Assembly: GCA_019187105.1 (NCBI GenBank)
Contig: JABAQM010000001.1
Location: 310,001 to 374,000, forward strand
Source: Fimbriimonadaceae bacterium
GTDB taxonomy: Bacteria; Armatimonadota; Fimbriimonadia; Fimbriimonadales; Fimbriimonadaceae
Direction of reading: 5' to 3'
DNA length: 64,000 nucleotides
In this document: positions 1-64,000 of the stretch, piece after piece
Numbering within the stretch: the stretch's first letter is position 1
Layout: each line of letters begins with the position of its first letter
Made by a program: the position numbers and the translations under genes
The notes under the pieces: generated by a model
What the model was told of the DNA's origin: nothing
The model's input: only the letters and a program-made list of their open reading frames with translations
The model's database searches: none

Positions 1-258
1 CCGAACGGATTCGGAGGACCAGTTAAGCTGTGGAAAGCCGGCGGTGAATGGGAAGACGCCCCACTAGTTTCTGCGGACGTTTCAAACCTGCGCGGTCTTG
101 GATTGCGGGACTGGGCCATTAACGGCGTGCCAAGAGCGAGCGGCGAAATTGGATTGCACGTCCTCGAGACCATGGAAGCGATCCTGGAATCGGCCCAAGG
201 TGAGCGCTTTGTCGAGCTTGAGTCCCGACCGGCGCTGCCACCGATCAGGCTTGGCTGA
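1..258 (+). CDS. Gfo/Idh/MocA-family oxidoreductase, C-terminal end (partial)
   Basis: An open frame runs from the first base of the window to TGA at 256-258, giving the last 85 residues of a protein whose start lies outside. The segment GLRDWAINGVPRASGE followed by LHVLETMEAILESAQGE resembles the C-terminal tail of Gfo/Idh/MocA NAD(P)-dependent sugar or inositol dehydrogenases, where a helix ending 'LHVLExMEAIL' and a short 'VELxSRxxLP' strand close the substrate domain. The cofactor-binding Rossmann half is not visible, so substrate and activity cannot be given. The last 14 bases overlap the convergent abasic-site repair gene. The family call is from recognition of the tail only. Confidence 0.7.
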   Translation, partial: PNGFGGPVKLWKAGGEWEDAPLVSADVSNLRGLGLRDWAINGVPRASGEIGLHVLETMEAILESAQGERFVELESRPALPPIRLG

Positions 259-913
259 AAAGGTCGTCGACCCTCTGGATGCACTCGGGGATGTCGATTC
301 GGGGATTGCCGACGATTCGATTAACCGGATAGATCTCCATAAACTCGGCTGACGGAGTGAGAAAGGCCTGAAGCAGGTTAATGTCCTCGCATTTCGGGTC
401 GAGCCACGCCTCGAAATCCTCCTCGAGGAGAATCACCGGCATTCGATCGTGATACTCGGCGACCTGGGCATTCGGCTCGCTGGTGACCAGGGCGCATGTG
501 CGGCCGAATTCAGGATGGTCTTCGTAGATGCCGGCAAATGCAAAGGGCTCATCGTGGGGTCGATGAAAGAAGAATGGCTGCTTGTACTTGCCGCGGTTCT
601 GCCACTCGAAATAGCCATCGGCGGGCACCAAGCATCGACGGCGGCGAAACGCGTGCCGGAACATGGGTTTGACGGCGATTGTCTCCGCCCTGGCGTTGAC
701 AGGACGGCTCGTTTTCTTGAGGTCATTAACCCAGGTCGGAATCAAGCCCCAGGTAGCGGCGTCCCATTGTCGCTCGCCCTTTGGGGCGGTGACCATCGGC
801 ACGAACTGGGTCGGGGCGATGTTGTAGCGGGGTTCGAAGTTCGGCGCGCCTTCGAGCCCAAAAAGATGGGCCAGCCCAAAACTATCCGTTCGAAGCGTGA
901 ATCGGGCGCACAC
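245..913 (-). CDS. SOS response-associated peptidase family protein (HMCES/YedK-like abasic-site sensor)
   Basis: The 222-residue product starts MCARFTL, exposing Cys2 after Met removal, as in YedK/HMCES proteins, which crosslink through Cys2 to abasic sites in single-stranded DNA and shield them. Family landmarks are visible: RYNIAPTQ near residue 30, the NARAET segment, the acidic residue in DGYFEW, and the YHDRMPVIL histidine near residue 155. The length is typical of the family. The start codon is GTG (911-913). Only 29 bp separate it from the divergent start of the small membrane ORF at 943, so the two must share a very tight regulatory region. Its 3' end overlaps the upstream oxidoreductase tail by 14 bp. 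Cytoplasmic DNA-repair role is from family knowledge. Confidence 0.93.
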   Translation of the reverse strand: MCARFTLRTDSFGLAHLFGLEGAPNFEPRYNIAPTQFVPMVTAPKGERQWDAATWGLIPTWVNDLKKTSRPVNARAETIAVKPMFRHAFRRRRCLVPADGYFEWQNRGKYKQPFFFHRPHDEPFAFAGIYEDHPEFGRTCALVTSEPNAQVAEYHDRMPVILLEEDFEAWLDPKCEDINLLQAFLTPSAEFMEIYPVNRIVGNPRIDIPECIQRVDDLFSQA

Positions 914-942
914 GTCGAGTAGTTATGACGTAGGATGGTTCG

Positions 943-1116
943 GTGTTGCTCAAATCCGTCATCGCAGCGGGAATCGGAGCCCTCGTGGGCTTTGGATACC
1001 ACCTCTTGATGCGCTCGATTGGTTCCAGCTGAATCAACTGCCGTCAGCCGGCGGTGCCGGTGATCGCAGGAGCGTTGCTCGGTCTCTTTGCCCTTTGGTC
1101 GTCAAACCGCGACTAG
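943..1116 (+). CDS. Small two-helix membrane protein, candidate selenoprotein (in-frame TGA at codon 30)
   Basis: A frame runs from GTG 943 to TAG 1114-1116 with a single in-frame TGA at 1030-1032. Reading TGA as Sec gives 57 residues: a first hydrophobic helix (about 2-23) with a glycine-zipper pattern GIGALVGFGYHLLM, a short loop SIGSSUINC, and a second helix (about 38-52, VPVIAGALLGLFALW). The loop would contain a U-x-x-C redox motif (Sec30, Cys33). The helix/Cys-loop/helix layout resembles small DUF6132-type proteins, which have two Cys in that loop; the match is by eye. An AGGA sits 7 nt before the GTG. A hairpin with a GGU loop follows the TGA at the distance of a bacterial SECIS. The alternatives are a nonsense mutation or a sequencing error. 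The selA/B/C/D genes are not in this window. Confidence 0.55.
1043..1064 (+). promoter_or_regulatory. SECIS-like stem-loop downstream of the in-frame TGA
   Basis: Positions 1048-1051 (CCGG) pair with 1057-1060 (CCGG) around a five-base loop CGGTG. Beyond a bulged G at 1047, 1044-1046 (TCA) pair with 1061-1063 (TGA), and 1043/1064 form a G-T pair. The loop's first G (1053) lies 20 nt past the TGA, close to the spacing in the E. coli fdhF SECIS, and a G early in the apical loop is the hallmark of bacterial SECIS elements. The helix is short and G+C-rich sequence forms such hairpins by chance, so it is only supportive of the recoding call. Confidence 0.45.
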
Positions 1117-1142
1117 GGCGCCCTTATCAGGTTAGATATCCC

Positions 1143-2303
1143 ATGATGCTTTCTCTCGTAGCTGCAGCAGTGTTGCAAACGGGTCCTGTCGAAGTCCCGT
1201 TTCGGATCGGCGACGATGCGATTATCGTCGACGTGAAAGTGAACGGCCGCAAGGCGTCCCTGATGTTCGACACTGGGTTCTCGGGATCGGTCGTGCTGGA
1301 TGACTCGATCAACATCGGCAAGCCGACCGGGACGATGCGGCTTCGCGACTTTGTTGGCGAGTTCACGGCCCAAACGGTGAAGATCAAGTCCCTCATGCTT
1401 GGCTCCGTCGACGTGCATTCTGAAGATATGGAAGCCGTCCAGCAGCCGATGGCGAACATGTCGCAGAGCTATAACACCCACACCGATGGCATCCTCGGCT
1501 TCGAGGCCGTTCGCAACCACGTCATCGAGATCAACTTCGAAAACAAGAAGTTCATCCTGCACCCGCGTTCGGTAGACATCAGCCAGCGCAAGCCGGATAA
1601 CCAGAGGACCTTTCTAACCAAGCTCTTGCCGATCGGCCACAACTCCATGGAAATGGAGGTCGTCGCCTCGAATGGGAAGAAAATGGTGCTGGCTCTCGAT
1701 ACCGGAAACAGCTTCTATGCGACGACGCATAAGGACGTCCTTGAGCGGATCGGCCTCTGGAGCACTGGCAAGAAGCCGGATTACATGCGGCAGGCTTGGG
1801 TGGCGTCGGGCCCCGTAGACAGCTGGTACGCGCTTATGAATGACGTGACGATCTTCGGTGTGCCGGTCAAATCGAGCACGTGGTCCATCATCGACTTACC
1901 TAGCAGTTCGGCCGAAGGTGATGGGACGGTCGGATTCGGTTTTCTCAAGAACTTCAATATCACGATCGATATCGAGCGAAGACGAGTCTGGCTGCAGAAC
2001 TTCACGGGCAAAGTGTCCGATGACGCGACAGCCGATATCGGCGTGTCCGCGTTTTACGATGGTCGAACCAAGCGGTTTCGCATATTCAGAATCACCCCGG
2101 GAAGCCCGGCTGATAAGGCCGGAGTCAAGATGGGAGACGACATCCTCGCCGTCGATGGGACCGAAGTGCTGGGCATGGGTAACCGGGAGTTCGATCGAAG
2201 GCTCAAAGGCTTGCCAGGGTCGAAGGTTTCACTGGCGCTCTCACGACAAGGGAATCTGATCCGGATGGAGCTTGAACGAGCCGCTCTCGTCAATCCGCTG
2301 TAG
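1143..2303 (+). CDS. Secreted retropepsin-like aspartyl protease with C-terminal PDZ domain
   Basis: The 386-residue product begins [12 protein letters not shown], a short export signal. It has two pepsin-like half-sites: FDTGFSG with Asp43 and LDTGNSF with Asp186, so both catalytic Asp-Thr-Gly motifs lie in one chain. A PDZ domain fills about residues 300-380 ([20 protein letters not shown]). Proteins of this build are exported proteases of bacteroidete- and planctomycete-like bacteria; substrates are generally unknown. The open frame extends upstream to 897, but that part is out-of-frame overlap with the small membrane ORF and has no signal sequence, so ATG 1143 is chosen; the ribosome site before it is weak. 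It lies 26 bp after the small ORF and could be co-transcribed with it. Its end overlaps udgB by 14 bp. Confidence 0.88.
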
Positions 2304-2934
2304 CCCAAAATCGAGCCACAACAGCGTCGAGCATTCCTTCGGTGAGGCGTCCGGTAAAAGTGTTCTGCTGGCTAGGGTGATAACTGGCAAGGAGCCTTGT
2401 TCTGCCGACCGTAACCTCCGCACCGTGGCCGAAGGCGGCTGGAGGGGCTACGCCGAGACGCTTCTGTACCTGTTGCCAGGCCAGCGAACCCAGGCATAGT
2501 ATTGCTTTCCATTCACGATCAGCCAGGGTTTCAAGAAAATAATCCGAGCAATTGGCGATCTCTTCGGTCGCCGGTTTGTTATCCGGCGGCGCACAGTGGA
2601 TCACGGCGGTGATGAGGACACCGGTTAGCGACAGGCCGTCGTCCACAGATGTCGAGGTCGGCTGGTTGGCCGCTCCAACTTTGTGGAGAGCGCGAAAGAG
2701 CCAGTCGCCGCTGCGGTCCCCAGTAAAGATTCGTCCCGTGCGATTGCCGCCGTGCGCAGCCGGCGCAAGGCCGACGATGAGGCGTGTAGCTTCAGGATCG
2801 CCGAAGTTTGGCACGGGCCGACCCCAATACCGTTCGCCTTTGAATTGCGCTCGCTTTTCTGTCGCGACTTTTTCACGCCAGGCGACCAAGCGCGGGCACC
2901 GCCGACAATTGGGAACTCGGGGGTCGAATATCAA
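2290..2934 (-). CDS. udgB: Uracil-DNA glycosylase, family 5 (UdgB-like)
   Basis: The 214-residue protein shows the thermostable family-5 uracil-DNA glycosylase signature: the CxxC at residues 10-13 that helps hold a 4Fe-4S cluster, [28 protein letters not shown], and the C-terminal [16 protein letters not shown] motif containing the conserved histidine. Such enzymes remove uracil, hypoxanthine and related damaged bases from DNA. The start is TTG at 2932-2934, overlapping the stop of the PfkB kinase (TTGA), so the two are translationally coupled. Together with the HMCES gene nearby this puts two base-damage repair functions within 3 kb. The 3' end overlaps the convergent aspartyl protease by 14 bp. 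Confidence 0.95.
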
Positions 2935-3920
2935 AGCTTGCCGGCTTCGATTTGCGCCATTGCCTCGTCGTCGACGCTTTCGAGTCTTGGGCCCAACTTG
3001 GCGACCACTTGGGCGGCGTTATACGCTCCGATCCGTCCGGTAACCGGCAAGGGTAGGTCATGGGTGAGTCCGTAGAGCAGGCCCGCGGCATACATGTCGC
3101 CCGCACCGGTCGTATCCACAGGCTCAACTCGGTAGACGGGAATCTCATGAACCTCACTGCCCTGCTGAACAATGGAGCCTTTGTCATCCATCGTCACAAC
3201 GGCGACCCGGCACCATTCTGCGAGCGCAGCGGCGGCATCCTGGGGCGACGACGTGCCTGTCATGCCTTGGGCTTCCACGAAGTTGCCGAAGATCACATCG
3301 ACGTGGTTTTTCAAGAGCTCGGTCAACTCGGGCCGATGCCGATCGACACAGAAAGGATCGCTGAGGCTCAAGGCAACGCTGACCCCCGCTTGATTTGCGG
3401 CCTTCATTGCCCGGAGCACCGCCTCCTTCTGGTTCGGGGTGTCCCAAAGGTAAGCCGTCACGTAGAGATACCGGCTCTTGGCAATGGCATCCGTATCGAC
3501 GTCGTCGGGCCGCAGCTCGCGAGCCTGGCCGAGAAAGGTGAGCATGGTTCGTTGAGCATCCGGCGTGATCAGGATCAGCGAGATTCCGGTGTCGCCTTCT
3601 CCCTTGCCCAAACTGGCGAAAACCCCGTTTGAGATGAGGCTGTCGGCATACAAACGGCCGTGCTCGTCGTTGCCGACGCGGCTCGTGTACGCGGCCTTGC
3701 CACCCAACAGGGACAGGCCCAACATCGTGTTGGCTCCAGACCCTCCGGCTTCGGAATGAACAATGTGGTTGTAGACCTTTGCAACGACTTCGCGCTGCTG
3801 TGCTTCCTCGATGAGGAACATGCCTCCCTTGGCGTATCCAACTTCCTCAAGCATTGAATCCGGCACTTCTGCCTGAAGGTCATACAGCGCATTGCACATG
3901 CCAAACACGTCAAAGTTCAT
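2931..3920 (-). CDS. PfkB-family carbohydrate/nucleoside kinase (adenosine kinase-like)
   Basis: The 329-residue protein has the PfkB fold: N-terminal [16 protein letters not shown], the first family signature around [20 protein letters not shown] with a GN(D)E segment, and the second signature [17 protein letters not shown] whose Asp is the catalytic base. Bacterial relatives with this N-terminus are usually annotated adenosine kinase or sugar kinase; the sequence alone does not fix the substrate. An ATG at 3920 is preferred to the upstream one at 3950 because homologous kinases begin at this strand; neither has a good Shine-Dalgarno. It overlaps udgB by 4 bp and is divergent from the carboxypeptidase gene. 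Confidence 0.88.
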
Positions 3921-3989
3921 GGGACGGCTAAGAGTATGCTCGAACAACATGGCAATTGGCCGCGTCCTTGCCTAAGAGGAGTTGATAGG

Positions 3990-5216
3990 ATGAAGTGTCG
4001 CTTTTTGTCGGTTCTGGCCGGCATAACGTTGTTCGTGAGTGCCCATGCCCAAACGGGGTGGGCGCGCTACCGTATTCTCGTGCCTTCCGCCGACGCGGCT
4101 CAGAGGGTCGCCGACTGTCGGCTAAAGCTGTTCTCTGAAAATGTTCAGATTCCCTACACTGACGTTATCGTTGGCCCGGGGGAACTCGAAGAGTTGAGGG
4201 GGCTGGGGATGGCGTTCTGGTTCATCCGCGAGCTGCCCGATGCCGACCGCCCCTATGAAGTCGTTCCCCAGGCTGACTTTCGCTATAACTACCTGCCTTA
4301 CAGCGATTTGTTGGCGCAGTACGAGGCTTGGCGGGCGGAAAACCCGAAGCTAATCAAGCGAACCAAGATTGGCACCACGTGGAACAACCGGGATATTTGG
4401 GCGTACACGCTATGGAATCCCGTGATTACGGCCCCAGTGGGTGGCGAGAAATCGGCAAGCAAAGCCAAGCGAACGTTCCTGCTTTTTGGCACCATTCACG
4501 CCCGTGAATGGGTGGCAGGCTCAGTACCGATGTACATCATGTACGAATACTTGAACCGAATCAAGACGCAGCCTGCGTACAAGAAGCTGCTCAATGAGGT
4601 TCAACTCGTGATCATTCCGGTCGTGAATCCGGACGGATACGTTTATTCATGGACCAACGACCGCTATTGGCGGAAGAATCGCCGCAACAACAGTGGCGGC
4701 AGCTACGGCGTCGATCTCAACCGAAACTTCTCCAAAGGTTGGGGCCAAAACGGAGGCAGCAGCAGCGACAAATGGTCGGATGTCTATCGGGGACCGAGTG
4801 CGTTCAGCGAACCCGAAACGGCCGCGATTCGAGACTATAGCGAGACCTTGCCGAAGATCGTCGGTATGATCGACGCCCACAGCTACGGGGAATACATCCT
4901 TTATTCTTGGGGCTACACCACGCAGGCTCCGCCAGACAAAACGTTGCTTCACAATACGGGTACGGCCATGCGCAACGCGATGGTCGCGTCTGGCGGCCAC
5001 GCCTACGATGTCGGTCAGGCCAGCCTCCTTCTGTATATCGCCAGTGGTGTCACGGTCGACTACTACTACGACAAGTGGAAGACGCTGGCATACACTATCG
5101 AACATCGCGACACGGGATGGTACGGATTCGAGCTGCCCGAGAATCAGATTTATCCGACCCAGCAAGAGTCCTTCGCGGCCATCGATAATCTAATGAACGC
5201 AGTCCGCAACCGCTAA
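3990..5216 (+). CDS. Secreted zinc carboxypeptidase, M14 family
   Basis: The 408-residue product begins with a classical signal peptide (MKCRFLSVLAGITLFVSAHA) and continues with a propeptide-like region (about 20-110). The M14 catalytic domain follows: GTIHAREWVAG supplies the zinc-binding His and Glu, NPDGYVYSW and YWRKNRR follow, then GVDLNRNFSKGWG (the substrate-binding Asn-Arg), DAHSYGEYILYSWGY with the third zinc His, and EHRDTGWYGF with the catalytic Glu region. Exported carboxypeptidases of this type trim C-terminal residues from peptides. ATG 3990 is preferred over the upstream ATG at 3936 because it gives the signal peptide and follows AAGAGGAG. Its stop is 2 bp from the end of the convergent murG. 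Confidence 0.93.
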   Translation: MKCRFLSVLAGITLFVSAHAQTGWARYRILVPSADAAQRVADCRLKLFSENVQIPYTDVIVGPGELEELRGLGMAFWFIRELPDADRPYEVVPQADFRYNYLPYSDLLAQYEAWRAENPKLIKRTKIGTTWNNRDIWAYTLWNPVITAPVGGEKSASKAKRTFLLFGTIHAREWVAGSVPMYIMYEYLNRIKTQPAYKKLLNEVQLVIIPVVNPDGYVYSWTNDRYWRKNRRNNSGGSYGVDLNRNFSKGWGQNGGSSSDKWSDVYRGPSAFSEPETAAIRDYSETLPKIVGMIDAHSYGEYILYSWGYTTQAPPDKTLLHNTGTAMRNAMVASGGHAYDVGQASLLLYIASGVTVDYYYDKWKTLAYTIEHRDTGWYGFELPENQIYPTQQESFAAIDNLMNAVRNR

Positions 5217-5217
5217 G

Positions 5218-6306
5218 CTACCGAACTTCTGTTAGCCAATCAACTAGATCGGCCCCCGCTTGGGGCCGATCCCATTTTGCCAAAGCATCCTGGGCAGAAG
5301 CGTACTGGTCGGGGTCGTTCACCCACAGAAGGATTCGGGACTCCAAGGTGCCCGGATCGAGGTTTTCTTGGTCGACAACGAGCGCGCCGCCAAGATCGGC
5401 GATTTCCCTTGCATTTGCCGTCTGGTGCTGACCGAAGGAATGCGGGAACGGGACCAGAATCGAAGGTCGGCGGAAGGCGGCGAGTTCCGCTATTGTGCCT
5501 GCCCCACTGCGGCAAACCGCGAGTTTGCAGCCGAAGTAGGCAGAAGCCATTTCGTCTGCCTCCAGATAGCTGCGCATTTCATATTTGGACGCGATCCCCA
5601 TGCTCCTGAGGCTTTTCATTGTCGATTCGTAGTGGCTCACACCGGTTAGGTGAAGCCATTGGACAGGGTGTCGAACCATTCGCAGGGCGGTCGCCAAGGC
5701 GACGTCGTTAAGGGCCGCTGCGCCCTGAGAGCCGCCCATGACAAGGACGATCGGGTCCGATGCTGTGAACGTGGACACGATACCGAACCTTCCCTGCTCG
5801 CTGTCTCGGAGCTCGCGACGGATCGGCATTCCGGTCCTCCGAACGACATTTTGAGGGAACGATGCGCGGGTGGATTCGAAGACGGTTGCGACCCCCTCGG
5901 CCCGCCGAGCAAGCATAAGGTTGGTTCGGCCGGGAATTGAATTTTGCTCGTGGAGAATGTACGGTATCCGCAATCGTCCGGCCGCATGCACGACGGGTGC
6001 AGATGCGTAGCCACCCGTACTAAAGATCGCATCGGGGGCGAGGGACTTGAGCTTTGCCGTCGCCAATCTTGACGCGCGCAGGAGCTGCGAGAGGCTCTTC
6101 CACCCTCGTAGCGACCGCAGACTATGGAGCGGAGCGCTTGGAAAGCCTTGAAATGGAATCCTGGCCTTGTCGCAAGCTGACGCTTCCTGGCCCCGGAGGG
6201 ATCCAAGATAGGTGACATCCCAGCCTTCATCCCTTCCGAGGCGGGCGACCTCAAGCGCGGGAAAAACGTGTCCGCCCGTGCCCCCGCCGGTCACGACTAG
6301 CTTCAT
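5218..6306 (-). CDS. murG: UDP-N-acetylglucosamine--MurNAc-pentapeptide transferase MurG
   Basis: The 362-residue protein transfers GlcNAc to lipid I to make lipid II at the inner face of the cytoplasmic membrane. The N-terminal loop VTGGGTGGHVFPALEVA and the UDP-GlcNAc-binding segment SGAGTIAELAAFRRPSILVP (second Rossmann domain) are intact, and GGSQGA and HEQNSIPGRTN are present. The ATG at 6306 follows GGAGGGAG and gives a normal family N-terminus; the frame stays open further upstream without homology. The gene starts inside the last 56 bases of ftsW. It is the last gene of this dcw operon: the murC, murB, ddl and ftsQAZ genes that often follow are absent here. Confidence 0.96.
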   Translation of the reverse strand: MKLVVTGGGTGGHVFPALEVARLGRDEGWDVTYLGSLRGQEASACDKARIPFQGFPSAPLHSLRSLRGWKSLSQLLRASRLATAKLKSLAPDAIFSTGGYASAPVVHAAGRLRIPYILHEQNSIPGRTNLMLARRAEGVATVFESTRASFPQNVVRRTGMPIRRELRDSEQGRFGIVSTFTASDPIVLVMGGSQGAAALNDVALATALRMVRHPVQWLHLTGVSHYESTMKSLRSMGIASKYEMRSYLEADEMASAYFGCKLAVCRSGAGTIAELAAFRRPSILVPFPHSFGQHQTANAREIADLGGALVVDQENLDPGTLESRILLWVNDPDQYASAQDALAKWDRPQAGADLVDWLTEVR

Positions 6307-7483
6307 GGACTCCCTCCTCAACGACCGCGCGATCGATCGCGGGCTGCATGGCCATGCTTTGGGCGACACCCATAGCCAGCATGAGAGCGAGCAAGCTGCT
6401 CCCGCCCGAACTGATGAACGGCAACGGGATGCCGATTGCCGGCAGCGTTCCATTCGCCATCAGGATGTTGATCGCCGACTGGATCCCGATCCACATCGAG
6501 ATTCCGGTCAAGACCAGGCGACCAAAGGGGGTGACTGCGGTTTCAGCAAGCTGCAGCAGCCTCCAGGCGATCGCCGCCAACAGACCAAACACGGCCAGGC
6601 TCCCGATCAGGCCGATTTCCTCGGCGACCGTCGCCATTACAAAATCGGTTGTTGCCGCCGGAAGCATGTGCTTCGCCCGGCCCGAACCCACCCCGACCCC
6701 GAGAGCACCGGCGTTGGCCATTGCCGTCTCCGATTGAACGGTTTGGTAGCCGATGTCATCACGATGCTCATCATCCCAACGGGCGCCGTGGTGGATGATT
6801 CGCTCCAGGCGATAAGGCTGCTGAAGGGTCAGGACCCCCACGCCGACCACACCCAGCACCACGCAGGCAACCAAAGAGCGCCGACTCACCCCAGCGAAGA
6901 TGAAGAGGCAAAAGCCGGTAACGAGGACGATGAAGGCCGTCCCGAGGTCCGGCTCCTTTTCGATGAGAAAGACCACGAGCAGGAGGAAGATCGCCGGCCA
7001 TGCCCGTTTGAGCTTCGCTATGGCGATGCGATCCATCCAGTGCCCCCAATGCTGGATGCCCTTCAGGTTCGGCTTCCACGGTTTGCGACCGGCAAACCAT
7101 GCGGCGAGGGCGAGAATGACCCCGAGCTTGGCGAATTCGGCAGGTTGAAGCATCAGGAACTTGAGATCGATCCAGCGTCGCGCCCCGTTCATTTCGGTTC
7201 CGAGTGGCGTTTCCACCAACACCAGTCCGATCACCGTCAGGACGGCGATGCCGGTCGCCCATCTACGCAGGCGCTCCGCGGGAATGCGGCTCGCAACAAG
7301 CATGGCCATGAGGCCGATGCCAGCCAACATGATCTGGGTGATGAACTCGCGAGGGACGATGCCTCGATCCGCCTTGATCGATCGCGCATATCCTGCATCG
7401 AAGATTGCCAGTGCCCCGACGGCCGTCGCGATGACCGTGAGCCAAAAGAGCCAGGGATCCAGTCTGTACGTTCTCTTCTTCAT
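6251..7483 (-). CDS. ftsW: Peptidoglycan polymerase FtsW (SEDS family)
   Basis: About ten hydrophobic segments across 410 residues and the SEDS signatures identify FtsW/RodA/SpoVE: KLGVILALAAWF, EKEPDLGTAFIVLVTGF, the loop with QSETAMANAGALGVGVGSG, AEEIGLIGSLAVFGLLA, and ISSGGSSLLALMLAMG near the C terminus. The position between murD and murG in a division/cell-wall operon, together with an FtsI-type penicillin-binding protein, argues for the septal FtsW role. The ATG at 7483 overlaps the murD stop as ATGA; a GTG at 7495 is an alternative. The 3' end runs 56 bp into murG. Confidence 0.95.
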   Translation of the reverse strand: MKKRTYRLDPWLFWLTVIATAVGALAIFDAGYARSIKADRGIVPREFITQIMLAGIGLMAMLVASRIPAERLRRWATGIAVLTVIGLVLVETPLGTEMNGARRWIDLKFLMLQPAEFAKLGVILALAAWFAGRKPWKPNLKGIQHWGHWMDRIAIAKLKRAWPAIFLLLVVFLIEKEPDLGTAFIVLVTGFCLFIFAGVSRRSLVACVVLGVVGVGVLTLQQPYRLERIIHHGARWDDEHRDDIGYQTVQSETAMANAGALGVGVGSGRAKHMLPAATTDFVMATVAEEIGLIGSLAVFGLLAAIAWRLLQLAETAVTPFGRLVLTGISMWIGIQSAINILMANGTLPAIGIPLPFISSGGSSLLALMLAMGVAQSMAMQPAIDRAVVEEGVHEASRDRRGHGRTRFSRA

Positions 7484-8871
7484 GCTTCGATCCACTCCCT
7501 CGCGATCCGGCGAAACGCATCACCACGTTCCCGAAAATCTGCATACGGCGGTGCGCTTGCGCACCCAGGCGCGAGCATGATAACCTCGCCCGGCTGGGCG
7601 CGGTGGGCCGCGTCCTTAAACGCTTCCTCAAGACTCGACCATGACTTGGGCTCGATACCCAGCTGGCAGGCTAGCTCATCATTGTCAGCCCCGAAGAGGA
7701 TGGCCGTGTGACCCGTATCGTGCAGATAGGTACCGACCGGTCGGAAGTCGAGATTCTTGGTAAGGCCTCCCATCAAAAGAAACTGCTTGCCCGGCACCGC
7801 CTTACTACAGGCAATCACAGCGGCGGGATTGGTGGTCATGCTGCTGTTGATGACGAGGACACCTCCATGCTGGGCGACACGCTCGAGGCGGTGGTGAAGC
7901 CCGGGAAACTCGATCAGTACCCGGAGCATCGCTTCCCAATGAGGCTCAACATCGCCAATGAACGCGGTTGCCATTTCCCAGGCCAGCATCGCGTCAACAA
8001 CCTGATGGTCACCAAACAGCGAGAGGTCGGCCAGGTGGACCTCTCGGTTGCCTAGCACGAGGCGCTCACCCTCTCGGCGCGTATTAGCTCGGGAGCGGGC
8101 GCCCTCATGGCTTAGGGCGGGGTCAACCAGTCGCAAACCGACCGCCGAATCAACGTCGCGGAGAACGCGATCTACGGGCGTAGAAATCTCTCGTTCATTG
8201 AGAACGATGGTGTCACCTTCGCCCATTCTCGCGAAAAGCCGCAGCTTGGTGTCCAGATAGTCCTCGAACGTCGGGTGCCTCTCCATGTGGTCGGGAGTGA
8301 CGTTAGTCAGTGTGGCAACCAGGGGCCGGAAGTCGCGAACCCACTCCAACTGGTAGCTGCTGACCTCTGCCACCAGCGGCTGAACCCCGTCCGACGTTTC
8401 GGCAGCTTCGGTAAGGGTCACCTCGTGAAACCCGCTTCCGGCAATGTTGCCGCAAAGGATGGGGTTCTTTCCCGCTGCCTGCAGCAGCAAGTAAAGCATC
8501 ACCGTGGTCGTGCTCTTGCCATTGGTACCGGTGATAGCCAGGATGGGTGACCGAGCGATCCTGTAGGCGAACTCCACCTCGCTGATCACCTCGCGATCCC
8601 CGGCCAGCATGTCCCTTATGGCGGGATGTTCCCTACGAAATCCCGGCGACGGAACGAGAAGGTCGAAGTCGGCAGGATCGAGGTGGCCATGCCATCCGGG
8701 CACCGGCTCCGCACCTAGTTGTTGAAGCTTGTCGACAGCCGATATGATGTGGGGATCGTCCCCCGGCTTCTCGTCGAAAACGGTGACGCGTGCGCCTCGG
8801 GCGAGAGCGGCTCGAGCAATGGCCATTCCCGACCGCCCCATTCCGGTTACCGCTGCGCGCTTCCCCTCCAT
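7480..8871 (-). CDS. murD: UDP-N-acetylmuramoylalanine--D-glutamate ligase MurD
   Basis: The 463-residue cytoplasmic Mur ligase adds D-glutamate to UDP-MurNAc-L-Ala. The N-terminal nucleotide-sugar domain begins MEGKRAAVTGMGRSGMAIARA. The ATP loop ITGTNGKSTTTVM, the central region TNVTPDHMERHPTFEDY and the C-terminal domain with NSSMTTNPAA and LLMGGLTKNLDF are all in place. The start is ATG 8871, which overlaps the mraY stop by one base (TAATG); an upstream extension to 8949 has no family similarity. The stop overlaps the ftsW ATG. The usual C-terminal 'PGCASFDxF' motif reads PGCASAPPYADFRERG, a small variation. Confidence 0.96.
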   Translation of the reverse strand: MEGKRAAVTGMGRSGMAIARAALARGARVTVFDEKPGDDPHIISAVDKLQQLGAEPVPGWHGHLDPADFDLLVPSPGFRREHPAIRDMLAGDREVISEVEFAYRIARSPILAITGTNGKSTTTVMLYLLLQAAGKNPILCGNIAGSGFHEVTLTEAAETSDGVQPLVAEVSSYQLEWVRDFRPLVATLTNVTPDHMERHPTFEDYLDTKLRLFARMGEGDTIVLNEREISTPVDRVLRDVDSAVGLRLVDPALSHEGARSRANTRREGERLVLGNREVHLADLSLFGDHQVVDAMLAWEMATAFIGDVEPHWEAMLRVLIEFPGLHHRLERVAQHGGVLVINSSMTTNPAAVIACSKAVPGKQFLLMGGLTKNLDFRPVGTYLHDTGHTAILFGADNDELACQLGIEPKSWSSLEEAFKDAAHRAQPGEVIMLAPGCASAPPYADFRERGDAFRRIAREWIEA

Positions 8872-9806
8872 TACGCTTTCACCGAACCCAGGCCGGCCGT
8901 CGTGACGGCGACGGCTGCCAATAAGACCTGGACGAGCAGGAAGGTCCAAACGATCCGACTCTCCGGCCAGCCCTTCACCTCAAAGCTATGGTGGATTGGC
9001 GTTGCCGGGAAGATGCGCCGCTTCAGCGTCTTGACGGCGAGTATCTGCATCGGCACGGGGACGAGTTCGGCCAAGAGGACACCACTCAAGACCAGGGGGG
9101 TGACCAGATTGGCGCTGTCGCGGGCGCCGGGTGTCATGGATTCGATGGCCATCCAGCCGATAAGTGCACCCAGCGGCAGCGAACCAACGTCGCCCATGAA
9201 GACCCTTGCCGGTGGCGAATTCCAGAAGAGAAACGCGACCGCTCCTCCTGCACAGGCAGCACCTTCGATTACTAGGGGATCGTTTCCGGACAGCATGCCG
9301 ATAAGAGCGAAAGCGCCACCGATTATCGCCAGCAAACCCCCAGCAAGGCCATCGAGGCCGTCGGCAAAGTTGAAGGCGTTTGCAAAAGCCACGATGAGGA
9401 TCGCCAACGCAGCCAGCTTCCAATCGCCAATGTTGCCCCACAAGACGAGAGGAACCCAGGCGGCGACCAGCTGAAGCACCAGCTTTGGCTTCCATGAGAG
9501 CCCCCGCGAACCTGGCTTGAGCTTCGGCCAGAGATAGTCGTCGACGAAGCCGATGACCGCAAATCCAATCAGGAGCAGCAGAGGAACGCTCAGCCCCTGT
9601 GGCCACTGCGAAAAGGCGGCCCCAACTGCGAGTAGGACGATGAGGCCCCCCATGGTCGGGGTTCCCTGCTTCTTCTGGTGCCCTTCGGGCGCATACTGGC
9701 TGATCGTTTGCCGCGACTTCATAGCACGCAGCATCCACATCACTGGCCACGAGACGAACAGCCCGGCTGCGGCTGCAAAGATCAGCACCACGCCAGGCGC
9801 CGTCAA
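8871..9806 (-). CDS. mraY: Phospho-N-acetylmuramoyl-pentapeptide transferase MraY
   Basis: The 311-residue integral membrane enzyme makes lipid I from UDP-MurNAc-pentapeptide and undecaprenyl phosphate. Motifs present: GTPTMGGLIVL near the N terminus, the catalytic Asp segment NAFNFADGLDGLAGG, FMGDVGSLPLGALIG, and the C-terminal PIHHSFE. It is shorter than the roughly 360-residue Gram-negative forms and closer to Firmicute-type lengths. The start is a TTG at 9804-9806, which overlaps the murF stop as TTGA; no better ATG precedes the first transmembrane segment. Confidence 0.96.
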   Translation of the reverse strand: MTAPGVVLIFAAAAGLFVSWPVMWMLRAMKSRQTISQYAPEGHQKKQGTPTMGGLIVLLAVGAAFSQWPQGLSVPLLLLIGFAVIGFVDDYLWPKLKPGSRGLSWKPKLVLQLVAAWVPLVLWGNIGDWKLAALAILIVAFANAFNFADGLDGLAGGLLAIIGGAFALIGMLSGNDPLVIEGAACAGGAVAFLFWNSPPARVFMGDVGSLPLGALIGWMAIESMTPGARDSANLVTPLVLSGVLLAELVPVPMQILAVKTLKRRIFPATPIHHSFEVKGWPESRIVWTFLLVQVLLAAVAVTTAGLGSVKA

Positions 9807-11155
9807 GCCATGCTCCCCGTCGGAACCGCCCGCTCAAGCTCAAGCGATCGCGAGCCCTTGATCAGAATCACATCGCCGTCTTTCGCTTCTTGCACGAAGC
9901 GGCGGACCTCCTCGATGTCTGAGGCTACTGAAATGCGCGATTCCGGCATGCCGGTTCGTATCGCTTCTCTGCGGAGAACCTCGGTTTCCTCGCCAAATAG
10001 GATCGCCCGGTCCGCAGCGGTAACCGCTAGCGCTCTCCCGACCTCCCTGTGGCCAGTTTCGTTGTACTCCCCCAACTCTTTCATGCTGCCGAGCACGACG
10101 AGCTTTCGGCCCGCAGCGGGAAGTTCCCCAAGGGTCTGCAAGGCGGCAATCGTGCTGCTGGGATTCGCATTGTACGTGTCGAGGACGACCGTGACTCCAC
10201 CAATCCGTCCGATTTCCATCCGCATAGGGGGCATGTCCGCAGCAGCAAGGTCGGCGACGGCGGATTCGGCTCTTGCACCGGCGACGACCGCTGCCAGCGC
10301 ACCGGCGGCGGCATTCAGGGCCTGGTGGCGACCGACAATGGGAAGCGTGGTCCGATGGGTCGCGCCGTCGATTTGTAGCAGCACTTCGCTATGGGTCCAG
10401 TCGAGCGGTCGGTAGCCGACGATTCTCGCGTCAGCACCCTCTTCGAACCCGAACGTGACGACCAGGCCCGGTGCCCGCCTTCGAAGCGTATCGGCGTAGA
10501 GATCCTCCTTCCATAGGACCGCTATTCCGTCCCCTTCCATGTAGGCAAAGATCTCTGCCTTGGCCTGGGCGATGCCCTCGCGCGAGCCCACCATTTCGAT
10601 GTGGGCGGTTCCAATGTTCGTTACGATCGCGATATGTGGGCGGTGGACGGCGGCAAGGTGTTCGATTTGTCCTGGGCCACGCATCGCCAATTCCATCACG
10701 GCGGCGCGATGCTCGTCCACCTCCGCCCAAACCAGCGGTGAGGTGTATTCCGTGTTTTTGTTTCCCGGACTCTTCAAAACCGGACCCAACGAGGACAAGG
10801 CGGCTGCGGCAAACTCCTTCGTGGTGGTTTTGCCGGCACTACCCGTCACTCCGACAACGGGACCGTGAAACGTCTGGCGGAACGAGCTCCCAAACTTGGC
10901 TACAGCTTCGACAAGATCCGGGACGATTACCGCATTCCCGGGCACCTGCCGCTCAGCTAATGTCGCAAAGCGAATGCCCTGGTCGACCAACTTCGGCACG
11001 AAGTCGTGGCCGTCGGCGCGGTTTCCCTTGATTGCCAGAAACAGGGTCCCGTCGGTTACGTCGCGAGAGTCGGTGGCGAAACGAAAAATCGAACACTCGC
11101 CAACCGCAAGCCCTCCAGATCGCTGGGCGACCTCCGACAGGCTGATCGGTTTCAT
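9803..11155 (-). CDS. murF: UDP-N-acetylmuramoyl-tripeptide--D-alanyl-D-alanine ligase MurF
   Basis: This 450-residue Mur ligase adds D-Ala-D-Ala to the UDP-MurNAc tripeptide. The domain order is normal: the N-terminal UDP-binding domain with TDSRDVTDGTLFLAIKGNRADGHDF, the ATP loop GVTGSAGKTTTKEFAA, NKNTEYTSPLVWAE (variation of the family's NNxxGxP motif), the NIGTAHIEMVGSREGIAQAK segment, and the C-terminal domain with DTYNANPSSTIAAL and VLGSMKELGEY. ATG 11155 overlaps the murE stop (ATGA). Downstream, its TGA overlaps the TTG of mraY. Confidence 0.96.
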   Translation of the reverse strand: MKPISLSEVAQRSGGLAVGECSIFRFATDSRDVTDGTLFLAIKGNRADGHDFVPKLVDQGIRFATLAERQVPGNAVIVPDLVEAVAKFGSSFRQTFHGPVVGVTGSAGKTTTKEFAAAALSSLGPVLKSPGNKNTEYTSPLVWAEVDEHRAAVMELAMRGPGQIEHLAAVHRPHIAIVTNIGTAHIEMVGSREGIAQAKAEIFAYMEGDGIAVLWKEDLYADTLRRRAPGLVVTFGFEEGADARIVGYRPLDWTHSEVLLQIDGATHRTTLPIVGRHQALNAAAGALAAVVAGARAESAVADLAAADMPPMRMEIGRIGGVTVVLDTYNANPSSTIAALQTLGELPAAGRKLVVLGSMKELGEYNETGHREVGRALAVTAADRAILFGEETEVLRREAIRTGMPESRISVASDIEEVRRFVQEAKDGDVILIKGSRSLELERAVPTGSMA

Positions 11156-12642
11156 CGCAGGGCTCCTCTCGATCGAAGCGCGCTGCGGGCAAGCTCTCGG
11201 TCGTCCATCGGGTGTTTCGTCCTCCCGATGATCTGGTAGTCCTCGTGACCCTTTCCTGCGATGACAACGATATCGCCGGGCTCGGCCAGTTCCACGGCCC
11301 TGGCGATGCCTTCGCCTCGATCGACAATCGCTTCGTAAGCCGTACCGTGCGGAATCCCAACCACGATTTCCCGGATGATGGCGGTTGGGTCTTCGGTTCG
11401 CGGATTGTCGCTGGTCACCACCAGTTGGTCACTGAACTCGCTTACGGCCGCGGCCATCTTCGGTCGCTTCGAGCGATCTCTATCTCCCCCACACCCAAAG
11501 ACTGTGATGATCCGTTTTGGCGAGAGGGCGCGAACTGATTGAAGGAGCTTTCTCAGGGCGTCGGGTGTGTGGGCATAGTCGACGAGGATATCGAAACCGG
11601 CTTCATTGGCGACTGACTCAAACCGGCCCGGCACCGGCTTCACAGCTTCCAAACCCCGGACAACGTTAACCGGACTAAGCCCTAAACCAACGAGAGCGGC
11701 GGCCGCGGAAGTCGCGTTGTCAACGTTAAAACTTCCGCCGACCCCCAATGCGAGCTCGAGCTCGACTGATCCGAGCCTCAGCCGCCCCTTGATCTGGGAT
11801 GCCGTAACCGAGTTGGCGATCAATTCAACGTCGGCTGACGGGGTGCCAAAGGTAAGTAGTCTGCGACCGGCGGCTCTTAACTCTTCGGCCCATCTCGCAC
11901 CCAGGGGGTCTGCCACACAGATAGCCGACACAAAGGGTTTCCCACTTCGGTCGGCAACTTCCCAAAAGAGGCGTTTTTTCGCTGCCGCGTAACTCTCAAG
12001 AGTGCCGTGATAATCCAGGTGGTCTTGGCTCAGATTCGTGAAAACTCCGACATCGAACCTCACGCCCGCGATCCGTTCCTCTTCAAGGCCATGGCTGCTG
12101 ACCTCCATCGCCAGATGGGTGACACCGTCCTCTTTGCACTTCTGGATCAGGTGGGCAAGCTCGACCGGGAAAGGCGTCGTGTTTTCCAGTGAGCGGCTGT
12201 TCGATGGCCGGCGCAACCCAAGCGTCCCTAGATACGCGCTGCGGTTGCCGAGTGCAGTCAGCGCCTCGTGCACCATCCACGCCGTTGTCGTCTTGCCGTT
12301 CGTCCCAGTGATACCGACGACCTGCATCGAACCTGTCGGATCACCATAGTACGTGGCCCAAGCCATACCCAGAACCTTGTTAAAGTCATGCGCCTCTTGC
12401 GGGAGCTGGACGGCCGCAATGCCTTCGCACTCGGCAATCGCAGCACCTGACTCGGAATGCACGACCGCCGCCACCGCTCCACGCTCCCTGGCCTGCGGGA
12501 GAAACTGATGCGTATCGATCCGTGAGCTAGGCTGACAAACGAAGAGATCGCCTCGGGCCACGCGCCTTGAGTCGTCGTGGATGCCAGACACGTCAATGTC
12601 AGGCAAACCCCCGACCGCGGGGAACATCGCGGAAAGCTTCAC
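11152..12642 (-). CDS. murE: UDP-MurNAc-L-Ala-D-Glu--2,6-diaminopimelate ligase MurE
   Basis: The 496-residue ligase adds the third peptide residue. The ATP loop GITGTNGKTTTAWMV, the NLSQDHLDYHGTLESYAAAK segment and the C-terminal VTSDNPRTEDP are clear. The DNPR sequence is the mark of MurE enzymes that use meso-diaminopimelate rather than lysine, so the cell wall is predicted to be of the meso-DAP type. The GTG start (12640-12642) overlaps the stop of ftsI as GTGA; the stop overlaps the murF start. The length and domain order are normal. Confidence 0.96.
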   Translation of the reverse strand: MKLSAMFPAVGGLPDIDVSGIHDDSRRVARGDLFVCQPSSRIDTHQFLPQARERGAVAAVVHSESGAAIAECEGIAAVQLPQEAHDFNKVLGMAWATYYGDPTGSMQVVGITGTNGKTTTAWMVHEALTALGNRSAYLGTLGLRRPSNSRSLENTTPFPVELAHLIQKCKEDGVTHLAMEVSSHGLEEERIAGVRFDVGVFTNLSQDHLDYHGTLESYAAAKKRLFWEVADRSGKPFVSAICVADPLGARWAEELRAAGRRLLTFGTPSADVELIANSVTASQIKGRLRLGSVELELALGVGGSFNVDNATSAAAALVGLGLSPVNVVRGLEAVKPVPGRFESVANEAGFDILVDYAHTPDALRKLLQSVRALSPKRIITVFGCGGDRDRSKRPKMAAAVSEFSDQLVVTSDNPRTEDPTAIIREIVVGIPHGTAYEAIVDRGEGIARAVELAEPGDIVVIAGKGHEDYQIIGRTKHPMDDRELARSALRSRGALR

Positions 12643-14357
12643 CGCTTTGCCGCCGTTTGAGGCTGGATGTCATTGATGCGAATAACCGTTCGGGCCATCT
12701 CCGCAAACACTGGCCCCGCTACGGAAGCTCCATAGTACTGTCCGGCCTTGGGATTGTCGATCATCACCAAGATAACTGACTTCGGCTGCTCCGAGGGGAC
12801 GAATCCGACGAAGCTCGAGACATAACCGCCCCCACCTACTCGGCCGGTCTGCACGTTAACCTTTTGTGCGGTGCCGGTTTTGCCAGACAATCGGTAACCC
12901 GGAATGCGGAGCTTTGACCCGGTGCCTGCATCGGTTTCGATAACGGCTTCCATTAGCTGGCGAACGGTTGTCGCCGTAGTTGCCGAGAACACGCGCCGGC
13001 CTTCAGCGAGCTTCACCGGGGTCCTGCCCACCGCCTTGACCAGCCGTGGCTCGGCGCGGATACCACCGTTCGCTATCGCAGCAAACGCACTCGCGAGCGC
13101 AAGCGGAGTTGCCGTTAGAGACTGTCCGAAGCCGACATTGGCGATCTGCAGAGGCTTTGCGTACTCGTTGCGATTGAACATGCCGGCTCGCTCGCCCGGC
13201 AGTCCGACTCCGGTCTTGGACAGCAACCCGAGGTCTTCGAGGAACGCCACCATATCGGCATACCCGACATTCAGCGCCCACGTTGCGGCACAGACATTGC
13301 AGCTTTTGGCGATGGCCTTCTCCAAATCCACCTGGCCGTGGGCTCGCGTGCCGTGATGGAGGTCGCACCTTACCCTCCAGTGCCGGTTCAGCTTTAGCTC
13401 ACCACTGCAGTACTTGGCAAATGCGCCGTCAACGACGCCCTTGTCGAGCGCTTTGGCGAGGGTGAGAATCTTGAAGGTCGAGCCGGGCTCGTACGCGCCC
13501 ATGACGGCTGGGTTAAAGTCGGTATCGTCGGCAGAGAGCTTGCGCCCTCCCGGATCGAACGTCGGCCAACAAGCCATCGCTTGGACATCGCCGGTTCGCG
13601 GGTCGATGGCGATGGCTACGCCCCTATCCGCCTTATTGGTCTCAACCGCGTGTTTGACCTGCGACACGGCTGCCGATTGAAGCCTCGTGTCGATCGTCAG
13701 GGTCATGGGCTGGCCATCTTCTTGGGGAGCGGTTCCGGAGCCAAGACGCATCGGCAGGAACGATCCCGACCGATCGACCATCCCCTGCGTGAAGCCGTCG
13801 GTCCCAGACAACACATCGTTTCGCGATCGTTCGAGTCCACCGATTGGCTTTCCCTCTCGGATCGCACCAATCAACGCGGACGCAGCTTCTCTAAGGGGAT
13901 ATTCACGCTGGAGCACACGCCGCAGCGATACGCCGTCTGCTCGCCACCTGACCTTGACGTTTTGGATATCTTTGGCCTGCGAACCGGTGATCGGGCGGCG
14001 CCAGGTTCGGCTTTTCACCCCAGCGCCAGCCGGCTCGGAAAGTTCGGTGCTGGCAATACCTGCCGCCTCGCCAAGCTCAAGAAAAAAGCCAGGGGAGCTG
14101 GGGATCCGCCGATACTCCAATCCAAGCTCAAAGCAGTCATCGGACTGCGCCAGGACCCTGCCGTCGGAGGAGTAGATGGTTCCGCGCCTGGCAAACTCCG
14201 TTCGAGACACGACAAAACGGCGCGTTTGCTTGGCCTTCGCAAGAATGTCGCCGCTGCCCCAAAGGTGCACGCGGGCCTGCGAGACCCCGGCGGCAACGAA
14301 CATCAGCCCGAGAATCCACTTCCCGAGCCGTGAGGTGGAGCTACCGCCTCGCGACAC
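12639..14357 (-). CDS. ftsI: Septal penicillin-binding protein / transpeptidase FtsI (class B PBP)
   Basis: The 572-residue protein has one N-terminal membrane segment (WILGLMFVAAGVSQARVHLW), a PBP dimerisation domain (about 50-200), and a transpeptidase domain. Catalytic motifs are visible: YEPGSTFKILTLAK with the active-site Ser and Lys near residue 295, the SCN triad in AKSCNVCAATWAL, and SGKTGTAQKV near residue 480. There is no PASTA domain after it. It crosslinks septal peptidoglycan together with FtsW. The start is GTG at 14355-14357, overlapping the ftsL-like gene by 17 bp. The position directly after the ftsL-like gene is the classical dcw order. Confidence 0.95.
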   Translation of the reverse strand: MSRGGSSTSRLGKWILGLMFVAAGVSQARVHLWGSGDILAKAKQTRRFVVSRTEFARRGTIYSSDGRVLAQSDDCFELGLEYRRIPSSPGFFLELGEAAGIASTELSEPAGAGVKSRTWRRPITGSQAKDIQNVKVRWRADGVSLRRVLQREYPLREAASALIGAIREGKPIGGLERSRNDVLSGTDGFTQGMVDRSGSFLPMRLGSGTAPQEDGQPMTLTIDTRLQSAAVSQVKHAVETNKADRGVAIAIDPRTGDVQAMACWPTFDPGGRKLSADDTDFNPAVMGAYEPGSTFKILTLAKALDKGVVDGAFAKYCSGELKLNRHWRVRCDLHHGTRAHGQVDLEKAIAKSCNVCAATWALNVGYADMVAFLEDLGLLSKTGVGLPGERAGMFNRNEYAKPLQIANVGFGQSLTATPLALASAFAAIANGGIRAEPRLVKAVGRTPVKLAEGRRVFSATTATTVRQLMEAVIETDAGTGSKLRIPGYRLSGKTGTAQKVNVQTGRVGGGGYVSSFVGFVPSEQPKSVILVMIDNPKAGQYYGASVAGPVFAEMARTVIRINDIQPQTAAKR

Positions 14358-14688
14358 GCAAGTCTTCCGCCGTCATATCGACAAAATTCCCCGAGCGGAC
14401 GTAGCCGCGCAGGCCCGCCCATTGCTCGACGGCATGCATATTGGAAAGACGGTCCGACTGCTGCCGCAGAAGCGCCACTTGCTGACGCATTTCCTTGGCG
14501 CGTTCCTTGCACCGAATTGCCGAACGCCGCGCGTCTTCGAGCATGGTATTGCCGACCAAGCTCGACGCCCCGTAGGCGAGAAAGCCAGTCGCAAGAAGGA
14601 GCAGGAACCGTCCGACCACGATGTCGGCGGTCAGCGATTTTTTACGGACAGTTCGGACCGAGTTTCGTTGCTGAATGGCTTGTGTCAT
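14341..14688 (-). CDS. ftsL: FtsL/DivIC-like cell-division protein
   Basis: The 115-residue protein is bitopic: a basic cytoplasmic N terminus (about 1-22), one transmembrane helix (VVGRFLLLLATGFLAYGASS, about 26-45), then a charged helical stretch (about 52-85) able to form a coiled coil. The sequence is too divergent for a firm family match, but topology, size and position between rsmH and ftsI are those of FtsL, which scaffolds FtsI/FtsW activation with FtsB and FtsQ. The ATG overlaps the rsmH stop (ATGA). The gene symbol rests on synteny. Confidence 0.75.
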   Translation of the reverse strand: MTQAIQQRNSVRTVRKKSLTADIVVGRFLLLLATGFLAYGASSLVGNTMLEDARRSAIRCKERAKEMRQQVALLRQQSDRLSNMHAVEQWAGLRGYVRSGNFVDMTAEDLRVARR

Positions 14689-15599
14689 GGTGTCTCCTCG
14701 CGGATGCGTTCGATGGCCCGCAGCTTTGCACTACGGCTTTTGGGATTTCGCTGAACTTCAGAATCGGATGGGACCAGAGGCTTCGGGGTGAGCTCAAGAA
14801 AGCCTTCGCCGGATAGTTTTCGGAAAGCGCGCTTGACCGCTCGATCTTCCCCAGAGTGATAGGCAAGCACGACCATTCGGCCATGCTGCGCCAGACATCG
14901 AGCGATCTCTTCGAGGGCCTCTTGCAAACCTTCGAGCTCCCGATTAATGTAGATGCGGATGGCTTGAAAGGTGCGGGTAGCCGGATGGATTCTTTTGTCT
15001 CGCTTGGCAGCGGGTACCGCAGCTTGGACGCAATCGACCAGCTCCGAGGTGGTGTGAATGGGATTGGCCTTCCGCCTCTCGGTGATGACCTGTGCGATTT
15101 TGCGTGCCCATCGCTCATCGCCGAAGTTCCAAAGGACATCTTCGATCTCTCGGGCCGACGCACGATTGATCCACGACGACGCAGGCTCTCCGGACGACCG
15201 GTCCATTCGCATATCCAGAGGAGCGTCCGACCGGAAGCTGATTCCCCGCACCGGGTCTTCGATCTGAGCATTGTTGAGCCCGAGATCGAGGAGGATCCCG
15301 TCTGCCCGTGCCGCACGATTGTGGCTGGAGCAGGCCTTCGCCAGCGCTGACGGAAGCTCGCGATAGTCTGCGTTCACCAGCTCGATCTCCACGCCGCTAA
15401 TCGCTTCCAATCGAGTGCGAGCCTCCGCCAGCATGGCTTCGTCCCAGTCCATTCCCAGAAGCAGGCCTCCTGGTTTGATTGCTTCGGCCATGCGAAGGCT
15501 GTGTCCGGCAAGGCCCAGCGTGCCATCCACGACCGTTTGCCCAGCTCGAAGTTTGAGATGATCCAAGACTTCCTCGACCATCACGGACTCGTGCGTCAC
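14685..15599 (-). CDS. rsmH: 16S rRNA (cytosine-1402-N4)-methyltransferase RsmH (MraW)
   Basis: The 304-residue SAM-dependent methyltransferase starts MTHESVMVEEVLDHL and carries the SAM site VVDGTLGLAGHSLRMAEA (an L-G variant of the usual DGTxGxGGH), GILLDLGLNNAQIEDPVRG, RRKANPIHTTSELV, the FQAIRIYINREL helix and LAYHSGEDRAVKRAFR. It methylates C1402 in the decoding region of 16S rRNA. The start is GTG 15597-15599, overlapping the mraZ stop (GTGA). As in most bacteria it is the second gene of the dcw operon. Confidence 0.95.
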   Translation of the reverse strand: MTHESVMVEEVLDHLKLRAGQTVVDGTLGLAGHSLRMAEAIKPGGLLLGMDWDEAMLAEARTRLEAISGVEIELVNADYRELPSALAKACSSHNRAARADGILLDLGLNNAQIEDPVRGISFRSDAPLDMRMDRSSGEPASSWINRASAREIEDVLWNFGDERWARKIAQVITERRKANPIHTTSELVDCVQAAVPAAKRDKRIHPATRTFQAIRIYINRELEGLQEALEEIARCLAQHGRMVVLAYHSGEDRAVKRAFRKLSGEGFLELTPKPLVPSDSEVQRNPKSRSAKLRAIERIREETP

Positions 15600-16093
15600 G
15601 ATGCTTCACCTCGGTTGCCGAGCATGCGGTTGTAGGCGGTGAGGATCGCGTTTCGGCGGGCCTCTCCATACCGATCGGGATCGCGATTGTAGATATCCCA
15701 TTCTTCCGCGGCCCAAATCTCAAGGCGGTCGACACATCCGACGATCAGCACGCGATCTTTCAGCTTGGCCAATTCTCGAAGTTTGTGGGGCACGACCACC
15801 CTTCCCTGCTGATCCCACTTCAGGCCGTCGTCGGCAAGGCCAAAGACCAGTCGGGTGAATTGCTGGCGACCCTGGTTCAGGCTATCTTGAGCCAGGACTT
15901 GTTCGAGCATTCGATCCCAGGTTACGGCCGGGTAGGCCACCAAACAACCGACATCGCCGAGGGCGACGACAAACCCGTCGCCGAGCCGATCTCGCTTCTT
16001 CTTGCTCAGGAGGAGTCGTCCTTTGTCGTCGATCGTTGCCTCATCTGTTCCGATGAGTGGCTTGAAACCAGCTTCGATCGACGGATTGGCCAC
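15596..16093 (-). CDS. mraZ: Transcriptional regulator MraZ
   Basis: The 165-residue protein consists of two tandem AbrB-like swapped-hairpin domains: the first around DEATIDDKGRLLLSKKKRDR, the second around LKWDQQGRVVVPHKLRELAK. MraZ binds direct repeats upstream of its own gene and represses the dcw operon. It carries a C-terminal tail (EARRNAILTAYNRMLGNR). It is the promoter-proximal gene of the ten-gene operon, and a row of five (T/A)GGGA repeats lies 136-193 bp upstream of its ATG, consistent with autoregulation. Confidence 0.93.
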   Translation of the reverse strand: MANPSIEAGFKPLIGTDEATIDDKGRLLLSKKKRDRLGDGFVVALGDVGCLVAYPAVTWDRMLEQVLAQDSLNQGRQQFTRLVFGLADDGLKWDQQGRVVVPHKLRELAKLKDRVLIVGCVDRLEIWAAEEWDIYNRDPDRYGEARRNAILTAYNRMLGNRGEAS

Positions 16094-16120
16094 GATGACT
16101 CTCTAGGGGCTTAAGGTAGT

Positions 16121-16156
16121 GATAAGCCAGCCCGCTTCCCTGCTAACTGGCTTATC
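16121..16156. promoter_or_regulatory. Inverted repeat in the mraZ leader
   Basis: GATAAGCCAG at 16121-16130 is matched perfectly by CTGGCTTATC at 16147-16156 with a 16-base loop. It lies 27 bp before the mraZ ATG, inside the presumed 5' leader of the dcw operon. No T-run follows on the minus strand, so it does not look like a standard terminator for the gene upstream. It could be an operator or an mRNA leader structure. Confidence 0.5.
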
Positions 16157-16228
16157 GAATTTTGGGAGGAGCCCCCGCCCTTCCCCGCAGACCGTTTCAC
16201 CTTCCTGGTTCGTCGATACCGCTTAGTT

Positions 16229-16286
16229 AGGGATTATATTGGGAACAACATGGGACATCCAAATGAAATTAGGGAAATCTATGGGA
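16229..16286. promoter_or_regulatory. Array of (T/A)GGGA repeats upstream of mraZ, putative MraZ operator
   Basis: Five direct repeats occur at 16229 (AGGGA), 16240 (TGGGA), 16251 (TGGGA), 16271 (AGGGA) and 16282 (TGGGA), with starts spaced 11, 11, 20 and 11 bp. Known MraZ sites are TGGGN direct repeats about one helical turn apart, so this is a plausible operator for autoregulation of the dcw operon. The spacing of 11 rather than 10 and the one irregular gap are departures from the E. coli pattern. Confidence 0.6.
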
Positions 16287-16378
16287 ATTTCGTGATTTTC
16301 GAGCGGAAATCCACGCGAAAGTATCATGTGTCTACATGAATAACGGGCGCCCGAAGGCTGGGATGTTCATGATCGGTC

Positions 16379-18517
16379 CTAGTAGCGCAGAACCGTCAGG
16401 ATGCTAGAGTAATCATCCGTCCAAGTTCGGAAGCCTGCAGTCGGCGCAAGCGGACCCCAGTCGGAGTGGCCGAACAGCTTTCCAAAGTCGCGTAAATCCC
16501 TGGCCATGAGCACCCACTCGGACGAGTTCGCACCCAGCAACGACGTGTCGCTCAAGTCATGGGATCGAAGGATCGTGGTCATTCCCAATTCCTGGGCGAT
16601 ACCGGCTAGAACTGGTTTTAGATTGAGATGCCGGTTGGAAATGTGGAAGGCAAGCACCCCGCCTGGATTAAGCCGCTGCTCGTAGAGGCGGACCGCCTCA
16701 AGGGTCATCAGGTGGACCGGTACGGCGTCCGACGAATAGGCGTCCAGCACGAGCACGTCAAAGGTTTTCGGATTTCTCTGCAAAGAGAGTCGGGCGTCTC
16801 CAAGGACGTAGTTCACTTCCCCTTTGGCGGTTGGGATGTAGGTGAAGAAGACCGGGTTGTTGGCAATCAGGACGATGCCAGGGTCGATTTCAAAGAAGTC
16901 CATGGTCTGGCCCGGCTTGAGGTAGGCAGCCAGCGACCCGGCACCCATACCGACTACGCCGATGTGGGCATTTGCGGGCACTCCCCGGACCAGAAACACG
17001 TCGCCAATGGGACCCGATCGTGTGTAGTAGCTTCGAGGCTCAGGGTTACGCGATGGCGGTACAACTTGAACGCCGTGAAGGGTGGTTCCATGGAACAACC
17101 GCATGGTGGTGGGGGTGAGCACGACCTTGGCGACACCGAAGAATGAACGGTCCCGATAAACCAGGCGACCTGATTCGTTGATGAACACCCTTCCGACGAA
17201 CAGCATCCCGCAGCAAGCGAGAAAGAATCGCCAGCGATTCCGGAGGCAGAGGAGGACCGCCAGCGCCGCTGCGATGAACATCAGCCTTACGGCTGGTGCA
17301 TCCGAGGTCAGTCCGTAAACCTGTTGCGTACGAATCGCGGCGTAGAGCAGCACACCCAGCCCCAAGCCGATCCCGACGCTCCACCATTTCTCCCTTCTCG
17401 TCGTTCCGACCAAGAGGGCGGCAGCGGCCATGATGCCTGGGTATTCGTACACATCGGCAAAGAGGGTTGGCGCCACGAGGGAATTGAAGACACCGCCGAG
17501 CACGCCGCCGAACGCGATCGCCAGGAAGTACCCGGTCAGCCTAGACGTGTGCGGACGATCGGCAGCCAAGCGGCCATGTGCCTGCAACGACGTCCAGAAG
17601 AAGACGATTAGGTGAACGGCGACGACTGGCCACAACGGCTTCTTGACGTTCAGGGCAACGATCGCGATGAGGGCGATCAGCACAAAAGGAAAAGCAGCCG
17701 TCACGAGGCTATGGGGGATGAGCGGGCGCCGGGCGAAGACGATGACGAAGCTCAACAGATAGAGGCTGAGCGGCACCACCCACAAGAGGGGAACTGCGGC
17801 GAGGTCCGTCGAAATGAACGTGGTCACGCCAAGGAGGAAGCTGCTGGGCACGAAGGAGAGACCGATCCACGAGAGCACACGTGTCGTTGAGAGCGGCTCG
17901 GGAAACTCCTCCACAACGGTCTGCTCCCGGGAACGAGGGATCTTGAGCGCACAAACCGCGACCCCGACCACGAGCACGCCATAGCCGACCATCCAAAACC
18001 GGCTCTGATCATGAAGGGCAAGATTCGGTTCAATCAGAAATGGGTACGCAAGCAATCCACCGAGGCTTCCCACGTTGCTGGCCGCATAAAGGAAATAAGG
18101 GTCAGATGAGTCCTTGTGCCCCAACATGGAGAACCATCGCTGCAGGATGGGGCCATTGGTGGACACCCAAAAGAACGGCAATCCCACCGTCGCCGCCATG
18201 AGTCCGAGTTGCCACATCGTCGGATCCTCGATCGTGGGCGGCGTCGCCGCCTTCGAAATGGCGATCGGCAGGGCGGTAAAAGCGGTCAGCATGAAGACCG
18301 GGTGCAGCCATGCCTTACCGATCTTTTCAAGCCAAGGGCTGACGAAATGGGCATAGGCGTAGCCGGCAAGAAGGGCGACCTGGAAGAACAGCATTGCCGC
18401 GTTCCAAACCGCAGGTGCGCCTCCCAATAATGGAAGCACCATCTTGCCGAACATTGGCTGTACTTGGAACAGCAGCCAAGCACTTAGAAATATGGTGATC
18501 GAAAACAGCAGGATCAA
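16379..18517 (-). CDS. Fused membrane (MFS-like)/spermidine synthase-like protein
   Basis: The 712-residue protein has a long N-terminal membrane part (about 1-450, more than ten hydrophobic segments, beginning ILLFSITIFLSAWLLFQVQP) and a C-terminal cytosolic methyltransferase-fold domain of the spermidine synthase type (about 480-710). That domain has VVGMGAGSLAAYLKPG as the nucleotide site, FFEIDPGIVLIA with the acidic residue, and LVLDAYSSDAVPVHLMT. Proteins with this fusion are widespread; their substrate is not established and polyamine synthesis should not be assumed. A TTG at 18515-18517 is the likely start because a stop lies five codons upstream and no ATG intervenes. It is apparently monocistronic. 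Confidence 0.88.
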   Translation of the reverse strand: MILLFSITIFLSAWLLFQVQPMFGKMVLPLLGGAPAVWNAAMLFFQVALLAGYAYAHFVSPWLEKIGKAWLHPVFMLTAFTALPIAISKAATPPTIEDPTMWQLGLMAATVGLPFFWVSTNGPILQRWFSMLGHKDSSDPYFLYAASNVGSLGGLLAYPFLIEPNLALHDQSRFWMVGYGVLVVGVAVCALKIPRSREQTVVEEFPEPLSTTRVLSWIGLSFVPSSFLLGVTTFISTDLAAVPLLWVVPLSLYLLSFVIVFARRPLIPHSLVTAAFPFVLIALIAIVALNVKKPLWPVVAVHLIVFFWTSLQAHGRLAADRPHTSRLTGYFLAIAFGGVLGGVFNSLVAPTLFADVYEYPGIMAAAALLVGTTRREKWWSVGIGLGLGVLLYAAIRTQQVYGLTSDAPAVRLMFIAAALAVLLCLRNRWRFFLACCGMLFVGRVFINESGRLVYRDRSFFGVAKVVLTPTTMRLFHGTTLHGVQVVPPSRNPEPRSYYTRSGPIGDVFLVRGVPANAHIGVVGMGAGSLAAYLKPGQTMDFFEIDPGIVLIANNPVFFTYIPTAKGEVNYVLGDARLSLQRNPKTFDVLVLDAYSSDAVPVHLMTLEAVRLYEQRLNPGGVLAFHISNRHLNLKPVLAGIAQELGMTTILRSHDLSDTSLLGANSSEWVLMARDLRDFGKLFGHSDWGPLAPTAGFRTWTDDYSSILTVLRY

Positions 18518-18636
18518 GGCAGCCCGAATCTAAGACGAATCATGCCCGCGTATCGCCGCCGGTGCTCGGCATGACGATCCCAAATCTCTGGGACCAACGG
18601 CCTGCAGTGCCAGAACTCCCCGCGTAAAATCGCGCT

Positions 18637-19224
18637 ATGACACTGCGTTCAGTTCTTGTTTCGATATCTCTCGCCGTCACCGCAGGTGCCTTCGCCATAA
18701 ACGCTCCAAAGGTGGCCCTCTTGCCCATCCAGCACCTATCAGGCGAAAAGTGGGAGGAGCTGAAGCGCAAGCAGATTGACAAAGGGCACCAGTTCCTGGC
18801 GAGCGAATTCAAAGCCCGCGGCTTTGAAGTGGTCTCGGCAGATGCGATCAAGCAGGCCCTTGAAAACTCTGAAATCGACTTAACCGACGAAGAAAACCAC
18901 AAACGGGCCGTACTCTTCGAGCTCGGCAAGAAGCTGGACGTCGACTATATCTTCTTCGGCGTCATCACCGGAACCGACCAGAAGAAACAGGACCGGAACC
19001 TCTACCGGGACACGGAAGGCAGCTGCGATATGAAAATGTGGTTGCTGAACGTACGCGACGAGAAGGCCATTCTCTCAGCCAAGGTATTTACCGGCCGTAG
19101 CGGTGGGGCACGCCTATCGCTCGACACCAAGGGCAGTGATCGACAAGTTCAAGCCACCGCGAATGCGCTTCGCGATGGCCTGAAGGACTTTTTCGTCGAT
19201 TATCCCAAGATCGGAAAGAGCTAG
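18637..19224 (+). CDS. Secreted protein of unknown function, TolB-N/CsgG-like fold suspected
   Basis: The 195-residue product begins with a signal peptide (MTLRSVLVSISLAVTAGAFA). The mature part starts with the strand VALLPIQHL, followed by a helix, then EVVSADAIKQALENSEIDL and KLDVDYIFFGVITG. This alternation of 'VAVLPF', 'V.S...I...L' and 'G.DyiifG.I' is the pattern of periplasmic CsgG/TolB N-terminal-like domains in lipoproteins, but there is no lipobox cysteine and the match is only structural impression. The C-terminal segment ends QVQATANALRDGLKDFFVDY, a helix typical of the same fold. Its stop TAG shares a CTAG with the stop of the convergent repeat-rich gene. Confidence 0.7.
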   Translation: MTLRSVLVSISLAVTAGAFAINAPKVALLPIQHLSGEKWEELKRKQIDKGHQFLASEFKARGFEVVSADAIKQALENSEIDLTDEENHKRAVLFELGKKLDVDYIFFGVITGTDQKKQDRNLYRDTEGSCDMKMWLLNVRDEKAILSAKVFTGRSGGARLSLDTKGSDRQVQATANALRDGLKDFFVDYPKIGKS

Positions 19225-20765
19225 GGTCGTCCCCGGCTCGTCCCGAATTCGATGATTTCATAGCCGCGGCGGCCTTCTTCCAGCACGTAGGTGTGGAAGA
19301 CCGAGTTGCTGCGGCCCCACGCATCGTAATAGGTGTGGCAGGCCACGACGCGAGCGTGGTTGCGACCCGTATAGACGTCGTAGATCTCGTATCGGTGGGT
19401 CGGACTCGTCCAGATGGCGTCGGCCATCATGTCGTAATAGTCGTCGCTGTTGATCGAGTAGCGGAAGTATCCGTCAAGCAGGATGTTAACGTTGCCGCGA
19501 CGCGGGATCAGCCGCTCAAGGGCTCGGGCATCTCGGTTCTCCCAGGCGTCCTGAATATCCTCGATTGCGTTGTCGAGCTCTCGATCATATCGGTCGTATC
19601 GATCATATCGATCTCGTCGGCCCCAGTCATAGCGATCGTTGCAGGCGATCAACGTCCAATTGCCGAATCGAACCCGAACGCTCAGGACGTAACCAGGCAG
19701 GCAGCTGTAGTAGTACCAAGGCGAAGTCACGCATCGCTCATGGTAGTACGACGACTCGTAGAACGGGTAGATGAACCCACGATCGCCCCAACGCCAGTTG
19801 TCGACGTAATAGCCGCTTCGCCAGCCGTGGTTGCCAATGCGCTCGGTGTGCCGCACTTGGTCCCTGAGGTCCCGCGACAGGTAATCGCGCGGCAACGGAT
19901 CGATACTGACAGGACCTAGCTTCGTGCGCTCATTGACGATGGTGAAGCCCTGACCCTTGAAGCCATTGCCTCCCGTACGGGCAGCCGGGCGCTTGCTAAG
20001 GTTGTTGTCCTGGCCCTTGCCACCGCCATGGTCCGGAAAGCCGAGTCGGCCATTTCGATCTTGGCGCTCCTGGTTCTGGGAGCCACGGTTACCGCCTACT
20101 GATCCGCCGGATCCGCTTGAGCCGCCGCTGCCACCGGAGCCGGAACCTTTACCCTTGCCGAGCAAACCATCCTGGCCGAAGGTGAAAGACGGTGCGTTGT
20201 TTCGGTTCTCGCGATCGTTGCGAGGCGCCGTTTGCTTGCCACCATCGTGGGTCGGGAATCCAAGCTGTGAGTTTCGGTCATTGGGGCGATTGAGGCCGGG
20301 CCGACTGCGGTCGTCCCGTCGAGCATCGTTCTGACTCTGCCCGCCACCACGACCAAAAGTGACCGATGGGCGCTCTCGCTGCCCGTTCGCGCGGTTGAGG
20401 CTCGGTCGATCGCGATCGTCGCGTCGGACATCGTTCTGGCTCTGGCCATCGCCGCGACCGAACGTAATGGAAGGTCGTTCTCGCTGCTGGGTTGGCCGGC
20501 CCGTCTCCAGGCGCGGCGCCGGGTTACGGCCAAGTGAAGGCGTCGGCTGCCGGCTGGTGTCCGTTCTCGGCGTTCGCTGACGATTGCCGCCGTCGGGAAC
20601 ACCACGAACGCTTGGTGCATTCCGGGTACCGCCCGATTGTCGGCTTTGGCTGGGACTCGATCGTTTGGATGCCGATTCCCTTCCCTTATTGATGAGGCCG
20701 TCCTGGCCAATGACAAGCGAAGTCGCTGCCAGGGCGGCGATACCCAAAATGAGTCGTGCGTTCAT
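19221..20765 (-). CDS. Secreted low-complexity Arg/Gly/Asn-rich repeat protein
   Basis: The 514-residue product has a signal peptide (MNARLILGIAALAATSLVIG), then a disordered, Arg/Asp/Asn/Gly-rich region up to about residue 285. It contains two adjacent 35-residue repeats (95-129 and 130-164) built on RERPS(I/V)TFGRG, two copies of LGFP.H.GGK (168-177 and 241-250), a Gly/Ser run (206-224), and QDGL(I/L) motifs. The C-terminal part (about 300-510) is compact, Tyr- and Trp-rich, with a repeated RYDRYDRY stretch and a final domain that looks like a SnoaL/NTF2-type fold (LERLIPRRGNVNILLDG to YEIIEFG). The family is not recognised. Disorder plus a compact tail suggests a surface or envelope protein. 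Confidence 0.75.
   Translation of the reverse strand: MNARLILGIAALAATSLVIGQDGLINKGRESASKRSSPSQSRQSGGTRNAPSVRGVPDGGNRQRTPRTDTSRQPTPSLGRNPAPRLETGRPTQQRERPSITFGRGDGQSQNDVRRDDRDRPSLNRANGQRERPSVTFGRGGGQSQNDARRDDRSRPGLNRPNDRNSQLGFPTHDGGKQTAPRNDRENRNNAPSFTFGQDGLLGKGKGSGSGGSGGSSGSGGSVGGNRGSQNQERQDRNGRLGFPDHGGGKGQDNNLSKRPAARTGGNGFKGQGFTIVNERTKLGPVSIDPLPRDYLSRDLRDQVRHTERIGNHGWRSGYYVDNWRWGDRGFIYPFYESSYYHERCVTSPWYYYSCLPGYVLSVRVRFGNWTLIACNDRYDWGRRDRYDRYDRYDRELDNAIEDIQDAWENRDARALERLIPRRGNVNILLDGYFRYSINSDDYYDMMADAIWTSPTHRYEIYDVYTGRNHARVVACHTYYDAWGRSNSVFHTYVLEEGRRGYEIIEFGTSRGRP
20274..20483 (-). repeat. Two tandem 105-bp coding repeats
   Basis: Codons 95-129 and 130-164 of the low-complexity secreted protein encode near-identical 35-residue units; for example GQSQND(V/A)RRDDR(D/S)RP is shared. 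The repeat keeps the frame, so copy number could vary between strains without breaking the gene. Confidence 0.8.
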
Positions 20766-20822
20766 GCTGTTTCCTACCGGTCAGACGAATATCGAAAGTT
20801 GCACGTTTCGGCCTCTGTCACA

Positions 20823-21428
20823 ATGATCGCCATGCGGGGCCTGTGGAGGTGGGACCAGGATGGCTTCCGCGCCATTCACGAGGGACTCCGGGAGCCTTGG
20901 CTGGACCCGATAGTACGGGCGATAACGATCACCGGGCTTGGACATGTACAGGCTCTGGTGCTACTCGGCAGCCTGATCGTTTTCCGTGCTCATCGTAAAG
21001 CAATCTGGTTTGCCGGCGTGAGTGGCATCCTGGCAGGCATTTTGCGAGCACTGCTCGTACGGCCAATGGATCGACAGCGACCCAGCAACTTCGAGTTTGC
21101 ACGACCGATGGAAGACGTGTTTGGCAATTCGTCCTTCCCCAGCGGCCATGCCACCGGCAGTTTTGCGATCGCCACGGCCTTGTGCCTGGCCTTGCGAGGC
21201 ACCCGCCATGCCTGGGTTGGTTACGCCGCCATCTTTTGGGCCTCCCTTGTGGCGTTTTCACGGGTGTACGTAGGGGTTCACTTCATCACCGACGTGATCG
21301 CCGGCGCTTGCCTTGGCGCGCTTTCCGCCGGGCTCGTTCATATTGCTCTTGCCGATCGCATCCTTGGGCGGGCCACCGGAGACCCGGCCGCAGACGCGGA
21401 GCGTTCGTCCGGTTCTCCTGGTTCTTAG
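20823..21428 (+). CDS. PAP2-family membrane phosphatase
   Basis: The 201-residue protein has about five hydrophobic segments and the three PAP2 motifs: RALLVRPMDRQRP (K/R-x6-RP, residues about 78-90), SSFPSGHATGSFA with the PSGH histidine, and SRVYVGVHFITDV (SR-x5-H-x3-D). Members dephosphorylate lipid phosphates such as undecaprenyl pyrophosphate or phosphatidic acid at the outer face of the membrane. The ATG at 20823 and an ATG three codons on are both possible; the open frame upstream overlaps the divergent repeat-protein gene and is not family-like. It is followed 15 bp later by the DUF1697 gene. Confidence 0.88.
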   Translation: MIAMRGLWRWDQDGFRAIHEGLREPWLDPIVRAITITGLGHVQALVLLGSLIVFRAHRKAIWFAGVSGILAGILRALLVRPMDRQRPSNFEFARPMEDVFGNSSFPSGHATGSFAIATALCLALRGTRHAWVGYAAIFWASLVAFSRVYVGVHFITDVIAGACLGALSAGLVHIALADRILGRATGDPAADAERSSGSPGS

Positions 21429-21443
21429 GGACATACTGGCTCC

Positions 21444-21977
21444 GTGCGGACCTACGTCGGACTCATTCGCGGCATCAATGTCGGTGGTGCGAAGAAGGTG
21501 GACATGAGTGACCTTCGGGCGATGCTGGGAACGTTGGGCCTTCGCGAGCCGAAAACGATACTCCAGAGTGGCAACTTCGTTTTTTCAGCCGAGGCCGAAT
21601 CCGACTGGGAACCCGCTATCGAGGAAGCGTTGGAGCACCGGCTTTCGGTCAGAACCGACGTTTTTGTCCGGTCTGCTCTGACGTGGAGCAAGCTCATTGC
21701 GGAAAATCCCCATTACGACATGGCGCAGACCGATCCAAGCCATCTCCTTGCCATCGTCTTTAAGGCATTGCCTTCCCAACAAGAGCTTGAACAGGCCACT
21801 GACGGCTATCGGGGTCCCGAGACGATCATTCTGGGTTCAGAAGCGCTCTACGCCGCGTTCCCAGCAGGGATCGGCGCCTCCCACCTGTCTGCTTGGCCAG
21901 GGTGGAAGAAACTGAATGCTCATAGCACCGCCAGGAACTGGAACACAGTACTCAAGCTGGGCGACCTCTCTCGGTAA
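21444..21977 (+). CDS. DUF1697 family protein
   Basis: The 177-residue product opens with the family hallmark YVGLIRGINVGGAKKVDM, then LRAMLGTLGLREPKTILQSGN and a C-terminal LTARNWNTV-type motif (here STARNWNTVLKLGDL). DUF1697 proteins are small cytosolic proteins of unknown function, frequent in soil bacteria. The start is GTG at 21444. It lies close behind the PAP2 gene in the same direction and the two may be co-transcribed. Confidence 0.93.
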   Translation: MRTYVGLIRGINVGGAKKVDMSDLRAMLGTLGLREPKTILQSGNFVFSAEAESDWEPAIEEALEHRLSVRTDVFVRSALTWSKLIAENPHYDMAQTDPSHLLAIVFKALPSQQELEQATDGYRGPETIILGSEALYAAFPAGIGASHLSAWPGWKKLNAHSTARNWNTVLKLGDLSR

Positions 21978-22005
21978 ACGTCGCTTCGATAGGGCGGGGT
22001 TTGCT

Positions 22006-22503
22006 TTAGGCAGCCTTGGACTCGAACCCGGCATATTGTCTGTTCGCACCGGTGAGGCTAATCCGAACAACGAGCTCTCCGTACCCTGTATCGAGATGAA
22101 GGCTGATGGCGGGAATGTCCAGGGTGCTGATGTTAACCTTAGTACCCCGGACAATGGTTGGCGGGGTGATATCGCAGACGAGCCCCGTTTCACTAAGGAC
22201 AGTCATGGCGTTACCCGTTATCATGTTGCCCAGTTCGGCGATCGCACTGCAAACAAAGGAATCGTAGAGTGTGAGCTTCATTCCCGCCATCTGCGACGCC
22301 AGCTGGCAGGCCGTCGATTCCCGCATGCCGAAGATGACGATGCCTTGGAGATTGCCGGTCACCCCAAAGGCGACATTGACCTGGTGGGTCGTGGAAGACG
22401 ACGGTTCGGCGGTCAAGGACTGTTTCGTCGGCTCAGAACCCAGAACCGAGCCCAAAACGGAGAGTGAGGCGGTTAAGAACGGGTTGACGTGAGCGACATT
22501 CAT
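22006..22503 (-). CDS. cheX: CheX-like chemotaxis phosphatase
   Basis: The 165-residue protein matches the CheC/CheX/FliY group: an N-terminal strand-helix ending VNPFLTASLSVLGSVLG, the strand HQVNVAFGVTGNLQGIVIFGM, and the active-site helix SAIAELGNMITGNAM carrying E-x2-N (Glu and Asn position water to hydrolyse CheY-P). A single such helix, not two as in CheC, points to CheX. Its ATG overlaps the stop of the adjacent cheY (ATGA), so the pair are made together: a response regulator and its phosphatase. It is separated from the main chemotaxis operon by three genes. Confidence 0.87.
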   Translation of the reverse strand: MNVAHVNPFLTASLSVLGSVLGSEPTKQSLTAEPSSSTTHQVNVAFGVTGNLQGIVIFGMRESTACQLASQMAGMKLTLYDSFVCSAIAELGNMITGNAMTVLSETGLVCDITPPTIVRGTKVNISTLDIPAISLHLDTGYGELVVRISLTGANRQYAGFESKAA

Positions 22504-22874
22504 GCTGCTCTGTCTCCGAGCGCCTTCTGCACGCCTTCCAATACCCGCTCGTTCTGGAATGGTTTAACAATGAAGTCAACGGCTCCGGCCCTAACGGCAT
22601 CAAGGATCATATTCTGCTGACCCATCGCTGAGCACATGATCACCTTTGCACTTGGATCCAGTTCCCTGATTTCCTTTAGAGCCGAAATGCCATCCTTGAT
22701 GGGCATCGTGATATCCATCAGGACCAGGGCAGGCTTCTCTTGACGGTACAGATCGACTGCTTCCTGGCCATTGCTCGCTTCTATTACATCATGAAAGCCA
22801 TTTGAAGTCAGAAAGTTCTTCAGAACTGCCCTCGTGAAAATCGTGTCGTCTGTAATCAATATCCGCGGCTTCAT
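22500..22874 (-). CDS. cheY: CheY-type single-domain response regulator
   Basis: The 124-residue receiver domain has the acidic pair DD (residues 9-10), the phospho-acceptor Asp54 in LVLMDITMP, the Ser in IMCSAMG and the invariant Lys in IVKPF. There is no output domain, so it acts by protein contact, for example at a motor or pilus. It is coupled by a 4-bp overlap to cheX. A 166-bp non-coding stretch separates its start from the divergent LuxR-type gene and should hold both promoters. Confidence 0.93.
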   Translation of the reverse strand: MKPRILITDDTIFTRAVLKNFLTSNGFHDVIEASNGQEAVDLYRQEKPALVLMDITMPIKDGISALKEIRELDPSAKVIMCSAMGQQNMILDAVRAGAVDFIVKPFQNERVLEGVQKALGDRAA

Positions 22875-23040
22875 CTCTAATCCGGCCCCACGTGCTGGCT
22901 ACTGGTTCATTATCGCGGCAACGAACCTTTCCCCAACTACTCGAAAGCAAGTAGCTATGAAGTACGTTGGATTTTTCCCGCGGGAACTTTAGGTGAAAAT
23001 TGCGAGCTTTATAGCCTGAACCCTGAAGCACAGTCTAAGG

Positions 23041-23781
23041 TTGGCCGATATTTATGCTGATAGGGAGGCTGGCCTCTCGCGCAGAGTCCCCAGAAGCGAT
23101 TACACAAGCCTCCATGAGTCCACGATGCATAAGGTTCAAGCGCTGACGGACAGCAAACTGCTGTCGGCAATCACCCCGCGCGAGGAGCAACTCCTCATCC
23201 TCGCGAGCGAAGGCCACTGCGACGCCAGCATCGCAAAGGCCCTGGGGATCAGCCGCGGAACCGTGCTCTCTCTTTGGGCTCGCCTGCGAGCAAAACTGGG
23301 ACAACAAACTCGGGTACCCGCGATCGCCGGAATGATATCCGCTGTCTCTCGACTGGTGGAACAATACGAGTCGGCCCTTGGGGAGAGCCTGGACTCGCCC
23401 GATGTGGGATTTGTGCTGACGAGTCGACACGGAATCGTCCTCGCTGGAAATGCGTTTTCCCTTGGAGCAATGGGATGCCGGTTGGGTCACCTGCTGGAAG
23501 ATGCGCTCGATCCTGGAAGTTGGCCGGACGCCGGCCACTTTTGCAAGGGGCGTGACCGGGAAAGCCTGCTAGTTTGGCCGGTTAGCTTGCGCAACGACCT
23601 TCGTTCAAAGAAGTGGCAGTACAGCGCCTTTGTGTTGCTCTTGGAGGACCCTTTTATTGGAAAGACGATGGCTATCCGGTTCCGTCTGGAGCCAGCAAGT
23701 TGCCTCGCTTCGTCAAGACCCGCATCACTAAGTACGCCGGGACATTCCAGGTTGCCTGAAATTCTTCAGCAAAGTACTTGA
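23041..23781 (+). CDS. LuxR-type HTH regulator with C-terminal sensor-like region
   Basis: The 246-residue frame holds a GerE/LuxR helix-turn-helix near its N terminus (about 43-90: ITPREEQLLILASEGHCD then IAKALGISRGTVLSLWARLR), with the usual TPRE start and a GISxGTV recognition turn. The rest (about 110-240) has a PAS-like strand pattern (VGFVLTSRHGIVLAGNAF). An N-terminal HTH with a C-terminal sensor is the reverse of classical LuxR order. The start is uncertain: TTG 23041 has no spaced ribosome site, and ATG 23125 (residue 29) also lacks one. It is divergent from cheY-cheX and upstream of the globin-like gene, suggesting a role in this chemotaxis region. Confidence 0.75.
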   Translation: MADIYADREAGLSRRVPRSDYTSLHESTMHKVQALTDSKLLSAITPREEQLLILASEGHCDASIAKALGISRGTVLSLWARLRAKLGQQTRVPAIAGMISAVSRLVEQYESALGESLDSPDVGFVLTSRHGIVLAGNAFSLGAMGCRLGHLLEDALDPGSWPDAGHFCKGRDRESLLVWPVSLRNDLRSKKWQYSAFVLLLEDPFIGKTMAIRFRLEPASCLASSRPASLSTPGHSRLPEILQQST

Positions 23782-23811
23782 AACCCATGGCTTTAGCCAT
23801 AACGAACAACC

Positions 23812-24258
23812 ATGCCAAATCTATTAACTACGATCGGCGGCGAAAACACGGTACGAGCAGCGGTCGAAGCCTATTTCGACGCGGTCGAGCTCGATTCCAG
23901 CCTAACTGCTGCATACGGAAATGCGAACTTGCAGATTCTGCGAGAGCGCTATGCAGACGCGATCATGACCCTGTTGGTGACCAATCCGATACTGGTCAAC
24001 CAAGTTGCCTGCGCACCGGAGAATCGTGTAACGATCTCTCCGTCCATTGAGCCCAAGCAGTACGATGATGCGGTTTCCTTGCTGACCCAGGCCTTTTCGC
24101 AATTGGGAGTCAAGGGCGAAGCTCTTGGCGAACTTCATTTGAGGCTGCAACTTCTGCAAACGATGGTGGCCGGTAATCAATTCGGCGTCCAGGCGGTCGT
24201 CGTCCCTGCCGGCAGGTCGCATTCGGCGCGGGAGCGTGCGGGGCGTCAGCCACGCTAG
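23812..24258 (+). CDS. Truncated-haemoglobin-like protein lacking the proximal histidine
   Basis: The 148-residue product begins LLTTIGGENTVRAAVEAYFDAVELD, the B-helix start of group-1 truncated globins, followed by RERYADAIMTLL (E-helix region) and a C-terminal YDDAVSLLTQAFSQLGVKGEALGELHLRL that matches the G and H helices. The segment where the proximal haem histidine should sit reads ISPSIEPKQYDDAV and has no His, so it probably binds no haem in the usual way. The last 20 residues are basic and unlike globins. It may be a globin-fold sensor protein. The stop shares CTAG with the stop of the convergent cheB. The globin assignment is by pattern and moderately sure. Confidence 0.6.
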   Translation: MPNLLTTIGGENTVRAAVEAYFDAVELDSSLTAAYGNANLQILRERYADAIMTLLVTNPILVNQVACAPENRVTISPSIEPKQYDDAVSLLTQAFSQLGVKGEALGELHLRLQLLQTMVAGNQFGVQAVVVPAGRSHSARERAGRQPR

Positions 24259-25283
24259 GCAACGAGACGCTGGGCGATCTTTGGTAGAGGAAGGATATCG
24301 TCGACGCCGCCGGTTGCAATCGCCTCCTTCGGCATCCCGAAAACGACGCAGGTAGCCTCGTCTTGGGCGATGGTATGGGCGCCGGCATCATGCATCGCCT
24401 TGATTCCGGTCGCCCCGTCGGAGCCCATCCCCGTCAGGATTAGCCCGGTTGCGTTGTGTCGCATTTGCTCGGCGCACGAAAGGAACAACACGTCGACAGA
24501 AGGCTTGTGGAGACTTACTGGCTCCGAATCGTATACGCGGACGCTTGCCTGGGCTCCTGATCGCACCACGGCCATGTGAAATCCACCCGGGGCAAGCAGC
24601 GCTTGGCCCGGGATGATTCGATCACCATCCTGAGCCTCCCTTACATGCATGGGGCAATGGGCATCCAGCCTGGCTGCATAAGAGGTGGTGAACCCGGGTG
24701 GCATGTGCTGAACGATCACGATGCCGGGGGAGTCGGCCGGCAGCTGCATGAGGATGTCTTTGATCGCCTCGGTACCGCCGGTTGAGGCCCCAATCGCGAT
24801 GATTCTATGGGTCAGCTTGATGCTGGATGCGAGCTTGACCGTTTCGGTCGGTCGCTGAGCCTTGGCAGTGACCTTTGCCAGCGCTGCCGCGCGCACCTTG
24901 GACCGGATGTCGGTGGCGGCATTCTGAATGCCATTGAGCGTATCAAACGTCGGTTTTGGGACGAAATCGACGGCACCAAGCTCAAGCGCGTTAAGCGTTA
25001 CCTCACAGCCAGCCTGGGTGAGCGAGCTAACCATCACAACCGGCATGGGATGGCCCCGCATGAGCTTCTCCAGGAAGGTGATCCCGTCCATTTTCGGCAT
25101 CTCGACGTCCAACGTCAGGACGTCGGGCTCGAGATCCTTGATCTTCTGTCGAGCGATAACCGGATCGGGTGCGGTGGCGATAACCTCGATGTGGGAGTCG
25201 GAGTTCAGGATCTGGGTTAGCAAACTCCGCATAGCTGCGCTGTCGTCGATGACCATCACCCGTATCTTCTTTCCCACTGCCAT
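24255..25283 (-). CDS. cheB: Chemotaxis response regulator/protein-glutamate methylesterase CheB
   Basis: The 342-residue protein has an N-terminal receiver (Asp59 in LTLDVEMPKMDG, VKP-type lysine as FVPKP) and a C-terminal methylesterase with the catalytic triad motifs IGASTGGTEAI (Ser), VQHMPPGFT (His) and GMGSDGATG (Asp). It removes methyl groups from, and deamidates, chemoreceptors; the receiver inhibits it until phosphorylated by CheA. ATG 25283 follows AAGGA and gives the standard N-terminus; the longer frame to 25367 runs back over cheD. It is the last gene of the chemotaxis operon, 7 bp after cheD. Confidence 0.96.
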   Translation of the reverse strand: MAVGKKIRVMVIDDSAAMRSLLTQILNSDSHIEVIATAPDPVIARQKIKDLEPDVLTLDVEMPKMDGITFLEKLMRGHPMPVVMVSSLTQAGCEVTLNALELGAVDFVPKPTFDTLNGIQNAATDIRSKVRAAALAKVTAKAQRPTETVKLASSIKLTHRIIAIGASTGGTEAIKDILMQLPADSPGIVIVQHMPPGFTTSYAARLDAHCPMHVREAQDGDRIIPGQALLAPGGFHMAVVRSGAQASVRVYDSEPVSLHKPSVDVLFLSCAEQMRHNATGLILTGMGSDGATGIKAMHDAGAHTIAQDEATCVVFGMPKEAIATGGVDDILPLPKIAQRLVA

Positions 25284-25290
25284 CTGGTCC

Positions 25291-25854
25291 TTAAAAGAGC
25301 GTGACGCGATCGTCTTCTGCCGAATTCTGGCGGGCGACTTCCACTTCTCGATTGCTGACCTGCTCAACTTCCATGGCGTCTGAGCCAGTGGCCCTTAGTC
25401 TCTTCATAAACACCCGCCCAGAATCTGTGAAGAAAAGGACAGACCGTGCTGCCAAGCCTCCGACGTCCTGCTTTAGGATGGGAATCTGTTCGTCTTGCAG
25501 AAAAGAAACCGCGAACTGAATGTTCCGTTGGGGCACGCTGGCATGGTGCATGCGAGTCTTGAGGACGTGGCCTCCGCCGAAAACCTTTGCCTCGAGCCTC
25601 TTTCGATCGGCTCCCTTCTTCATACAGCGGTTGATCAGAAGCTCCATCGCATTGACGCCATACCGTGCGCTCAGGTCGTCGTCGCCGCTGTCCGGCAGCA
25701 TGAAGTGGTTCATGCCACCGACCATCGTTACCGGGTCTCGCAGGCAAACGGAAATGCATGACCCGAGGACGGTTTTTACGACGCTGGGCCGTTCACTGAC
25801 CCACACATCCCCGATGTGAATGGAAGCACGAACTCGATTCCCGAATTCAATCAT
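25291..25854 (-). CDS. cheD: Chemoreceptor glutamine deamidase CheD
   Basis: The 187-residue protein has the CheD active site: LGSCISVCLRD with the catalytic Cys, GGMNHFMLPDS with the His, and the FGGGHVLKTR strand. CheD deamidates glutamines in receptors and in some species binds CheC/CheX to raise its phosphatase activity, which fits the presence of cheX nearby. The ATG overlaps the cheR stop by one base (TGATG). The C-terminal ~25 residues (EVEQVSNREVEVARQ and on) extend past the core domain. Confidence 0.95.
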   Translation of the reverse strand: MIEFGNRVRASIHIGDVWVSERPSVVKTVLGSCISVCLRDPVTMVGGMNHFMLPDSGDDDLSARYGVNAMELLINRCMKKGADRKRLEAKVFGGGHVLKTRMHHASVPQRNIQFAVSFLQDEQIPILKQDVGGLAARSVLFFTDSGRVFMKRLRATGSDAMEVEQVSNREVEVARQNSAEDDRVTLF

Positions 25855-26714
25855 CAGGCAGCCATCTCCAATTCATCGATCCTCTGGTAGACCGTCCTGC
25901 CGATCAGCTCTAACTCGTCGCTGATGCCGAAGAGACTTTCGGAATGTCCAATGATGAGGTAGCCGTTGGGCCGCAGGCAATTGCGGAATCGTGCCACCAA
26001 TTCCCGTTGGGTTGGCTTATCGAAGTAAATCATCACGTTGCGGCAGAAGATCACATCGAAGCGGGTCGATTCACCGATGGGCCAAGACTTGTCAAGCAGG
26101 CTGAACCGCTGGAGGCTGAGCCACTCCCCGAGTTCTGGCTTGACGCGCACCTGTTCGGAGCGTTCGCCTTTTCCTCTTAAGAAGTATTTCCGTACTAGCG
26201 GCAGTGGGACTGGCTCAAGCTTCTCGATCTCGTATATTCCCTTGCGCGCTTGGTCGAGCACGTTGCTATCGATGTCGGTGGCCAGCTGCCGAACATTCCA
26301 GGAGTTGATATCAGGCACTCCCTCGCGAAGTGCAATCGCCAGCGTATAGGCTTCCTCGCCGGTCGAGCATCCGGCATGCCACACGGAGAGGTTCCGAGAT
26401 GCAGGGAGACTGGATTTCTTGGCCTCAGGGATGACCTGGTTGATGATGAAATCGAAGTGGTGAGGCTCGCGAAAGAAGCCGGTTTTGTTCGTGGTAACGG
26501 CGTTGATGAACTCGCTCATCTCGCCCTTGCCCCGAAGGTCGCTCCTTAGCAGGTTCAGATAATCGCGGAAGGTCGTTAAATTGTTGGCTCGCAGTCTTTT
26601 GCCGAGCCGCGAGAGCAGCATTTGCTGCTTAGAGTCGGCCAGCTTGATGCCGGTCATCTCAAAGACGAGCTGTCGCAAGGCTTCGAACTCAGCCTTGGTC
26701 ATTGCGAATTCCAA
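25854..26714 (-). CDS. cheR: Chemotaxis protein methyltransferase CheR
   Basis: The protein (286 residues from the chosen start) has the all-helical CheR N domain (EFEALRQLVFEMTGIKL, NKTGFFREPHHFDF) and the SAM-binding domain with SVWHAGCSTGEEAYTLAI, LATDIDSNVLDQARKG, VIFCRNVMIYFDKPTQ and LIIGHSESLFG. It methylates receptor glutamates. TTG 26714 is chosen because GGGAGGAG precedes it by 5 nt; the ATG four codons later (26702) would be 17 nt from that site. An open frame to 26759 lacks a ribosome site. The gene follows the MCP by 72 bp and is overlapped by cheD. Confidence 0.93.
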   Translation of the reverse strand: MEFAMTKAEFEALRQLVFEMTGIKLADSKQQMLLSRLGKRLRANNLTTFRDYLNLLRSDLRGKGEMSEFINAVTTNKTGFFREPHHFDFIINQVIPEAKKSSLPASRNLSVWHAGCSTGEEAYTLAIALREGVPDINSWNVRQLATDIDSNVLDQARKGIYEIEKLEPVPLPLVRKYFLRGKGERSEQVRVKPELGEWLSLQRFSLLDKSWPIGESTRFDVIFCRNVMIYFDKPTQRELVARFRNCLRPNGYLIIGHSESLFGISDELELIGRTVYQRIDELEMAA

Positions 26715-26786
26715 TCTCTCCTCCCTTGTCGCCCAAAGTTCAAAAGTACGGGCCGGCACCGGAGGCGCCGACCCGCAAGCTGTTGG

Positions 26787-28637
26787 TTAGAACTCCTCGA
26801 AGTTATCGAGGTCGTCGGCGGATGCCCTCAACGTCGAGCCGGATGCGGTCCGGGATTCGGTTCGGGACGATCGTTCCGACCTGCCAGCGATGGAGCCATT
26901 CTTCCGGCTCTCTCGGGCCTTGGCTTCCCGCTGGGCATGGATCTGGGCTTGGAGCCTGTTAAGCACGCTGGAATCGATCTTGAAGTTGCTAATCAGGTTC
27001 TGAAGATCGCTGGCCTGGCTGTTCATGCTCTGGCTGGCGGCGTTTGCCTGCTCAACGAGCGCGGCATTCTGCTGGGTGATCTGATCCATCTGCGTGATGG
27101 CCTTGTTCACCTGTTCGATACCCGCAGCCTGCTCCTGTGCGGCGGCCGAGATCTCGGCGATGATGTCGGCGACCTTCTTGACCGACGTCACGATCTCCTC
27201 CAACTGGCTTCCGCTTTGGTTGACGAGGGTGCTCCCTTCTCCAACCTTTTGAACGCTGTCCTGGACAAGCGCCTTGATCTCCTTTGCAGCGGTCGCGCTG
27301 CGGCCGGCAAGATTCCGAACCTCCGCGGCCACAACGGCGAAGCCCCTTCCCTGCTCGCCAACGCGCGCCGCTTCGACGGCCGCATTGAGGGCGAGGAGAT
27401 TGGTTTGGAAGGCGATCTCGTCGATCACTGAGATGATGTCGGCGATCCGCTTGCTTGCGGTGTTGATCTCTTCCATCGTCGAGACTGCCGAGCTGACCAC
27501 CTGGCCGCCTTTCTCAGCCGATTCACGAGCCTGCATCGCAAGCTGATTGGCCTGCTTGGCGTTGTCCGCATTTTGCTTGACCGTCGAGGTCATCTCTTCC
27601 ATGCTGGAAGCGGTTTCCTCAAGGCTAGCCGCCTGCTCTTCGGTTCGCTGGGCGAGGTCGTCGTTGCCGGTCATGACCTCAACGGATGCATCCGCGATGC
27701 TGTCCGATGCCACCTTCGTTTGGGAGATCATCTCGGACAGATTGGAGATCATCTTGGCGAAGGCGTTGCCAAGCCGATCAGCCTCCGACTTTGGTGTCAC
27801 GGTCACGGTCAGGTTGCCGGCTGCGATTTCGTCGGCTACATCCACCATGTCCTTCAACGTGGCGAACATGCTGTTATAGGCCTCAACCGCCTTGACTGTC
27901 TGATTTCTCAGATTGTTAAAGGTTTCCGCCATCAGCGCGAGGTCCGGCTGGTTCGGAATATCGAGCAGCGGGGTTCTGGGCTGGATGGTGAGGGAGAGCT
28001 CGCCTTCGGCAAGGGCGCCAAGGGCTGTGGCGAGATCCGTGGAGCAGGCGCCGCGCAGGAAGTCCATGCGGTCGGCGATTTCTTTAACCTGCGCCTTATA
28101 TTCCTGGTCGGCCAGGACTCGCTCGGTTACATCCAGCCATTCGGTCGCATAACCCTCTTTCTCACCGGTGCTGCTAAACAGAGCATTGGCGGTGAGCTCG
28201 ATGATGTAAGGTCCAACCTTGATCTGGGTCTGATAGGGCTGCCCTTGAAGAGTGCCAAGCACTCGCCGCTGATGGGCGGGATCCTTATGGAAGACGTCGA
28301 TTACCTTACCGATGAGTTGGTCGTGGTGGAAGCCGCTTCCAAAGACCTTCTGGAATTCTGGTTCCCACCCCTTCAACATCGACTGGAGGGTGGCGTTGAG
28401 GTAGATGATCTCAAGATCGAGATTCGTGATCATGAAGCCAGAAGCGGCCTTGTTGAGGGCGCCCATCAGCATCTCTTGCGATGCAACAAAGCGATTCTGG
28501 CCAGAGTCCATGACCTGGAGGTTTGGGTTGGACTGGCTACTTTGACCAGAACCCTTGCCGTTAACGACGCGGAAGTTCTGCGACCGAGACGCCTTTCGTG
28601 CCGGCGCGGAACTATTCAGTTTTCGTGCTGCTGCCAT
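26787..28637 (-). CDS. Soluble methyl-accepting chemotaxis protein with PAS and HAMP-like domains
   Basis: The 616-residue receptor has no transmembrane segment. A basic, disordered N terminus (1-45) precedes a PAS domain (about 60-175, ending [11 protein letters not shown]), two HAMP-like helical units (about 195-320, including [22 protein letters not shown]) and a signalling hairpin (about 330-570) whose tip [21 protein letters not shown] is the CheA/CheW contact. The C terminus is DDLDNFEEF, resembling the NWETF tether that recruits CheR and CheB, with Phe in place of Trp. The protein should sense a cytoplasmic signal. It lies between cheW and cheR in the operon and is probably their main receptor. 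Confidence 0.95.
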
Positions 28638-28663
28638 TTATTTGTTCCTGTGCTCTAGGCTGT

Positions 28664-29155
28664 CTAGGCCGCGAGGGCGGCTGCGGTGTCGCCTAACATC
28701 ACCGCTTCAATGTCGAGGAGGATGACGAGCCGTTCGCCGACGGTGCCCAGGCCCTGGAGGGAACGGGTCGGGGCGCCATTGATTTCGGGTGGCGGCTGGA
28801 TGTCATCCGGCATGATGCTCATGACTTCGGAAACCGAGTCCACGATCATCCCCATCACTCGGTCCTGGACGACCACAACCACGATAACAGTGAACTGGTC
28901 GTAGGTCGCCTCCGGCAGTCCGAATTTCTTTCGAAGGTCAATGATCGGTACGATCGTGCCCCGAAGGTTCAGCACACCTGTCACTTCGGGTGGAGAGTTT
29001 GGAATGGGAGTCGTCGCGATATATCCCTTGATCTCTTGGACCTTGAGGATGTCGACGCCGTACTCCTCATCGGCGAGTGAGAAAGTCAGAAACTGGTTTG
29101 CATTGGTTGTCAGTTCCGTGCTCTCCCTGGTTGATGTCAATGTTTCGGTTGCCAT
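28664..29155 (-). CDS. cheW: Chemotaxis coupling protein CheW
   Basis: The 163-residue single CheW domain begins FLTFSLADEEYGVDILKVQE, continues PNSPPEVTGVLNLRGTIVPIIDLRKKFGL and ends with GVRxS-type strand LVILLDIEAVML. CheW bridges receptors and CheA in the array. It starts 9 bp after cheA ends and ends 26 bp before the MCP, in the usual A-W-MCP order. Confidence 0.96.
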   Translation of the reverse strand: MATETLTSTRESTELTTNANQFLTFSLADEEYGVDILKVQEIKGYIATTPIPNSPPEVTGVLNLRGTIVPIIDLRKKFGLPEATYDQFTVIVVVVVQDRVMGMIVDSVSEVMSIMPDDIQPPPEINGAPTRSLQGLGTVGERLVILLDIEAVMLGDTAAALAA

Positions 29156-29164
29156 GTCTTCCTG

Positions 29165-31138
29165 TTAGGCTGCTGCCTGCAATGCACCCAGTCCCAAGTT
29201 CATGCCCCGGGTCAAGCCGGGGACGTCGACGATGAGCGCGACCCTTCCATCTCCCAAAATCGTCGCGCCGGCGATTCCATCTACCTTTCGATAATTGGTT
29301 TCGAGACTTTTAATCACAACTTGCCCTTGCCCGATCAGTTCATCGGCAAAGAGCGCGACCTTCCGGCCGTCGCTCTCGATCAGCACGAGGGCGCCCTCCC
29401 ACAACTCCTGGTGGACGGGGGCGACTCCGAATGCGTGGTGAAGTCTGAGGACGGGAAGGTATTCGCCGCGCACGGTCACAACCTCTCCAAGCTGGGCAAC
29501 GGTGTGGATATCCTCCTGCCGGGGTCGAATACTCTCCAGGATGCTCGTGAGCGGCACGATGTAAACCCCATCGCCGACCGACATCGATTGCCCTTCGAGA
29601 ATCGCCATGGTAAGTGGAAGGCGGATTCGCGTGGAAACGCCCTTTCCTGGCGAAGACACGATCTTGACGGTGCCGCCTATTGCGGAAATCGCCTGCTTGA
29701 CAATGTCCATCCCGACCCCGCGTCCTGAGAGGTCGGTGATTTTGTCAGCCGTGGAAAAGCCGGGTTGGAAAATCAGGTTGTAGACATGCTCGTCCGACAG
29801 GTTTTCATCCGGCGAGACAAGGCCGCGGTCGATGGCTTTCGCCAAGATCTTGTCGCGATTGAGGCCCTTGCCATCATCAGCGACTTCGATAACAATGTTG
29901 CCTCCCTCATGGAAGGCGCTGATGGATAGGACCCCGGCCTCGGGCTTTCCGGCGCTCCTGCGCTCTTCCGGAGTCTCCAACCCGTGGTCGATGCTGTTTC
30001 TCACGAGGTGGGTCAGGGGATCTCCAATGGCCTCGATCAGGTTCTTGTCCAGCTCCGTTTCCTCGCCCACCAGCTTCAGTTCGATCCTCTTGCCGACCGC
30101 GGTGGACAGATCGTGGACCAGCCGTGGGAACCGGCCGAAGGCCATCTTGATCTGCAGTAGCCGCATACCCATCACGCGCTCCTGAAGCTCGCGCGAAGAC
30201 CGCTCCATCGAGGCGACAGCTTCAGTCAGCTGCGGCATTTTTCCCATGTGGAAATCCCGGGTCACCATGTTCAGCATCGACTGACTGATCACGAGCTCAC
30301 CAACGAGGTTAATGAGGCCGTCCAGCTTTTCGGCAGAGACCTTGATGGTGCCCGTGTCTTTTTGAGAGTTGGGCTGAACCGCACCTGAGGCCTGCGACTC
30401 GGTCACGGCGGTAGGGCTGTCATCCAGGACCTGCTGGCCGCCAAGGAGGTAAATCCTAACGGTTTGGGCAGGCTCGAAGGGACTGAAGTGGGCCAGGATG
30501 GCATCCGCATCGCTGTCCGTGTGCAGCATGATGCGCCAGGAAAGATAACACTTCGAAGGATCAAGCTCTGCTAGCGCGGGTACCGCCGAAGAGTCGCAGT
30601 CGATCGAGAGCACATCTCCGAGCTTGTGGAGTTCGGAAACTGCCGCCAGCGGATCTGGTCCGTCGGGCAAACAGTGATCGCCCGGCGTAAAGGTCAATTC
30701 AAAAATCTGGGGCATGCCGCGATTGCTGTCGCCGAATCCCTCCTCCGTGCCGTGGGAGGTTGTCGCTTCTTCGATTCGTGCAATGAGATCATCCGATGCG
30801 GGTGCGTCGGCTTGGTCACCCTTAGCGACTGCGAGGAGCGCTCTCATTTGGTCGAGGGACTCGAGCAGCAACGTACACAGTGGCTTCGATACCGCGATCT
30901 CGCCATTCCGGACCCCGTCGAGCAGGGTCTCCAGGCTGTGAGTAAACGTCGCAATCTCCGGAAATCCAAAGGTCGCGCTCCCACCCTTGATCGAATGAGC
31001 GCAGCGAAAGATCGAATTGAGAAGCTCTCGGTCATTCGGCGAGCTTTCAAGCTGAAGCAGGTGATTCTCGAATCCGTCGAGCAGCTCGGTCGCCTCTTCG
31101 AAGAAGGCTTGATGAAAGCTCGTGATGTCGATGCTCAC
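29165..31138 (-). CDS. cheA: Chemotaxis histidine kinase CheA
   Basis: The 657-residue kinase has a P1 HPt domain (His48 in FRCAHSIKGGSATFG), a region (about 150-230) containing a ferredoxin-like P2-type fold, the P3 dimerisation helices (about 260-330), the P4 ATPase with N box LVRNSIDHGLETPEERR, G1 EVADDGKG, and GRGVGMDIVKQAISAIGG, and the P5 CheW-like domain (about 515-650). All catalytic motifs are present. It autophosphorylates in response to receptors and passes phosphate to CheY and CheB. Its GTG start overlaps the cheY stop (GTGA). Confidence 0.96.
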   Translation of the reverse strand: MSIDITSFHQAFFEEATELLDGFENHLLQLESSPNDRELLNSIFRCAHSIKGGSATFGFPEIATFTHSLETLLDGVRNGEIAVSKPLCTLLLESLDQMRALLAVAKGDQADAPASDDLIARIEEATTSHGTEEGFGDSNRGMPQIFELTFTPGDHCLPDGPDPLAAVSELHKLGDVLSIDCDSSAVPALAELDPSKCYLSWRIMLHTDSDADAILAHFSPFEPAQTVRIYLLGGQQVLDDSPTAVTESQASGAVQPNSQKDTGTIKVSAEKLDGLINLVGELVISQSMLNMVTRDFHMGKMPQLTEAVASMERSSRELQERVMGMRLLQIKMAFGRFPRLVHDLSTAVGKRIELKLVGEETELDKNLIEAIGDPLTHLVRNSIDHGLETPEERRSAGKPEAGVLSISAFHEGGNIVIEVADDGKGLNRDKILAKAIDRGLVSPDENLSDEHVYNLIFQPGFSTADKITDLSGRGVGMDIVKQAISAIGGTVKIVSSPGKGVSTRIRLPLTMAILEGQSMSVGDGVYIVPLTSILESIRPRQEDIHTVAQLGEVVTVRGEYLPVLRLHHAFGVAPVHQELWEGALVLIESDGRKVALFADELIGQGQVVIKSLETNYRKVDGIAGATILGDGRVALIVDVPGLTRGMNLGLGALQAAA

Positions 31139-31497
31139 GCGGCCACCCTTGCCACCACGGCCAGAAGCTGGTCTGGGCTAAACGGCTTCACAATCCAGCC
31201 GGTTGCGCCGGCGGCCTTTCCCTGCATCTTCGATTCGCTGTCGCCGTCCGTCGTCAACACCAGGATCGGAGTCGTTCGCGCTGCCGGCATCAAGCGGGCT
31301 TCCTTTATGAACGTGAAGCCGTCCATAACCGGCATGTTAAGGTCGGTAATGATCACTTGGAAGTGGTCGTTCGCCTGCAGCGAGTCGAGCCCTTCTTGTC
31401 CATTCTCTCCCTCGACAACCTGGTAGCCGACAGACTGTAGCGTCAGGCTGACCATCTTTCTCATCGTCGCCGAATCGTCAATAACGAGTGCCTTCAT
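31135..31497 (-). CDS. cheY: CheY-type response regulator
   Basis: The 120-residue receiver starts MKALVIDDSATMRKMV and has Asp52 in VIITDLNMPVMDG, Thr in VLTTDGDS and Lys in IVKPFSPDQ. ATG 31497 is chosen since it follows AAGGGG and gives a normal receiver; the frame extends to 31683 over the neighbouring gene with no homology. It overlaps cheA by 4 bp and is the likely direct output of the kinase. A second CheY at 22.5 kb may act as a competing phosphate sink or second output. Confidence 0.94.
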   Translation of the reverse strand: MKALVIDDSATMRKMVSLTLQSVGYQVVEGENGQEGLDSLQANDHFQVIITDLNMPVMDGFTFIKEARLMPAARTTPILVLTTDGDSESKMQGKAAGATGWIVKPFSPDQLLAVVARVAA

Positions 31498-31510
31498 TCG
31501 ATACCCCTTT

Positions 31511-32098
31511 TTAAGCTGCCTCGAAAAGCGTTTGATCGTCGGCCGAGCTACGGTCGATATGGTCAAGGAAGAGTGCGCGACGGCGGCGGTTAACTTCCGT
31601 AGGCGACGTGCGAAGATAGTTGGCAAGCGCCTCCGGGCCGTTACTGGCAGCGTTTGCCCGTTGGCGGAGACGGTCGGCGACATGCTCGAGGCGCTGCTTG
31701 TGAAGGTCTTGAAACTGGAATGAGACTACGATTCCGTTAAGGAGGGAGTGGATCTCGGTCATGCGGGGCCCGCTGGCGTAGCCGTCAATCTCGCCCATTA
31801 GCCGGATCAGCTGACCAACGGCCTCGTTGACGGCGTTTTCTGCGTCCCTTGATGCGATCCCCAATTCTTCACAAAGCTCGGAATCCTCCACGGCCAGGAC
31901 TCGATGCAGGAGAGCACTGCTTAGAAACTCTCCGCCGCCGAAATTCGAGTCGCTCATTGACAAGTAGCCCCATGTATCCTGACTAGTAACATCAAACCTC
32001 TCACGTAGCACTCCGCCTTGCATGGCGGCTTCATTTCCATGTTTCGCCAAAGGCATAAAAAAGGCGGTGCCCAACGCGATAGCAAGTCGAGCCTTCAT
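31511..32098 (-). CDS. CheZ-like protein (putative CheY-P phosphatase)
   Basis: The 195-residue protein is mostly helical. A long helix at about 113-150 contains FQFQDLHKQRLEHVADRL; the D131-x3-Q135 pattern within QDLHKQ matches the CheZ active-site helix (QDLTGQ, where Asp and Gln position the attacking water). A helical partner segment (about 75-108) could form the other half of the hairpin, and the acidic C terminus SADDQTLFEAA could play the part of the CheZ tail that binds CheY. The ATG at 32098 overlaps the stop of the STAS gene (ATGA), and cheY follows after 13 bp. A CheZ here is unusual beside a CheX; the call rests on motif and context, not overall similarity. Confidence 0.6.
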   Translation of the reverse strand: MKARLAIALGTAFFMPLAKHGNEAAMQGGVLRERFDVTSQDTWGYLSMSDSNFGGGEFLSSALLHRVLAVEDSELCEELGIASRDAENAVNEAVGQLIRLMGEIDGYASGPRMTEIHSLLNGIVVSFQFQDLHKQRLEHVADRLRQRANAASNGPEALANYLRTSPTEVNRRRRALFLDHIDRSSADDQTLFEAA

Positions 32099-32418
32099 TG
32101 CGAGAGCCTCACACCAGCTCCTCGCAAAATGGCTTCGCTTTCTGCGCTCACGTTCGCCAAACCTATCGCCCTGACACCGTTGTTATGCTTCAGCGCCGAG
32201 ATCGTTAACTGCGCCAGCCAAAGGTCGAACGGTCTCCCCTGGCCCGCATCCACAACAATCTCCGAACCGTCAGGGTTGCTGTAAGCATCAAGCAATAAGA
32301 TCCTCAGCCGCTCTGCCCGAGCGGGTCCGGCATCATTGCCTAGTCCAATGGCAGATGTACCGGAGGCCGAGGCGGAGTTCGCTTTTCGTGGTTTGCTGGT
32401 CTTCTGGCGCTTCTCCAA
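32095..32418 (-). CDS. STAS-domain protein
   Basis: The 107-residue protein has a basic Ser/Ala-rich N terminus (1-30) and a STAS-like domain: RLRILLLDAYSNPDGSEIVVDAG, a helix around DLWLAQLTISALKHNNGV and AIGLANVSAESEAILRGAGV. STAS proteins mostly work as anti-anti-sigma factors or as small scaffold modules; no phosphorylatable Ser is obvious at the usual site (the helix starts at RPFDLWL). The TTG start at 32416-32418 has AGAGGA 7 nt upstream. It heads the chemotaxis operon and overlaps the CheZ-like gene by 4 bp. Confidence 0.7.
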   Translation of the reverse strand: MEKRQKTSKPRKANSASASGTSAIGLGNDAGPARAERLRILLLDAYSNPDGSEIVVDAGQGRPFDLWLAQLTISALKHNNGVRAIGLANVSAESEAILRGAGVRLSQ

Positions 32419-32487
32419 GATGATTCCTCTATTGGCACTCTGTTAGCTAATTGCCTGGACTTCTAAGGCAGCGTGACCACCTATTAA

Positions 32488-32560
32488 GTACGGCAAACCG
32501 GCCATCCGTACAAGAATTTTCGTTACACGACCCATGGTTCTGTTTGGATAGAGTCGTGTA
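32488..32560. promoter_or_regulatory. Non-coding control region of the chemotaxis operon with two inverted repeats
   Basis: Positions 32419-32605 hold no gene and should carry the promoter of the minus-strand chemotaxis operon. Two perfect inverted repeats are seen: GTACGG at 32488-32493 with CCGTAC at 32506-32511, and TACACGAC at 32524-32531 with GTCGTGTA at 32553-32560. They could be operators or leader hairpins; no convincing -10/-35 pair was identified. Confidence 0.35.
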
Positions 32561-32605
32561 CATATATCCATAGACAATAGGTCATCGATGTGAGCCTAAG
32601 ACTCA

Positions 32606-32639
32606 AAAGCCCTCCTGCCGTTTTTGGCAGGAGAGCTTT
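32606..32639 (-). terminator. Rho-independent terminator of the pilus operon
   Basis: CTCCTGCC (32612-32619) pairs perfectly with GGCAGGAG (32626-32633) around a six-base loop, and AAAGC/GCTTT (32606-32610 with 32635-32639) lengthens the stem after one mismatch. On the minus strand the stem ends in GCTTTTG, a short T-run. It lies 65 bp past the stop of the major pilin gene, so it should end the long pilus transcript. Confidence 0.75.
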
Positions 32640-32703
32640 ATGTGATCTCGGATTACTGAAGGCGCCCAGTTGAGCTTATCTCAGTGTCAGCCTTCGCAGC
32701 AAT

Positions 32704-33156
32704 CTACCAAGAACTATATGCGGTGCCGTCACTTGCGTTACCGCTTGCAGAGGATGTGACCTTACCAACCGTTGGCGACGTTACCGAGTAGGTAAATGCT
32801 GCGCCGGACACGGGGTCGGTGGGTACAGACTGCAGATAAGGGCCTTTATAGTCGGAAGCGGTGATCGACTTTGCAGCACCGGCAGCGTCCTTTCCAGCTG
32901 CGGGCGCCGAAGATCCCGTTAGGTCCGACAAGGCGGATGGCCAGGCACCGGTATCGTTGTGAAAGAGCTCAACAGCGTTTCGACAGAGCTTGATGTTGCT
33001 CTTGAGGCTGGCCTCCTTGCTGCGCAGTCCGGAGTCCATGAACCTCGGGATTGCAATCGCGGCGAGGACAGCCAAGATCACGATGACGATGAGCAGCTCG
33101 ACGAGCGTAAAACCTCGCGCTACTTGGGAATATTTTCGGTTCAACATCTGAGTCAC
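32704..33156 (-). CDS. Type IV major pilin / GspG-like pseudopilin
   Basis: The 150-residue protein has a short basic leader and the prepilin cleavage motif RG|FTLVELLIVIVILAVLA with Glu at +5, then an N-terminal helix and a GspG-like globular part (KLCRNAVELFHNDTGAWPS, GPYLQSVPTDPVSGAAFTY). The ending YSSW lacks a Cys pair. It is the last gene of the assembly operon and is followed by a terminator. This subunit is probably the main fibre component, but pilin and pseudopilin cannot be told apart by sequence alone. Confidence 0.9.
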   Translation of the reverse strand: MTQMLNRKYSQVARGFTLVELLIVIVILAVLAAIAIPRFMDSGLRSKEASLKSNIKLCRNAVELFHNDTGAWPSALSDLTGSSAPAAGKDAAGAAKSITASDYKGPYLQSVPTDPVSGAAFTYSVTSPTVGKVTSSASGNASDGTAYSSW

Positions 33157-33192
33157 ACCCTTTTATCGGTGGTCGTTTCCAAACTCCTTAGG

Positions 33193-34434
33193 TCACTGGA
33201 GATTTTGAACAGCGGAATAAATAGGTGTAATGATCGAGACGGTAATTGTTCCCACAATTAACCCCATGAACACAATCATTAAGGGCTCCAGGACTGCTAC
33301 TAGAGACTTAAGCCTGGTGTCGGCTTCGGTTTCCATTTGAGTGGCACAGGCCGTAATCATGGACGCCAGTTTTCCGGTCCGTTCGCCAACTCCCACCATT
33401 TGCGTCACCACCGGTGGAAACGTCTTGTGTTCTTTGAATGCATCGAACAGCGTGCTTCCCTCCTGAACAGATTGGAGCGATTTTTCGATCGCCTGGGAGA
33501 GATGCCGGTTGCCCGCAACCTTGGCGCCATGTTCCAGAGCCTGGACCAAGGGCACGTTGCCATTTAGCAGCGCGGAGATGGACTGCAAAGCCCTTGCTAG
33601 CGCGACCTTCGTCAGCAAATCGCCGATGCCGGGAGTGCGCAGAGCAATTTTTCCGACGGCACCTGTCACCCACTGGTTTTGGAACGCGAACCTGAGTGCG
33701 ACAATAATCCCAATGAACGAGCCGAGGCAGAGCCAGGGCTTTCCTCGAATCAGATCGCCAAGGCTGAGCATCAACTGCGTCGTTACCGGGATCTCAACCT
33801 TCATTTTGAGAAACACATCCGAAAACTTGGGCATGACGAAGACGACAAGCACGACCACCGTCAGGAGGCTTACGGAGAGCATCACCATCGGATACAGCAT
33901 CGCATTCTTGACTTTTCGCCTTAGGTCGGCTCCTCTCGCCAGGTAGGCGGCGGCCCCAGCAAGTGAAGACGAGAGGCTTGCCCCTTCTTCAGCGACTCGA
34001 ACCATGTCGGCGACCATTTCAGGGAATAGCGAGGTTGCTGAGCGAAGCGCTGACGAAAGACTCTGGCCCTCCACAATTTGCGTCTTAAGTCCATGAATGC
34101 CGCTTCGAATAACCTCGCGCGAAGACACGCTCTCGATGGCTTCGAGGGCCTCCACAAACGGGACGCCGGCTGCCACCATAACGGAAAGGTTGGAGAGGAT
34201 ATTCGCCCCTTCCGCGTCACTGACCTTGCGTTTCGAACCGAATCCCGCGCCACCGCCACCAGATTTGGAGCTGGAGCCGCTGCCTGAGCGGCCCATTTTG
34301 GCCGGTTTGACGAGGACAAGGGTGACTTGTTGGTTCGACATCCGCCGCTCGACTTCGTCGACGCTTGCGGCTGTCATCTCGCCGGTCACTGGATTACCGT
34401 CATGATCGTAGCCTTTGTACTGAAAAGCATGCAT
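33193..34434 (-). CDS. pilC: Type IV pilus/T2SS inner-membrane platform protein (PilC/GspF)
   Basis: The 413-residue protein has two repeated T2SSF domains (about 80-205 and 285-405), each with the helix pattern seen in VPFVEALEAIESVSSREVIR and NVPLVQALEHGAKVAGNRHL, and three transmembrane segments (about 180-205, 230-250, 385-408). It is the membrane platform turned by the assembly ATPase. The linker at residues 48-68 is Gly/Ser-rich (GSGSSSKSGGGGAG), an unusual insertion after the N-terminal strand domain. It follows the ATPase gene by 3 bp. Confidence 0.92.
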   Translation of the reverse strand: MHAFQYKGYDHDGNPVTGEMTAASVDEVERRMSNQQVTLVLVKPAKMGRSGSGSSSKSGGGGAGFGSKRKVSDAEGANILSNLSVMVAAGVPFVEALEAIESVSSREVIRSGIHGLKTQIVEGQSLSSALRSATSLFPEMVADMVRVAEEGASLSSSLAGAAAYLARGADLRRKVKNAMLYPMVMLSVSLLTVVVLVVFVMPKFSDVFLKMKVEIPVTTQLMLSLGDLIRGKPWLCLGSFIGIIVALRFAFQNQWVTGAVGKIALRTPGIGDLLTKVALARALQSISALLNGNVPLVQALEHGAKVAGNRHLSQAIEKSLQSVQEGSTLFDAFKEHKTFPPVVTQMVGVGERTGKLASMITACATQMETEADTRLKSLVAVLEPLMIVFMGLIVGTITVSIITPIYSAVQNLQ

Positions 34435-34437
34435 GAA

Positions 34438-36144
34438 TTAGCTCTCCACGGTCGCCCGAATAACTTCTTCGGCCGTTGTGACCCCGGCAAGCACCTTGCC
34501 GCGGCCGTCTTTTCGCAGGGTCGACATGCCTTGGCTTTCGGCGTACTTTCGGATCTCTGAGGGGTGAAGGCCCCCTAGTATCTGCTTGCGAATCTCCGAA
34601 TTGATCTCAAGAATCTCGTAGACGCCGACGCGGCCCCTGAAGCCGGTCTTCGCACAGTATTCGCACCCTCTTCCACGCACATATTCATGGTCGGTGGGAA
34701 GATCCAGCCGCTGCAATATGGCTTCGTCGGGTGTGTAGGACTCCAAGCACTTCGGGCAGTTGGTTCGCACGAGGCGCTGAGCTATGGAGGTCGTCACGCT
34801 TGAAGCGAGCAGGAACGGTTCGATTCCCATGTCCATCAGGCGGCTAAGCGCGCTGGCCGAATCGTTGGCATGCAAGCTCGTGAGAACCAAGTGGCCCGTC
34901 ATGGCTGCCTCTATCGCAATGCCGGCAGTTTCGGCATCCCGAACTTCGCCCACCAGCAGCACGTCGGGGTCCTGCCGCAAGATAGCCCTCAAACCGCTTG
35001 CGAACGTGATTCCGGCCTGCGGGTTGACGTTGGCCTGGGTGACACCGTCCAGCTGATACTCGACCGGATCTTCAATCGTGATGATGTTGCGGTGAACCCC
35101 GTTCAGGTGGTGGAGGCCAGCATAAAGCGTCGTCGTCTTGCCGGAGCCGGTTGGACCGGTAACGAGGAAGAGTCCCTGGGGCACGTTGAGCTGTTCCAGG
35201 AACGCACGGAGCACTTCATCGTTCAGCCCTAGCCGGTGGACATCGATCATCGCGGAATGTTTGTCGAGAATCCGGATTACGATCGTCTCGCCGTGTACGC
35301 TTGGGTAGGTGGAAACGCGAAAGTCGTACTCTCCCTGCGATGAGATCAGGGTGCAGCGTCCATCTTGCGGGGCCCGACGTTCGGCGATGTCGAGGCCGGC
35401 AAGGATCTTGATTCGAGAGATGAGCGGATACTGAAGGTCCTTTGGAATGACCATGATCTCCTGAAGGAGTCCGTCGATCCTCAGGCGGACGCGCACCTTT
35501 CGTGCATGCGGCTCGATATGGACATCGCTGGCGCGCATCGAAATGGCCTTGGTCAGCAGCGCGTTGGCCAGTTTGATAATGGGTGCGCCTTCGATCGCCT
35601 CCTTGAGGTCGATGACCTGGGACGGCCGATCTTCCTCTTCCCTGGCCTCCATCTGCAGGCCTTCGTCTTCGGTGCCCAAGATGGCATCACCGACCAGCTC
35701 GCCCAGATCGTCATAAGCTCCGAAGGATCGGAAAATCGCTTCGCGGACGTCATCTTCCGCAGCCAGCAGGGGATCGACTTCGAGACCGGTTATGGCGCTG
35801 AGCTCGTCGATGGCGGATAGATCGAGCGGTCGAGCCATTGCCACGCTTGCCGCCACTTCCGTCCGCTCGACGGGGATCGCAAGGAGCCGCATCGCGACGG
35901 CGTGAGGAATGATTCGGCTGGCCTCGGGTTCGATCTCGATCTGGGTTAGATCCACGAACGGGACGCCGATCTGAATGGCCTCGCACCGCAGCTTTTCTTT
36001 GAGCGTGATGACATTCAGCCGAACGAGCAAGTCGCCAAGCGGTTCAGTGGTGTCCTCCCGCTTGACGAGAATCTCTTGAAGCTGGTCTTTCGAGACCAAG
36101 CCAGATTCGACAATGATCTCGGAAATCGGCCTGTCGAGGATCAT
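34438..36144 (-). CDS. pilB: Type IV pilus assembly ATPase (PilB/GspE)
   Basis: The 568-residue ATPase has an N-terminal MshEN/T2SSE_N region (1-150), which in relatives can bind c-di-GMP, then the N2 and ATPase domains: Walker A TGPTGSGKTTTLYAGL near residue 331, Asp box, Walker B DVLLVGEVRDAETA, His box LTSLHANDSASAL, and the tetracysteine zinc motif (CPKC...CEYC, about 463-495). The presence of the zinc motif separates it from PilT retraction ATPases. The N-terminal c-di-GMP motif is degenerate (PLGDLLVRLNVIT). The ATG overlaps the secretin stop (ATGA). Confidence 0.94.
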   Translation of the reverse strand: MILDRPISEIIVESGLVSKDQLQEILVKREDTTEPLGDLLVRLNVITLKEKLRCEAIQIGVPFVDLTQIEIEPEASRIIPHAVAMRLLAIPVERTEVAASVAMARPLDLSAIDELSAITGLEVDPLLAAEDDVREAIFRSFGAYDDLGELVGDAILGTEDEGLQMEAREEEDRPSQVIDLKEAIEGAPIIKLANALLTKAISMRASDVHIEPHARKVRVRLRIDGLLQEIMVIPKDLQYPLISRIKILAGLDIAERRAPQDGRCTLISSQGEYDFRVSTYPSVHGETIVIRILDKHSAMIDVHRLGLNDEVLRAFLEQLNVPQGLFLVTGPTGSGKTTTLYAGLHHLNGVHRNIITIEDPVEYQLDGVTQANVNPQAGITFASGLRAILRQDPDVLLVGEVRDAETAGIAIEAAMTGHLVLTSLHANDSASALSRLMDMGIEPFLLASSVTTSIAQRLVRTNCPKCLESYTPDEAILQRLDLPTDHEYVRGRGCEYCAKTGFRGRVGVYEILEINSEIRKQILGGLHPSEIRKYAESQGMSTLRKDGRGKVLAGVTTAEEVIRATVES

Positions 36145-37658
36145 CTTTCCTTCTCGACCAAAATCGTCGGCGTCACCGTGATGATCACTTGCGATTTGGT
36201 CTTGGTGGTCTTGCGATGCTTAAAGATTTCGCCAAGGATCGGGATTTCCGCCAGGAATGGGACTTTGTTGACGGTGGCGATTTCCTCATCGCTGAACAGG
36301 CCGCCCATTACGATGGTCGATCCCGAAGCTACGCGCAGAGTCGTCTGGGCTTCCCTTGTGGAGATTTGGGGATAGCTTGCACCATTCACGGTCAAATAGC
36401 CGGTGATCGTCGATACCTGCGGGTAGAGGCTTAGGGTCACATAGCCGTCGTCACTGATCGAGGGTGAAACCTGGAGGTATATGCCGACTCGCTCTTCTTC
36501 TTTGCTAAAGATCGGGGCGTTGTTCTGACTGTATCCGACCAGTACGGGGTAATTGATCCGGTTTCCAATGAGCACGAAGGCGCGCTCCCCGTCCAGCACC
36601 GAAACGTTCGGCGCGGCCAGCAGTTTCGACTTGCCACCTTTCTCGAGCGCGTTCAGGGTATTGACGATGGAGATGGGTGAGCGGTCGAAACTTCCGAAAT
36701 TCACGCCCCTCGGATCTCGCTCCTGGAGCGTGACGTTGCTGAAGGACCACGTGATGCCAAGATCGCGAAGCGCCTCATTCGTGATGTCGTTAATGGTCAC
36801 CGCAATGGAAACCTGCCGTCGCGGCTGATCAAGCTGCTTGGCCATTGCAAGCGCCGCATCGACGATTGGCCGGGGACCGCTCATGATAACGAACTTCGAC
36901 CCCAGGCTTTCGGCCTTCGTGAGAATCGAGGTGGAGGTTCCCGTCGCCTTGGCGCCGTCCTGGTAACCGACTTCAGGGCTATGTTGGCTCGGACCGGCAA
37001 CCGCCAAGAGGTCTTTTCCTTTGAAGATCTTGTCGAGGGCGGTGACGATTTCTCCCCCCGAGATGTAGTTGGCGTTGTAAGTTTCCGTTACTTGCTCCGG
37101 CACTTCCTCGGGCGCCGGCGGAGGCGGAGATGGATGGGAAGCCTCCCACTCCTTTGGATAGGCGACCTTCAAGCGGTCGCTCGTCGCGATTACATAGGTC
37201 TTGCCAATCTGCAGGTAGCTGAGGTCGCACATAGCGCAGATGTGGCGGATCATCTCCGAGAGTGGGACCTGGGAGAGCCGAACCGTAAGCTTCGTGTCGG
37301 CCTTGGATAGCAGAATCAGGTTGGCACCGGTCTGGGCGCTCAGGACTTGTAGAATCTGCGCCGGGTCCATCGCCGAGACCTCGAGTGAGCAAAGAACGTC
37401 TTCTTCTGGCTTCGGCTGCCGAGGTTTGGGCACCACCGTTGGGGGGCCGAAACTCACTTCCGCAAGCAACTTGGTCGAATCCTTCGGCCTTTCAGCCTTC
37501 TGGTGCAACCGACTGATCATGAAGCGAATGAGGAAGGGATCGCCGGCTAAGATCTTGGACCCGCTGTTGATTGGCGCCGTCGGCTTTCGATCAACCTCAG
37601 GGTTCGACCTCACCGGAGTGTCAACAAGCGTGAAGGCAAGGGCGAGAACGTAAATCAT
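36141..37658 (-). CDS. pilQ: Secretin-family outer-membrane channel (PilQ/GspD-like)
   Basis: The 505-residue protein has a short signal sequence (MIYVLALAFTLVDTPVRS), N-domains including DPAQILQVLSAQTGANLILLSKAD and VTETYNANYISGGEIVTALDKIF, and the secretin core: VSIAVTINDITNEALRDLGI, the gate region AAPNVSVLDGERAFVLIGNR, and the C-terminal strands around RVASGSTIVMGGLFSDEEI and TKSQVIITVTPTIL. A secretin implies an outer membrane. Its start overlaps the pilP-like stop (ATGA) and its stop overlaps pilB. Confidence 0.93.
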   Translation of the reverse strand: MIYVLALAFTLVDTPVRSNPEVDRKPTAPINSGSKILAGDPFLIRFMISRLHQKAERPKDSTKLLAEVSFGPPTVVPKPRQPKPEEDVLCSLEVSAMDPAQILQVLSAQTGANLILLSKADTKLTVRLSQVPLSEMIRHICAMCDLSYLQIGKTYVIATSDRLKVAYPKEWEASHPSPPPPAPEEVPEQVTETYNANYISGGEIVTALDKIFKGKDLLAVAGPSQHSPEVGYQDGAKATGTSTSILTKAESLGSKFVIMSGPRPIVDAALAMAKQLDQPRRQVSIAVTINDITNEALRDLGITWSFSNVTLQERDPRGVNFGSFDRSPISIVNTLNALEKGGKSKLLAAPNVSVLDGERAFVLIGNRINYPVLVGYSQNNAPIFSKEEERVGIYLQVSPSISDDGYVTLSLYPQVSTITGYLTVNGASYPQISTREAQTTLRVASGSTIVMGGLFSDEEIATVNKVPFLAEIPILGEIFKHRKTTKTKSQVIITVTPTILVEKER

Positions 37659-38251
37659 AGCTGTATCGTTTCTCCTACTCTGAGCCTGCGAGTGCCTTTG
37701 GCGAAGCGCACTTCTATCGCCCCATCGGTAATGCTGGTAACCGCGAGGCCGCTAAAAATCGTCTGGCCCGCCGTAACCTTTTGCGGGTCCTTGCCATCGA
37801 TGGAAACGAAGGCCACGGCTTGCGGCGAAGATATGACTGCTTGGAGGCACAATGTCGGGCCACTCGCAGCTCGCGGCGCTGACCGATCTTCCGCTCCCGC
37901 TTCAATTTGCGCCGCGTCGGGGCGTAGCGGAGTGAGTTCGATGTGTCCGGGCAGCTGAGGCAACTTCTGGGTTGGCAGTTTGGCGGTTTGCACTTGTGCA
38001 GTGGGTTCCGTGCTTGCGGTGACAGTCCGGGGCAACGCCGGATGACTGAAGGGGTCTGAGAATAGCGTTCTCGGCAAATCTCGATCAACACCGGCAGTCG
38101 CCTTGGCCGGGCCTGTGGCCGCTGGTTGATTCGCAAGGGGTTGGACAGCATTTCGCGCTGCGATCCCCTTCACCTGCAAGCCCAAAAATCCCAGGGCACC
38201 CACGGCAACGACGGAGAGAACGATAGCTTGCTGCTTATTGCCTGTCTTCAT
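37655..38251 (-). CDS. PilP/GspC-like pilus alignment protein
   Basis: The 198-residue protein has one N-terminal membrane anchor (AIVLSVVAVGALGFLGLQV), a Pro/Ala-rich linker (about 40-100), and a small beta domain (about 130-198: LCLQAVISSPQAVAFVSIDG, AGQTIFSGLAVTSI, RLRVGETIQL). This is the plan of PilP and GspC, which link the inner-membrane PilN/O complex to the secretin. Overall similarity is low; the call leans on position between pilO and the secretin. ATG 38251 overlaps the pilO stop by one base; the longer frame to 38452 is pilO coding sequence. Confidence 0.75.
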   Translation of the reverse strand: MKTGNKQQAIVLSVVAVGALGFLGLQVKGIAARNAVQPLANQPAATGPAKATAGVDRDLPRTLFSDPFSHPALPRTVTASTEPTAQVQTAKLPTQKLPQLPGHIELTPLRPDAAQIEAGAEDRSAPRAASGPTLCLQAVISSPQAVAFVSIDGKDPQKVTAGQTIFSGLAVTSITDGAIEVRFAKGTRRLRVGETIQL

Positions 38252-38826
38252 CAGGCTCCCCCCGCCCTCACCAGCACTCGGAAGGCGAGGTGAACACTTA
38301 CCAAGGAAATGCCATTGGCATTCACGGTTTGCCGAGAAATCTCGAGCGAATCGGGTTCGATCGGCGTGCCGGCCGCCCGAAGACTTTCGATTGTTGACAA
38401 TGTAGCGGCGAGGCTGCCCTGCAGGGTAAGGCTGACGCCAATCTGTTCCCACTCTGGCCGATTCGCGTCGAGTGAATAGGCGGACATGTAAGGGCTGCGG
38501 TCTGCCGTCGCCTGGAACTCGCTGATCTTGCAGTTGACGGCCCGAGCCTTGCGCTCAAGATCGGTTTGAAGTCTGGCAAGGACCTCGTTCGACTTGAGCT
38601 CGAGTATAGGGACCTCCTCGGGTAGGACGGCCGCTTTGCGTAGGTCGGCGAGTGTTTGGCGCTGCATCTTGACCTGACTGCCGAGATCCGAAGCGGTCAT
38701 TGCCGACCGCAGCAGGAACAATCCACTGCCGGCGAGCCACACGGTCGAAAGGATGGTTGTGACCAGCATGGCCCTCCTAACCCTCTGGATCAGGCGGACG
38801 GTCATAATAAGCGGCTCGCGGATCAC
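38251..38826 (-). CDS. pilO: PilO-like pilus assembly protein
   Basis: The 191-residue protein has a short cytoplasmic N terminus, one transmembrane helix (AMLVTTILSTVWLAGSGLFL), a coiled-coil stretch (about 45-95) and a ferredoxin-like domain (WEQIGVSLTLQGSLAATLS, PDSLEISRQTVNANGISLVSVHLAF). This matches PilO, which pairs with PilN in the periplasm. The start is GTG at 38826, overlapping the pilN stop (GTGA). Confidence 0.85.
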   Translation of the reverse strand: MIREPLIMTVRLIQRVRRAMLVTTILSTVWLAGSGLFLLRSAMTASDLGSQVKMQRQTLADLRKAAVLPEEVPILELKSNEVLARLQTDLERKARAVNCKISEFQATADRSPYMSAYSLDANRPEWEQIGVSLTLQGSLAATLSTIESLRAAGTPIEPDSLEISRQTVNANGISLVSVHLAFRVLVRAGGA

Positions 38827-39419
38827 TGGACCGGCACCCTCTTTAGGTATTCGAAGCTGATGCCGATAGGGCTAAGGAGCTCGCTCGGGCGTGTGCTCGA
38901 CAAGGTCGAAACCTTGTTCGGGGTTTGGCCCGCAGTCTCGGCGAAAGTCGCGGCCGACTCGTAGCTTTCTGCGTCAGCACGGCAGGTTATGAGGATCTCA
39001 GCAGCTCTGACCTCGATTTTCGCCGAGGAAAATGCGATTCCCGACTTGCCGGATTCCAAGACCGCGTAGAGCTCCCCCAATAAGCGATTGAAATACGATG
39101 AGGTCTGGGCAATCAGCTCGGTAGTAGCGATCTTGGGTTCAACGGCGGTCTTTGCCGCATTAGCTTGGTCCAGGTGCCCCTTCAGCTCGGCCAGAGCAAC
39201 CTGATGCTGCTTGATTTGACTCTCATGCGCTGTTCGAGCCTTGGCGATGGTGGGAATTCCTACCGCCAGCGCTAACAAGCAGATACCGATTCCGAGCGCG
39301 TAGCGATTTGCCTCGGAACGGAACCGTATCTGATTCGATGTCCATTCCGAGAGGAGGTTGGCTCCAACGTTGATAGAGCGGATGCTAGCTGGCCCGTTTC
39401 CAATGGAACTCGCGTTCAT
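38823..39419 (-). CDS. pilN: PilN-like pilus assembly protein
   Basis: The 198-residue protein has the cytoplasmic INVGANLLSEW motif near its N terminus (PilN uses INLLP-type sequences here to bind PilM), one transmembrane helix (about 42-62), a coiled coil and a ferredoxin-like fold ending SPIGISFEYLKRV. Its first 35 bases lie within the end of pilM, the longest overlap in this operon. Confidence 0.86.
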   Translation of the reverse strand: MNASSIGNGPASIRSINVGANLLSEWTSNQIRFRSEANRYALGIGICLLALAVGIPTIAKARTAHESQIKQHQVALAELKGHLDQANAAKTAVEPKIATTELIAQTSSYFNRLLGELYAVLESGKSGIAFSSAKIEVRAAEILITCRADAESYESAATFAETAGQTPNKVSTLSSTRPSELLSPIGISFEYLKRVPVQ

Positions 39420-40566
39420 GCTGATTACCTCCTTTCATTTCCTCGCTATGCTCGATGCCGGAGACGGCCAATCCAACTGCGACGGTATAGGTCTCCTGTC
39501 GTCTCGAGACTTCCTGGAACCCCTCAGCGTCGACCTCCGCCAACATTCCCGTGAAGGGGCGAGCGGTTTCCACACGAAGACCGAGGTTCTCACCCAAATA
39601 CTCGGCAAATCCACGCAATCCAACCAGTCCTCCACACAGCACGAGGTGATCGAGGATGCCGGCATAACTGCGCTCCGGGTGAAGCGACCGGAAGTAGCGG
39701 AGCAGCCTGAGGAACTCGCGAACGAGCTTGTTGACCTCGGTTGCGATGTTTGCGATGGCGGTTACGCCGTCCGTTTCGATTACCACGGTGCCGTCATGCC
39801 TAAGCTGCGTCTTCTGCTGCGAAAGGTGCTCCTGGGCGTCCTCAATCGAGATATCCAGTGCATTCGCCAGCGCCGATGCGATTAAATGCGATCCGAACTT
39901 GACACTGCGGATGAACTGAAGGGTCTGGTTCTGGACCACATACATGTGGGTATTTCTGCCACCGACGTCGATAATCGTCAAGGACGCGTTTCGCCAGAGC
40001 GCTCCTCGCTCTGACAATCTCCTCTCCACCACGCGAAGGACCGCCTGGGCCTCAAGCTCCGCTGCAACGGGCTGGAAACCGGCATACATAATTGCCTCCG
40101 CGCGGGAGTCCACAACAGGACGGGGAACAGCTATTACCAGGGATTGCCGCGTTCGATCTTCCTGGGCATCTAGGCTCTCGGTAGCCTCGATGTATGCCGA
40201 CTCGACCGGAAACGGCAGGTGCCGACGGACCTTGATCATTGCCGCACCCCGCCGCTCGTCCCCACGAACCTGAGGAAGGCTCACCCATCGAAGCGCCGCG
40301 GCGCTGCCGGGAATTGAAAACACCGTTGGAAGTGCCTCCATTCCTGCGGACCTGGCCCAGTCCCGAATCTGTTTGCCAAGCGCTCGAGGGTTTTTTACAA
40401 CCCCGTTATCGACCATTTCGATTGACGCCGAGAACGCACCGGCTTGCCGGATCGATACTCGACCGGAGTTGCCGCGAGCAACCACGAGCTTCACCACGCT
40501 CGTACCGATGTCCAGACCCAGGGTCGTCGTGCCGGACGTTGCGTGCTTGCGGCCCCCGACGGTCAT
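39385..40566 (-). CDS. pilM: Type IV pilus actin-like protein PilM
   Basis: The 393-residue ATPase-fold protein opens with the phosphate-binding loop TTTLGLDIGTSVVKLVVA, followed by RWVSLPQVRGDERRGAAMIK and YIEATE, then IIDVGGRNTHMYVVQNQTL (second phosphate loop) and LVLCGGLVGLRGFAEYL (adenosine motif). It assembles on the inner membrane with PilN and connects to PilB. The ATG overlaps the stop of the HD-GYP gene (ATGA), so the signalling gene is translated in series with the pilus genes. Confidence 0.93.
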   Translation of the reverse strand: MTVGGRKHATSGTTTLGLDIGTSVVKLVVARGNSGRVSIRQAGAFSASIEMVDNGVVKNPRALGKQIRDWARSAGMEALPTVFSIPGSAAALRWVSLPQVRGDERRGAAMIKVRRHLPFPVESAYIEATESLDAQEDRTRQSLVIAVPRPVVDSRAEAIMYAGFQPVAAELEAQAVLRVVERRLSERGALWRNASLTIIDVGGRNTHMYVVQNQTLQFIRSVKFGSHLIASALANALDISIEDAQEHLSQQKTQLRHDGTVVIETDGVTAIANIATEVNKLVREFLRLLRYFRSLHPERSYAGILDHLVLCGGLVGLRGFAEYLGENLGLRVETARPFTGMLAEVDAEGFQEVSRRQETYTVAVGLAVSGIEHSEEMKGGNQHEREFHWKRAS

Positions 40567-42215
40567 GCGATCTTACGATCCTCCGACTGCCAGAACTGCT
40601 TGTAGCAAGCCTGCATGCCCTCGGAAGGAAGCAGTTCGCGTAGTGCCTCGACAACAACGGAATCGAATTGGATGCCTGCGCCTCGGCTAAGTTCGGCGAA
40701 CACACTATTCAGCTCCATAACGCCACGGTAGGGCCGGCGCGAACTCATCGCGTCGAAGGCGTCGGCGACGCACACGATGCGCAGAGACGGCGGGAGCTCG
40801 CCTCCTTTCAGATGGTCCGGATATCCGCTTCCATCCAGCTTTTCGTGGTGATTGCGAATGATCATGAGGACTCCTTCGGGGAGCATCAATGGACGACAGA
40901 TTTCGTAACCGATCGTCGTGTGCGTCTTCATGATCGCGAACTCTTCCTCAGTCAGGCGGCCAGGCTTGTTCAAGATCGAGTCGGGAACGCCGATCTTGCC
41001 GATGTCATGCAAGATCGTTCCAACTCGTAACTCCTCAATCGCCTCGGCGTTAAATCCGAGGTGCTCGGCCAACATCAGCGAGACCTCGCAGACGCGCTGC
41101 GAATGTCCTCGCGTGTACTCGTCGCGAGCTTCGAGCGCCGTCGCCAGACTTTGAAGCGTGCGAAGGAACGTTGAAATCTGGCGCCCCTCCATGCGAGCGT
41201 TCGATACGGCAACCGACATGAGCGAGCCCATGCTGCAGAGCAATTCCATTTCGTCGGGACCAAAAGGATCGCCGGCAGGATCACCAAGAACGGTCAGGGC
41301 GCCAAGCGTTTGCTCCCTGCCGCTTTCCTGGTTTCCGATGAGAATGCGAGACGTCAGCGGTGCGCTGAGGACCGACCTTACGCCAAGCTGGATGCCATCG
41401 CATTCAACGGATTCACGATCCTTGTTGCGCAGCGCTATCGGTTGGCTCATCTGAACCACATAGCCCGACAGTCCTTCGCCGACCTCCAACTCTTCCGGAA
41501 TGTCAAATTCGCCGGAGTTGCCATAGGCCACCTCGGTTTTCAGTACTTTCGGCCGTTCTTCGTCAACCAACATTACGTAGCCGGAGTCGCCTCCAACTTC
41601 GTCGACGGCGACCTTGAGGATCTGAGAAAGCATCGAAATCAGGTCGCGGCTCCCCGCCAACGCCGAGGAGCAGGAGATCAGAGCGTGGAAGCGGCGGTCA
41701 TGCTGGTGCAGTTTGTCTTCGCGCTTGCCAAGCAGCATGGTTAGGTAGGCAAAAACGACGGTAACGCCGACCGTGCCACCAATCATCCCAAGGCGGGCCC
41801 ATGGCATGTAGCCGAACGCCCACATGCTGCATGCGAAGCCTAACGACAGACCCGCATACGCGGCCAACCTCAGTCTGCTCTTGCGCGTTGCTGCTTCGGC
41901 AATCAGCAGAGGGATGATGCCAAGCCAGATATTGTCGTTTCGGAACGTTGTCGACATCATCAGACCCAGGCACACCGCACAGTCGATGGCTCGAACCAGG
42001 GATATAACCCGGGCACCGATGCGTTCGTAGCGAGACTGGTTCCGGGTTGCCCACTCTCCCGCCAACCCAAAGACAGCGAGGACTGAGAACGCCAGCACGT
42101 CGAACGAAATGGCCCGGCTCCAGTTGGTCAATGCAGCGAGACCGACAAGCAGCAGCCACCGCATCCGGAGATTCCGAATCTCATCAAGTCTTTGTTTTTG
42201 AAGTGGACCGTACAT
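40563..42215 (-). CDS. Membrane GAF/HD-GYP domain protein (putative c-di-GMP phosphodiesterase)
   Basis: The 550-residue protein has about five N-terminal transmembrane segments (20-170), a GAF domain (about 190-335, containing VLKTEVAYGNSGEF) and an HD-GYP domain (about 350-540) with HSQRVCEVSLML, the metal pair HDIGKIG near residue 402, HHEKLDGSGYP near residue 453 and CVADAFDAMSSRRPYR. All metal and GYP residues are intact, so it is predicted to degrade c-di-GMP. It is the first gene of the pilus operon and overlaps pilM, placing second-messenger control in the same transcript as pilB, whose N domain belongs to a c-di-GMP-binding class. Confidence 0.93.
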   Translation of the reverse strand: MYGPLQKQRLDEIRNLRMRWLLLVGLAALTNWSRAISFDVLAFSVLAVFGLAGEWATRNQSRYERIGARVISLVRAIDCAVCLGLMMSTTFRNDNIWLGIIPLLIAEAATRKSRLRLAAYAGLSLGFACSMWAFGYMPWARLGMIGGTVGVTVVFAYLTMLLGKREDKLHQHDRRFHALISCSSALAGSRDLISMLSQILKVAVDEVGGDSGYVMLVDEERPKVLKTEVAYGNSGEFDIPEELEVGEGLSGYVVQMSQPIALRNKDRESVECDGIQLGVRSVLSAPLTSRILIGNQESGREQTLGALTVLGDPAGDPFGPDEMELLCSMGSLMSVAVSNARMEGRQISTFLRTLQSLATALEARDEYTRGHSQRVCEVSLMLAEHLGFNAEAIEELRVGTILHDIGKIGVPDSILNKPGRLTEEEFAIMKTHTTIGYEICRPLMLPEGVLMIIRNHHEKLDGSGYPDHLKGGELPPSLRIVCVADAFDAMSSRRPYRGVMELNSVFAELSRGAGIQFDSVVVEALRELLPSEGMQACYKQFWQSEDRKIA

Positions 42216-42358
42216 TCGATGCGTCCGATGGGCAGCAAGTCGGCCGCCAACTGTATTTACATCGGGGTCTATCGGGCAACTCTGCAGGTCCCGATTAGGT
42301 TCCTCACCCGTCTTGGAGCCTGCTGTGGAGACGATCGCAAGATGCCGATTCTCTGATT

Positions 42359-42757
42359 ATGCGGAGGGAACGCCGCCGATCCGGAACAACGCTTATCGAG
42401 GTCCTCATCGCCGTTACCTTCCTGGCGATTGCGGCAGCAGTGATTCTGGACGCGATCATGACCGCAAACCGGCAATCCGCCTTCGCACTTCGGCGCTCTC
42501 GCGTGCTCGATGCGCTTCAGGACACCCTCCAAGGGGTCCGCGGGAAAGCGACGAAAGACTCGCTTATGGAAGGCGACTCGACGGTGGAGCTCAGCCTGCC
42601 AGGCTTCGCTGAATCGGTTGCGATCAAAACTACGATCCAGAGGCGGAAAGATTCACGTGTTTTATACGATGTCTCAGCTACGGCTGCCTGGAATGATCCA
42701 AGTACCGGCAAACGCGGCGAGACGATGACGCTCGCCACTGTCGTAATGGACCAATGA
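42359..42757 (+). CDS. Type IV minor prepilin (PilV/GspI-like)
   Basis: The 132-residue protein has a basic leader and a prepilin peptidase site RRSG|TTLIEVLIAVTFLAIAA with Glu+5, followed by a small domain with LSLPGFAESVAIKTTIQRR. It is the first gene of a three-gene operon divergent from the pilus assembly operon; the 143-bp gap (42216-42358) between them should contain both promoters. Minor pilins of this sort prime fibre assembly. Confidence 0.86.
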   Translation: MRRERRRSGTTLIEVLIAVTFLAIAAAVILDAIMTANRQSAFALRRSRVLDALQDTLQGVRGKATKDSLMEGDSTVELSLPGFAESVAIKTTIQRRKDSRVLYDVSATAAWNDPSTGKRGETMTLATVVMDQ

Positions 42758-43404
42758 AAAAACGAGGAAGTACGATGGTCGAGGTGCTCGTCACGATCGC
42801 CATTACCGGGTTCGTGGTCGGTGCAACTGCCTCCCTCTTTGGCTTTTCCTCCGTACGGCTGTCCGACACCTACGGCAGTGCGATGCTTCAAGACCAGATC
42901 AACGACGTTGCCGATGACATAGAAGCGACGATCCGGAACGCGATTCTGTGCGAATCGGCCAACGGCGGGGCAACGCTGAAGTGCGTGATGCCACTGAACG
43001 GAGTCGATTCGGACGAAGACGGGTCCCTTGATACCTACTATCCGGACAAGGTGGATGCGCGTGGGAACGGACAGTATTCAGAGGGAAACATCGTCTGGTT
43101 CTACGCTACGGGTCCCGTCATGACATACACGCTATCCAAGAGCAATGTGTGGCGTGCCGAAAAGGCCGGTAGCACCAGTCCGGGCACCGCCGTGCGAGAC
43201 GATGCATTCGCCTATTATTACGGGGGTGCGCGGAAGAACCCGCTCGTTAACTATGTCACCTACTCGGTCGACGCGGTGTCGAAAACGGTGACCTTCACCG
43301 TGTATGCGTCCACCAAAATCGGCAAAGACGCTTCCGCTGGCGCCCTCAATGACGGCACCACCCGGATTATTCCCGTTACTCGAACGGTGCAATGGGGGAA
43401 CTAG
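42754..43404 (+). CDS. Type IV minor prepilin (PilW/GspJ-like)
   Basis: The 216-residue protein starts MKKRG|STMVEVLVTIAITGFVVG, a prepilin site with Glu+5. Its globular part (about 60-215) is Asp/Tyr-rich with IVWFYATGPVMTYTLSKSNV and ends RIIPVTRTVQWGN. Length and place after the PilV-like gene fit PilW/GspJ. The ATG overlaps the preceding stop (ATGA). Confidence 0.85.
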   Translation: MKKRGSTMVEVLVTIAITGFVVGATASLFGFSSVRLSDTYGSAMLQDQINDVADDIEATIRNAILCESANGGATLKCVMPLNGVDSDEDGSLDTYYPDKVDARGNGQYSEGNIVWFYATGPVMTYTLSKSNVWRAEKAGSTSPGTAVRDDAFAYYYGGARKNPLVNYVTYSVDAVSKTVTFTVYASTKIGKDASAGALNDGTTRIIPVTRTVQWGN

Positions 43405-43405
43405 T

Positions 43406-44494
43406 GTGATCAGGAGACAACGCGGCAGCGTGGCGGTCTTCGCCCTCATCATGATCACGTCTACAGCCGCACTGGCGATCACCCTTTTGGCGCTGACGTC
43501 GTCCGTTAGGACCAAGCAGACCAGGCTGGAGAACGACTCCACGATCAACGAAGCATACGACGGAGCGGCCGACTACATTCATGATCTTGCCATCCGCGGA
43601 CTCCTGCGACCTCCGGAAACGATAAAGATCGACATCGGCAAAGTGGCGGCAGAGATCGTGGTTACGGAAGCCACCTCAAAGGCAGTTGAGCTCGCACGTA
43701 AGAAAGTCACGCCCTCGATTCCGACACTGCATCTCGAGATGACCTTTACATACAAAGAGAAGACCTACCGCAGGCAGAAGGTCATCGGGCGGGGTCGGCT
43801 GACGACGATCTGGCAGTATGCGATTTACAGTCACTCGGGTATGACCACCGCCCGTACGGTCACGACGGGATCGACGGGGCTGGAAGGCGACGCCTGGTTT
43901 GGCGGAAGCATCACCTTCCTAAGCCTTGGCACCCGCTTCGGAGGGGATCTTACGTCGACTGGCATTATCTTTCCACCCACCCTGGCGGTAACCGGCAAGA
44001 AGTCCTCATCCGCTACGGGAATCGACTTTCCCACCGTTTCCCGAGAAAGCTATCTAGCCGCAGCCTCAACCAAGCTGGCGGACAACTCAGCCATCAAGGG
44101 TTACATCTTCGTTTCAAGCAGCGGCGACGGTTATCCTCTGCTCTTCGTGGACGGCGCCGCGACTCTGGAAGGCAATTTTAGCGGGACCGGAGTGGTTTAC
44201 GTGGACAAGGACCTCACCATCTCAGGCGACATCACGACCGGAGTCGGCGATCATCTGCTGATAATCTGTAATGGCAACGTCCGGTTCGATGACGACGCCC
44301 TCAACATCGACGCCTACATTTATTGCGCGAAGGAGCTGCGGGTAGATACGTCGGGAAAGGTTCGCACGTTTACCTCCGGAATCGCGACAAACACGATTCG
44401 AATCGACGACAGCGTTTCGGCAAGCTTCGATCCGTGGATACGGGATAACCCTCTCGAAGCTTACGGGATGAAGCTTCCAGGCGAGTGGCCGTAG
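43406..44494 (+). CDS. PilX/GspK-like pilus-tip-type protein
   Basis: The 362-residue product begins with GTG 43406, after GGGGGA, giving VIRRQRG|SVAVFALIMITSTAAL: a prepilin-like leader and hydrophobic helix in which position +5 is Phe instead of Glu, as in GspK/PilX types. The rest is a long beta-rich domain (about 120-340) with Gly/Thr-rich turns, including GLEGDAWFGGSITFL and GDHLLIICNGNVRFD, which looks like a repetitive beta fold. The frame to 43304 overlaps the upstream gene and is discarded. It closes the minor-pilin operon; the giant RHS gene ends convergently 45 bp later. Confidence 0.75.
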   Translation: MIRRQRGSVAVFALIMITSTAALAITLLALTSSVRTKQTRLENDSTINEAYDGAADYIHDLAIRGLLRPPETIKIDIGKVAAEIVVTEATSKAVELARKKVTPSIPTLHLEMTFTYKEKTYRRQKVIGRGRLTTIWQYAIYSHSGMTTARTVTTGSTGLEGDAWFGGSITFLSLGTRFGGDLTSTGIIFPPTLAVTGKKSSSATGIDFPTVSRESYLAAASTKLADNSAIKGYIFVSSSGDGYPLLFVDGAATLEGNFSGTGVVYVDKDLTISGDITTGVGDHLLIICNGNVRFDDDALNIDAYIYCAKELRVDTSGKVRTFTSGIATNTIRIDDSVSASFDPWIRDNPLEAYGMKLPGEWP

Positions 44495-44539
44495 TCGCCT
44501 GGATGTTTCGTCGTGCCGAAGTCCATCACCTCGATCACA

Positions 44540-47500
44540 TCACGGCGTCAGCGTCCAGCGCGCCAAATCGACCCGTAAAGTAGGAATTGACGGGGCAAGT
44601 CCGGTAGCGGTATCGAGCGTCCTCTCACAAATCACTCGAGCTCGAACGATTCCGTTCGAGCTCATGTACTTGACAGCATCGACCGTAGCCGTCCGCGTCT
44701 TGGTTGAATCTACACGGGTGGAGGGCGAGGCGCCGATTTCCTCCCACTTCTGGGCAACGAAATTATAAAATTCGAGTCTTTCCATCTTGGCCTGATCGGA
44801 CGACGACTCCCACGTAAAGCTCAACTCTGAAGCGGTCACAAAGCCCTCAAACACACCCTCCATTTGGACTGTGCACTTCTTGCTGCCATCGCCTATCGCC
44901 ACGTAACGCTTCTCGTCGGAAAAGTGGAGATCCGAAACGGCGCCGGATTGGCGAGAGCCTTGCGTAACCGTTACAAGGTAGGGAACGGCAACGTTGTTCC
45001 CGGTATAGGTCTCAGCGTCGGGAACGACCGGTGCGGCTTCAACCCGCCCCAGGTTGTCCTTGGCGACCGAGTAAAACCGGTAGGAGTTCCCCGCGGAGCC
45101 GTTATACATCGCGGTTGTCTCGGTCGTATCGGCCATCCACGGCGTATAGGGTCCGCCATTTATCGAAACGAAAACGGTGTAGGTTGCCACCCCTGACCCG
45201 TCGCCATCGTTGCCAATCCACTTAACGGGAAAACTATTCGGTCCGGTGGGTGGCAACCATGCAACATTGCTCGTCGGTGGGTTCAGGTCGAAGTAGGCCG
45301 ACCAAAACGGGTTGGTCGGGATGACCGGATTTGTGTCAAAGATAATGTCTGCTTTGTTTTCAAGGTATGCCCCTTCCGAAGCGGCCCTTGGGCGAACCTT
45401 GAAGACCAACTTGCCTTCGCCGCGTGCGTCGCCATAGCTATTGAAGGTACTGCCCACCCAGTAGCCGTTGGCCGGCAGGATGCCCTCGAACTCGCCAAGG
45501 GGCGGCTCGTTGGTTAGCGGATCGATCGCCTGGAGCGTCCAGACGATTTTCCCGGTCGCCGGGTCGTACGATACGGACACGTCGACCACGAGATGCGAAT
45601 TGTCAGGATTCTCCTGGGGCGGGAATTCCTGGCCCGGGTTTACGGGCGGGGCCAGGGGCACGCGAATCGAGCCCCATTGGTACCCGCCGAGTTCGGTGAC
45701 GGTCTGGTTGCCGAAAGTGATGGATCCGAGCTCCATACTCGTCCAGTCCAAGCCCGGCACCAGATAGTCGACCACCTGCACCTTCTGGGCGTGGGCGATC
45801 CGGTTCCCGGCTTCATTGACCGGCTTGTTCTCGAAGAGGATCGTGAATTCGATCGGGTCGAGGGCGCCGAGATACCGCTTGCCGCCGACGGTGACGCCCT
45901 CCGGTCCGCGCTTCTCGTTTGGATCGCTTGATCGGGCTATTTCCAGGAGCAGGCGACCTAATTCGTCGAATTCAAAGTGCTTTCGCATCTCGCCCATCAT
46001 CTGTTCTAATAGAAACTCTATGACTGCCCTCTGCGACGCGATTCCTCGCCGCATTTCTGCCGAAGTTCGACTTGCCCAGTCATACCAAAGTCGACGCGCC
46101 GCAGGGTCGCCGATCTTACCTATCTCCCGATTCACTTTGGCCTGCACCTCTTTCATTCCCTTCAATGCTGGACCCATAGCTCGATTCGCTAGGCCTGATG
46201 CCAAGGATCCCACAGCCCTTCCAACGGTAAAGTCGACCAAGAAGTTTGTGCTCGCGGTCCTAAGGGCTCCCAGCCCTGACTGCAACCCAAATGCTCGTCC
46301 GACCTGATAAGCCTCATGAACATCGTATATGAACCAAGCAATAGTTGCGGCTTCCTCGAGGGCTTTATACACTCCTATGAGAGGCGCTGCAATCACGGCG
46401 ATATCGCCTTCTGGATCCACGAAGGCAATTGGTGAATTACCAACATACGAATACAGGTTGCTTGATTCGCCTGCAAGACCCAATCTGTCAGAGCTCAAGA
46501 ATCGTCCGAGTTGCGCGTCAATGGACCTAGTTCGCGTATCGAGCAGTCCAGATGGGCTCGTCAAGAGGCCTGTTCTGCCGACATATCGAAACCGGTTAAC
46601 GGCCAACTCTGACGTGTAAAGATCGGCTCCAAAAGCCCTGTAGTCATTCGAATTCACGACAGAACCGGAGTGGTTTGTTAGCTGACGAGTGTTTCCTGTT
46701 ATATCGAAAGCGTAAAAAGCTACACTGCCCAGCCTCTGCTGCGCAACCAAACCTAGACCTTGCAGGTAGCGAGCTTCGATCCCTTCGCTGCCGACTTCGG
46801 CTGCCAACCAACAACCATCGTTAACATATCGAGTTTCAGTGCCTCCTTGGACGGTAGATGAACGCTTGCCGAAAGCGTCGTACTTAAAATGCCAAGTCTC
46901 GTTAGCTCTTGACACCGCTACCAGCCTGCTCAAGCCATCATAGCTGTACTCTTCCATCAGATTCCCAGCAGAGTACTTCTTGATCAGATTGCCGTCATCG
47001 TCATATTCATAGGTATCCGAGCCCACTTGCGTATACTGATTCAAGTGATTGACCGAATATGGGATAACAGTTCCCGTGTCATTCACCTGCAGCCGATTCC
47101 CTTCGGCGTCGTATTCAAACAGCTCGTACTGACCGTTAGGATAGTGGGCGCTAGTGAGCTGCCCGGAGCTGTCGTAGCCGTAACTGTAAGTCCCTCGGGT
47201 CCCCGTCACTCTCGTTGGGTTACCATCCGCGTCGTATTGGTATGCGAAGTTATCCTGGAGCACATTGCCGGGCCCGTAGTGCCTTATCTCTTGCACTCGA
47301 CTCGCGTCGTCGTACGTGTATTCGGTGCGGGTATCGTTCGCCTTGTATTCTTTCGAGAGGCGACCCACCATGTCGTACTCGTAACGAATGATCAGCGCGT
47401 TGGTCTCGTCTCTAAGAGACTCAAGGCGACCCAGGGAGTCGAAGAAGTACTTAATCTTGTAACCGAAATTGTCTCGTCTTTCCTTGCGCTTGCCGTCGGG

Positions 47501-50500
47501 GTAGTAGTCGTACTCGAACCAGTGGCCCCCCGGGTATTCGATGCGCCGCAGGTCGTCCGTCGAGGGGTCATAAGTCATCGAGATGAGGCCGGTGAGCGAG
47601 TCGTTGGCTGACGTCATGTTCCCGCGGGCATCGTAGCCATAGCTATACGTTCTGCCGTCGGACTGGGCGATGCCGGTCAGTTGGCCCCTCTCGTTGTACG
47701 CGTAGGCGGCGGTAGGCACAATGTTATTCCGCTCTCGCCGGTTCCACCACGCCGCCACGTTCCCTTCCCCATCGTATTGGAAGCGTTCAAAGGTTCCGTC
47801 CGCATAGGTGATTTTTGTGGCATTGCCGCGCACGTCGAATTCGAAGTCCATGAGCTTGCCACGGCGATCGCGCAGCCAATCGAGACGATTCAATCCGGCC
47901 GTGAATCCCAGCTTGAGCATGCCGCCGAGCGGATCGCTGGACTGGAGCTGATTGCCCTTCGTGTCGAATCCTCCCGACCAGGTGAAGCCGCGAGGGCTCA
48001 TCTGCCGTTCAGGGTTGAGATCGGCGTCGTATTGGGCTGACGAGCTGTTGCCCAGCGGGTCGGTCGCGATGAGCGGCAGCCCCTTTGGGCTGGTCTGGAT
48101 GGTGCTCTTCCTGCCGCCAGCGTCCAGAATTTCGATAGTTCCTTGGCCAGGGTATTGGAAGCGCACCGACGCAGCGAGATCATTCTCGCTCTCAAGCGGT
48201 GAAATCCGCGCAATACGTCCAGCCCCGTCGTAATAGAACTTCCTGAGGGTCCCATCGGGGAAGACGGTCTTCTTAAGGGCAAGGCTGGTAAGGCTCCCGT
48301 CTTCAAGGTAGTAGTCGTACTCGAAGTGGCGCGGGCCGGGGAGCCATGCGTTCAGCAGGACCTTGCCGTTTATATCGTAGCCATAGGTCGTGGTGCGCCC
48401 GGAAGAGTCGCTTACTGCAGTGATCAAATCCCCGGAATAGACGATCGTCAGGCTCTTGCCGCTTGGCGAATGGGACACAGATTGGAGCTTGTTGCCGAGA
48501 TAGCTCAGGGTCAGGCTATTGGCATTGGTATCGGCAAGGCTCATGAGCTTGCCATCGGACCCGAAAATCATGGTGGTGCCATCGGTCTCCACCAATCGGT
48601 AATCGCCGTTAACCAGTTCCATCACCCCGTGGTCACCCTGGCCGCCTTTCCACTTTTCGCCGATCAGCGAGAACTTTCGCTCACGGCCGCCTGGCCCCTC
48701 GATCGTCAAGCTGTCTGCATTCTGGAGAAGCCGATATTCGAAGTTGTGCCACCAGCCCTTGCCAAAGGGTCCCGCCATGCGGGATCCGGCAAGGCCAGTG
48801 GGCATAAACCGAACAAGCTCCAGCCCAGGGCCAGAAACGATCTCCCGCGCGTCGACCATGGAGTCAAGAGCCGACATCGGTGCGATATCGCCGGTCGCCT
48901 GAGCCATCGCATTCTCCATCAGGGACGAAACGGAGTAGGTACGTTCGCCGGCATTAGCGAGGTAGGTCGCGGTCGCGCGCAGGCCAGCAAGGTGGGATTG
49001 GGCAGTATTCCCATAGAGCGAAATGAAGTTGAGCCACACCCGTTCCCAGTAGCTCACCGGAACATATCCGGGAATGTAAACCTGAGCAAAGACACTTTCC
49101 CAGTTGTTGGCATAGGCTTGGGATTGGATGTCCGTGACCTCGCTGACGGTAATGGTGCCTCCTCCATCGGATGGGCTGCGGTACGTGATCGGAATGCGGT
49201 AGTGTGCGCCCGGCGCCAAGCGGCCTGCATCAGGGGCCTCACCAACAGCGAGGATTTGCAGCGCCCGACTCTTCTCTCGCGTCGGCAGACGAAGGTCCCA
49301 AGGCGCTTCTACGACCAGCAGCGGCGCATCCAGCCAGCCCGATCCATTGTTCTCGTACTCGAGATACACCGTGTAGTCACGGTCTGGGCGCACACGTGTG
49401 AAGCCGGTCAGTCTGGCCTCGAAGGCTCCGGAGCCAACACCGTTGATGACTTCAAATCCCTGGGAAAGCCGCGCTTCCGCTCCTCCGACCTTCTTTACGA
49501 TGACGTCGTACTTGCCGGCCGTGGCACCGCGAAGGTCAAACCTGGCATTGAGTTGGAGTTCGTCAACATACTGCGTCGGTTCGATCGGCTCGATGTCATC
49601 CTGACCGCTTCGTCGCAGAATTACCTGGTCGCCAGGCTCGAATCCACCGCCAAAAGCGCGGACATGCACTGGCATGAGTCGAGCTGCGGACTGTGGTTTC
49701 ACGCCGTGAACCGAGAAATTGAGGAAATCGAAGGGGTTTTTGGCGGTGACATGAGTGCCGTCCAGACGCCCAAAGATCATGCTTCGCTCATCACCGGAAA
49801 AGGCGAGCGCTTCTACCCCTGACCCCGTTTCTCCATCGATCGTCCCAATCCTCGACCCGTCTGACACCTTAAAGAAGCCAATGCTTCTGTCCGTGGAGTT
49901 TTCGGGTCTTCCTGGTTCGAGCGTCGACGCGGTTACGATAACCTTGTCGGCTGCGATGAGCTTGACGGTGCTTATCCGGCTATAGAATGGATGCGCCTGG
50001 AATGCGCCAATCAACCCGAGATTGTCGGTTCTCCAAATAGTCACCAAACCAACATCGTGGCCACAGACAAAGAATTCCCCGGTGGACGAGAATTCCATGG
50101 TCACGATCCCGCTGGTTTGACCACCCGAAAAAGACCTGATCAACTCACCGGTTTGTGCGTTGTGCAGGTAGATGGCGTTGCTGGCTATCGCAAGCATGGT
50201 GCCATCTCGCGAGAAGGCACACGCTCTAACCTGACCTGACTGCTGGTCAATGCGATACGACTGCTGGAAGTCTGAAAGCCGCCAGACTTGCGCCCGTGCG
50301 CTAATTGCGGCGGCGAGAAGGCTGCTATCCGGTGAAAAGGCAACCTTGTAGATCGACGACTCGCCAATGGCAAACGTATGGACCAGTTCTCCTGTGGGTC
50401 GCCATACCTTAATGTTCCCTTCGACGCCCCCTGTGGCGATGTATTGGCCGTTTGGGGAAATCGCCATGCTCTGAATTTCCGCTGCACCAGGATTGAATGG

Positions 50501-51661
50501 ATTTGTATGAGCATCCCAGGATCGGATGAGGGATCCCGTCGCAAGATCCGTAATCTCGACCGTCGAAGCGCGGAAACTTCCGTCTGCATGTCGACCAAAA
50601 TCAGTGGAAACCACGCTCGACTCCTGCAATACCGCCACGTTCCGCACCGGCCACTCGTTCGTCACAAGTTGCTGGACGAAAATGCCTGCCGCATCGGCTA
50701 TGACCACCGAGGCGGCGGCGGCGATGGCGAAGTGATTTCCTTCCGGCGAGTAATCAACCCCGTAGCTTGATCGTTCCGCGAGGGGGAAGTTGCCAATGAC
50801 GGAAGCGTCGGCGACACGAAAGACCTTTACACCCTTGCCCACGACGGCAGCCAATGCGTTGCCATCGGGGGAGAAGTCGACATCATAGGCAGCGGCACCG
50901 AAAACTTCGTTCAGAAGGGATCCTTGCGGACTGAAAATCTTAATATCGCCGGCATAGTTGGTTACGGCGAAGCGCTCTCCAGAAGGGGAGTAGTCGATGT
51001 AGTGTGCTGATCCAGGTATCTGTCGAACCAGCGACCAGTCTGAGGTTCTCCATACTTTAATGCTTCGATCATCCCTAAGTGGTCCTGCCAGGAGCTCGGA
51101 TCCGTCAGCTGAGAAAGCTAAAGCGGAGTATTCGTCTGTCAGGTCAAGTGTGGCCGCCGCATCGAAGGTATCGGTCCGATACACATACACACGGTGGGGT
51201 GAACCGTATGAAGTTGCCGCCAAAAAACGTCCGTCGGGTGAAAAGCGCGCGCGGGCGAATCCATTTGTCGTGGTCCAAGTGTGAACGGGTTTGCCTCCGT
51301 CAACGGTCCAGAGACGCATCAACTTCTCGAGGCCTTGGTTCGAACACGTCACTACATAGCGGCTATCTGGTGAAAACGTTGCACAGCTAACGATGCCGGT
51401 GTGCCCACCAAGCGTATGCAACAGCTGGCCGTCGGTGCGCCGCCAGATCTTTGCGGTTCGATCGCCTGCCGCCCCACTGGTGACCATGAAGCGACCGTCG
51501 AGCGAGTATTCGACATCGAGCACGTTGGCCACGTGGCTGCCCCGCTGCCATAACATCTCTGGCGAGCGCTGTGCGTAACCCGTCGCGCTGGATACCAAGA
51601 CCAGACAAAGAATCAACGTCCAAGCAACCGCCTGGCTCAGTGAATACCGCCAAACCCTCAT
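44540..51661 (-). CDS. Giant secreted WD40-RHS/YD-repeat protein
   Basis: The 2373-residue product has a signal sequence (about 1-31, ending SSATGYAQ). Residues about 35-660 are WD40/beta-propeller repeats (many FSPDG and KVWR motifs such as SPNGQYIATGGVEGNIKVWR). Then come IPT-like beta domains (about 670-880) and an RHS/YD shell (about 990-1700, YDADGNPT-type repeats). The RHS core-associated motif NLYSYVGNSPIAFVDPEG ends near 1752. A 620-residue region follows: a hydrophobic helical part, then SSDPNEKRGPEG with beta/FN3-like domains. RHS shells usually enclose a C-terminal toxin of 100-150 residues; this tail is much longer and has no recognised toxin motif or immunity gene after it. Role: surface adhesin or encapsulated effector; undecided. 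Confidence 0.88.
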   Translation of the reverse strand: MRVWRYSLSQAVAWTLILCLVLVSSATGYAQRSPEMLWQRGSHVANVLDVEYSLDGRFMVTSGAAGDRTAKIWRRTDGQLLHTLGGHTGIVSCATFSPDSRYVVTCSNQGLEKLMRLWTVDGGKPVHTWTTTNGFARARFSPDGRFLAATSYGSPHRVYVYRTDTFDAAATLDLTDEYSALAFSADGSELLAGPLRDDRSIKVWRTSDWSLVRQIPGSAHYIDYSPSGERFAVTNYAGDIKIFSPQGSLLNEVFGAAAYDVDFSPDGNALAAVVGKGVKVFRVADASVIGNFPLAERSSYGVDYSPEGNHFAIAAAASVVIADAAGIFVQQLVTNEWPVRNVAVLQESSVVSTDFGRHADGSFRASTVEITDLATGSLIRSWDAHTNPFNPGAAEIQSMAISPNGQYIATGGVEGNIKVWRPTGELVHTFAIGESSIYKVAFSPDSSLLAAAISARAQVWRLSDFQQSYRIDQQSGQVRACAFSRDGTMLAIASNAIYLHNAQTGELIRSFSGGQTSGIVTMEFSSTGEFFVCGHDVGLVTIWRTDNLGLIGAFQAHPFYSRISTVKLIAADKVIVTASTLEPGRPENSTDRSIGFFKVSDGSRIGTIDGETGSGVEALAFSGDERSMIFGRLDGTHVTAKNPFDFLNFSVHGVKPQSAARLMPVHVRAFGGGFEPGDQVILRRSGQDDIEPIEPTQYVDELQLNARFDLRGATAGKYDVIVKKVGGAEARLSQGFEVINGVGSGAFEARLTGFTRVRPDRDYTVYLEYENNGSGWLDAPLLVVEAPWDLRLPTREKSRALQILAVGEAPDAGRLAPGAHYRIPITYRSPSDGGGTITVSEVTDIQSQAYANNWESVFAQVYIPGYVPVSYWERVWLNFISLYGNTAQSHLAGLRATATYLANAGERTYSVSSLMENAMAQATGDIAPMSALDSMVDAREIVSGPGLELVRFMPTGLAGSRMAGPFGKGWWHNFEYRLLQNADSLTIEGPGGRERKFSLIGEKWKGGQGDHGVMELVNGDYRLVETDGTTMIFGSDGKLMSLADTNANSLTLSYLGNKLQSVSHSPSGKSLTIVYSGDLITAVSDSSGRTTTYGYDINGKVLLNAWLPGPRHFEYDYYLEDGSLTSLALKKTVFPDGTLRKFYYDGAGRIARISPLESENDLAASVRFQYPGQGTIEILDAGGRKSTIQTSPKGLPLIATDPLGNSSSAQYDADLNPERQMSPRGFTWSGGFDTKGNQLQSSDPLGGMLKLGFTAGLNRLDWLRDRRGKLMDFEFDVRGNATKITYADGTFERFQYDGEGNVAAWWNRRERNNIVPTAAYAYNERGQLTGIAQSDGRTYSYGYDARGNMTSANDSLTGLISMTYDPSTDDLRRIEYPGGHWFEYDYYPDGKRKERRDNFGYKIKYFFDSLGRLESLRDETNALIIRYEYDMVGRLSKEYKANDTRTEYTYDDASRVQEIRHYGPGNVLQDNFAYQYDADGNPTRVTGTRGTYSYGYDSSGQLTSAHYPNGQYELFEYDAEGNRLQVNDTGTVIPYSVNHLNQYTQVGSDTYEYDDDGNLIKKYSAGNLMEEYSYDGLSRLVAVSRANETWHFKYDAFGKRSSTVQGGTETRYVNDGCWLAAEVGSEGIEARYLQGLGLVAQQRLGSVAFYAFDITGNTRQLTNHSGSVVNSNDYRAFGADLYTSELAVNRFRYVGRTGLLTSPSGLLDTRTRSIDAQLGRFLSSDRLGLAGESSNLYSYVGNSPIAFVDPEGDIAVIAAPLIGVYKALEEAATIAWFIYDVHEAYQVGRAFGLQSGLGALRTASTNFLVDFTVGRAVGSLASGLANRAMGPALKGMKEVQAKVNREIGKIGDPAARRLWYDWASRTSAEMRRGIASQRAVIEFLLEQMMGEMRKHFEFDELGRLLLEIARSSDPNEKRGPEGVTVGGKRYLGALDPIEFTILFENKPVNEAGNRIAHAQKVQVVDYLVPGLDWTSMELGSITFGNQTVTELGGYQWGSIRVPLAPPVNPGQEFPPQENPDNSHLVVDVSVSYDPATGKIVWTLQAIDPLTNEPPLGEFEGILPANGYWVGSTFNSYGDARGEGKLVFKVRPRAASEGAYLENKADIIFDTNPVIPTNPFWSAYFDLNPPTSNVAWLPPTGPNSFPVKWIGNDGDGSGVATYTVFVSINGGPYTPWMADTTETTAMYNGSAGNSYRFYSVAKDNLGRVEAAPVVPDAETYTGNNVAVPYLVTVTQGSRQSGAVSDLHFSDEKRYVAIGDGSKKCTVQMEGVFEGFVTASELSFTWESSSDQAKMERLEFYNFVAQKWEEIGASPSTRVDSTKTRTATVDAVKYMSSNGIVRARVICERTLDTATGLAPSIPTLRVDLARWTLTP

Positions 51662-51865
51662 ATCTCCGTTCCCCTAGGAGCAAGCTCCAATTAGGAGGAA
51701 TTATAGACTAAAGCCCTCCAAAAGCCAAGAAATTTTGTCAATGGATACTAGGTCAGCGCTCCCACTAGAAAAGAGAGGCTGCCTGCCGATGCGAAGTATC
51801 GGAACAAACTCTGACTTGCAGTGCGAAGACCCAAGTCAAAAAGGACGGGAGGGGGAAAGGGAGGA
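51662..51865. other. Non-coding gap upstream of the RHS gene
   Basis: No gene is seen here. This stretch should contain the promoter of the minus-strand RHS gene and a short A+T-richer spacer, and it ends at the tRNA fragment that marks the island border. An ORF through it is a by-product of the tRNA sequence. Confidence 0.5.
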
Positions 51866-51911
<46 letters not shown>

Positions 51912-52016
51912 TATCGCTAACTATGTTTTTGAACCTGCGTGGACGTCCGCGTATGGTTTTACTTTGAACCTAAATGTCGTTCCTGGTGCGCAGGTGTGCG
52001 GTACAATTCTTCCCAC

Positions 52017-52049
52017 AACTCTTCCCAATTCTTCCCAGTGGGAAGAGTT
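52017..52049. promoter_or_regulatory. Inverted repeat and CTTCCCA iterons in the integrase leader
   Basis: AACTCTTCCCA (52017-52027) and TGGGAAGAGTT (52039-52049) are a perfect 11-bp inverted repeat, and the loop and upstream bases contain two more CTTCCCA copies (starting 52009 and 52031). The structure ends 10 bp before the integrase ATG and contains GGGAAGAG, which could act as its ribosome site. It may be an operator, an integrase arm site or an mRNA hairpin limiting integrase translation. Confidence 0.55.
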
Positions 52050-52059
52050 TTTGAGCATC

Positions 52060-53250
52060 ATGCCGAGACAATCACAAAAGCGCCGCGCCAACGGAGATGG
52101 ATGGGTTTACCAAGACGGCTCCCAATGGCGATTTAAGCTCGCCGTCGCCGTCGATCCCGTCACCGGTAAAGTCCAGTACCGAGGAGGACGTGCCGCCTCA
52201 CACGCGGAAGCAACGGAGAAACTTCGGAGGCTCCAAGCCGAGTTGCTCGGCGGACGCCTCTCCGCCCCCTCCAAAGGCGCGCTCGCCAAGTTTCTCGATC
52301 AATGGGTCGAGAACGCTATCAAGCCGAATCGAACTCATGCGACTTATCGGCAGTATCGATGGTTGATTGATCAACACCTTGTCCCCCACCTCGGCAAGAA
52401 GCGGATCGAGGACCTTCGCCGTGCCGACGTTCAACGGCTCATCGCACTCAAGGCATCGCAAACCGTCCAGTCACGAGGCAAGGTCGCCCAAGAGACGACG
52501 GAATCCAAGCTCTCCCGCTCCACTTTGCGACTCATCCGGGCCGTGCTCCACGCGGCCTACAACGATGCTATCCGTGACGGCCTCGCGTCGATCAACCCCG
52601 CGTCGCACGTCGAGCTACCTCGCGAAGCCAAGAAGCCTCCCGTCTCGCTGAAGGCGGAGGATGTCAGGAGCTTTCTGGCGGTCGCTGCCAGCGCCGATAT
52701 GTCCGAGTTCTGGCTTTTCCTCTTCTTGACAGGGTGCCGCCTTGGCGAGGCCTCTGGTTTAAGATGGCAAGATGTCGACTTGATCGCGAGGGTTGCGCGG
52801 ATTCAGGGCCAACTTCAGCGAGTTGAAGGGACCCTCCGTTACGTTGCAGGAACAAAGACGAATCAAACTCGTGACCTCCAGTTGCCCGATCTTCTTGTTG
52901 CCCGCCTTCAAGAAGTCAAGTCACGCCAACTGATCGAGGAAACCTCCGATCCGGATGGGCTTGTGTTCCTCAATCCCTACGGACGACGGCTTGATCCTAA
53001 GTACGTCCGAGATCGACTCGCGGAGCTCTGCCGACTCGCAGACGTCCCCGTCATTTCGCCGCACAAGGCACGGCATACGGCTGCAACACTTGCTCTCAGC
53101 GCAACCGGAGATCTGCACTCCGTGCAGAAGATGCTTGGCCATGCCCAGATCTCGCTCACCGCGAATCTCTACGGGCATGGAACGGCTGAAGCCCAGAGAC
53201 GAGTTGCCGATTCGCTGAGCAACATCATGGTGCCGCAAGAGCCGACATAG
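52060..53250 (+). CDS. int: Tyrosine-recombinase integrase
   Basis: The 396-residue protein has an N-terminal AP2-like DNA-binding domain (GDGWVYQDGSQWRFKLAVAV), a core-binding SAM-like domain (about 75-175, RTHATYRQYRWLIDQHLVPH), and a catalytic domain (about 200-390) with FLTGCRLGEASGLRWQDVD (Arg I), HKARHTAATLALSATGD (His-x2-Arg, with preceding Lys region) and LGHAQISLTANLYGHG (His and the nucleophilic Tyr). All catalytic residues are present, so it may be active. ATG 52060 is chosen because the fold starts there; an open frame reaches 51964. It lies next to the tRNA-Lys fragment it presumably recognises. Confidence 0.95.
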   Translation: MPRQSQKRRANGDGWVYQDGSQWRFKLAVAVDPVTGKVQYRGGRAASHAEATEKLRRLQAELLGGRLSAPSKGALAKFLDQWVENAIKPNRTHATYRQYRWLIDQHLVPHLGKKRIEDLRRADVQRLIALKASQTVQSRGKVAQETTESKLSRSTLRLIRAVLHAAYNDAIRDGLASINPASHVELPREAKKPPVSLKAEDVRSFLAVAASADMSEFWLFLFLTGCRLGEASGLRWQDVDLIARVARIQGQLQRVEGTLRYVAGTKTNQTRDLQLPDLLVARLQEVKSRQLIEETSDPDGLVFLNPYGRRLDPKYVRDRLAELCRLADVPVISPHKARHTAATLALSATGDLHSVQKMLGHAQISLTANLYGHGTAEAQRRVADSLSNIMVPQEPT

Positions 53251-53305
53251 CGCACCCATTACCGACTTCATACGCCTCAGAATCGATTTCCAAGACTACG
53301 GCCGA

Positions 53306-53671
53306 TTGGCGGAACACGAGCGGTTCTTTGCCTCGGCCGGCGATCAGATCAAGGATGCGGTGACGGTCCAACATGGAGATGGGGACTGGTTCGGATCTGT
53401 CCGCAGGTTCTCGGATGAGGTCTGCTCGGTCTGGCGGAGGATGGTCGAACGGGATGAGGAAGGGGCGATCAGGCTCAACCATGATTCTCCAGACCAGTTC
53501 GTAGAGAAGATCTCAGCCGAGCAGATTCCATCGATGGCCTTACTGGATATGCTCGAGGTCCTACGAAAGACTACAGAAGCAAGGCCCGAGATCATCGCTG
53601 CCTTTTCAGCCGTTCGCTGCAGTTCTTTCCCTCCAAGACCCAACAAATTTGCCATCGCCAGTTTGGGTTAG
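53306..53671 (+). CDS. Hypothetical island protein
   Basis: The 121-residue frame from TTG 53306 is not recognised. It is charged and helical (AEHERFFASAGDQIKDAV, FSDEVCSVWRRMVERDEEGA, LLDMLEVLRKTTEARPEIIAAF). The frame stays open upstream into the end of the integrase without a standard start codon, so the true N terminus may be longer (an ATT at 53258 is possible). It has no ribosome site of note. The minus-strand frames over this region are Ser/Arg-rich shadows. Confidence 0.45.
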   Translation: MAEHERFFASAGDQIKDAVTVQHGDGDWFGSVRRFSDEVCSVWRRMVERDEEGAIRLNHDSPDQFVEKISAEQIPSMALLDMLEVLRKTTEARPEIIAAFSAVRCSSFPPRPNKFAIASLG

Positions 53672-53765
53672 ATATGGGCAGCAAGGTACGCAGGATTCGG
53701 TCCCTTCTTTGTCGAAACCTTCTTAATGCGAACGGCACGAGGATTTCCGGATTCTTCCTTGCCCA

Positions 53766-53999
53766 TCAGATTTCTTCCCGCACCTCCGGCTTCTTGCTCG
53801 CTTTCCAGGCTGCCCGAGCTTCAGCCGCTGCGTATGCCAACGATGCGTAGATTTGATACCCACCATCAACCCCCATGGCTCGACGCAATGCCCCGACCTT
53901 CCGGGTCTTTGCGCGGGAGATGTAGGTCCGTGCCAGACGCCCCGAAACCCCTATTTTCGAGCCGACAGTCTCGTCGTCGAGGCCAAACTCGATTGACAA
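53766..53999 (-). CDS. Small helix-turn-helix-like island protein (start uncertain)
   Basis: From TTG 53999 the product has 77 residues and contains a plausible HTH: DDETVGSKIGVSGRLARTYI, then SRAKTRKVGALRRAMGVDGG. The frame continues upstream to a stop at 54087-54089 without any ATG, GTG or TTG, adding about 29 residues (including LAYDQELLRREEEAFW) that look as protein-like as the rest. Either the start is a rare codon, the gene is a 5'-truncated fragment, or a frameshift separates it from its beginning. It may be an island regulator. About 220 bp separate it from the end of drmC. Confidence 0.45.
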   Translation of the reverse strand: MSIEFGLDDETVGSKIGVSGRLARTYISRAKTRKVGALRRAMGVDGGYQIYASLAYAAAEARAAWKASKKPEVREEI

Positions 54000-54221
54000 C
54001 CAAAACGCCTCTTCCTCTCGTCGCAGGAGTTCTTGATCGTAAGCCAGCCGTTTTCGGGGGATTGGTCGGGGGTCTGCGCCACGTCTTTATCTTGGAGAAA
54101 TAGGCGATCGAGATTGGAAGATTATCGCTACATTGTTCGGGCTGGATCTTAGACTCACGAAGAGACATTCCTCTCGGGCAAAGTAATCTCCGGATGCACG
54201 ACGGTCTCGCTACGAAGCAGC

Positions 54222-55004
54222 CTAATCCTCCGGAAGGACGGCCAGCATTCCCAGGTCAATGAGACCTTGGAAGTATCCACAAACGCTGAGTCCGAAGGCT
54301 CTGTCCAAGATGAGAACTCCCAGCTCTACGTTTGAGTCTAGTGCCGCTTCGGTCATATTCGCTGACGTGATAAAGGTCGACTTTTCATCAGCCACGACTG
54401 CCTTGGCATGAAGAACTCCACGCGGTCCATCGAGTTCGACTGATCTAGGATCATAGAAGACTGTGGGGCGAATTGCACCTGGCCATTCATGCTTCCAGAA
54501 GTAATCTGTGAACCTGCGAATGACCTGGTTTCCGCTTGAGGTGTCGTTCCGCTTCCTCTGGATGTTAACGAGTAACTGGACCCGCAGGTTTGGCTTTGCC
54601 TCCATCGAATCTGCAAGGACTTTGAAGGCGCGGGGGCCATCGTAGAAGGCGTAGGTGCTTGCCCATATTGAACTCTCAGCCGAAGAAAGGAGTTCTTCGT
54701 AAACTTGGCGAGTGTCCCTGGCATGAAGCCCTTGAACAGGTGGCCCAGACCAAACCAGGTCCGGTTTTGGTGACCTACCCTTGGCTTCCTCCAGCGCTCG
54801 CAACCAAACCCCGGCAGCCTCTCCAACAATTCCCAAAGCGGCCAAAGCGTTCAACCCTTCGATCACATCACTCAAGTGATCGTTTCCACCCAGAGCCGCA
54901 AGCACGGCCCCAGGCGAAGGGCCGTCCGACAGATGGCCGGCTTCAAGGGCAGTGGCCAATCTGATCCTCAGATGAGAAGGCAAGGTACCTAGCGAGGTAA
55001 TCAT
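54222..55004 (-). CDS. drmC: DISARM protein DrmC (phospholipase D-like)
   Basis: The 260-residue protein has a helical N-terminal part (1-95) and a PLD domain with one HKD motif LHAKAVVADEKSTFITSANM (H-x-K-x4-D, about residues 198-217) plus the first-half strand SSIWASTYAFYDGPRAFKVL. PLD proteins with one HKD dimerise to form the active site; they cut phosphodiesters in DNA, RNA or lipid. Its ATG overlaps the drmB stop (ATGA) and it is the last gene of the operon, as in known DISARM systems, where DrmC is the least essential core component. Confidence 0.9.
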   Translation of the reverse strand: MITSLGTLPSHLRIRLATALEAGHLSDGPSPGAVLAALGGNDHLSDVIEGLNALAALGIVGEAAGVWLRALEEAKGRSPKPDLVWSGPPVQGLHARDTRQVYEELLSSAESSIWASTYAFYDGPRAFKVLADSMEAKPNLRVQLLVNIQRKRNDTSSGNQVIRRFTDYFWKHEWPGAIRPTVFYDPRSVELDGPRGVLHAKAVVADEKSTFITSANMTEAALDSNVELGVLILDRAFGLSVCGYFQGLIDLGMLAVLPED

Positions 55005-56797
55005 AGGAAACGCTCGAAGAACGCTGCATCGGTGATTCCAAGAACCGGAACAACAAGTGCACGGTCAAGGTAATCGTTTCGCATCTCGCAAGAGGTTTCT
55101 GCCAGGAGAGCACATCCATGGCAAGAGGCACCCTGTAACCATCTCTTCTCCAAACTCTTCGATGGGCTATGGCCCGAGCAAACGGGATCATTTGAGCAAA
55201 GTGCACCTGTCGTCAGGGCACCCGCCAAGTGGCTCTCGATGTATCGGGCTTGTTGGACGAGCCCACCGAGTGTCCCCTCGGAATCGGGGCTGCCCGTGTA
55301 GAGCAAGATGCCAAACTGGTTGATCTCCGGATTCGCGTAGATTCTCTCCCGAATGGAACTCGCAGGATATCCGCACTTCATCGCCATCGATTGAACGAGT
55401 AGATGAGACAATGTGTGAAGCAGGACGTACGGACCACCGGGAAACGGCCGCGACATATTCTTCTCTTCAGCCCATAAGTTGTGACCTTTATGGAGCGATT
55501 CGATTCGTTTCATAACTCCATCGCGGGTCATCCAGTCGGTGATCGCACTTGCCCTGAGTTGGAGGAAGATACCTTCGCCCCTGTTCTCGACAGCTGGAAG
55601 CCACTCGGACTCGCGACTCAAGCTCGCACGGGCAACGTCAGTTTCAAACTCCCCATTGATGTCCGGGGAATAGGCTTCAAAACGGGTAAATCCGACGAGG
55701 GCAAGAACCTCCCTCAATCGGTGAACTTGAATCACCGCTTCAATCTTCTCATTTAGGTCCGGCCTATCCCTCCAAACGTGATCAGGTAGTCGCCTGGCGT
55801 GGAAGTTCTCATCGATCGGCACATCATCACCGAAGCCTTGAGGAACCGAAAGAATCGCGTCAAGTTCAACGTGCTTGACGGGCTTGATCTCTGGGACGCC
55901 TTGTTTCGCCCGAAGGATCGCCTCCATGACCGCCTCAACACTGACGCCAACGAGCCGAGCTGCTATGTTGGGCTTACGCTTGATGAAGTTGAGGCCCTCG
56001 ATATCGTCGACAATCTGCAGATCGTCCCACATTTCGCGAACGAGGTCGTCTAAGTCGCCTCGATGATCGGGGAGTGACAGGACACTGATCACCTGTGGGA
56101 AATAGGCATTGGATGCCGTTCGGATCAATAGGCGGCTCGGTTCCTTGCACTCCTCGCTCGCGTGAGTTCCAAGCCACGGGCGACTTCCCTGGCAAGTTCC
56201 GAGAGGTCGATCTTCAATCTGGGTAGCCACCGAAAGGCTGCGTTGACTCCCACACTCGCACCTCACATGCAGGTCTGCCAGGTCACCGCCTGTCCCCCGT
56301 TCGTCGAGCCACAACTGACGGGTCCGAGGACAGTCTGATTCTGGACCATGGACGAAGCGGTACCAATCCACGTCATCCACGTGACCCTTCGGACAAGCAC
56401 GAAGGAAACGGGTCGCAACGACGGAGCGTCCATCGAACCGCCCTTTTGCGTCCAGAGCGCGCCGGTGGACGAGCCTTCGAGACCTCTCCCGATGTGGGGG
56501 ATCAGTCGCCTCTTGGACCAAGAACCATTCGGGGAATTGATACGCAACGATGCCTAAGTTAGACTGAGATGGGTCGTTGTTCTCCGGAGGCGGCGCGTAC
56601 ATTCTTGGACTCTGGATTCCTGTCAAGAGGCGAAGCTTTTCTGTCAATCGTGGCTCAACAATCTCCTCGAGCAACGATGTATTGGGCCACTGCTCCAAGC
56701 CGGCGACGATGGCCGAGTAGCGTGGCAGATCGATCAGCGAACCGGGACCATAGGTAGTGATGATCTGGCTCTGTCGCAGTTGCCCTTGTCCCTTCAC
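55001..56797 (-). CDS. drmB: DISARM protein DrmB (DUF1998 protein)
   Basis: The 598-residue protein starts GQLRQSQIITTYGPGSLIDLP, the characteristic DrmB N-terminus, and has DUF1998 near the C terminus (YVLLHTLSHLLVQSMAMKCGYPASSIRERIY, FGILLYTGSPDSEGTLGGLV) with a Cys cluster (CSNDPVCSGH, CHGCALLAETSCEMR, about 530-575) likely to bind zinc. DrmB partners with the DrmA helicase. The GTG start overlaps the drmA stop (GTGA). Length and motifs are complete. Confidence 0.93.
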   Translation of the reverse strand: MKGQGQLRQSQIITTYGPGSLIDLPRYSAIVAGLEQWPNTSLLEEIVEPRLTEKLRLLTGIQSPRMYAPPPENNDPSQSNLGIVAYQFPEWFLVQEATDPPHRERSRRLVHRRALDAKGRFDGRSVVATRFLRACPKGHVDDVDWYRFVHGPESDCPRTRQLWLDERGTGGDLADLHVRCECGSQRSLSVATQIEDRPLGTCQGSRPWLGTHASEECKEPSRLLIRTASNAYFPQVISVLSLPDHRGDLDDLVREMWDDLQIVDDIEGLNFIKRKPNIAARLVGVSVEAVMEAILRAKQGVPEIKPVKHVELDAILSVPQGFGDDVPIDENFHARRLPDHVWRDRPDLNEKIEAVIQVHRLREVLALVGFTRFEAYSPDINGEFETDVARASLSRESEWLPAVENRGEGIFLQLRASAITDWMTRDGVMKRIESLHKGHNLWAEEKNMSRPFPGGPYVLLHTLSHLLVQSMAMKCGYPASSIRERIYANPEINQFGILLYTGSPDSEGTLGGLVQQARYIESHLAGALTTGALCSNDPVCSGHSPSKSLEKRWLQGASCHGCALLAETSCEMRNDYLDRALVVPVLGITDAAFFERFL

Positions 56798-59700
56798 GAG
56801 AGACCTCCTACCGGGCGGCCCCCGAGTGGCTTGAGAAACAACGCTACGTCTGGTTCGACATCGCGCAGAGATCGGTTTGCTCGAAACTGCCAGTCGGCCG
56901 GCGCATTCTTGTCCAGTACATCTCTGAGCAAGGGCTGAGGGGTCTTCAACTCGTACTTCTGGTATTGCATCTGCACACCATCTTTGTGGAACTCATCCAA
57001 GACTCGTTTCCAGCTGTCCAGGAGACTCACTACCCTGTTTTGAACACTGCGAAGGCGCTCCTCCAGTTCATCCGCACAGGCGAATGGAGAGGCATTCACT
57101 CGAGCCAGGAAAACGTCGAGCAGCTCACGCTCCAGCTCCGGACGCAAAATTGCGATGCCCTCGGCTCCCATTGGTGGCGTCAGGCTCGGTTCCAAATGCC
57201 TCGATAGTCCGACCAGAACTCCAGCAAAACCTCGGTCAAGGGCTCGTGCAGAGAACGGAGTGACGCTCGAAGCCTCAACCGCCCGATAGAACGTTTCGTG
57301 GTAGTGGCGAAAACGCTCGTAGTGCGAGCGGTCCCGAGGCTTGTGGATGTTCAGTAACGTCACCACCAGCCCCGGCTTGCTGTCGGTTCGGCCAACGCGG
57401 CTCGTGGCCTGAATGTACTCGGAGTTGGTCTTCGGCTGGCCCAAGACGACCATAAGCCCCAAGCGTGGGATGTCGAGTCCGACGGAGATCATGTTGGTCG
57501 CGATAGCGCAATCGACCCTCCACTTATCGTCGCCGAATGCAAGCCCAAGGCGTGTTCGAGCCTCCGATACCTCGTTGGTGGAGACCCTCGAAGTCAGCTC
57601 CACCACCTCCGAGAAGGTGCGGCGATCCGCGAAGAGCGAGTGGCCTTCGCCTAGCCTGCGCCTCTTGCCGTAGGCTTTGATCGTATTCTGCACCTCCTCC
57701 TCCAAGATGCGACGCCCGCCGCCGAGTTCTTTAAGACTGTTGAAATAGCCCAACACCGTCATGTACGGATCCGCCGGATTTTCTTTGTTCTTGCCTCCGC
57801 CAGCATCGCGGTAGGCCCTCTGTGCGGCCCCCATCAGGGCGAGCCAAGTCCTGCGCATCACCACCTTTGGATTCCGCCCCTGTGCGGCGACTCCAAGATA
57901 AAGCCGTGCGGCAACTTTCGCTGAAGGCACCGTCTTCGCAAAAAATGAGTCCCGCACCGATGGTCCTGGAGGAGGGAAAATCGCGGTAACAGGTCGGCCG
58001 AACATGGATTGAATCTGTTCGTGTGCTCGTCTCACTGTGGCAGTAGAAGCCACGATCTTGGGCCCAACGACACTCCTGCTAATTTTCCGAGCGCAGAGCG
58101 CGCCAATCGCAATCTCGTAAAGCCCCATCATCGTGCCGAGCGGTCCCGAGATGAGATGAAGTTCGTCTTGGATTACGAGGTCAGGCGGCAAAAGTGGCTG
58201 ACTGAGTGGACTACCCTTGCCAGACTCCGCGGCACCGTAGAATCCGGTCGAATCGTGACGGCTCGCTCGGCCCAAGAGGCTGCCGGAGGTACCGACCCAA
58301 GGCAGCGAAGCGAATTTATCGACTGTTCCAATGACGAACGCGGGAAGCCGCCGGTAAAGCGGTTCGTCCACCGCCACAATCGGCAGTGCACGACCGCGGG
58401 TGAAGTCGCACTCGAAGTTCGAACAGACGATCCGGAGTTCGGTTGGATGGTCGTCGTTGGGAAGCAGTTGGAAAGAGTCCGGCGTGAACTTTTCTCCACA
58501 CCAAGGGCAACTGTCCAGTGGAATTGGAGCAGGGTTGCCCTTCGGATCGTTCTTGAACTGTCGAACCAGCGTCCGCGCCGTGTCCGACCGCTTGTCGCCC
58601 TTGGCCCCAATCAAGTTTGGCGTTCCCGCCTTTCCTACCCATAGGCCGATCTCAAAGGGCCAAGCACCAAGTCGCTCCACGTTCGCCTCTCGCTCCAGCT
58701 CGAGTGCGCAGATCAACCCGGAAGCACGGGCCAACTGGTCGAGGGTCAAGAGGCGAAGCGTGTAGCGCATGATCACACTGACTCCCGCACCTGCCTTTCC
58801 TTCATCGCCTGGGTTCCGCAATCGGCGCATCACGATGGCGAACGCGGCGAGGCCCAAGTACGCTTCCGTCTTACCGCCGCCTGTCGGGAAGAAGAGCAGA
58901 TCTACGGTGGGGCGGTTCTTCTCGAGAGGATCCGCGATCCCCGGCAGGTTGAGCAAGATGAACGCCATCTGGAACGCGCGCCACTTCGGGTTATCGTCCT
59001 TGAGGCGCTTCTTCAGGGCTCGCGAAACCGCTCGATTCGCAATCCGAAATGCCTCCAGAGCGTCAGCGTCTTTCTCGAGAACATCGATGCCGTCCTGCAG
59101 CCGATCCGCCGCCACCTTGGCGAAAGACAAGAGTCCGTCCGCAGTCTCCCGCCGCTTGCTCTGCAGCTGATCAAGGCCGGATTCTTGTTTGGCGATCCAA
59201 GCCCGGTACTGCTCCACCAGCGGCGAGAGACTCGCTCGCGCGGAGGCTCCATCCTCGAGCGCGCCTAGTGCGTCGAGGCACACCTCGAGCCCCTCGAACT
59301 CCACGGTCGTCGTCTTCTCAACTTCCGCTGAGGGAATCCACGACGTGCGGACCGTGTGGCACTTGACATCGGTCAAATCCCAATCCGCTGAAACCGCGTG
59401 TCCTGTCGCGTACTCGGGTCGCGTCGAATAGTGAAGATCCGCGACGCATTCATCCCAATGCTCGGCAAAGGCGCCCCGCAAATCCGCTTGAGGAACGAAG
59501 CCTTGCTCGCAAAACACTTCCAGCTCCGTCTGGAAGGCGAATGCAGCGTCGCTCCGCTCCTTCTGCGGTTGGCGATGGTTGACCAAGAAGATCGAGACGG
59601 AGCGCGTCCCCCTTGGCAGGTGATCCTCTAGCCCTGGAGCATCGATGACTCTGTCCACGACCTGAATTTGGAGCCCGTTAGTATGAGGAATGTTGTAGGG

Positions 59701-60222
59701 GACGGGATCCTGGGCACCGGTAAGGCGGGCGGTCAGGACTTCCCGCCTGGGAATGCGCTGCCAGTGGGAGATCCGGACATCCGAATCGGCCTCTTCCGCG
59801 TCAACTTCCGCCTCTTCGCCCTCCTCTTCCTTAGCGCCTTGGTGATACTCGTAGTCCCCCCAAGAAACGGTCACCTTGAGCTCGCGAACCTCGGCAGCAG
59901 TAAGAAAGCTCAGACCCATCGAGGACGGGAAATAACCTTTCTTAGCCGCCTTCTTGTCTTCGATCGATTCACCGGGTTGGCCCGATGGCTCTCCCACAAG
60001 TTCGAACTCCTCGTCTTCATCTACGTCGGCCGCTTGCTCGGGTGGCGTCCCGGTAGGAATCAAAAATCCGGTCAGGTACCAGTTCGAGGGACGCTCCCTA
60101 CCTCGCAGTCGCTCATCTGGGTTACCGAGGCCACGGCCTGGGCCGACAAGGTCGAGCCGCGCAGCGTCCACCAGATATTGGCGGACTTGTTCGGAGGTTG
60201 ATGATGCCTTTGCGTTGGTCAT
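56794..60222 (-). CDS. drmA: DISARM protein DrmA (helicase)
   Basis: The 1142-residue SF2 helicase has an N-terminal extension (about 1-330), Walker A LLFFPTGGGKTEAYLGLA near residue 450, DEAD-type box VIQDELHLISGPLG near 685, motif III-like IVASTATVRRA, and motif VI QATSRVGRTDSKPGLVV near 940. A Cys group CPWCGEKF...CSNFECDF (about 570-610) may hold zinc. In DISARM, DrmA with DrmB forms the DNA-loading core that blocks incoming unmethylated phage DNA. Its ATG overlaps the stop of the HEPN gene (ATGA). Confidence 0.94.
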   Translation of the reverse strand: MTNAKASSTSEQVRQYLVDAARLDLVGPGRGLGNPDERLRGRERPSNWYLTGFLIPTGTPPEQAADVDEDEEFELVGEPSGQPGESIEDKKAAKKGYFPSSMGLSFLTAAEVRELKVTVSWGDYEYHQGAKEEEGEEAEVDAEEADSDVRISHWQRIPRREVLTARLTGAQDPVPYNIPHTNGLQIQVVDRVIDAPGLEDHLPRGTRSVSIFLVNHRQPQKERSDAAFAFQTELEVFCEQGFVPQADLRGAFAEHWDECVADLHYSTRPEYATGHAVSADWDLTDVKCHTVRTSWIPSAEVEKTTTVEFEGLEVCLDALGALEDGASARASLSPLVEQYRAWIAKQESGLDQLQSKRRETADGLLSFAKVAADRLQDGIDVLEKDADALEAFRIANRAVSRALKKRLKDDNPKWRAFQMAFILLNLPGIADPLEKNRPTVDLLFFPTGGGKTEAYLGLAAFAIVMRRLRNPGDEGKAGAGVSVIMRYTLRLLTLDQLARASGLICALELEREANVERLGAWPFEIGLWVGKAGTPNLIGAKGDKRSDTARTLVRQFKNDPKGNPAPIPLDSCPWCGEKFTPDSFQLLPNDDHPTELRIVCSNFECDFTRGRALPIVAVDEPLYRRLPAFVIGTVDKFASLPWVGTSGSLLGRASRHDSTGFYGAAESGKGSPLSQPLLPPDLVIQDELHLISGPLGTMMGLYEIAIGALCARKISRSVVGPKIVASTATVRRAHEQIQSMFGRPVTAIFPPPGPSVRDSFFAKTVPSAKVAARLYLGVAAQGRNPKVVMRRTWLALMGAAQRAYRDAGGGKNKENPADPYMTVLGYFNSLKELGGGRRILEEEVQNTIKAYGKRRRLGEGHSLFADRRTFSEVVELTSRVSTNEVSEARTRLGLAFGDDKWRVDCAIATNMISVGLDIPRLGLMVVLGQPKTNSEYIQATSRVGRTDSKPGLVVTLLNIHKPRDRSHYERFRHYHETFYRAVEASSVTPFSARALDRGFAGVLVGLSRHLEPSLTPPMGAEGIAILRPELERELLDVFLARVNASPFACADELEERLRSVQNRVVSLLDSWKRVLDEFHKDGVQMQYQKYELKTPQPLLRDVLDKNAPADWQFRANRSLRDVEPDVALFLKPLGGRPVGGLS

Positions 60223-61694
60223 GTTTCGTCCTTTGGTTTCTCACGCGTAGTGCCAGAAGCAAGACCATCCCGTAGTTCTAAATAACTGAAATCATCCCCG
60301 CATGCAACCCCAACTCGCCGGAACTCTTCTTCAGAAATAGGCTCTTTTGCCGCAAGCTTGGCGATCAGCACATCAACCCGTCGAACCCATGTATCACGAA
60401 AAGTCGAATCCGCGTTTGCACCTGCCGCCTTAAGCCGGAAGAGCGAGAATACAATCTCTCGAGTGATTTCTTCCACGACCGCAAGCAACTCGGTATCGGG
60501 AGCCTTTCCTGCATGGACGTATTGACTGCGAGCATCGTAGACACGATCACATTTCTTCAGCAGCTCATCGTAGGTCACGTTCAAACCTCGGTGCGCAAGG
60601 AGGGCGGATCGCTTTGTCACACTAGCTGTCGAGCTACCTTTCTCGCCCAGCAAGAGATCCAGGGCAATCACGTGATACAAGAATGCATCAGAGTTTCTGC
60701 TGTCTGGAGCCGCAGCAGCAGCTTCCGCCAAGAATCGGCAATAGGTACGGATCACCTGGTCAACTGGGCCATCGGCAAGAGCTCCGAAGTGATTCGTCAG
60801 GGAGTTCAACACTAACGGAACACCGACATGCGGTCCTCCAAGGTCAACCTTAATTGTCATCGTTGTCGGTGCAACCCAGCCAAAACGTTGCCCCTGCACA
60901 TTCAGGAAGATGGAAACTCGCTCTGATCCTGCGAGACGAAGCAGAAAATCGACGCTCAGCCAGGATGCTCCGAGTGCCTGTGGCATCAGTTGGGCCTCGC
61001 GAAAGTCCCGGAAGAAATCCTCGAACAGGGCCTCGGCAACCGCATGCGCGTATCGATCCACCATCATGTACCGAATGTCACGTTCCGACGATGGAACCTG
61101 TTCGAAATAGGTTTTCAGATAGGTTTCCCAAGGGATGACGTGTACTTTGGTGAGCCGACTTATGCTGAGGGGTAGGTCGGAAAGTTGCTTAACATGCTCC
61201 TTTGCGTAGTCTGAGCCTGCTTTCTTACTTCTGTAGGCGAGTTGGTTCAGGTCCAAAGGACCGACACGAAATCCAGCCACCTCATAATTGATCGTTAGCT
61301 TGTCACGGACCAGAAACGCAAAATACTGCGAAAGATCGCAGGGGACGATCATCGAAAGGATGTCGTTAAGCAGCTCGGTCGAACCGAATTTCCGAGAACT
61401 AGAGGCTAGTGCAAAAAGCCCCATGATCGAGTCGCAAACATCGTCGCTCGCGGCGTGTGCCTTTGCCGTAAGGATGGACGAGAGCTTCTTTCGAATGCTG
61501 GACCACGTCACACTGTGTGTCGTACGGAACCAAAGCGCGATTTCATGGCCCGATTCGCATGATCCATCTGGATGCCTGGAAGGAGGAAATGCAATGAGAG
61601 AGCTTGCCCAGCCTTCCAACTTATCTGGCGCGTTAAGTGTCAGGGTTGATAGAACTTCGTCAAACGCTGGAGTCTCTGGGAAAGGACCGCTCAC
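60219..61694 (-). CDS. HEPN-like protein embedded in the DISARM operon (putative ribonuclease)
   Basis: The 491-residue protein has a large N-terminal region (1-330) of unknown fold and a C-terminal helical domain (about 335-425) typical of ApeA-like HEPN proteins: FLYHVIALDLLLGEKGSS, KRSALLAHRG and VYDARSQYVHAGK, in which R389-x4-H394 is the HEPN catalytic pattern. Many HEPN proteins with this motif are RNases acting in abortive infection. The gene starts with GTG overlapping the methyltransferase stop (GTGA) and stops overlapping the drmA start (ATGA), so it is translated as part of the DISARM unit. It is not one of the standard DISARM components known to me. The first region has no recognised domain. 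Function inferred from motif only. Confidence 0.75.
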   Translation of the reverse strand: MSGPFPETPAFDEVLSTLTLNAPDKLEGWASSLIAFPPSRHPDGSCESGHEIALWFRTTHSVTWSSIRKKLSSILTAKAHAASDDVCDSIMGLFALASSSRKFGSTELLNDILSMIVPCDLSQYFAFLVRDKLTINYEVAGFRVGPLDLNQLAYRSKKAGSDYAKEHVKQLSDLPLSISRLTKVHVIPWETYLKTYFEQVPSSERDIRYMMVDRYAHAVAEALFEDFFRDFREAQLMPQALGASWLSVDFLLRLAGSERVSIFLNVQGQRFGWVAPTTMTIKVDLGGPHVGVPLVLNSLTNHFGALADGPVDQVIRTYCRFLAEAAAAAPDSRNSDAFLYHVIALDLLLGEKGSSTASVTKRSALLAHRGLNVTYDELLKKCDRVYDARSQYVHAGKAPDTELLAVVEEITREIVFSLFRLKAAGANADSTFRDTWVRRVDVLIAKLAAKEPISEEEFRRVGVACGDDFSYLELRDGLASGTTREKPKDET

Positions 61695-64000
61695 GATTCT
61701 TCCTCCGCTTCAAAGTCCAGGGATGCTGAGTCTGAGCTTGCGGCCCTCTTTGGCTTCGCGGGTTTCCCCTTCCCCTTCGCGTGCAGGCCGGCGCGGACTT
61801 CTTCGGCGTAGCGTTGGGCGTTGAGTTCGAGGAGGCGGGCTAGGACTTCGTCGCGGACTTCGTCGGGCCAGCGGTAGCGCCAGGGTTTCTTGCGGCGGCG
61901 GGGGGAGGGGGAGTCGGCGGCGTCCTCATCGTCCTCGTAGTCGAGGATGAATTCGCAGGTGGTGGGGATGTCGGTCCAGCCGTAGGCGTCGAGGACGACG
62001 CGGTCCATGGCGGCGTGGAGCTCGCGGAGGCGGAGGATGTCGGGGTCGCGCTCCTCGGGGTCGTGGAAGCGGTTATACGTCTTGGTCAGCCCCTCGTCGT
62101 TGCGAACCATGAGCTCGGCGCGGAATTCGTAGTAAGTTTGGCCAACCGATTCGAGTCTGGGGTTTGCGTCCCAGTCACTGGGAAGCGGAAAGGTCTCAAA
62201 GCAGTCTGTGGGCGTGTACCTTAGGTCGTCTTTGAGCGAGGAACCAAAGAACCGAGCCCACACTTCGTGGGGACGGGACTGAAGTATGCCAAAGGCAGGA
62301 GACGCGACTGCGAAAATGATAAGATCAAGGGAATACACCATCCCAACTGGAACAAAGGTAAAGGCGCAAGTCCGACTGACTCGCGCGACTGTTAGCACCC
62401 GCCCAAATCCGGCAATCGCCGCTCGCATTTCGGGGCGGGGCCGAATGAACTGCCACCACCGATCTTTTGCGCCAGCGTCATTTTGCTTCAATCGGTCTGG
62501 TCTAACCTTCGAGGCCACTATAGCCATGAGGTCCGGCCAGAAGCGACGGCAATCCTCTTCGCTCTGCTCATCGAAGTTGATCACGTAGCGATGGTGCGCG
62601 TGCGTTGCGCTGTCGTTAACCTCCTCGCCGCCGATGTAGGGGAATATGACTTCGGCGTTGCGCGGGTTATCGGCGATCAGGCGTTCCATGTCGGCGAGCG
62701 AGTTTGCGACCCCTTTCGTGTCGGTATCGTCGAACGTAAACCCCATGCCAAGGACGATGCTCCCCTGAAAGCTCTTGCCCGCATTGGCGCGGAGCGGCTT
62801 CGGGTCCTCGTTCCCGCCGCGATGGAAGAGGAACGCGGTGATGCGCTCGACTGGCTTGCCATCGAGCGATAGGGGATGGGGGATAGGGGATAGGGGATGG
62901 GTCGCTTGGTCAAGGGCTGACTTCGCTTGTTCGCGAGGAGAATTCGCTTGTGCAAGGACTGAACTTGCTTGGTCAAGAGGAGAATTCACTTGTTCAAGAG
63001 CAGAACTTGCTTGGTCAAGAGGAAAAGTTGCATGGTCAAGAGCTGTCTTCGCTTGTTCAAGGACTGTCTTCACTTGTTCAGGAGCCGCCTGCGCCCGTTC
63101 AGGTGCAGAATTCCCGCCCTGCGCAGCACCCCCATCCCCTATCCCCCATTTCCCCACGCATACCACGCTCACAATCACCGCCGCCAGGCCGGGCCACTTG
63201 ACGCGGCGGCGGGCGTCGTAGATCGTTCCGCCGTGGCCGCATATCCATCGCAGGCCAGTCGACCGGGTGTCGCCTTGGCCGATTGTGTTGGTCGCGATGA
63301 GTCCGAAGGTGCCGTCCTTGCGGATAAGGTTGTACGCGCGGCGGAAGAAGTGCGCGACGAGGTCGGCGTTGCCATGGCTCTCAGGATGGATCTCCTGCAG
63401 CCACGTCGTGTACCCCTCCGGGTTCGAGGACGCGACCGTGTTCTTGCCCGCGAACGGCGGATTGCCGACGATGCCGTCGAATCCCCAGTTCCTCTGCAAG
63501 AAGATCTCGGGAAACTCAAATTCCCAATGGAACGGCGTGACCGGCAGCGCGCTGAGGCGGTCGGCGTACAGATCAAGTTCGGTTCGGAAGTCGCCCCGGC
63601 CCACAAACCCACGCACCCAATCGGCAACCTGCAGTTGGGCGGCCTTCCGCCCCTTGCCGTCCTTGCCCAGGAAGTAGGCGGTGACGACCACGTCGGCGAC
63701 GAGCCGCAGATCGGCCAGGATGCGATCCGCGCGCTCGAGTTCGGCCGCCAGCGTGTCGTGATCCTCGTCTCGCTCGGAGATGTCGAGCCGTATCCTCCGC
63801 ACCTCCTCGATCCTCTTGGGCAGGTCGGGATCGGTGAACGTCCGCTGCCCCGACGTATCCCAGCTCAGACAATCCACCTGCAGCCGATCCAGCCCAACCA
63901 GCGAATCGCCACACCGCAGCGCATGATCGAGGAAGGTGAACGCGTGATCCTTGGCCAGCGTCGCCAGCCACAGCGATACCTTGGCCAAGTCCACCGCCAT
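61691..64000 (-). CDS. drmMI: DISARM adenine-specific DNA methyltransferase DrmMI-like, N-terminus beyond window (partial)
   Basis: The frame is open to the last base of the window, so the visible 769 codons are the C-terminal part. MAVDLAKVSLWLATLAKDHAFTFLDH, typical after the SAM site of Eco57I/PglX-type enzymes, is at the edge; the catalytic NPPF motif (IVGNPPFAGKN) is near codon 178; the target-recognition region follows. Such enzymes methylate adenine N6 to mark self DNA. The ORF carries an in-frame insertion (62876-63149) encoding about ten LDQA-type heptads between VVCVGKW and DGKPVER. Near the C terminus are RRRKKPWRYRWPDEVRDEVLARLLELN and a charged tail. The next gene upstream, perhaps drmD, is out of view. 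Confidence 0.88.
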   Translation of the reverse strand: MAVDLAKVSLWLATLAKDHAFTFLDHALRCGDSLVGLDRLQVDCLSWDTSGQRTFTDPDLPKRIEEVRRIRLDISERDEDHDTLAAELERADRILADLRLVADVVVTAYFLGKDGKGRKAAQLQVADWVRGFVGRGDFRTELDLYADRLSALPVTPFHWEFEFPEIFLQRNWGFDGIVGNPPFAGKNTVASSNPEGYTTWLQEIHPESHGNADLVAHFFRRAYNLIRKDGTFGLIATNTIGQGDTRSTGLRWICGHGGTIYDARRRVKWPGLAAVIVSVVCVGKWGIGDGGAAQGGNSAPERAQAAPEQVKTVLEQAKTALDHATFPLDQASSALEQVNSPLDQASSVLAQANSPREQAKSALDQATHPLSPIPHPLSLDGKPVERITAFLFHRGGNEDPKPLRANAGKSFQGSIVLGMGFTFDDTDTKGVANSLADMERLIADNPRNAEVIFPYIGGEEVNDSATHAHHRYVINFDEQSEEDCRRFWPDLMAIVASKVRPDRLKQNDAGAKDRWWQFIRPRPEMRAAIAGFGRVLTVARVSRTCAFTFVPVGMVYSLDLIIFAVASPAFGILQSRPHEVWARFFGSSLKDDLRYTPTDCFETFPLPSDWDANPRLESVGQTYYEFRAELMVRNDEGLTKTYNRFHDPEERDPDILRLRELHAAMDRVVLDAYGWTDIPTTCEFILDYEDDEDAADSPSPRRRKKPWRYRWPDEVRDEVLARLLELNAQRYAEEVRAGLHAKGKGKPAKPKRAASSDSASLDFEAEEES
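62876..63149. repeat. 274-bp insertion with inverted G-rich ends inside the methyltransferase gene
   Basis: ATGGGGGATAGGGGAT at 62876-62891 is repeated exactly as its reverse complement at 63134-63149. Both ends are embedded in further GGGGAT(A/G) runs (62871-62902 and 63130-63155). Between them is a 21-bp tandem array. No transposase is encoded, so it resembles a small non-autonomous or slippage-derived element that has kept the host frame open. Similar G-rich short runs are known as mobile short repeats in some bacterial genomes; that parallel is general. Confidence 0.7.
62905..63114 (-). repeat. Ten 21-bp tandem repeats encoding heptads
   Basis: Ten consecutive 21-bp units begin CTTGGTCAAG or CTTGTTCAAG on the plus strand, each with a small palindrome CTTGNTCAAG at its head, decaying in the last two units. 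On the coding strand every unit is seven residues of the form (x)LDQA(S/T)(x)-like: ALDHATF, PLDQASS, ALEQVNS, PLDQASS, VLAQANS. The 7-residue period could form a helix or a flexible spacer. Confidence 0.85.

Follow-up and report, generated by a model that had tools for sequence, protein, structure and literature searches.

A probable, previously uncatalogued family of two-helix membrane selenoproteins in Armatimonadota

Introduction

A 2026 inventory lists 119 families of prokaryotic selenoproteins (PMC13188914, Table 1). Among small membrane proteins, two described groups come close to the protein reported here. DUF6132 (Pfam PF19628) comprises uncharacterised small proteins with a loop of the form G-x-C-P-[IL]-T-[SC]-N-P, and to our knowledge it is not described in Pfam as a selenoprotein. 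XapX (TIGR03510 / DUF1427 PF07235) is a small two-helix membrane protein that is not known to carry a conserved Cys or Sec in its loop. We found no relevant paper on DUF6132 in the literature searched, and nothing there tied selenoproteins relevantly to Armatimonadota.

The window analysed here is a 64,000-nucleotide stretch, positions 310001-374000 of its contig, from a 3.3-Mb Fimbriimonadaceae genome with an estimated completeness of 99.5%. An original prediction, made from the sequence alone, had proposed that a short frame with one in-frame TGA encodes a two-helix membrane redox selenoprotein with a UxxC loop. We compared this frame with its relatives, and the results very likely describe, as a whole, a previously uncatalogued bacterial selenoprotein family with two membrane helices and a Sec-bearing loop.

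Results

Reading frame and selenocysteine machinery

The predicted frame held exactly as described. It is a single 57-codon frame at 943-1116 on the forward strand, interrupted solely by the TGA at 1030-1032 (codon 30). The 29 codons from the GTG at 943 lead to this TGA, and 27 further codons follow before the TAG at 1114-1116, so that the translation reads VLLKSVIAAGIGALVGFGYHLLMRSIGSS*INCRQPAVPVIAGALLGLFALWSSNRD*. A frame of this length with one TGA is unremarkable alone and no more than suggestive; comparison with homologues was therefore the test. TGA terminates 18 of the 32 window ORFs of at least 300 codons. It is thus an ordinary stop in the source genome, and a reassigned code is excluded. 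The neighbours are an SRAP (YedK-like) gene on the opposite strand at the 5' side (245-913) and a retropepsin-like aspartyl protease with a PDZ domain at the 3' side (1143-2303).

The source genome has all four of selA, selB, selC and selD, the genes whose presence had been put forward as a check. SelA (376 bits), SelB (355 bits) and SelD (347 bits) are encoded, the last with one in-frame TGA, and the tRNA-Sec is 95 nt long with the anticodon UCA. We also observed that SelD (1769561-1770469 of the contig, locus L046) is itself Sec-containing, with its TGA in the context AG*ASK. A strong hairpin lies right 3' of that TGA, at about the same distance as in the window gene.

Distribution of the family and the TGA/Cys column

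Homologue searches, which read through stops, found relatives in 47 of 101 near-relative genomes and, with a profile built from 43 members, in 90 of 291 Armatimonadota genomes. The closest relatives on named contigs belong to Fimbriimonadaceae or Fimbriimonadales within Armatimonadota. The frame carries one in-frame TGA in 67 of the 90 family genomes and no stop in the other 23; 88 genomes were read directly and the remaining two were counted from the search table. In all 88 relatives read, the codon-30 column held TGA or Cys and no other residue, and no frameshift occurred at this position among close relatives. No relatives were found in viral contigs or in plasmids. A search of genome contigs returned nine loci, seven of them family members and two outside the phylum (L073 and L074); the latter pair looked like chance matches on inspection, and a further candidate, L064, was dropped as noise. 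One record titled Methanoregulaceae archaeon (L067, JADZEW010000008.1) bears a Fimbriimonadaceae-type copy. Its title looks mislabelled, and the record appears to match contig C8 of G011, a genome placed in the family of the window.

The residue at codon 30 followed the Sec machinery. SelA was present in 64 of the 67 TGA genomes versus 1-2 of the 23 TGA-free ones (Fisher 2.8e-15), the uncertain count reflecting G049, which has SelA, and G233, which gave a weak match. The Fisher values reported here overstate independence because the sequences are related, and the contrast within genera is the fairer test. In five genera (g4, g6, g20, g22 and g128) the residue changes together with SelA, which is present in the TGA carrier and absent from its TGA-free congeners, with the caveat of G233; genus g32 was the only exception to this rule. 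The three TGA genomes without a SelA match were G035 (74% complete), G255 (85%) and G193 (98%). The G193 copy (C206:4021-4185, L142) is of the TGA form, and the lack of a SelA match in spite of that completeness perhaps reflects an assembly gap.

Codon differences 3' of the TGA were mostly silent, with 83 synonymous versus 40 non-synonymous changes among 14 close pairs, showing that purifying selection acts on the codons after the UGA. The selenoprotein reading thus held on each line of comparison, the TGA column, the machinery, the tracking of Cys and the hairpin described below. We conclude that the in-frame UGA is almost certainly decoded as Sec, on comparative grounds and without selenium labelling or mass spectrometry.

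A SECIS-like hairpin directly 3' of the UGA

A SECIS-like hairpin was found at the place expected for such an element. Fifteen nucleotides separate the UGA from CCGGC-GGU-GCCGG (1048-1060), a 5 bp stem with its GGU loop at +21 to +23. Of the 41 Sec members of the order, 37 form all five stem pairs in register around a loop that begins with G at +21, and none of 18 Cys members does (Fisher 1.1e-11); the Cys column of the latter was set by hand for this count. The stem overlaps the codons for P-A-V-P, so conservation of the protein had to be separated from conservation of the RNA. Synonymous sites in the stem were nearly fixed. The first Pro codon is CCG in 38 of 39 cases (44% in window genes), the Ala codon GCG in 35 of 35 (27%) and the Val codon GTG in 28 of 32 (28%), while the adjoining Val codon, outside the hairpin core, is relaxed and shows mixed usage. 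In L131, one extra codon lies between Sec and PAVP, and a hairpin with different pairs keeps the distance to the UGA. Unrelated stems occur in L060, L114 and L132; judged by their sequences, those of L060 and L132 end in a GGUC loop. More distant Sec members lack the CCGGC-GGU-GCCGG stem, and several can form other hairpins, for which we have no statistics. The hairpin had no match in Rfam.

Protein anatomy and the partner cysteine

The AlphaFold2 model placed helices at residues 2-25 (946-1017, with a glycine-zipper pattern) and 37-54 (1051-1104), with Sec in the connecting loop. This supports the predicted two-helix arrangement, at the modest confidence of the model (mean pLDDT 69.6). The charges leave the membrane topology undecided. 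A structure search gave no fold match for the model, and a PDB sequence search gave none either. With two helices only, the protein does not have the thioredoxin fold.

The window protein carries its partner cysteine, Cys33 (1039-1041), in the U-x-x-C layout that had been predicted. UxxC only partly held, and we rejected it as a family signature, as it is one of two alternative layouts. Among 85 distinct proteins, the partner Cys lay at +3/+4 in 61 and at -4 to -7 in 20, and in none at both (Fisher 8e-16). In total, 81 of the 85 had one partner Cys in one of these layouts. Four had neither, one of them with a Cys at -3, and three lacked any partner Cys within seven residues. A single partner Cys on either side, never on both, points to a single selenenylsulfide or disulfide as the working unit.

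Translation start

The Shine-Dalgarno sequence predicted before the GTG found no support. The putative element of the window gene is AGGA inside TAGGAT (931-936), and SD-like words before family starts were at background (6 of 60 versus 9.7%). The motif TANNNT was enriched 8-fold just before the starts (23 of 60 versus 4.5%), and TAGGAT itself is a -10-like element of this kind just 5' of the start. Background levels of SD together with TANNNT enrichment suggest leaderless transcripts, so the mRNA of the window gene is likely leaderless rather than SD-led, an inference from sequence.

Genomic neighbourhood and thioredoxin joins

A gene that we take to be hemW, named from its sequence and radical-SAM domain, lies directly 3' of the family gene in 9 of the 20 loci read, and argS lies nearby in several. 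The other neighbours are mostly unrelated housekeeping genes, and only part of the family shares the neighbourhood. The loci examined gave no general hint of a partner or substrate. At L160, in genome G254, a Sec-containing DUF6132 gene sits between genes that we take to be clpB and groES-groEL, again named from sequence, which raises a possible link to stress.

In two genomes, G215 (L163) and G216 (L129:1001-1567), a DUF6132-type Cys hairpin is followed in frame by a C-terminal WCGPC thioredoxin (PF00085, E 2e-25). Where the thioredoxin starts, each has an in-frame ATG accompanied by an SD-like word. The two joins may therefore represent an overlapping or tightly coupled pair rather than a fusion.

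Discussion

In the proposed mechanism, two membrane helices would form a hairpin whose connecting loop holds one Sec and one partner Cys. Comparison shows that the UGA is decoded as Sec, with the SECIS-like hairpin directly 3' of it, and that Cys takes the place of Sec where the Sec machinery has been lost. Sec and its partner may join reversibly in a selenenylsulfide at the membrane, and the protein may be a small thiol/selenol oxidoreductase or electron relay that thioredoxin recycles. This last part could as readily prove wrong as right. The predicted membrane redox role remains an inference that has not been shown, and we prefer a redox function mainly because the partner Cys is single and lies on either side but never on both. 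The substrate can only be guessed, perhaps disulfides of membrane proteins, persulfides or peroxides, and any choice of the side of the membrane on which the loop lies would also be a guess. A bolder reading is that these are minimal membrane selenoproteins across the phylum, in which the resolving Cys moved repeatedly across Sec within a thioredoxin-driven redox relay, and that, beyond this phylum too, part of DUF6132 is an unrecognised family of selenoproteins. We offer this tentatively, since we consider the case for it slightly weaker than the case against.

Two alternatives accept the selenoprotein and dispute its role. In the first, the protein is not a catalyst, and the Sec/Cys pair is a metal ligand site or a sulfur/selenium carrier, a role that is a guess for membrane proteins of the XapX and YeeE type as well. 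In its favour, 10 of the 43 members weakly resemble XapX (best E 1.1e-4), and YeeE/YedE thiosulfate transporters occur as selenoproteins (PMC13188914). However, a coordination site of fixed geometry accounts less well than a disulfide-type pair for a single partner Cys that switches sides, and one branch has a thioredoxin joined to the domain, so we regard this role as improbable. In the second, the protein belongs to a larger membrane complex as a small accessory subunit, with Sec serving stability or redox sensing instead of turnover. Its size and glycine-zipper helices would suit packing, and the recurrence of hemW (9/20 loci) and argS beside the gene could be read in the same way. However, only part of the family retains the neighbourhood and the analysis turned up no complex partner, and we think this unlikely as well.

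The remaining alternatives deny Sec and are all but excluded. Under table 11 a TGA ordinarily ends the protein, which would leave a 29-residue peptide and a decayed remnant, but the same column in dozens of genera, the tracking of SelA by Cys, the synonymous bias and the SECIS-like hairpin speak against a true stop. Reading of the UGA as Trp or another residue, by a code change or suppression, has no supporting evidence that we could find, and it is contradicted by the use of TGA as a stop in the long window ORFs and by relatives that carry Cys and never Trp. Reading error, pseudogene and recoded genome were likewise ruled out by conservation and stop usage.

The selenoprotein reading adds a family that about a quarter of the searched Armatimonadota genomes carry (90/291 by count). 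With just 57 codons and a UGA at which gene callers are expected to split it, the gene would escape selenoproteomes based on annotation. The claim that the family had not been described held for the 119 inventoried families, from which a two-helix DUF6132/XapX-like protein is absent (PMC13188914). The family is also absent among the new families of deep-Sep (PMC12013277), and none of the 43 members matched an NCBIfam selenoprotein model at E <= 1. Novelty is claimed within the limits of these sources and the literature searched. The partner Cys on either side of Sec offers a direct, testable structural prediction, the link to DUF6132 and to thioredoxin gives an initial clue to the function of an uncharacterised Pfam family, and the selenoprotein may help to account for the persistence of Sec decoding in its Armatimonadota carriers.

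Comparison with known systems

The window protein reached no Pfam or NCBIfam cut-off. Against XapX TIGR03510 the score was 12.0 bits, below the cut-off of 27.8, so that beyond the small two-helix membrane architecture the similarity amounts to a weak profile match. With DUF6132 it shares its size, the two helices, a Gly-rich first helix, and a conserved loop Cys or Sec followed by a Pro. It differs in falling below the cut-off, in having PAVP in place of NP and in the presence of Sec. We therefore filed it as related to DUF6132 and not as a member, its score being below the curated cut-off. The distant Sec members G254 and G255 do pass that cut-off, with 24.1 and 24.2 bits versus 23.2, and the G254 protein alone scored 31.7 bits.

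In the SECIS of E. coli fdhF, a short stem carries a GGU(C) apical loop some 20 nt 3' of the UGA. The window hairpin is alike in these features, and differs in its 5 bp GC stem, its 3-nt loop and the lack of an evident bulged U. Finally, the window protein agrees with known prokaryotic selenoprotein families in placing Sec next to Cys (UxxC/CxxU) and in having its SECIS right after the UGA.
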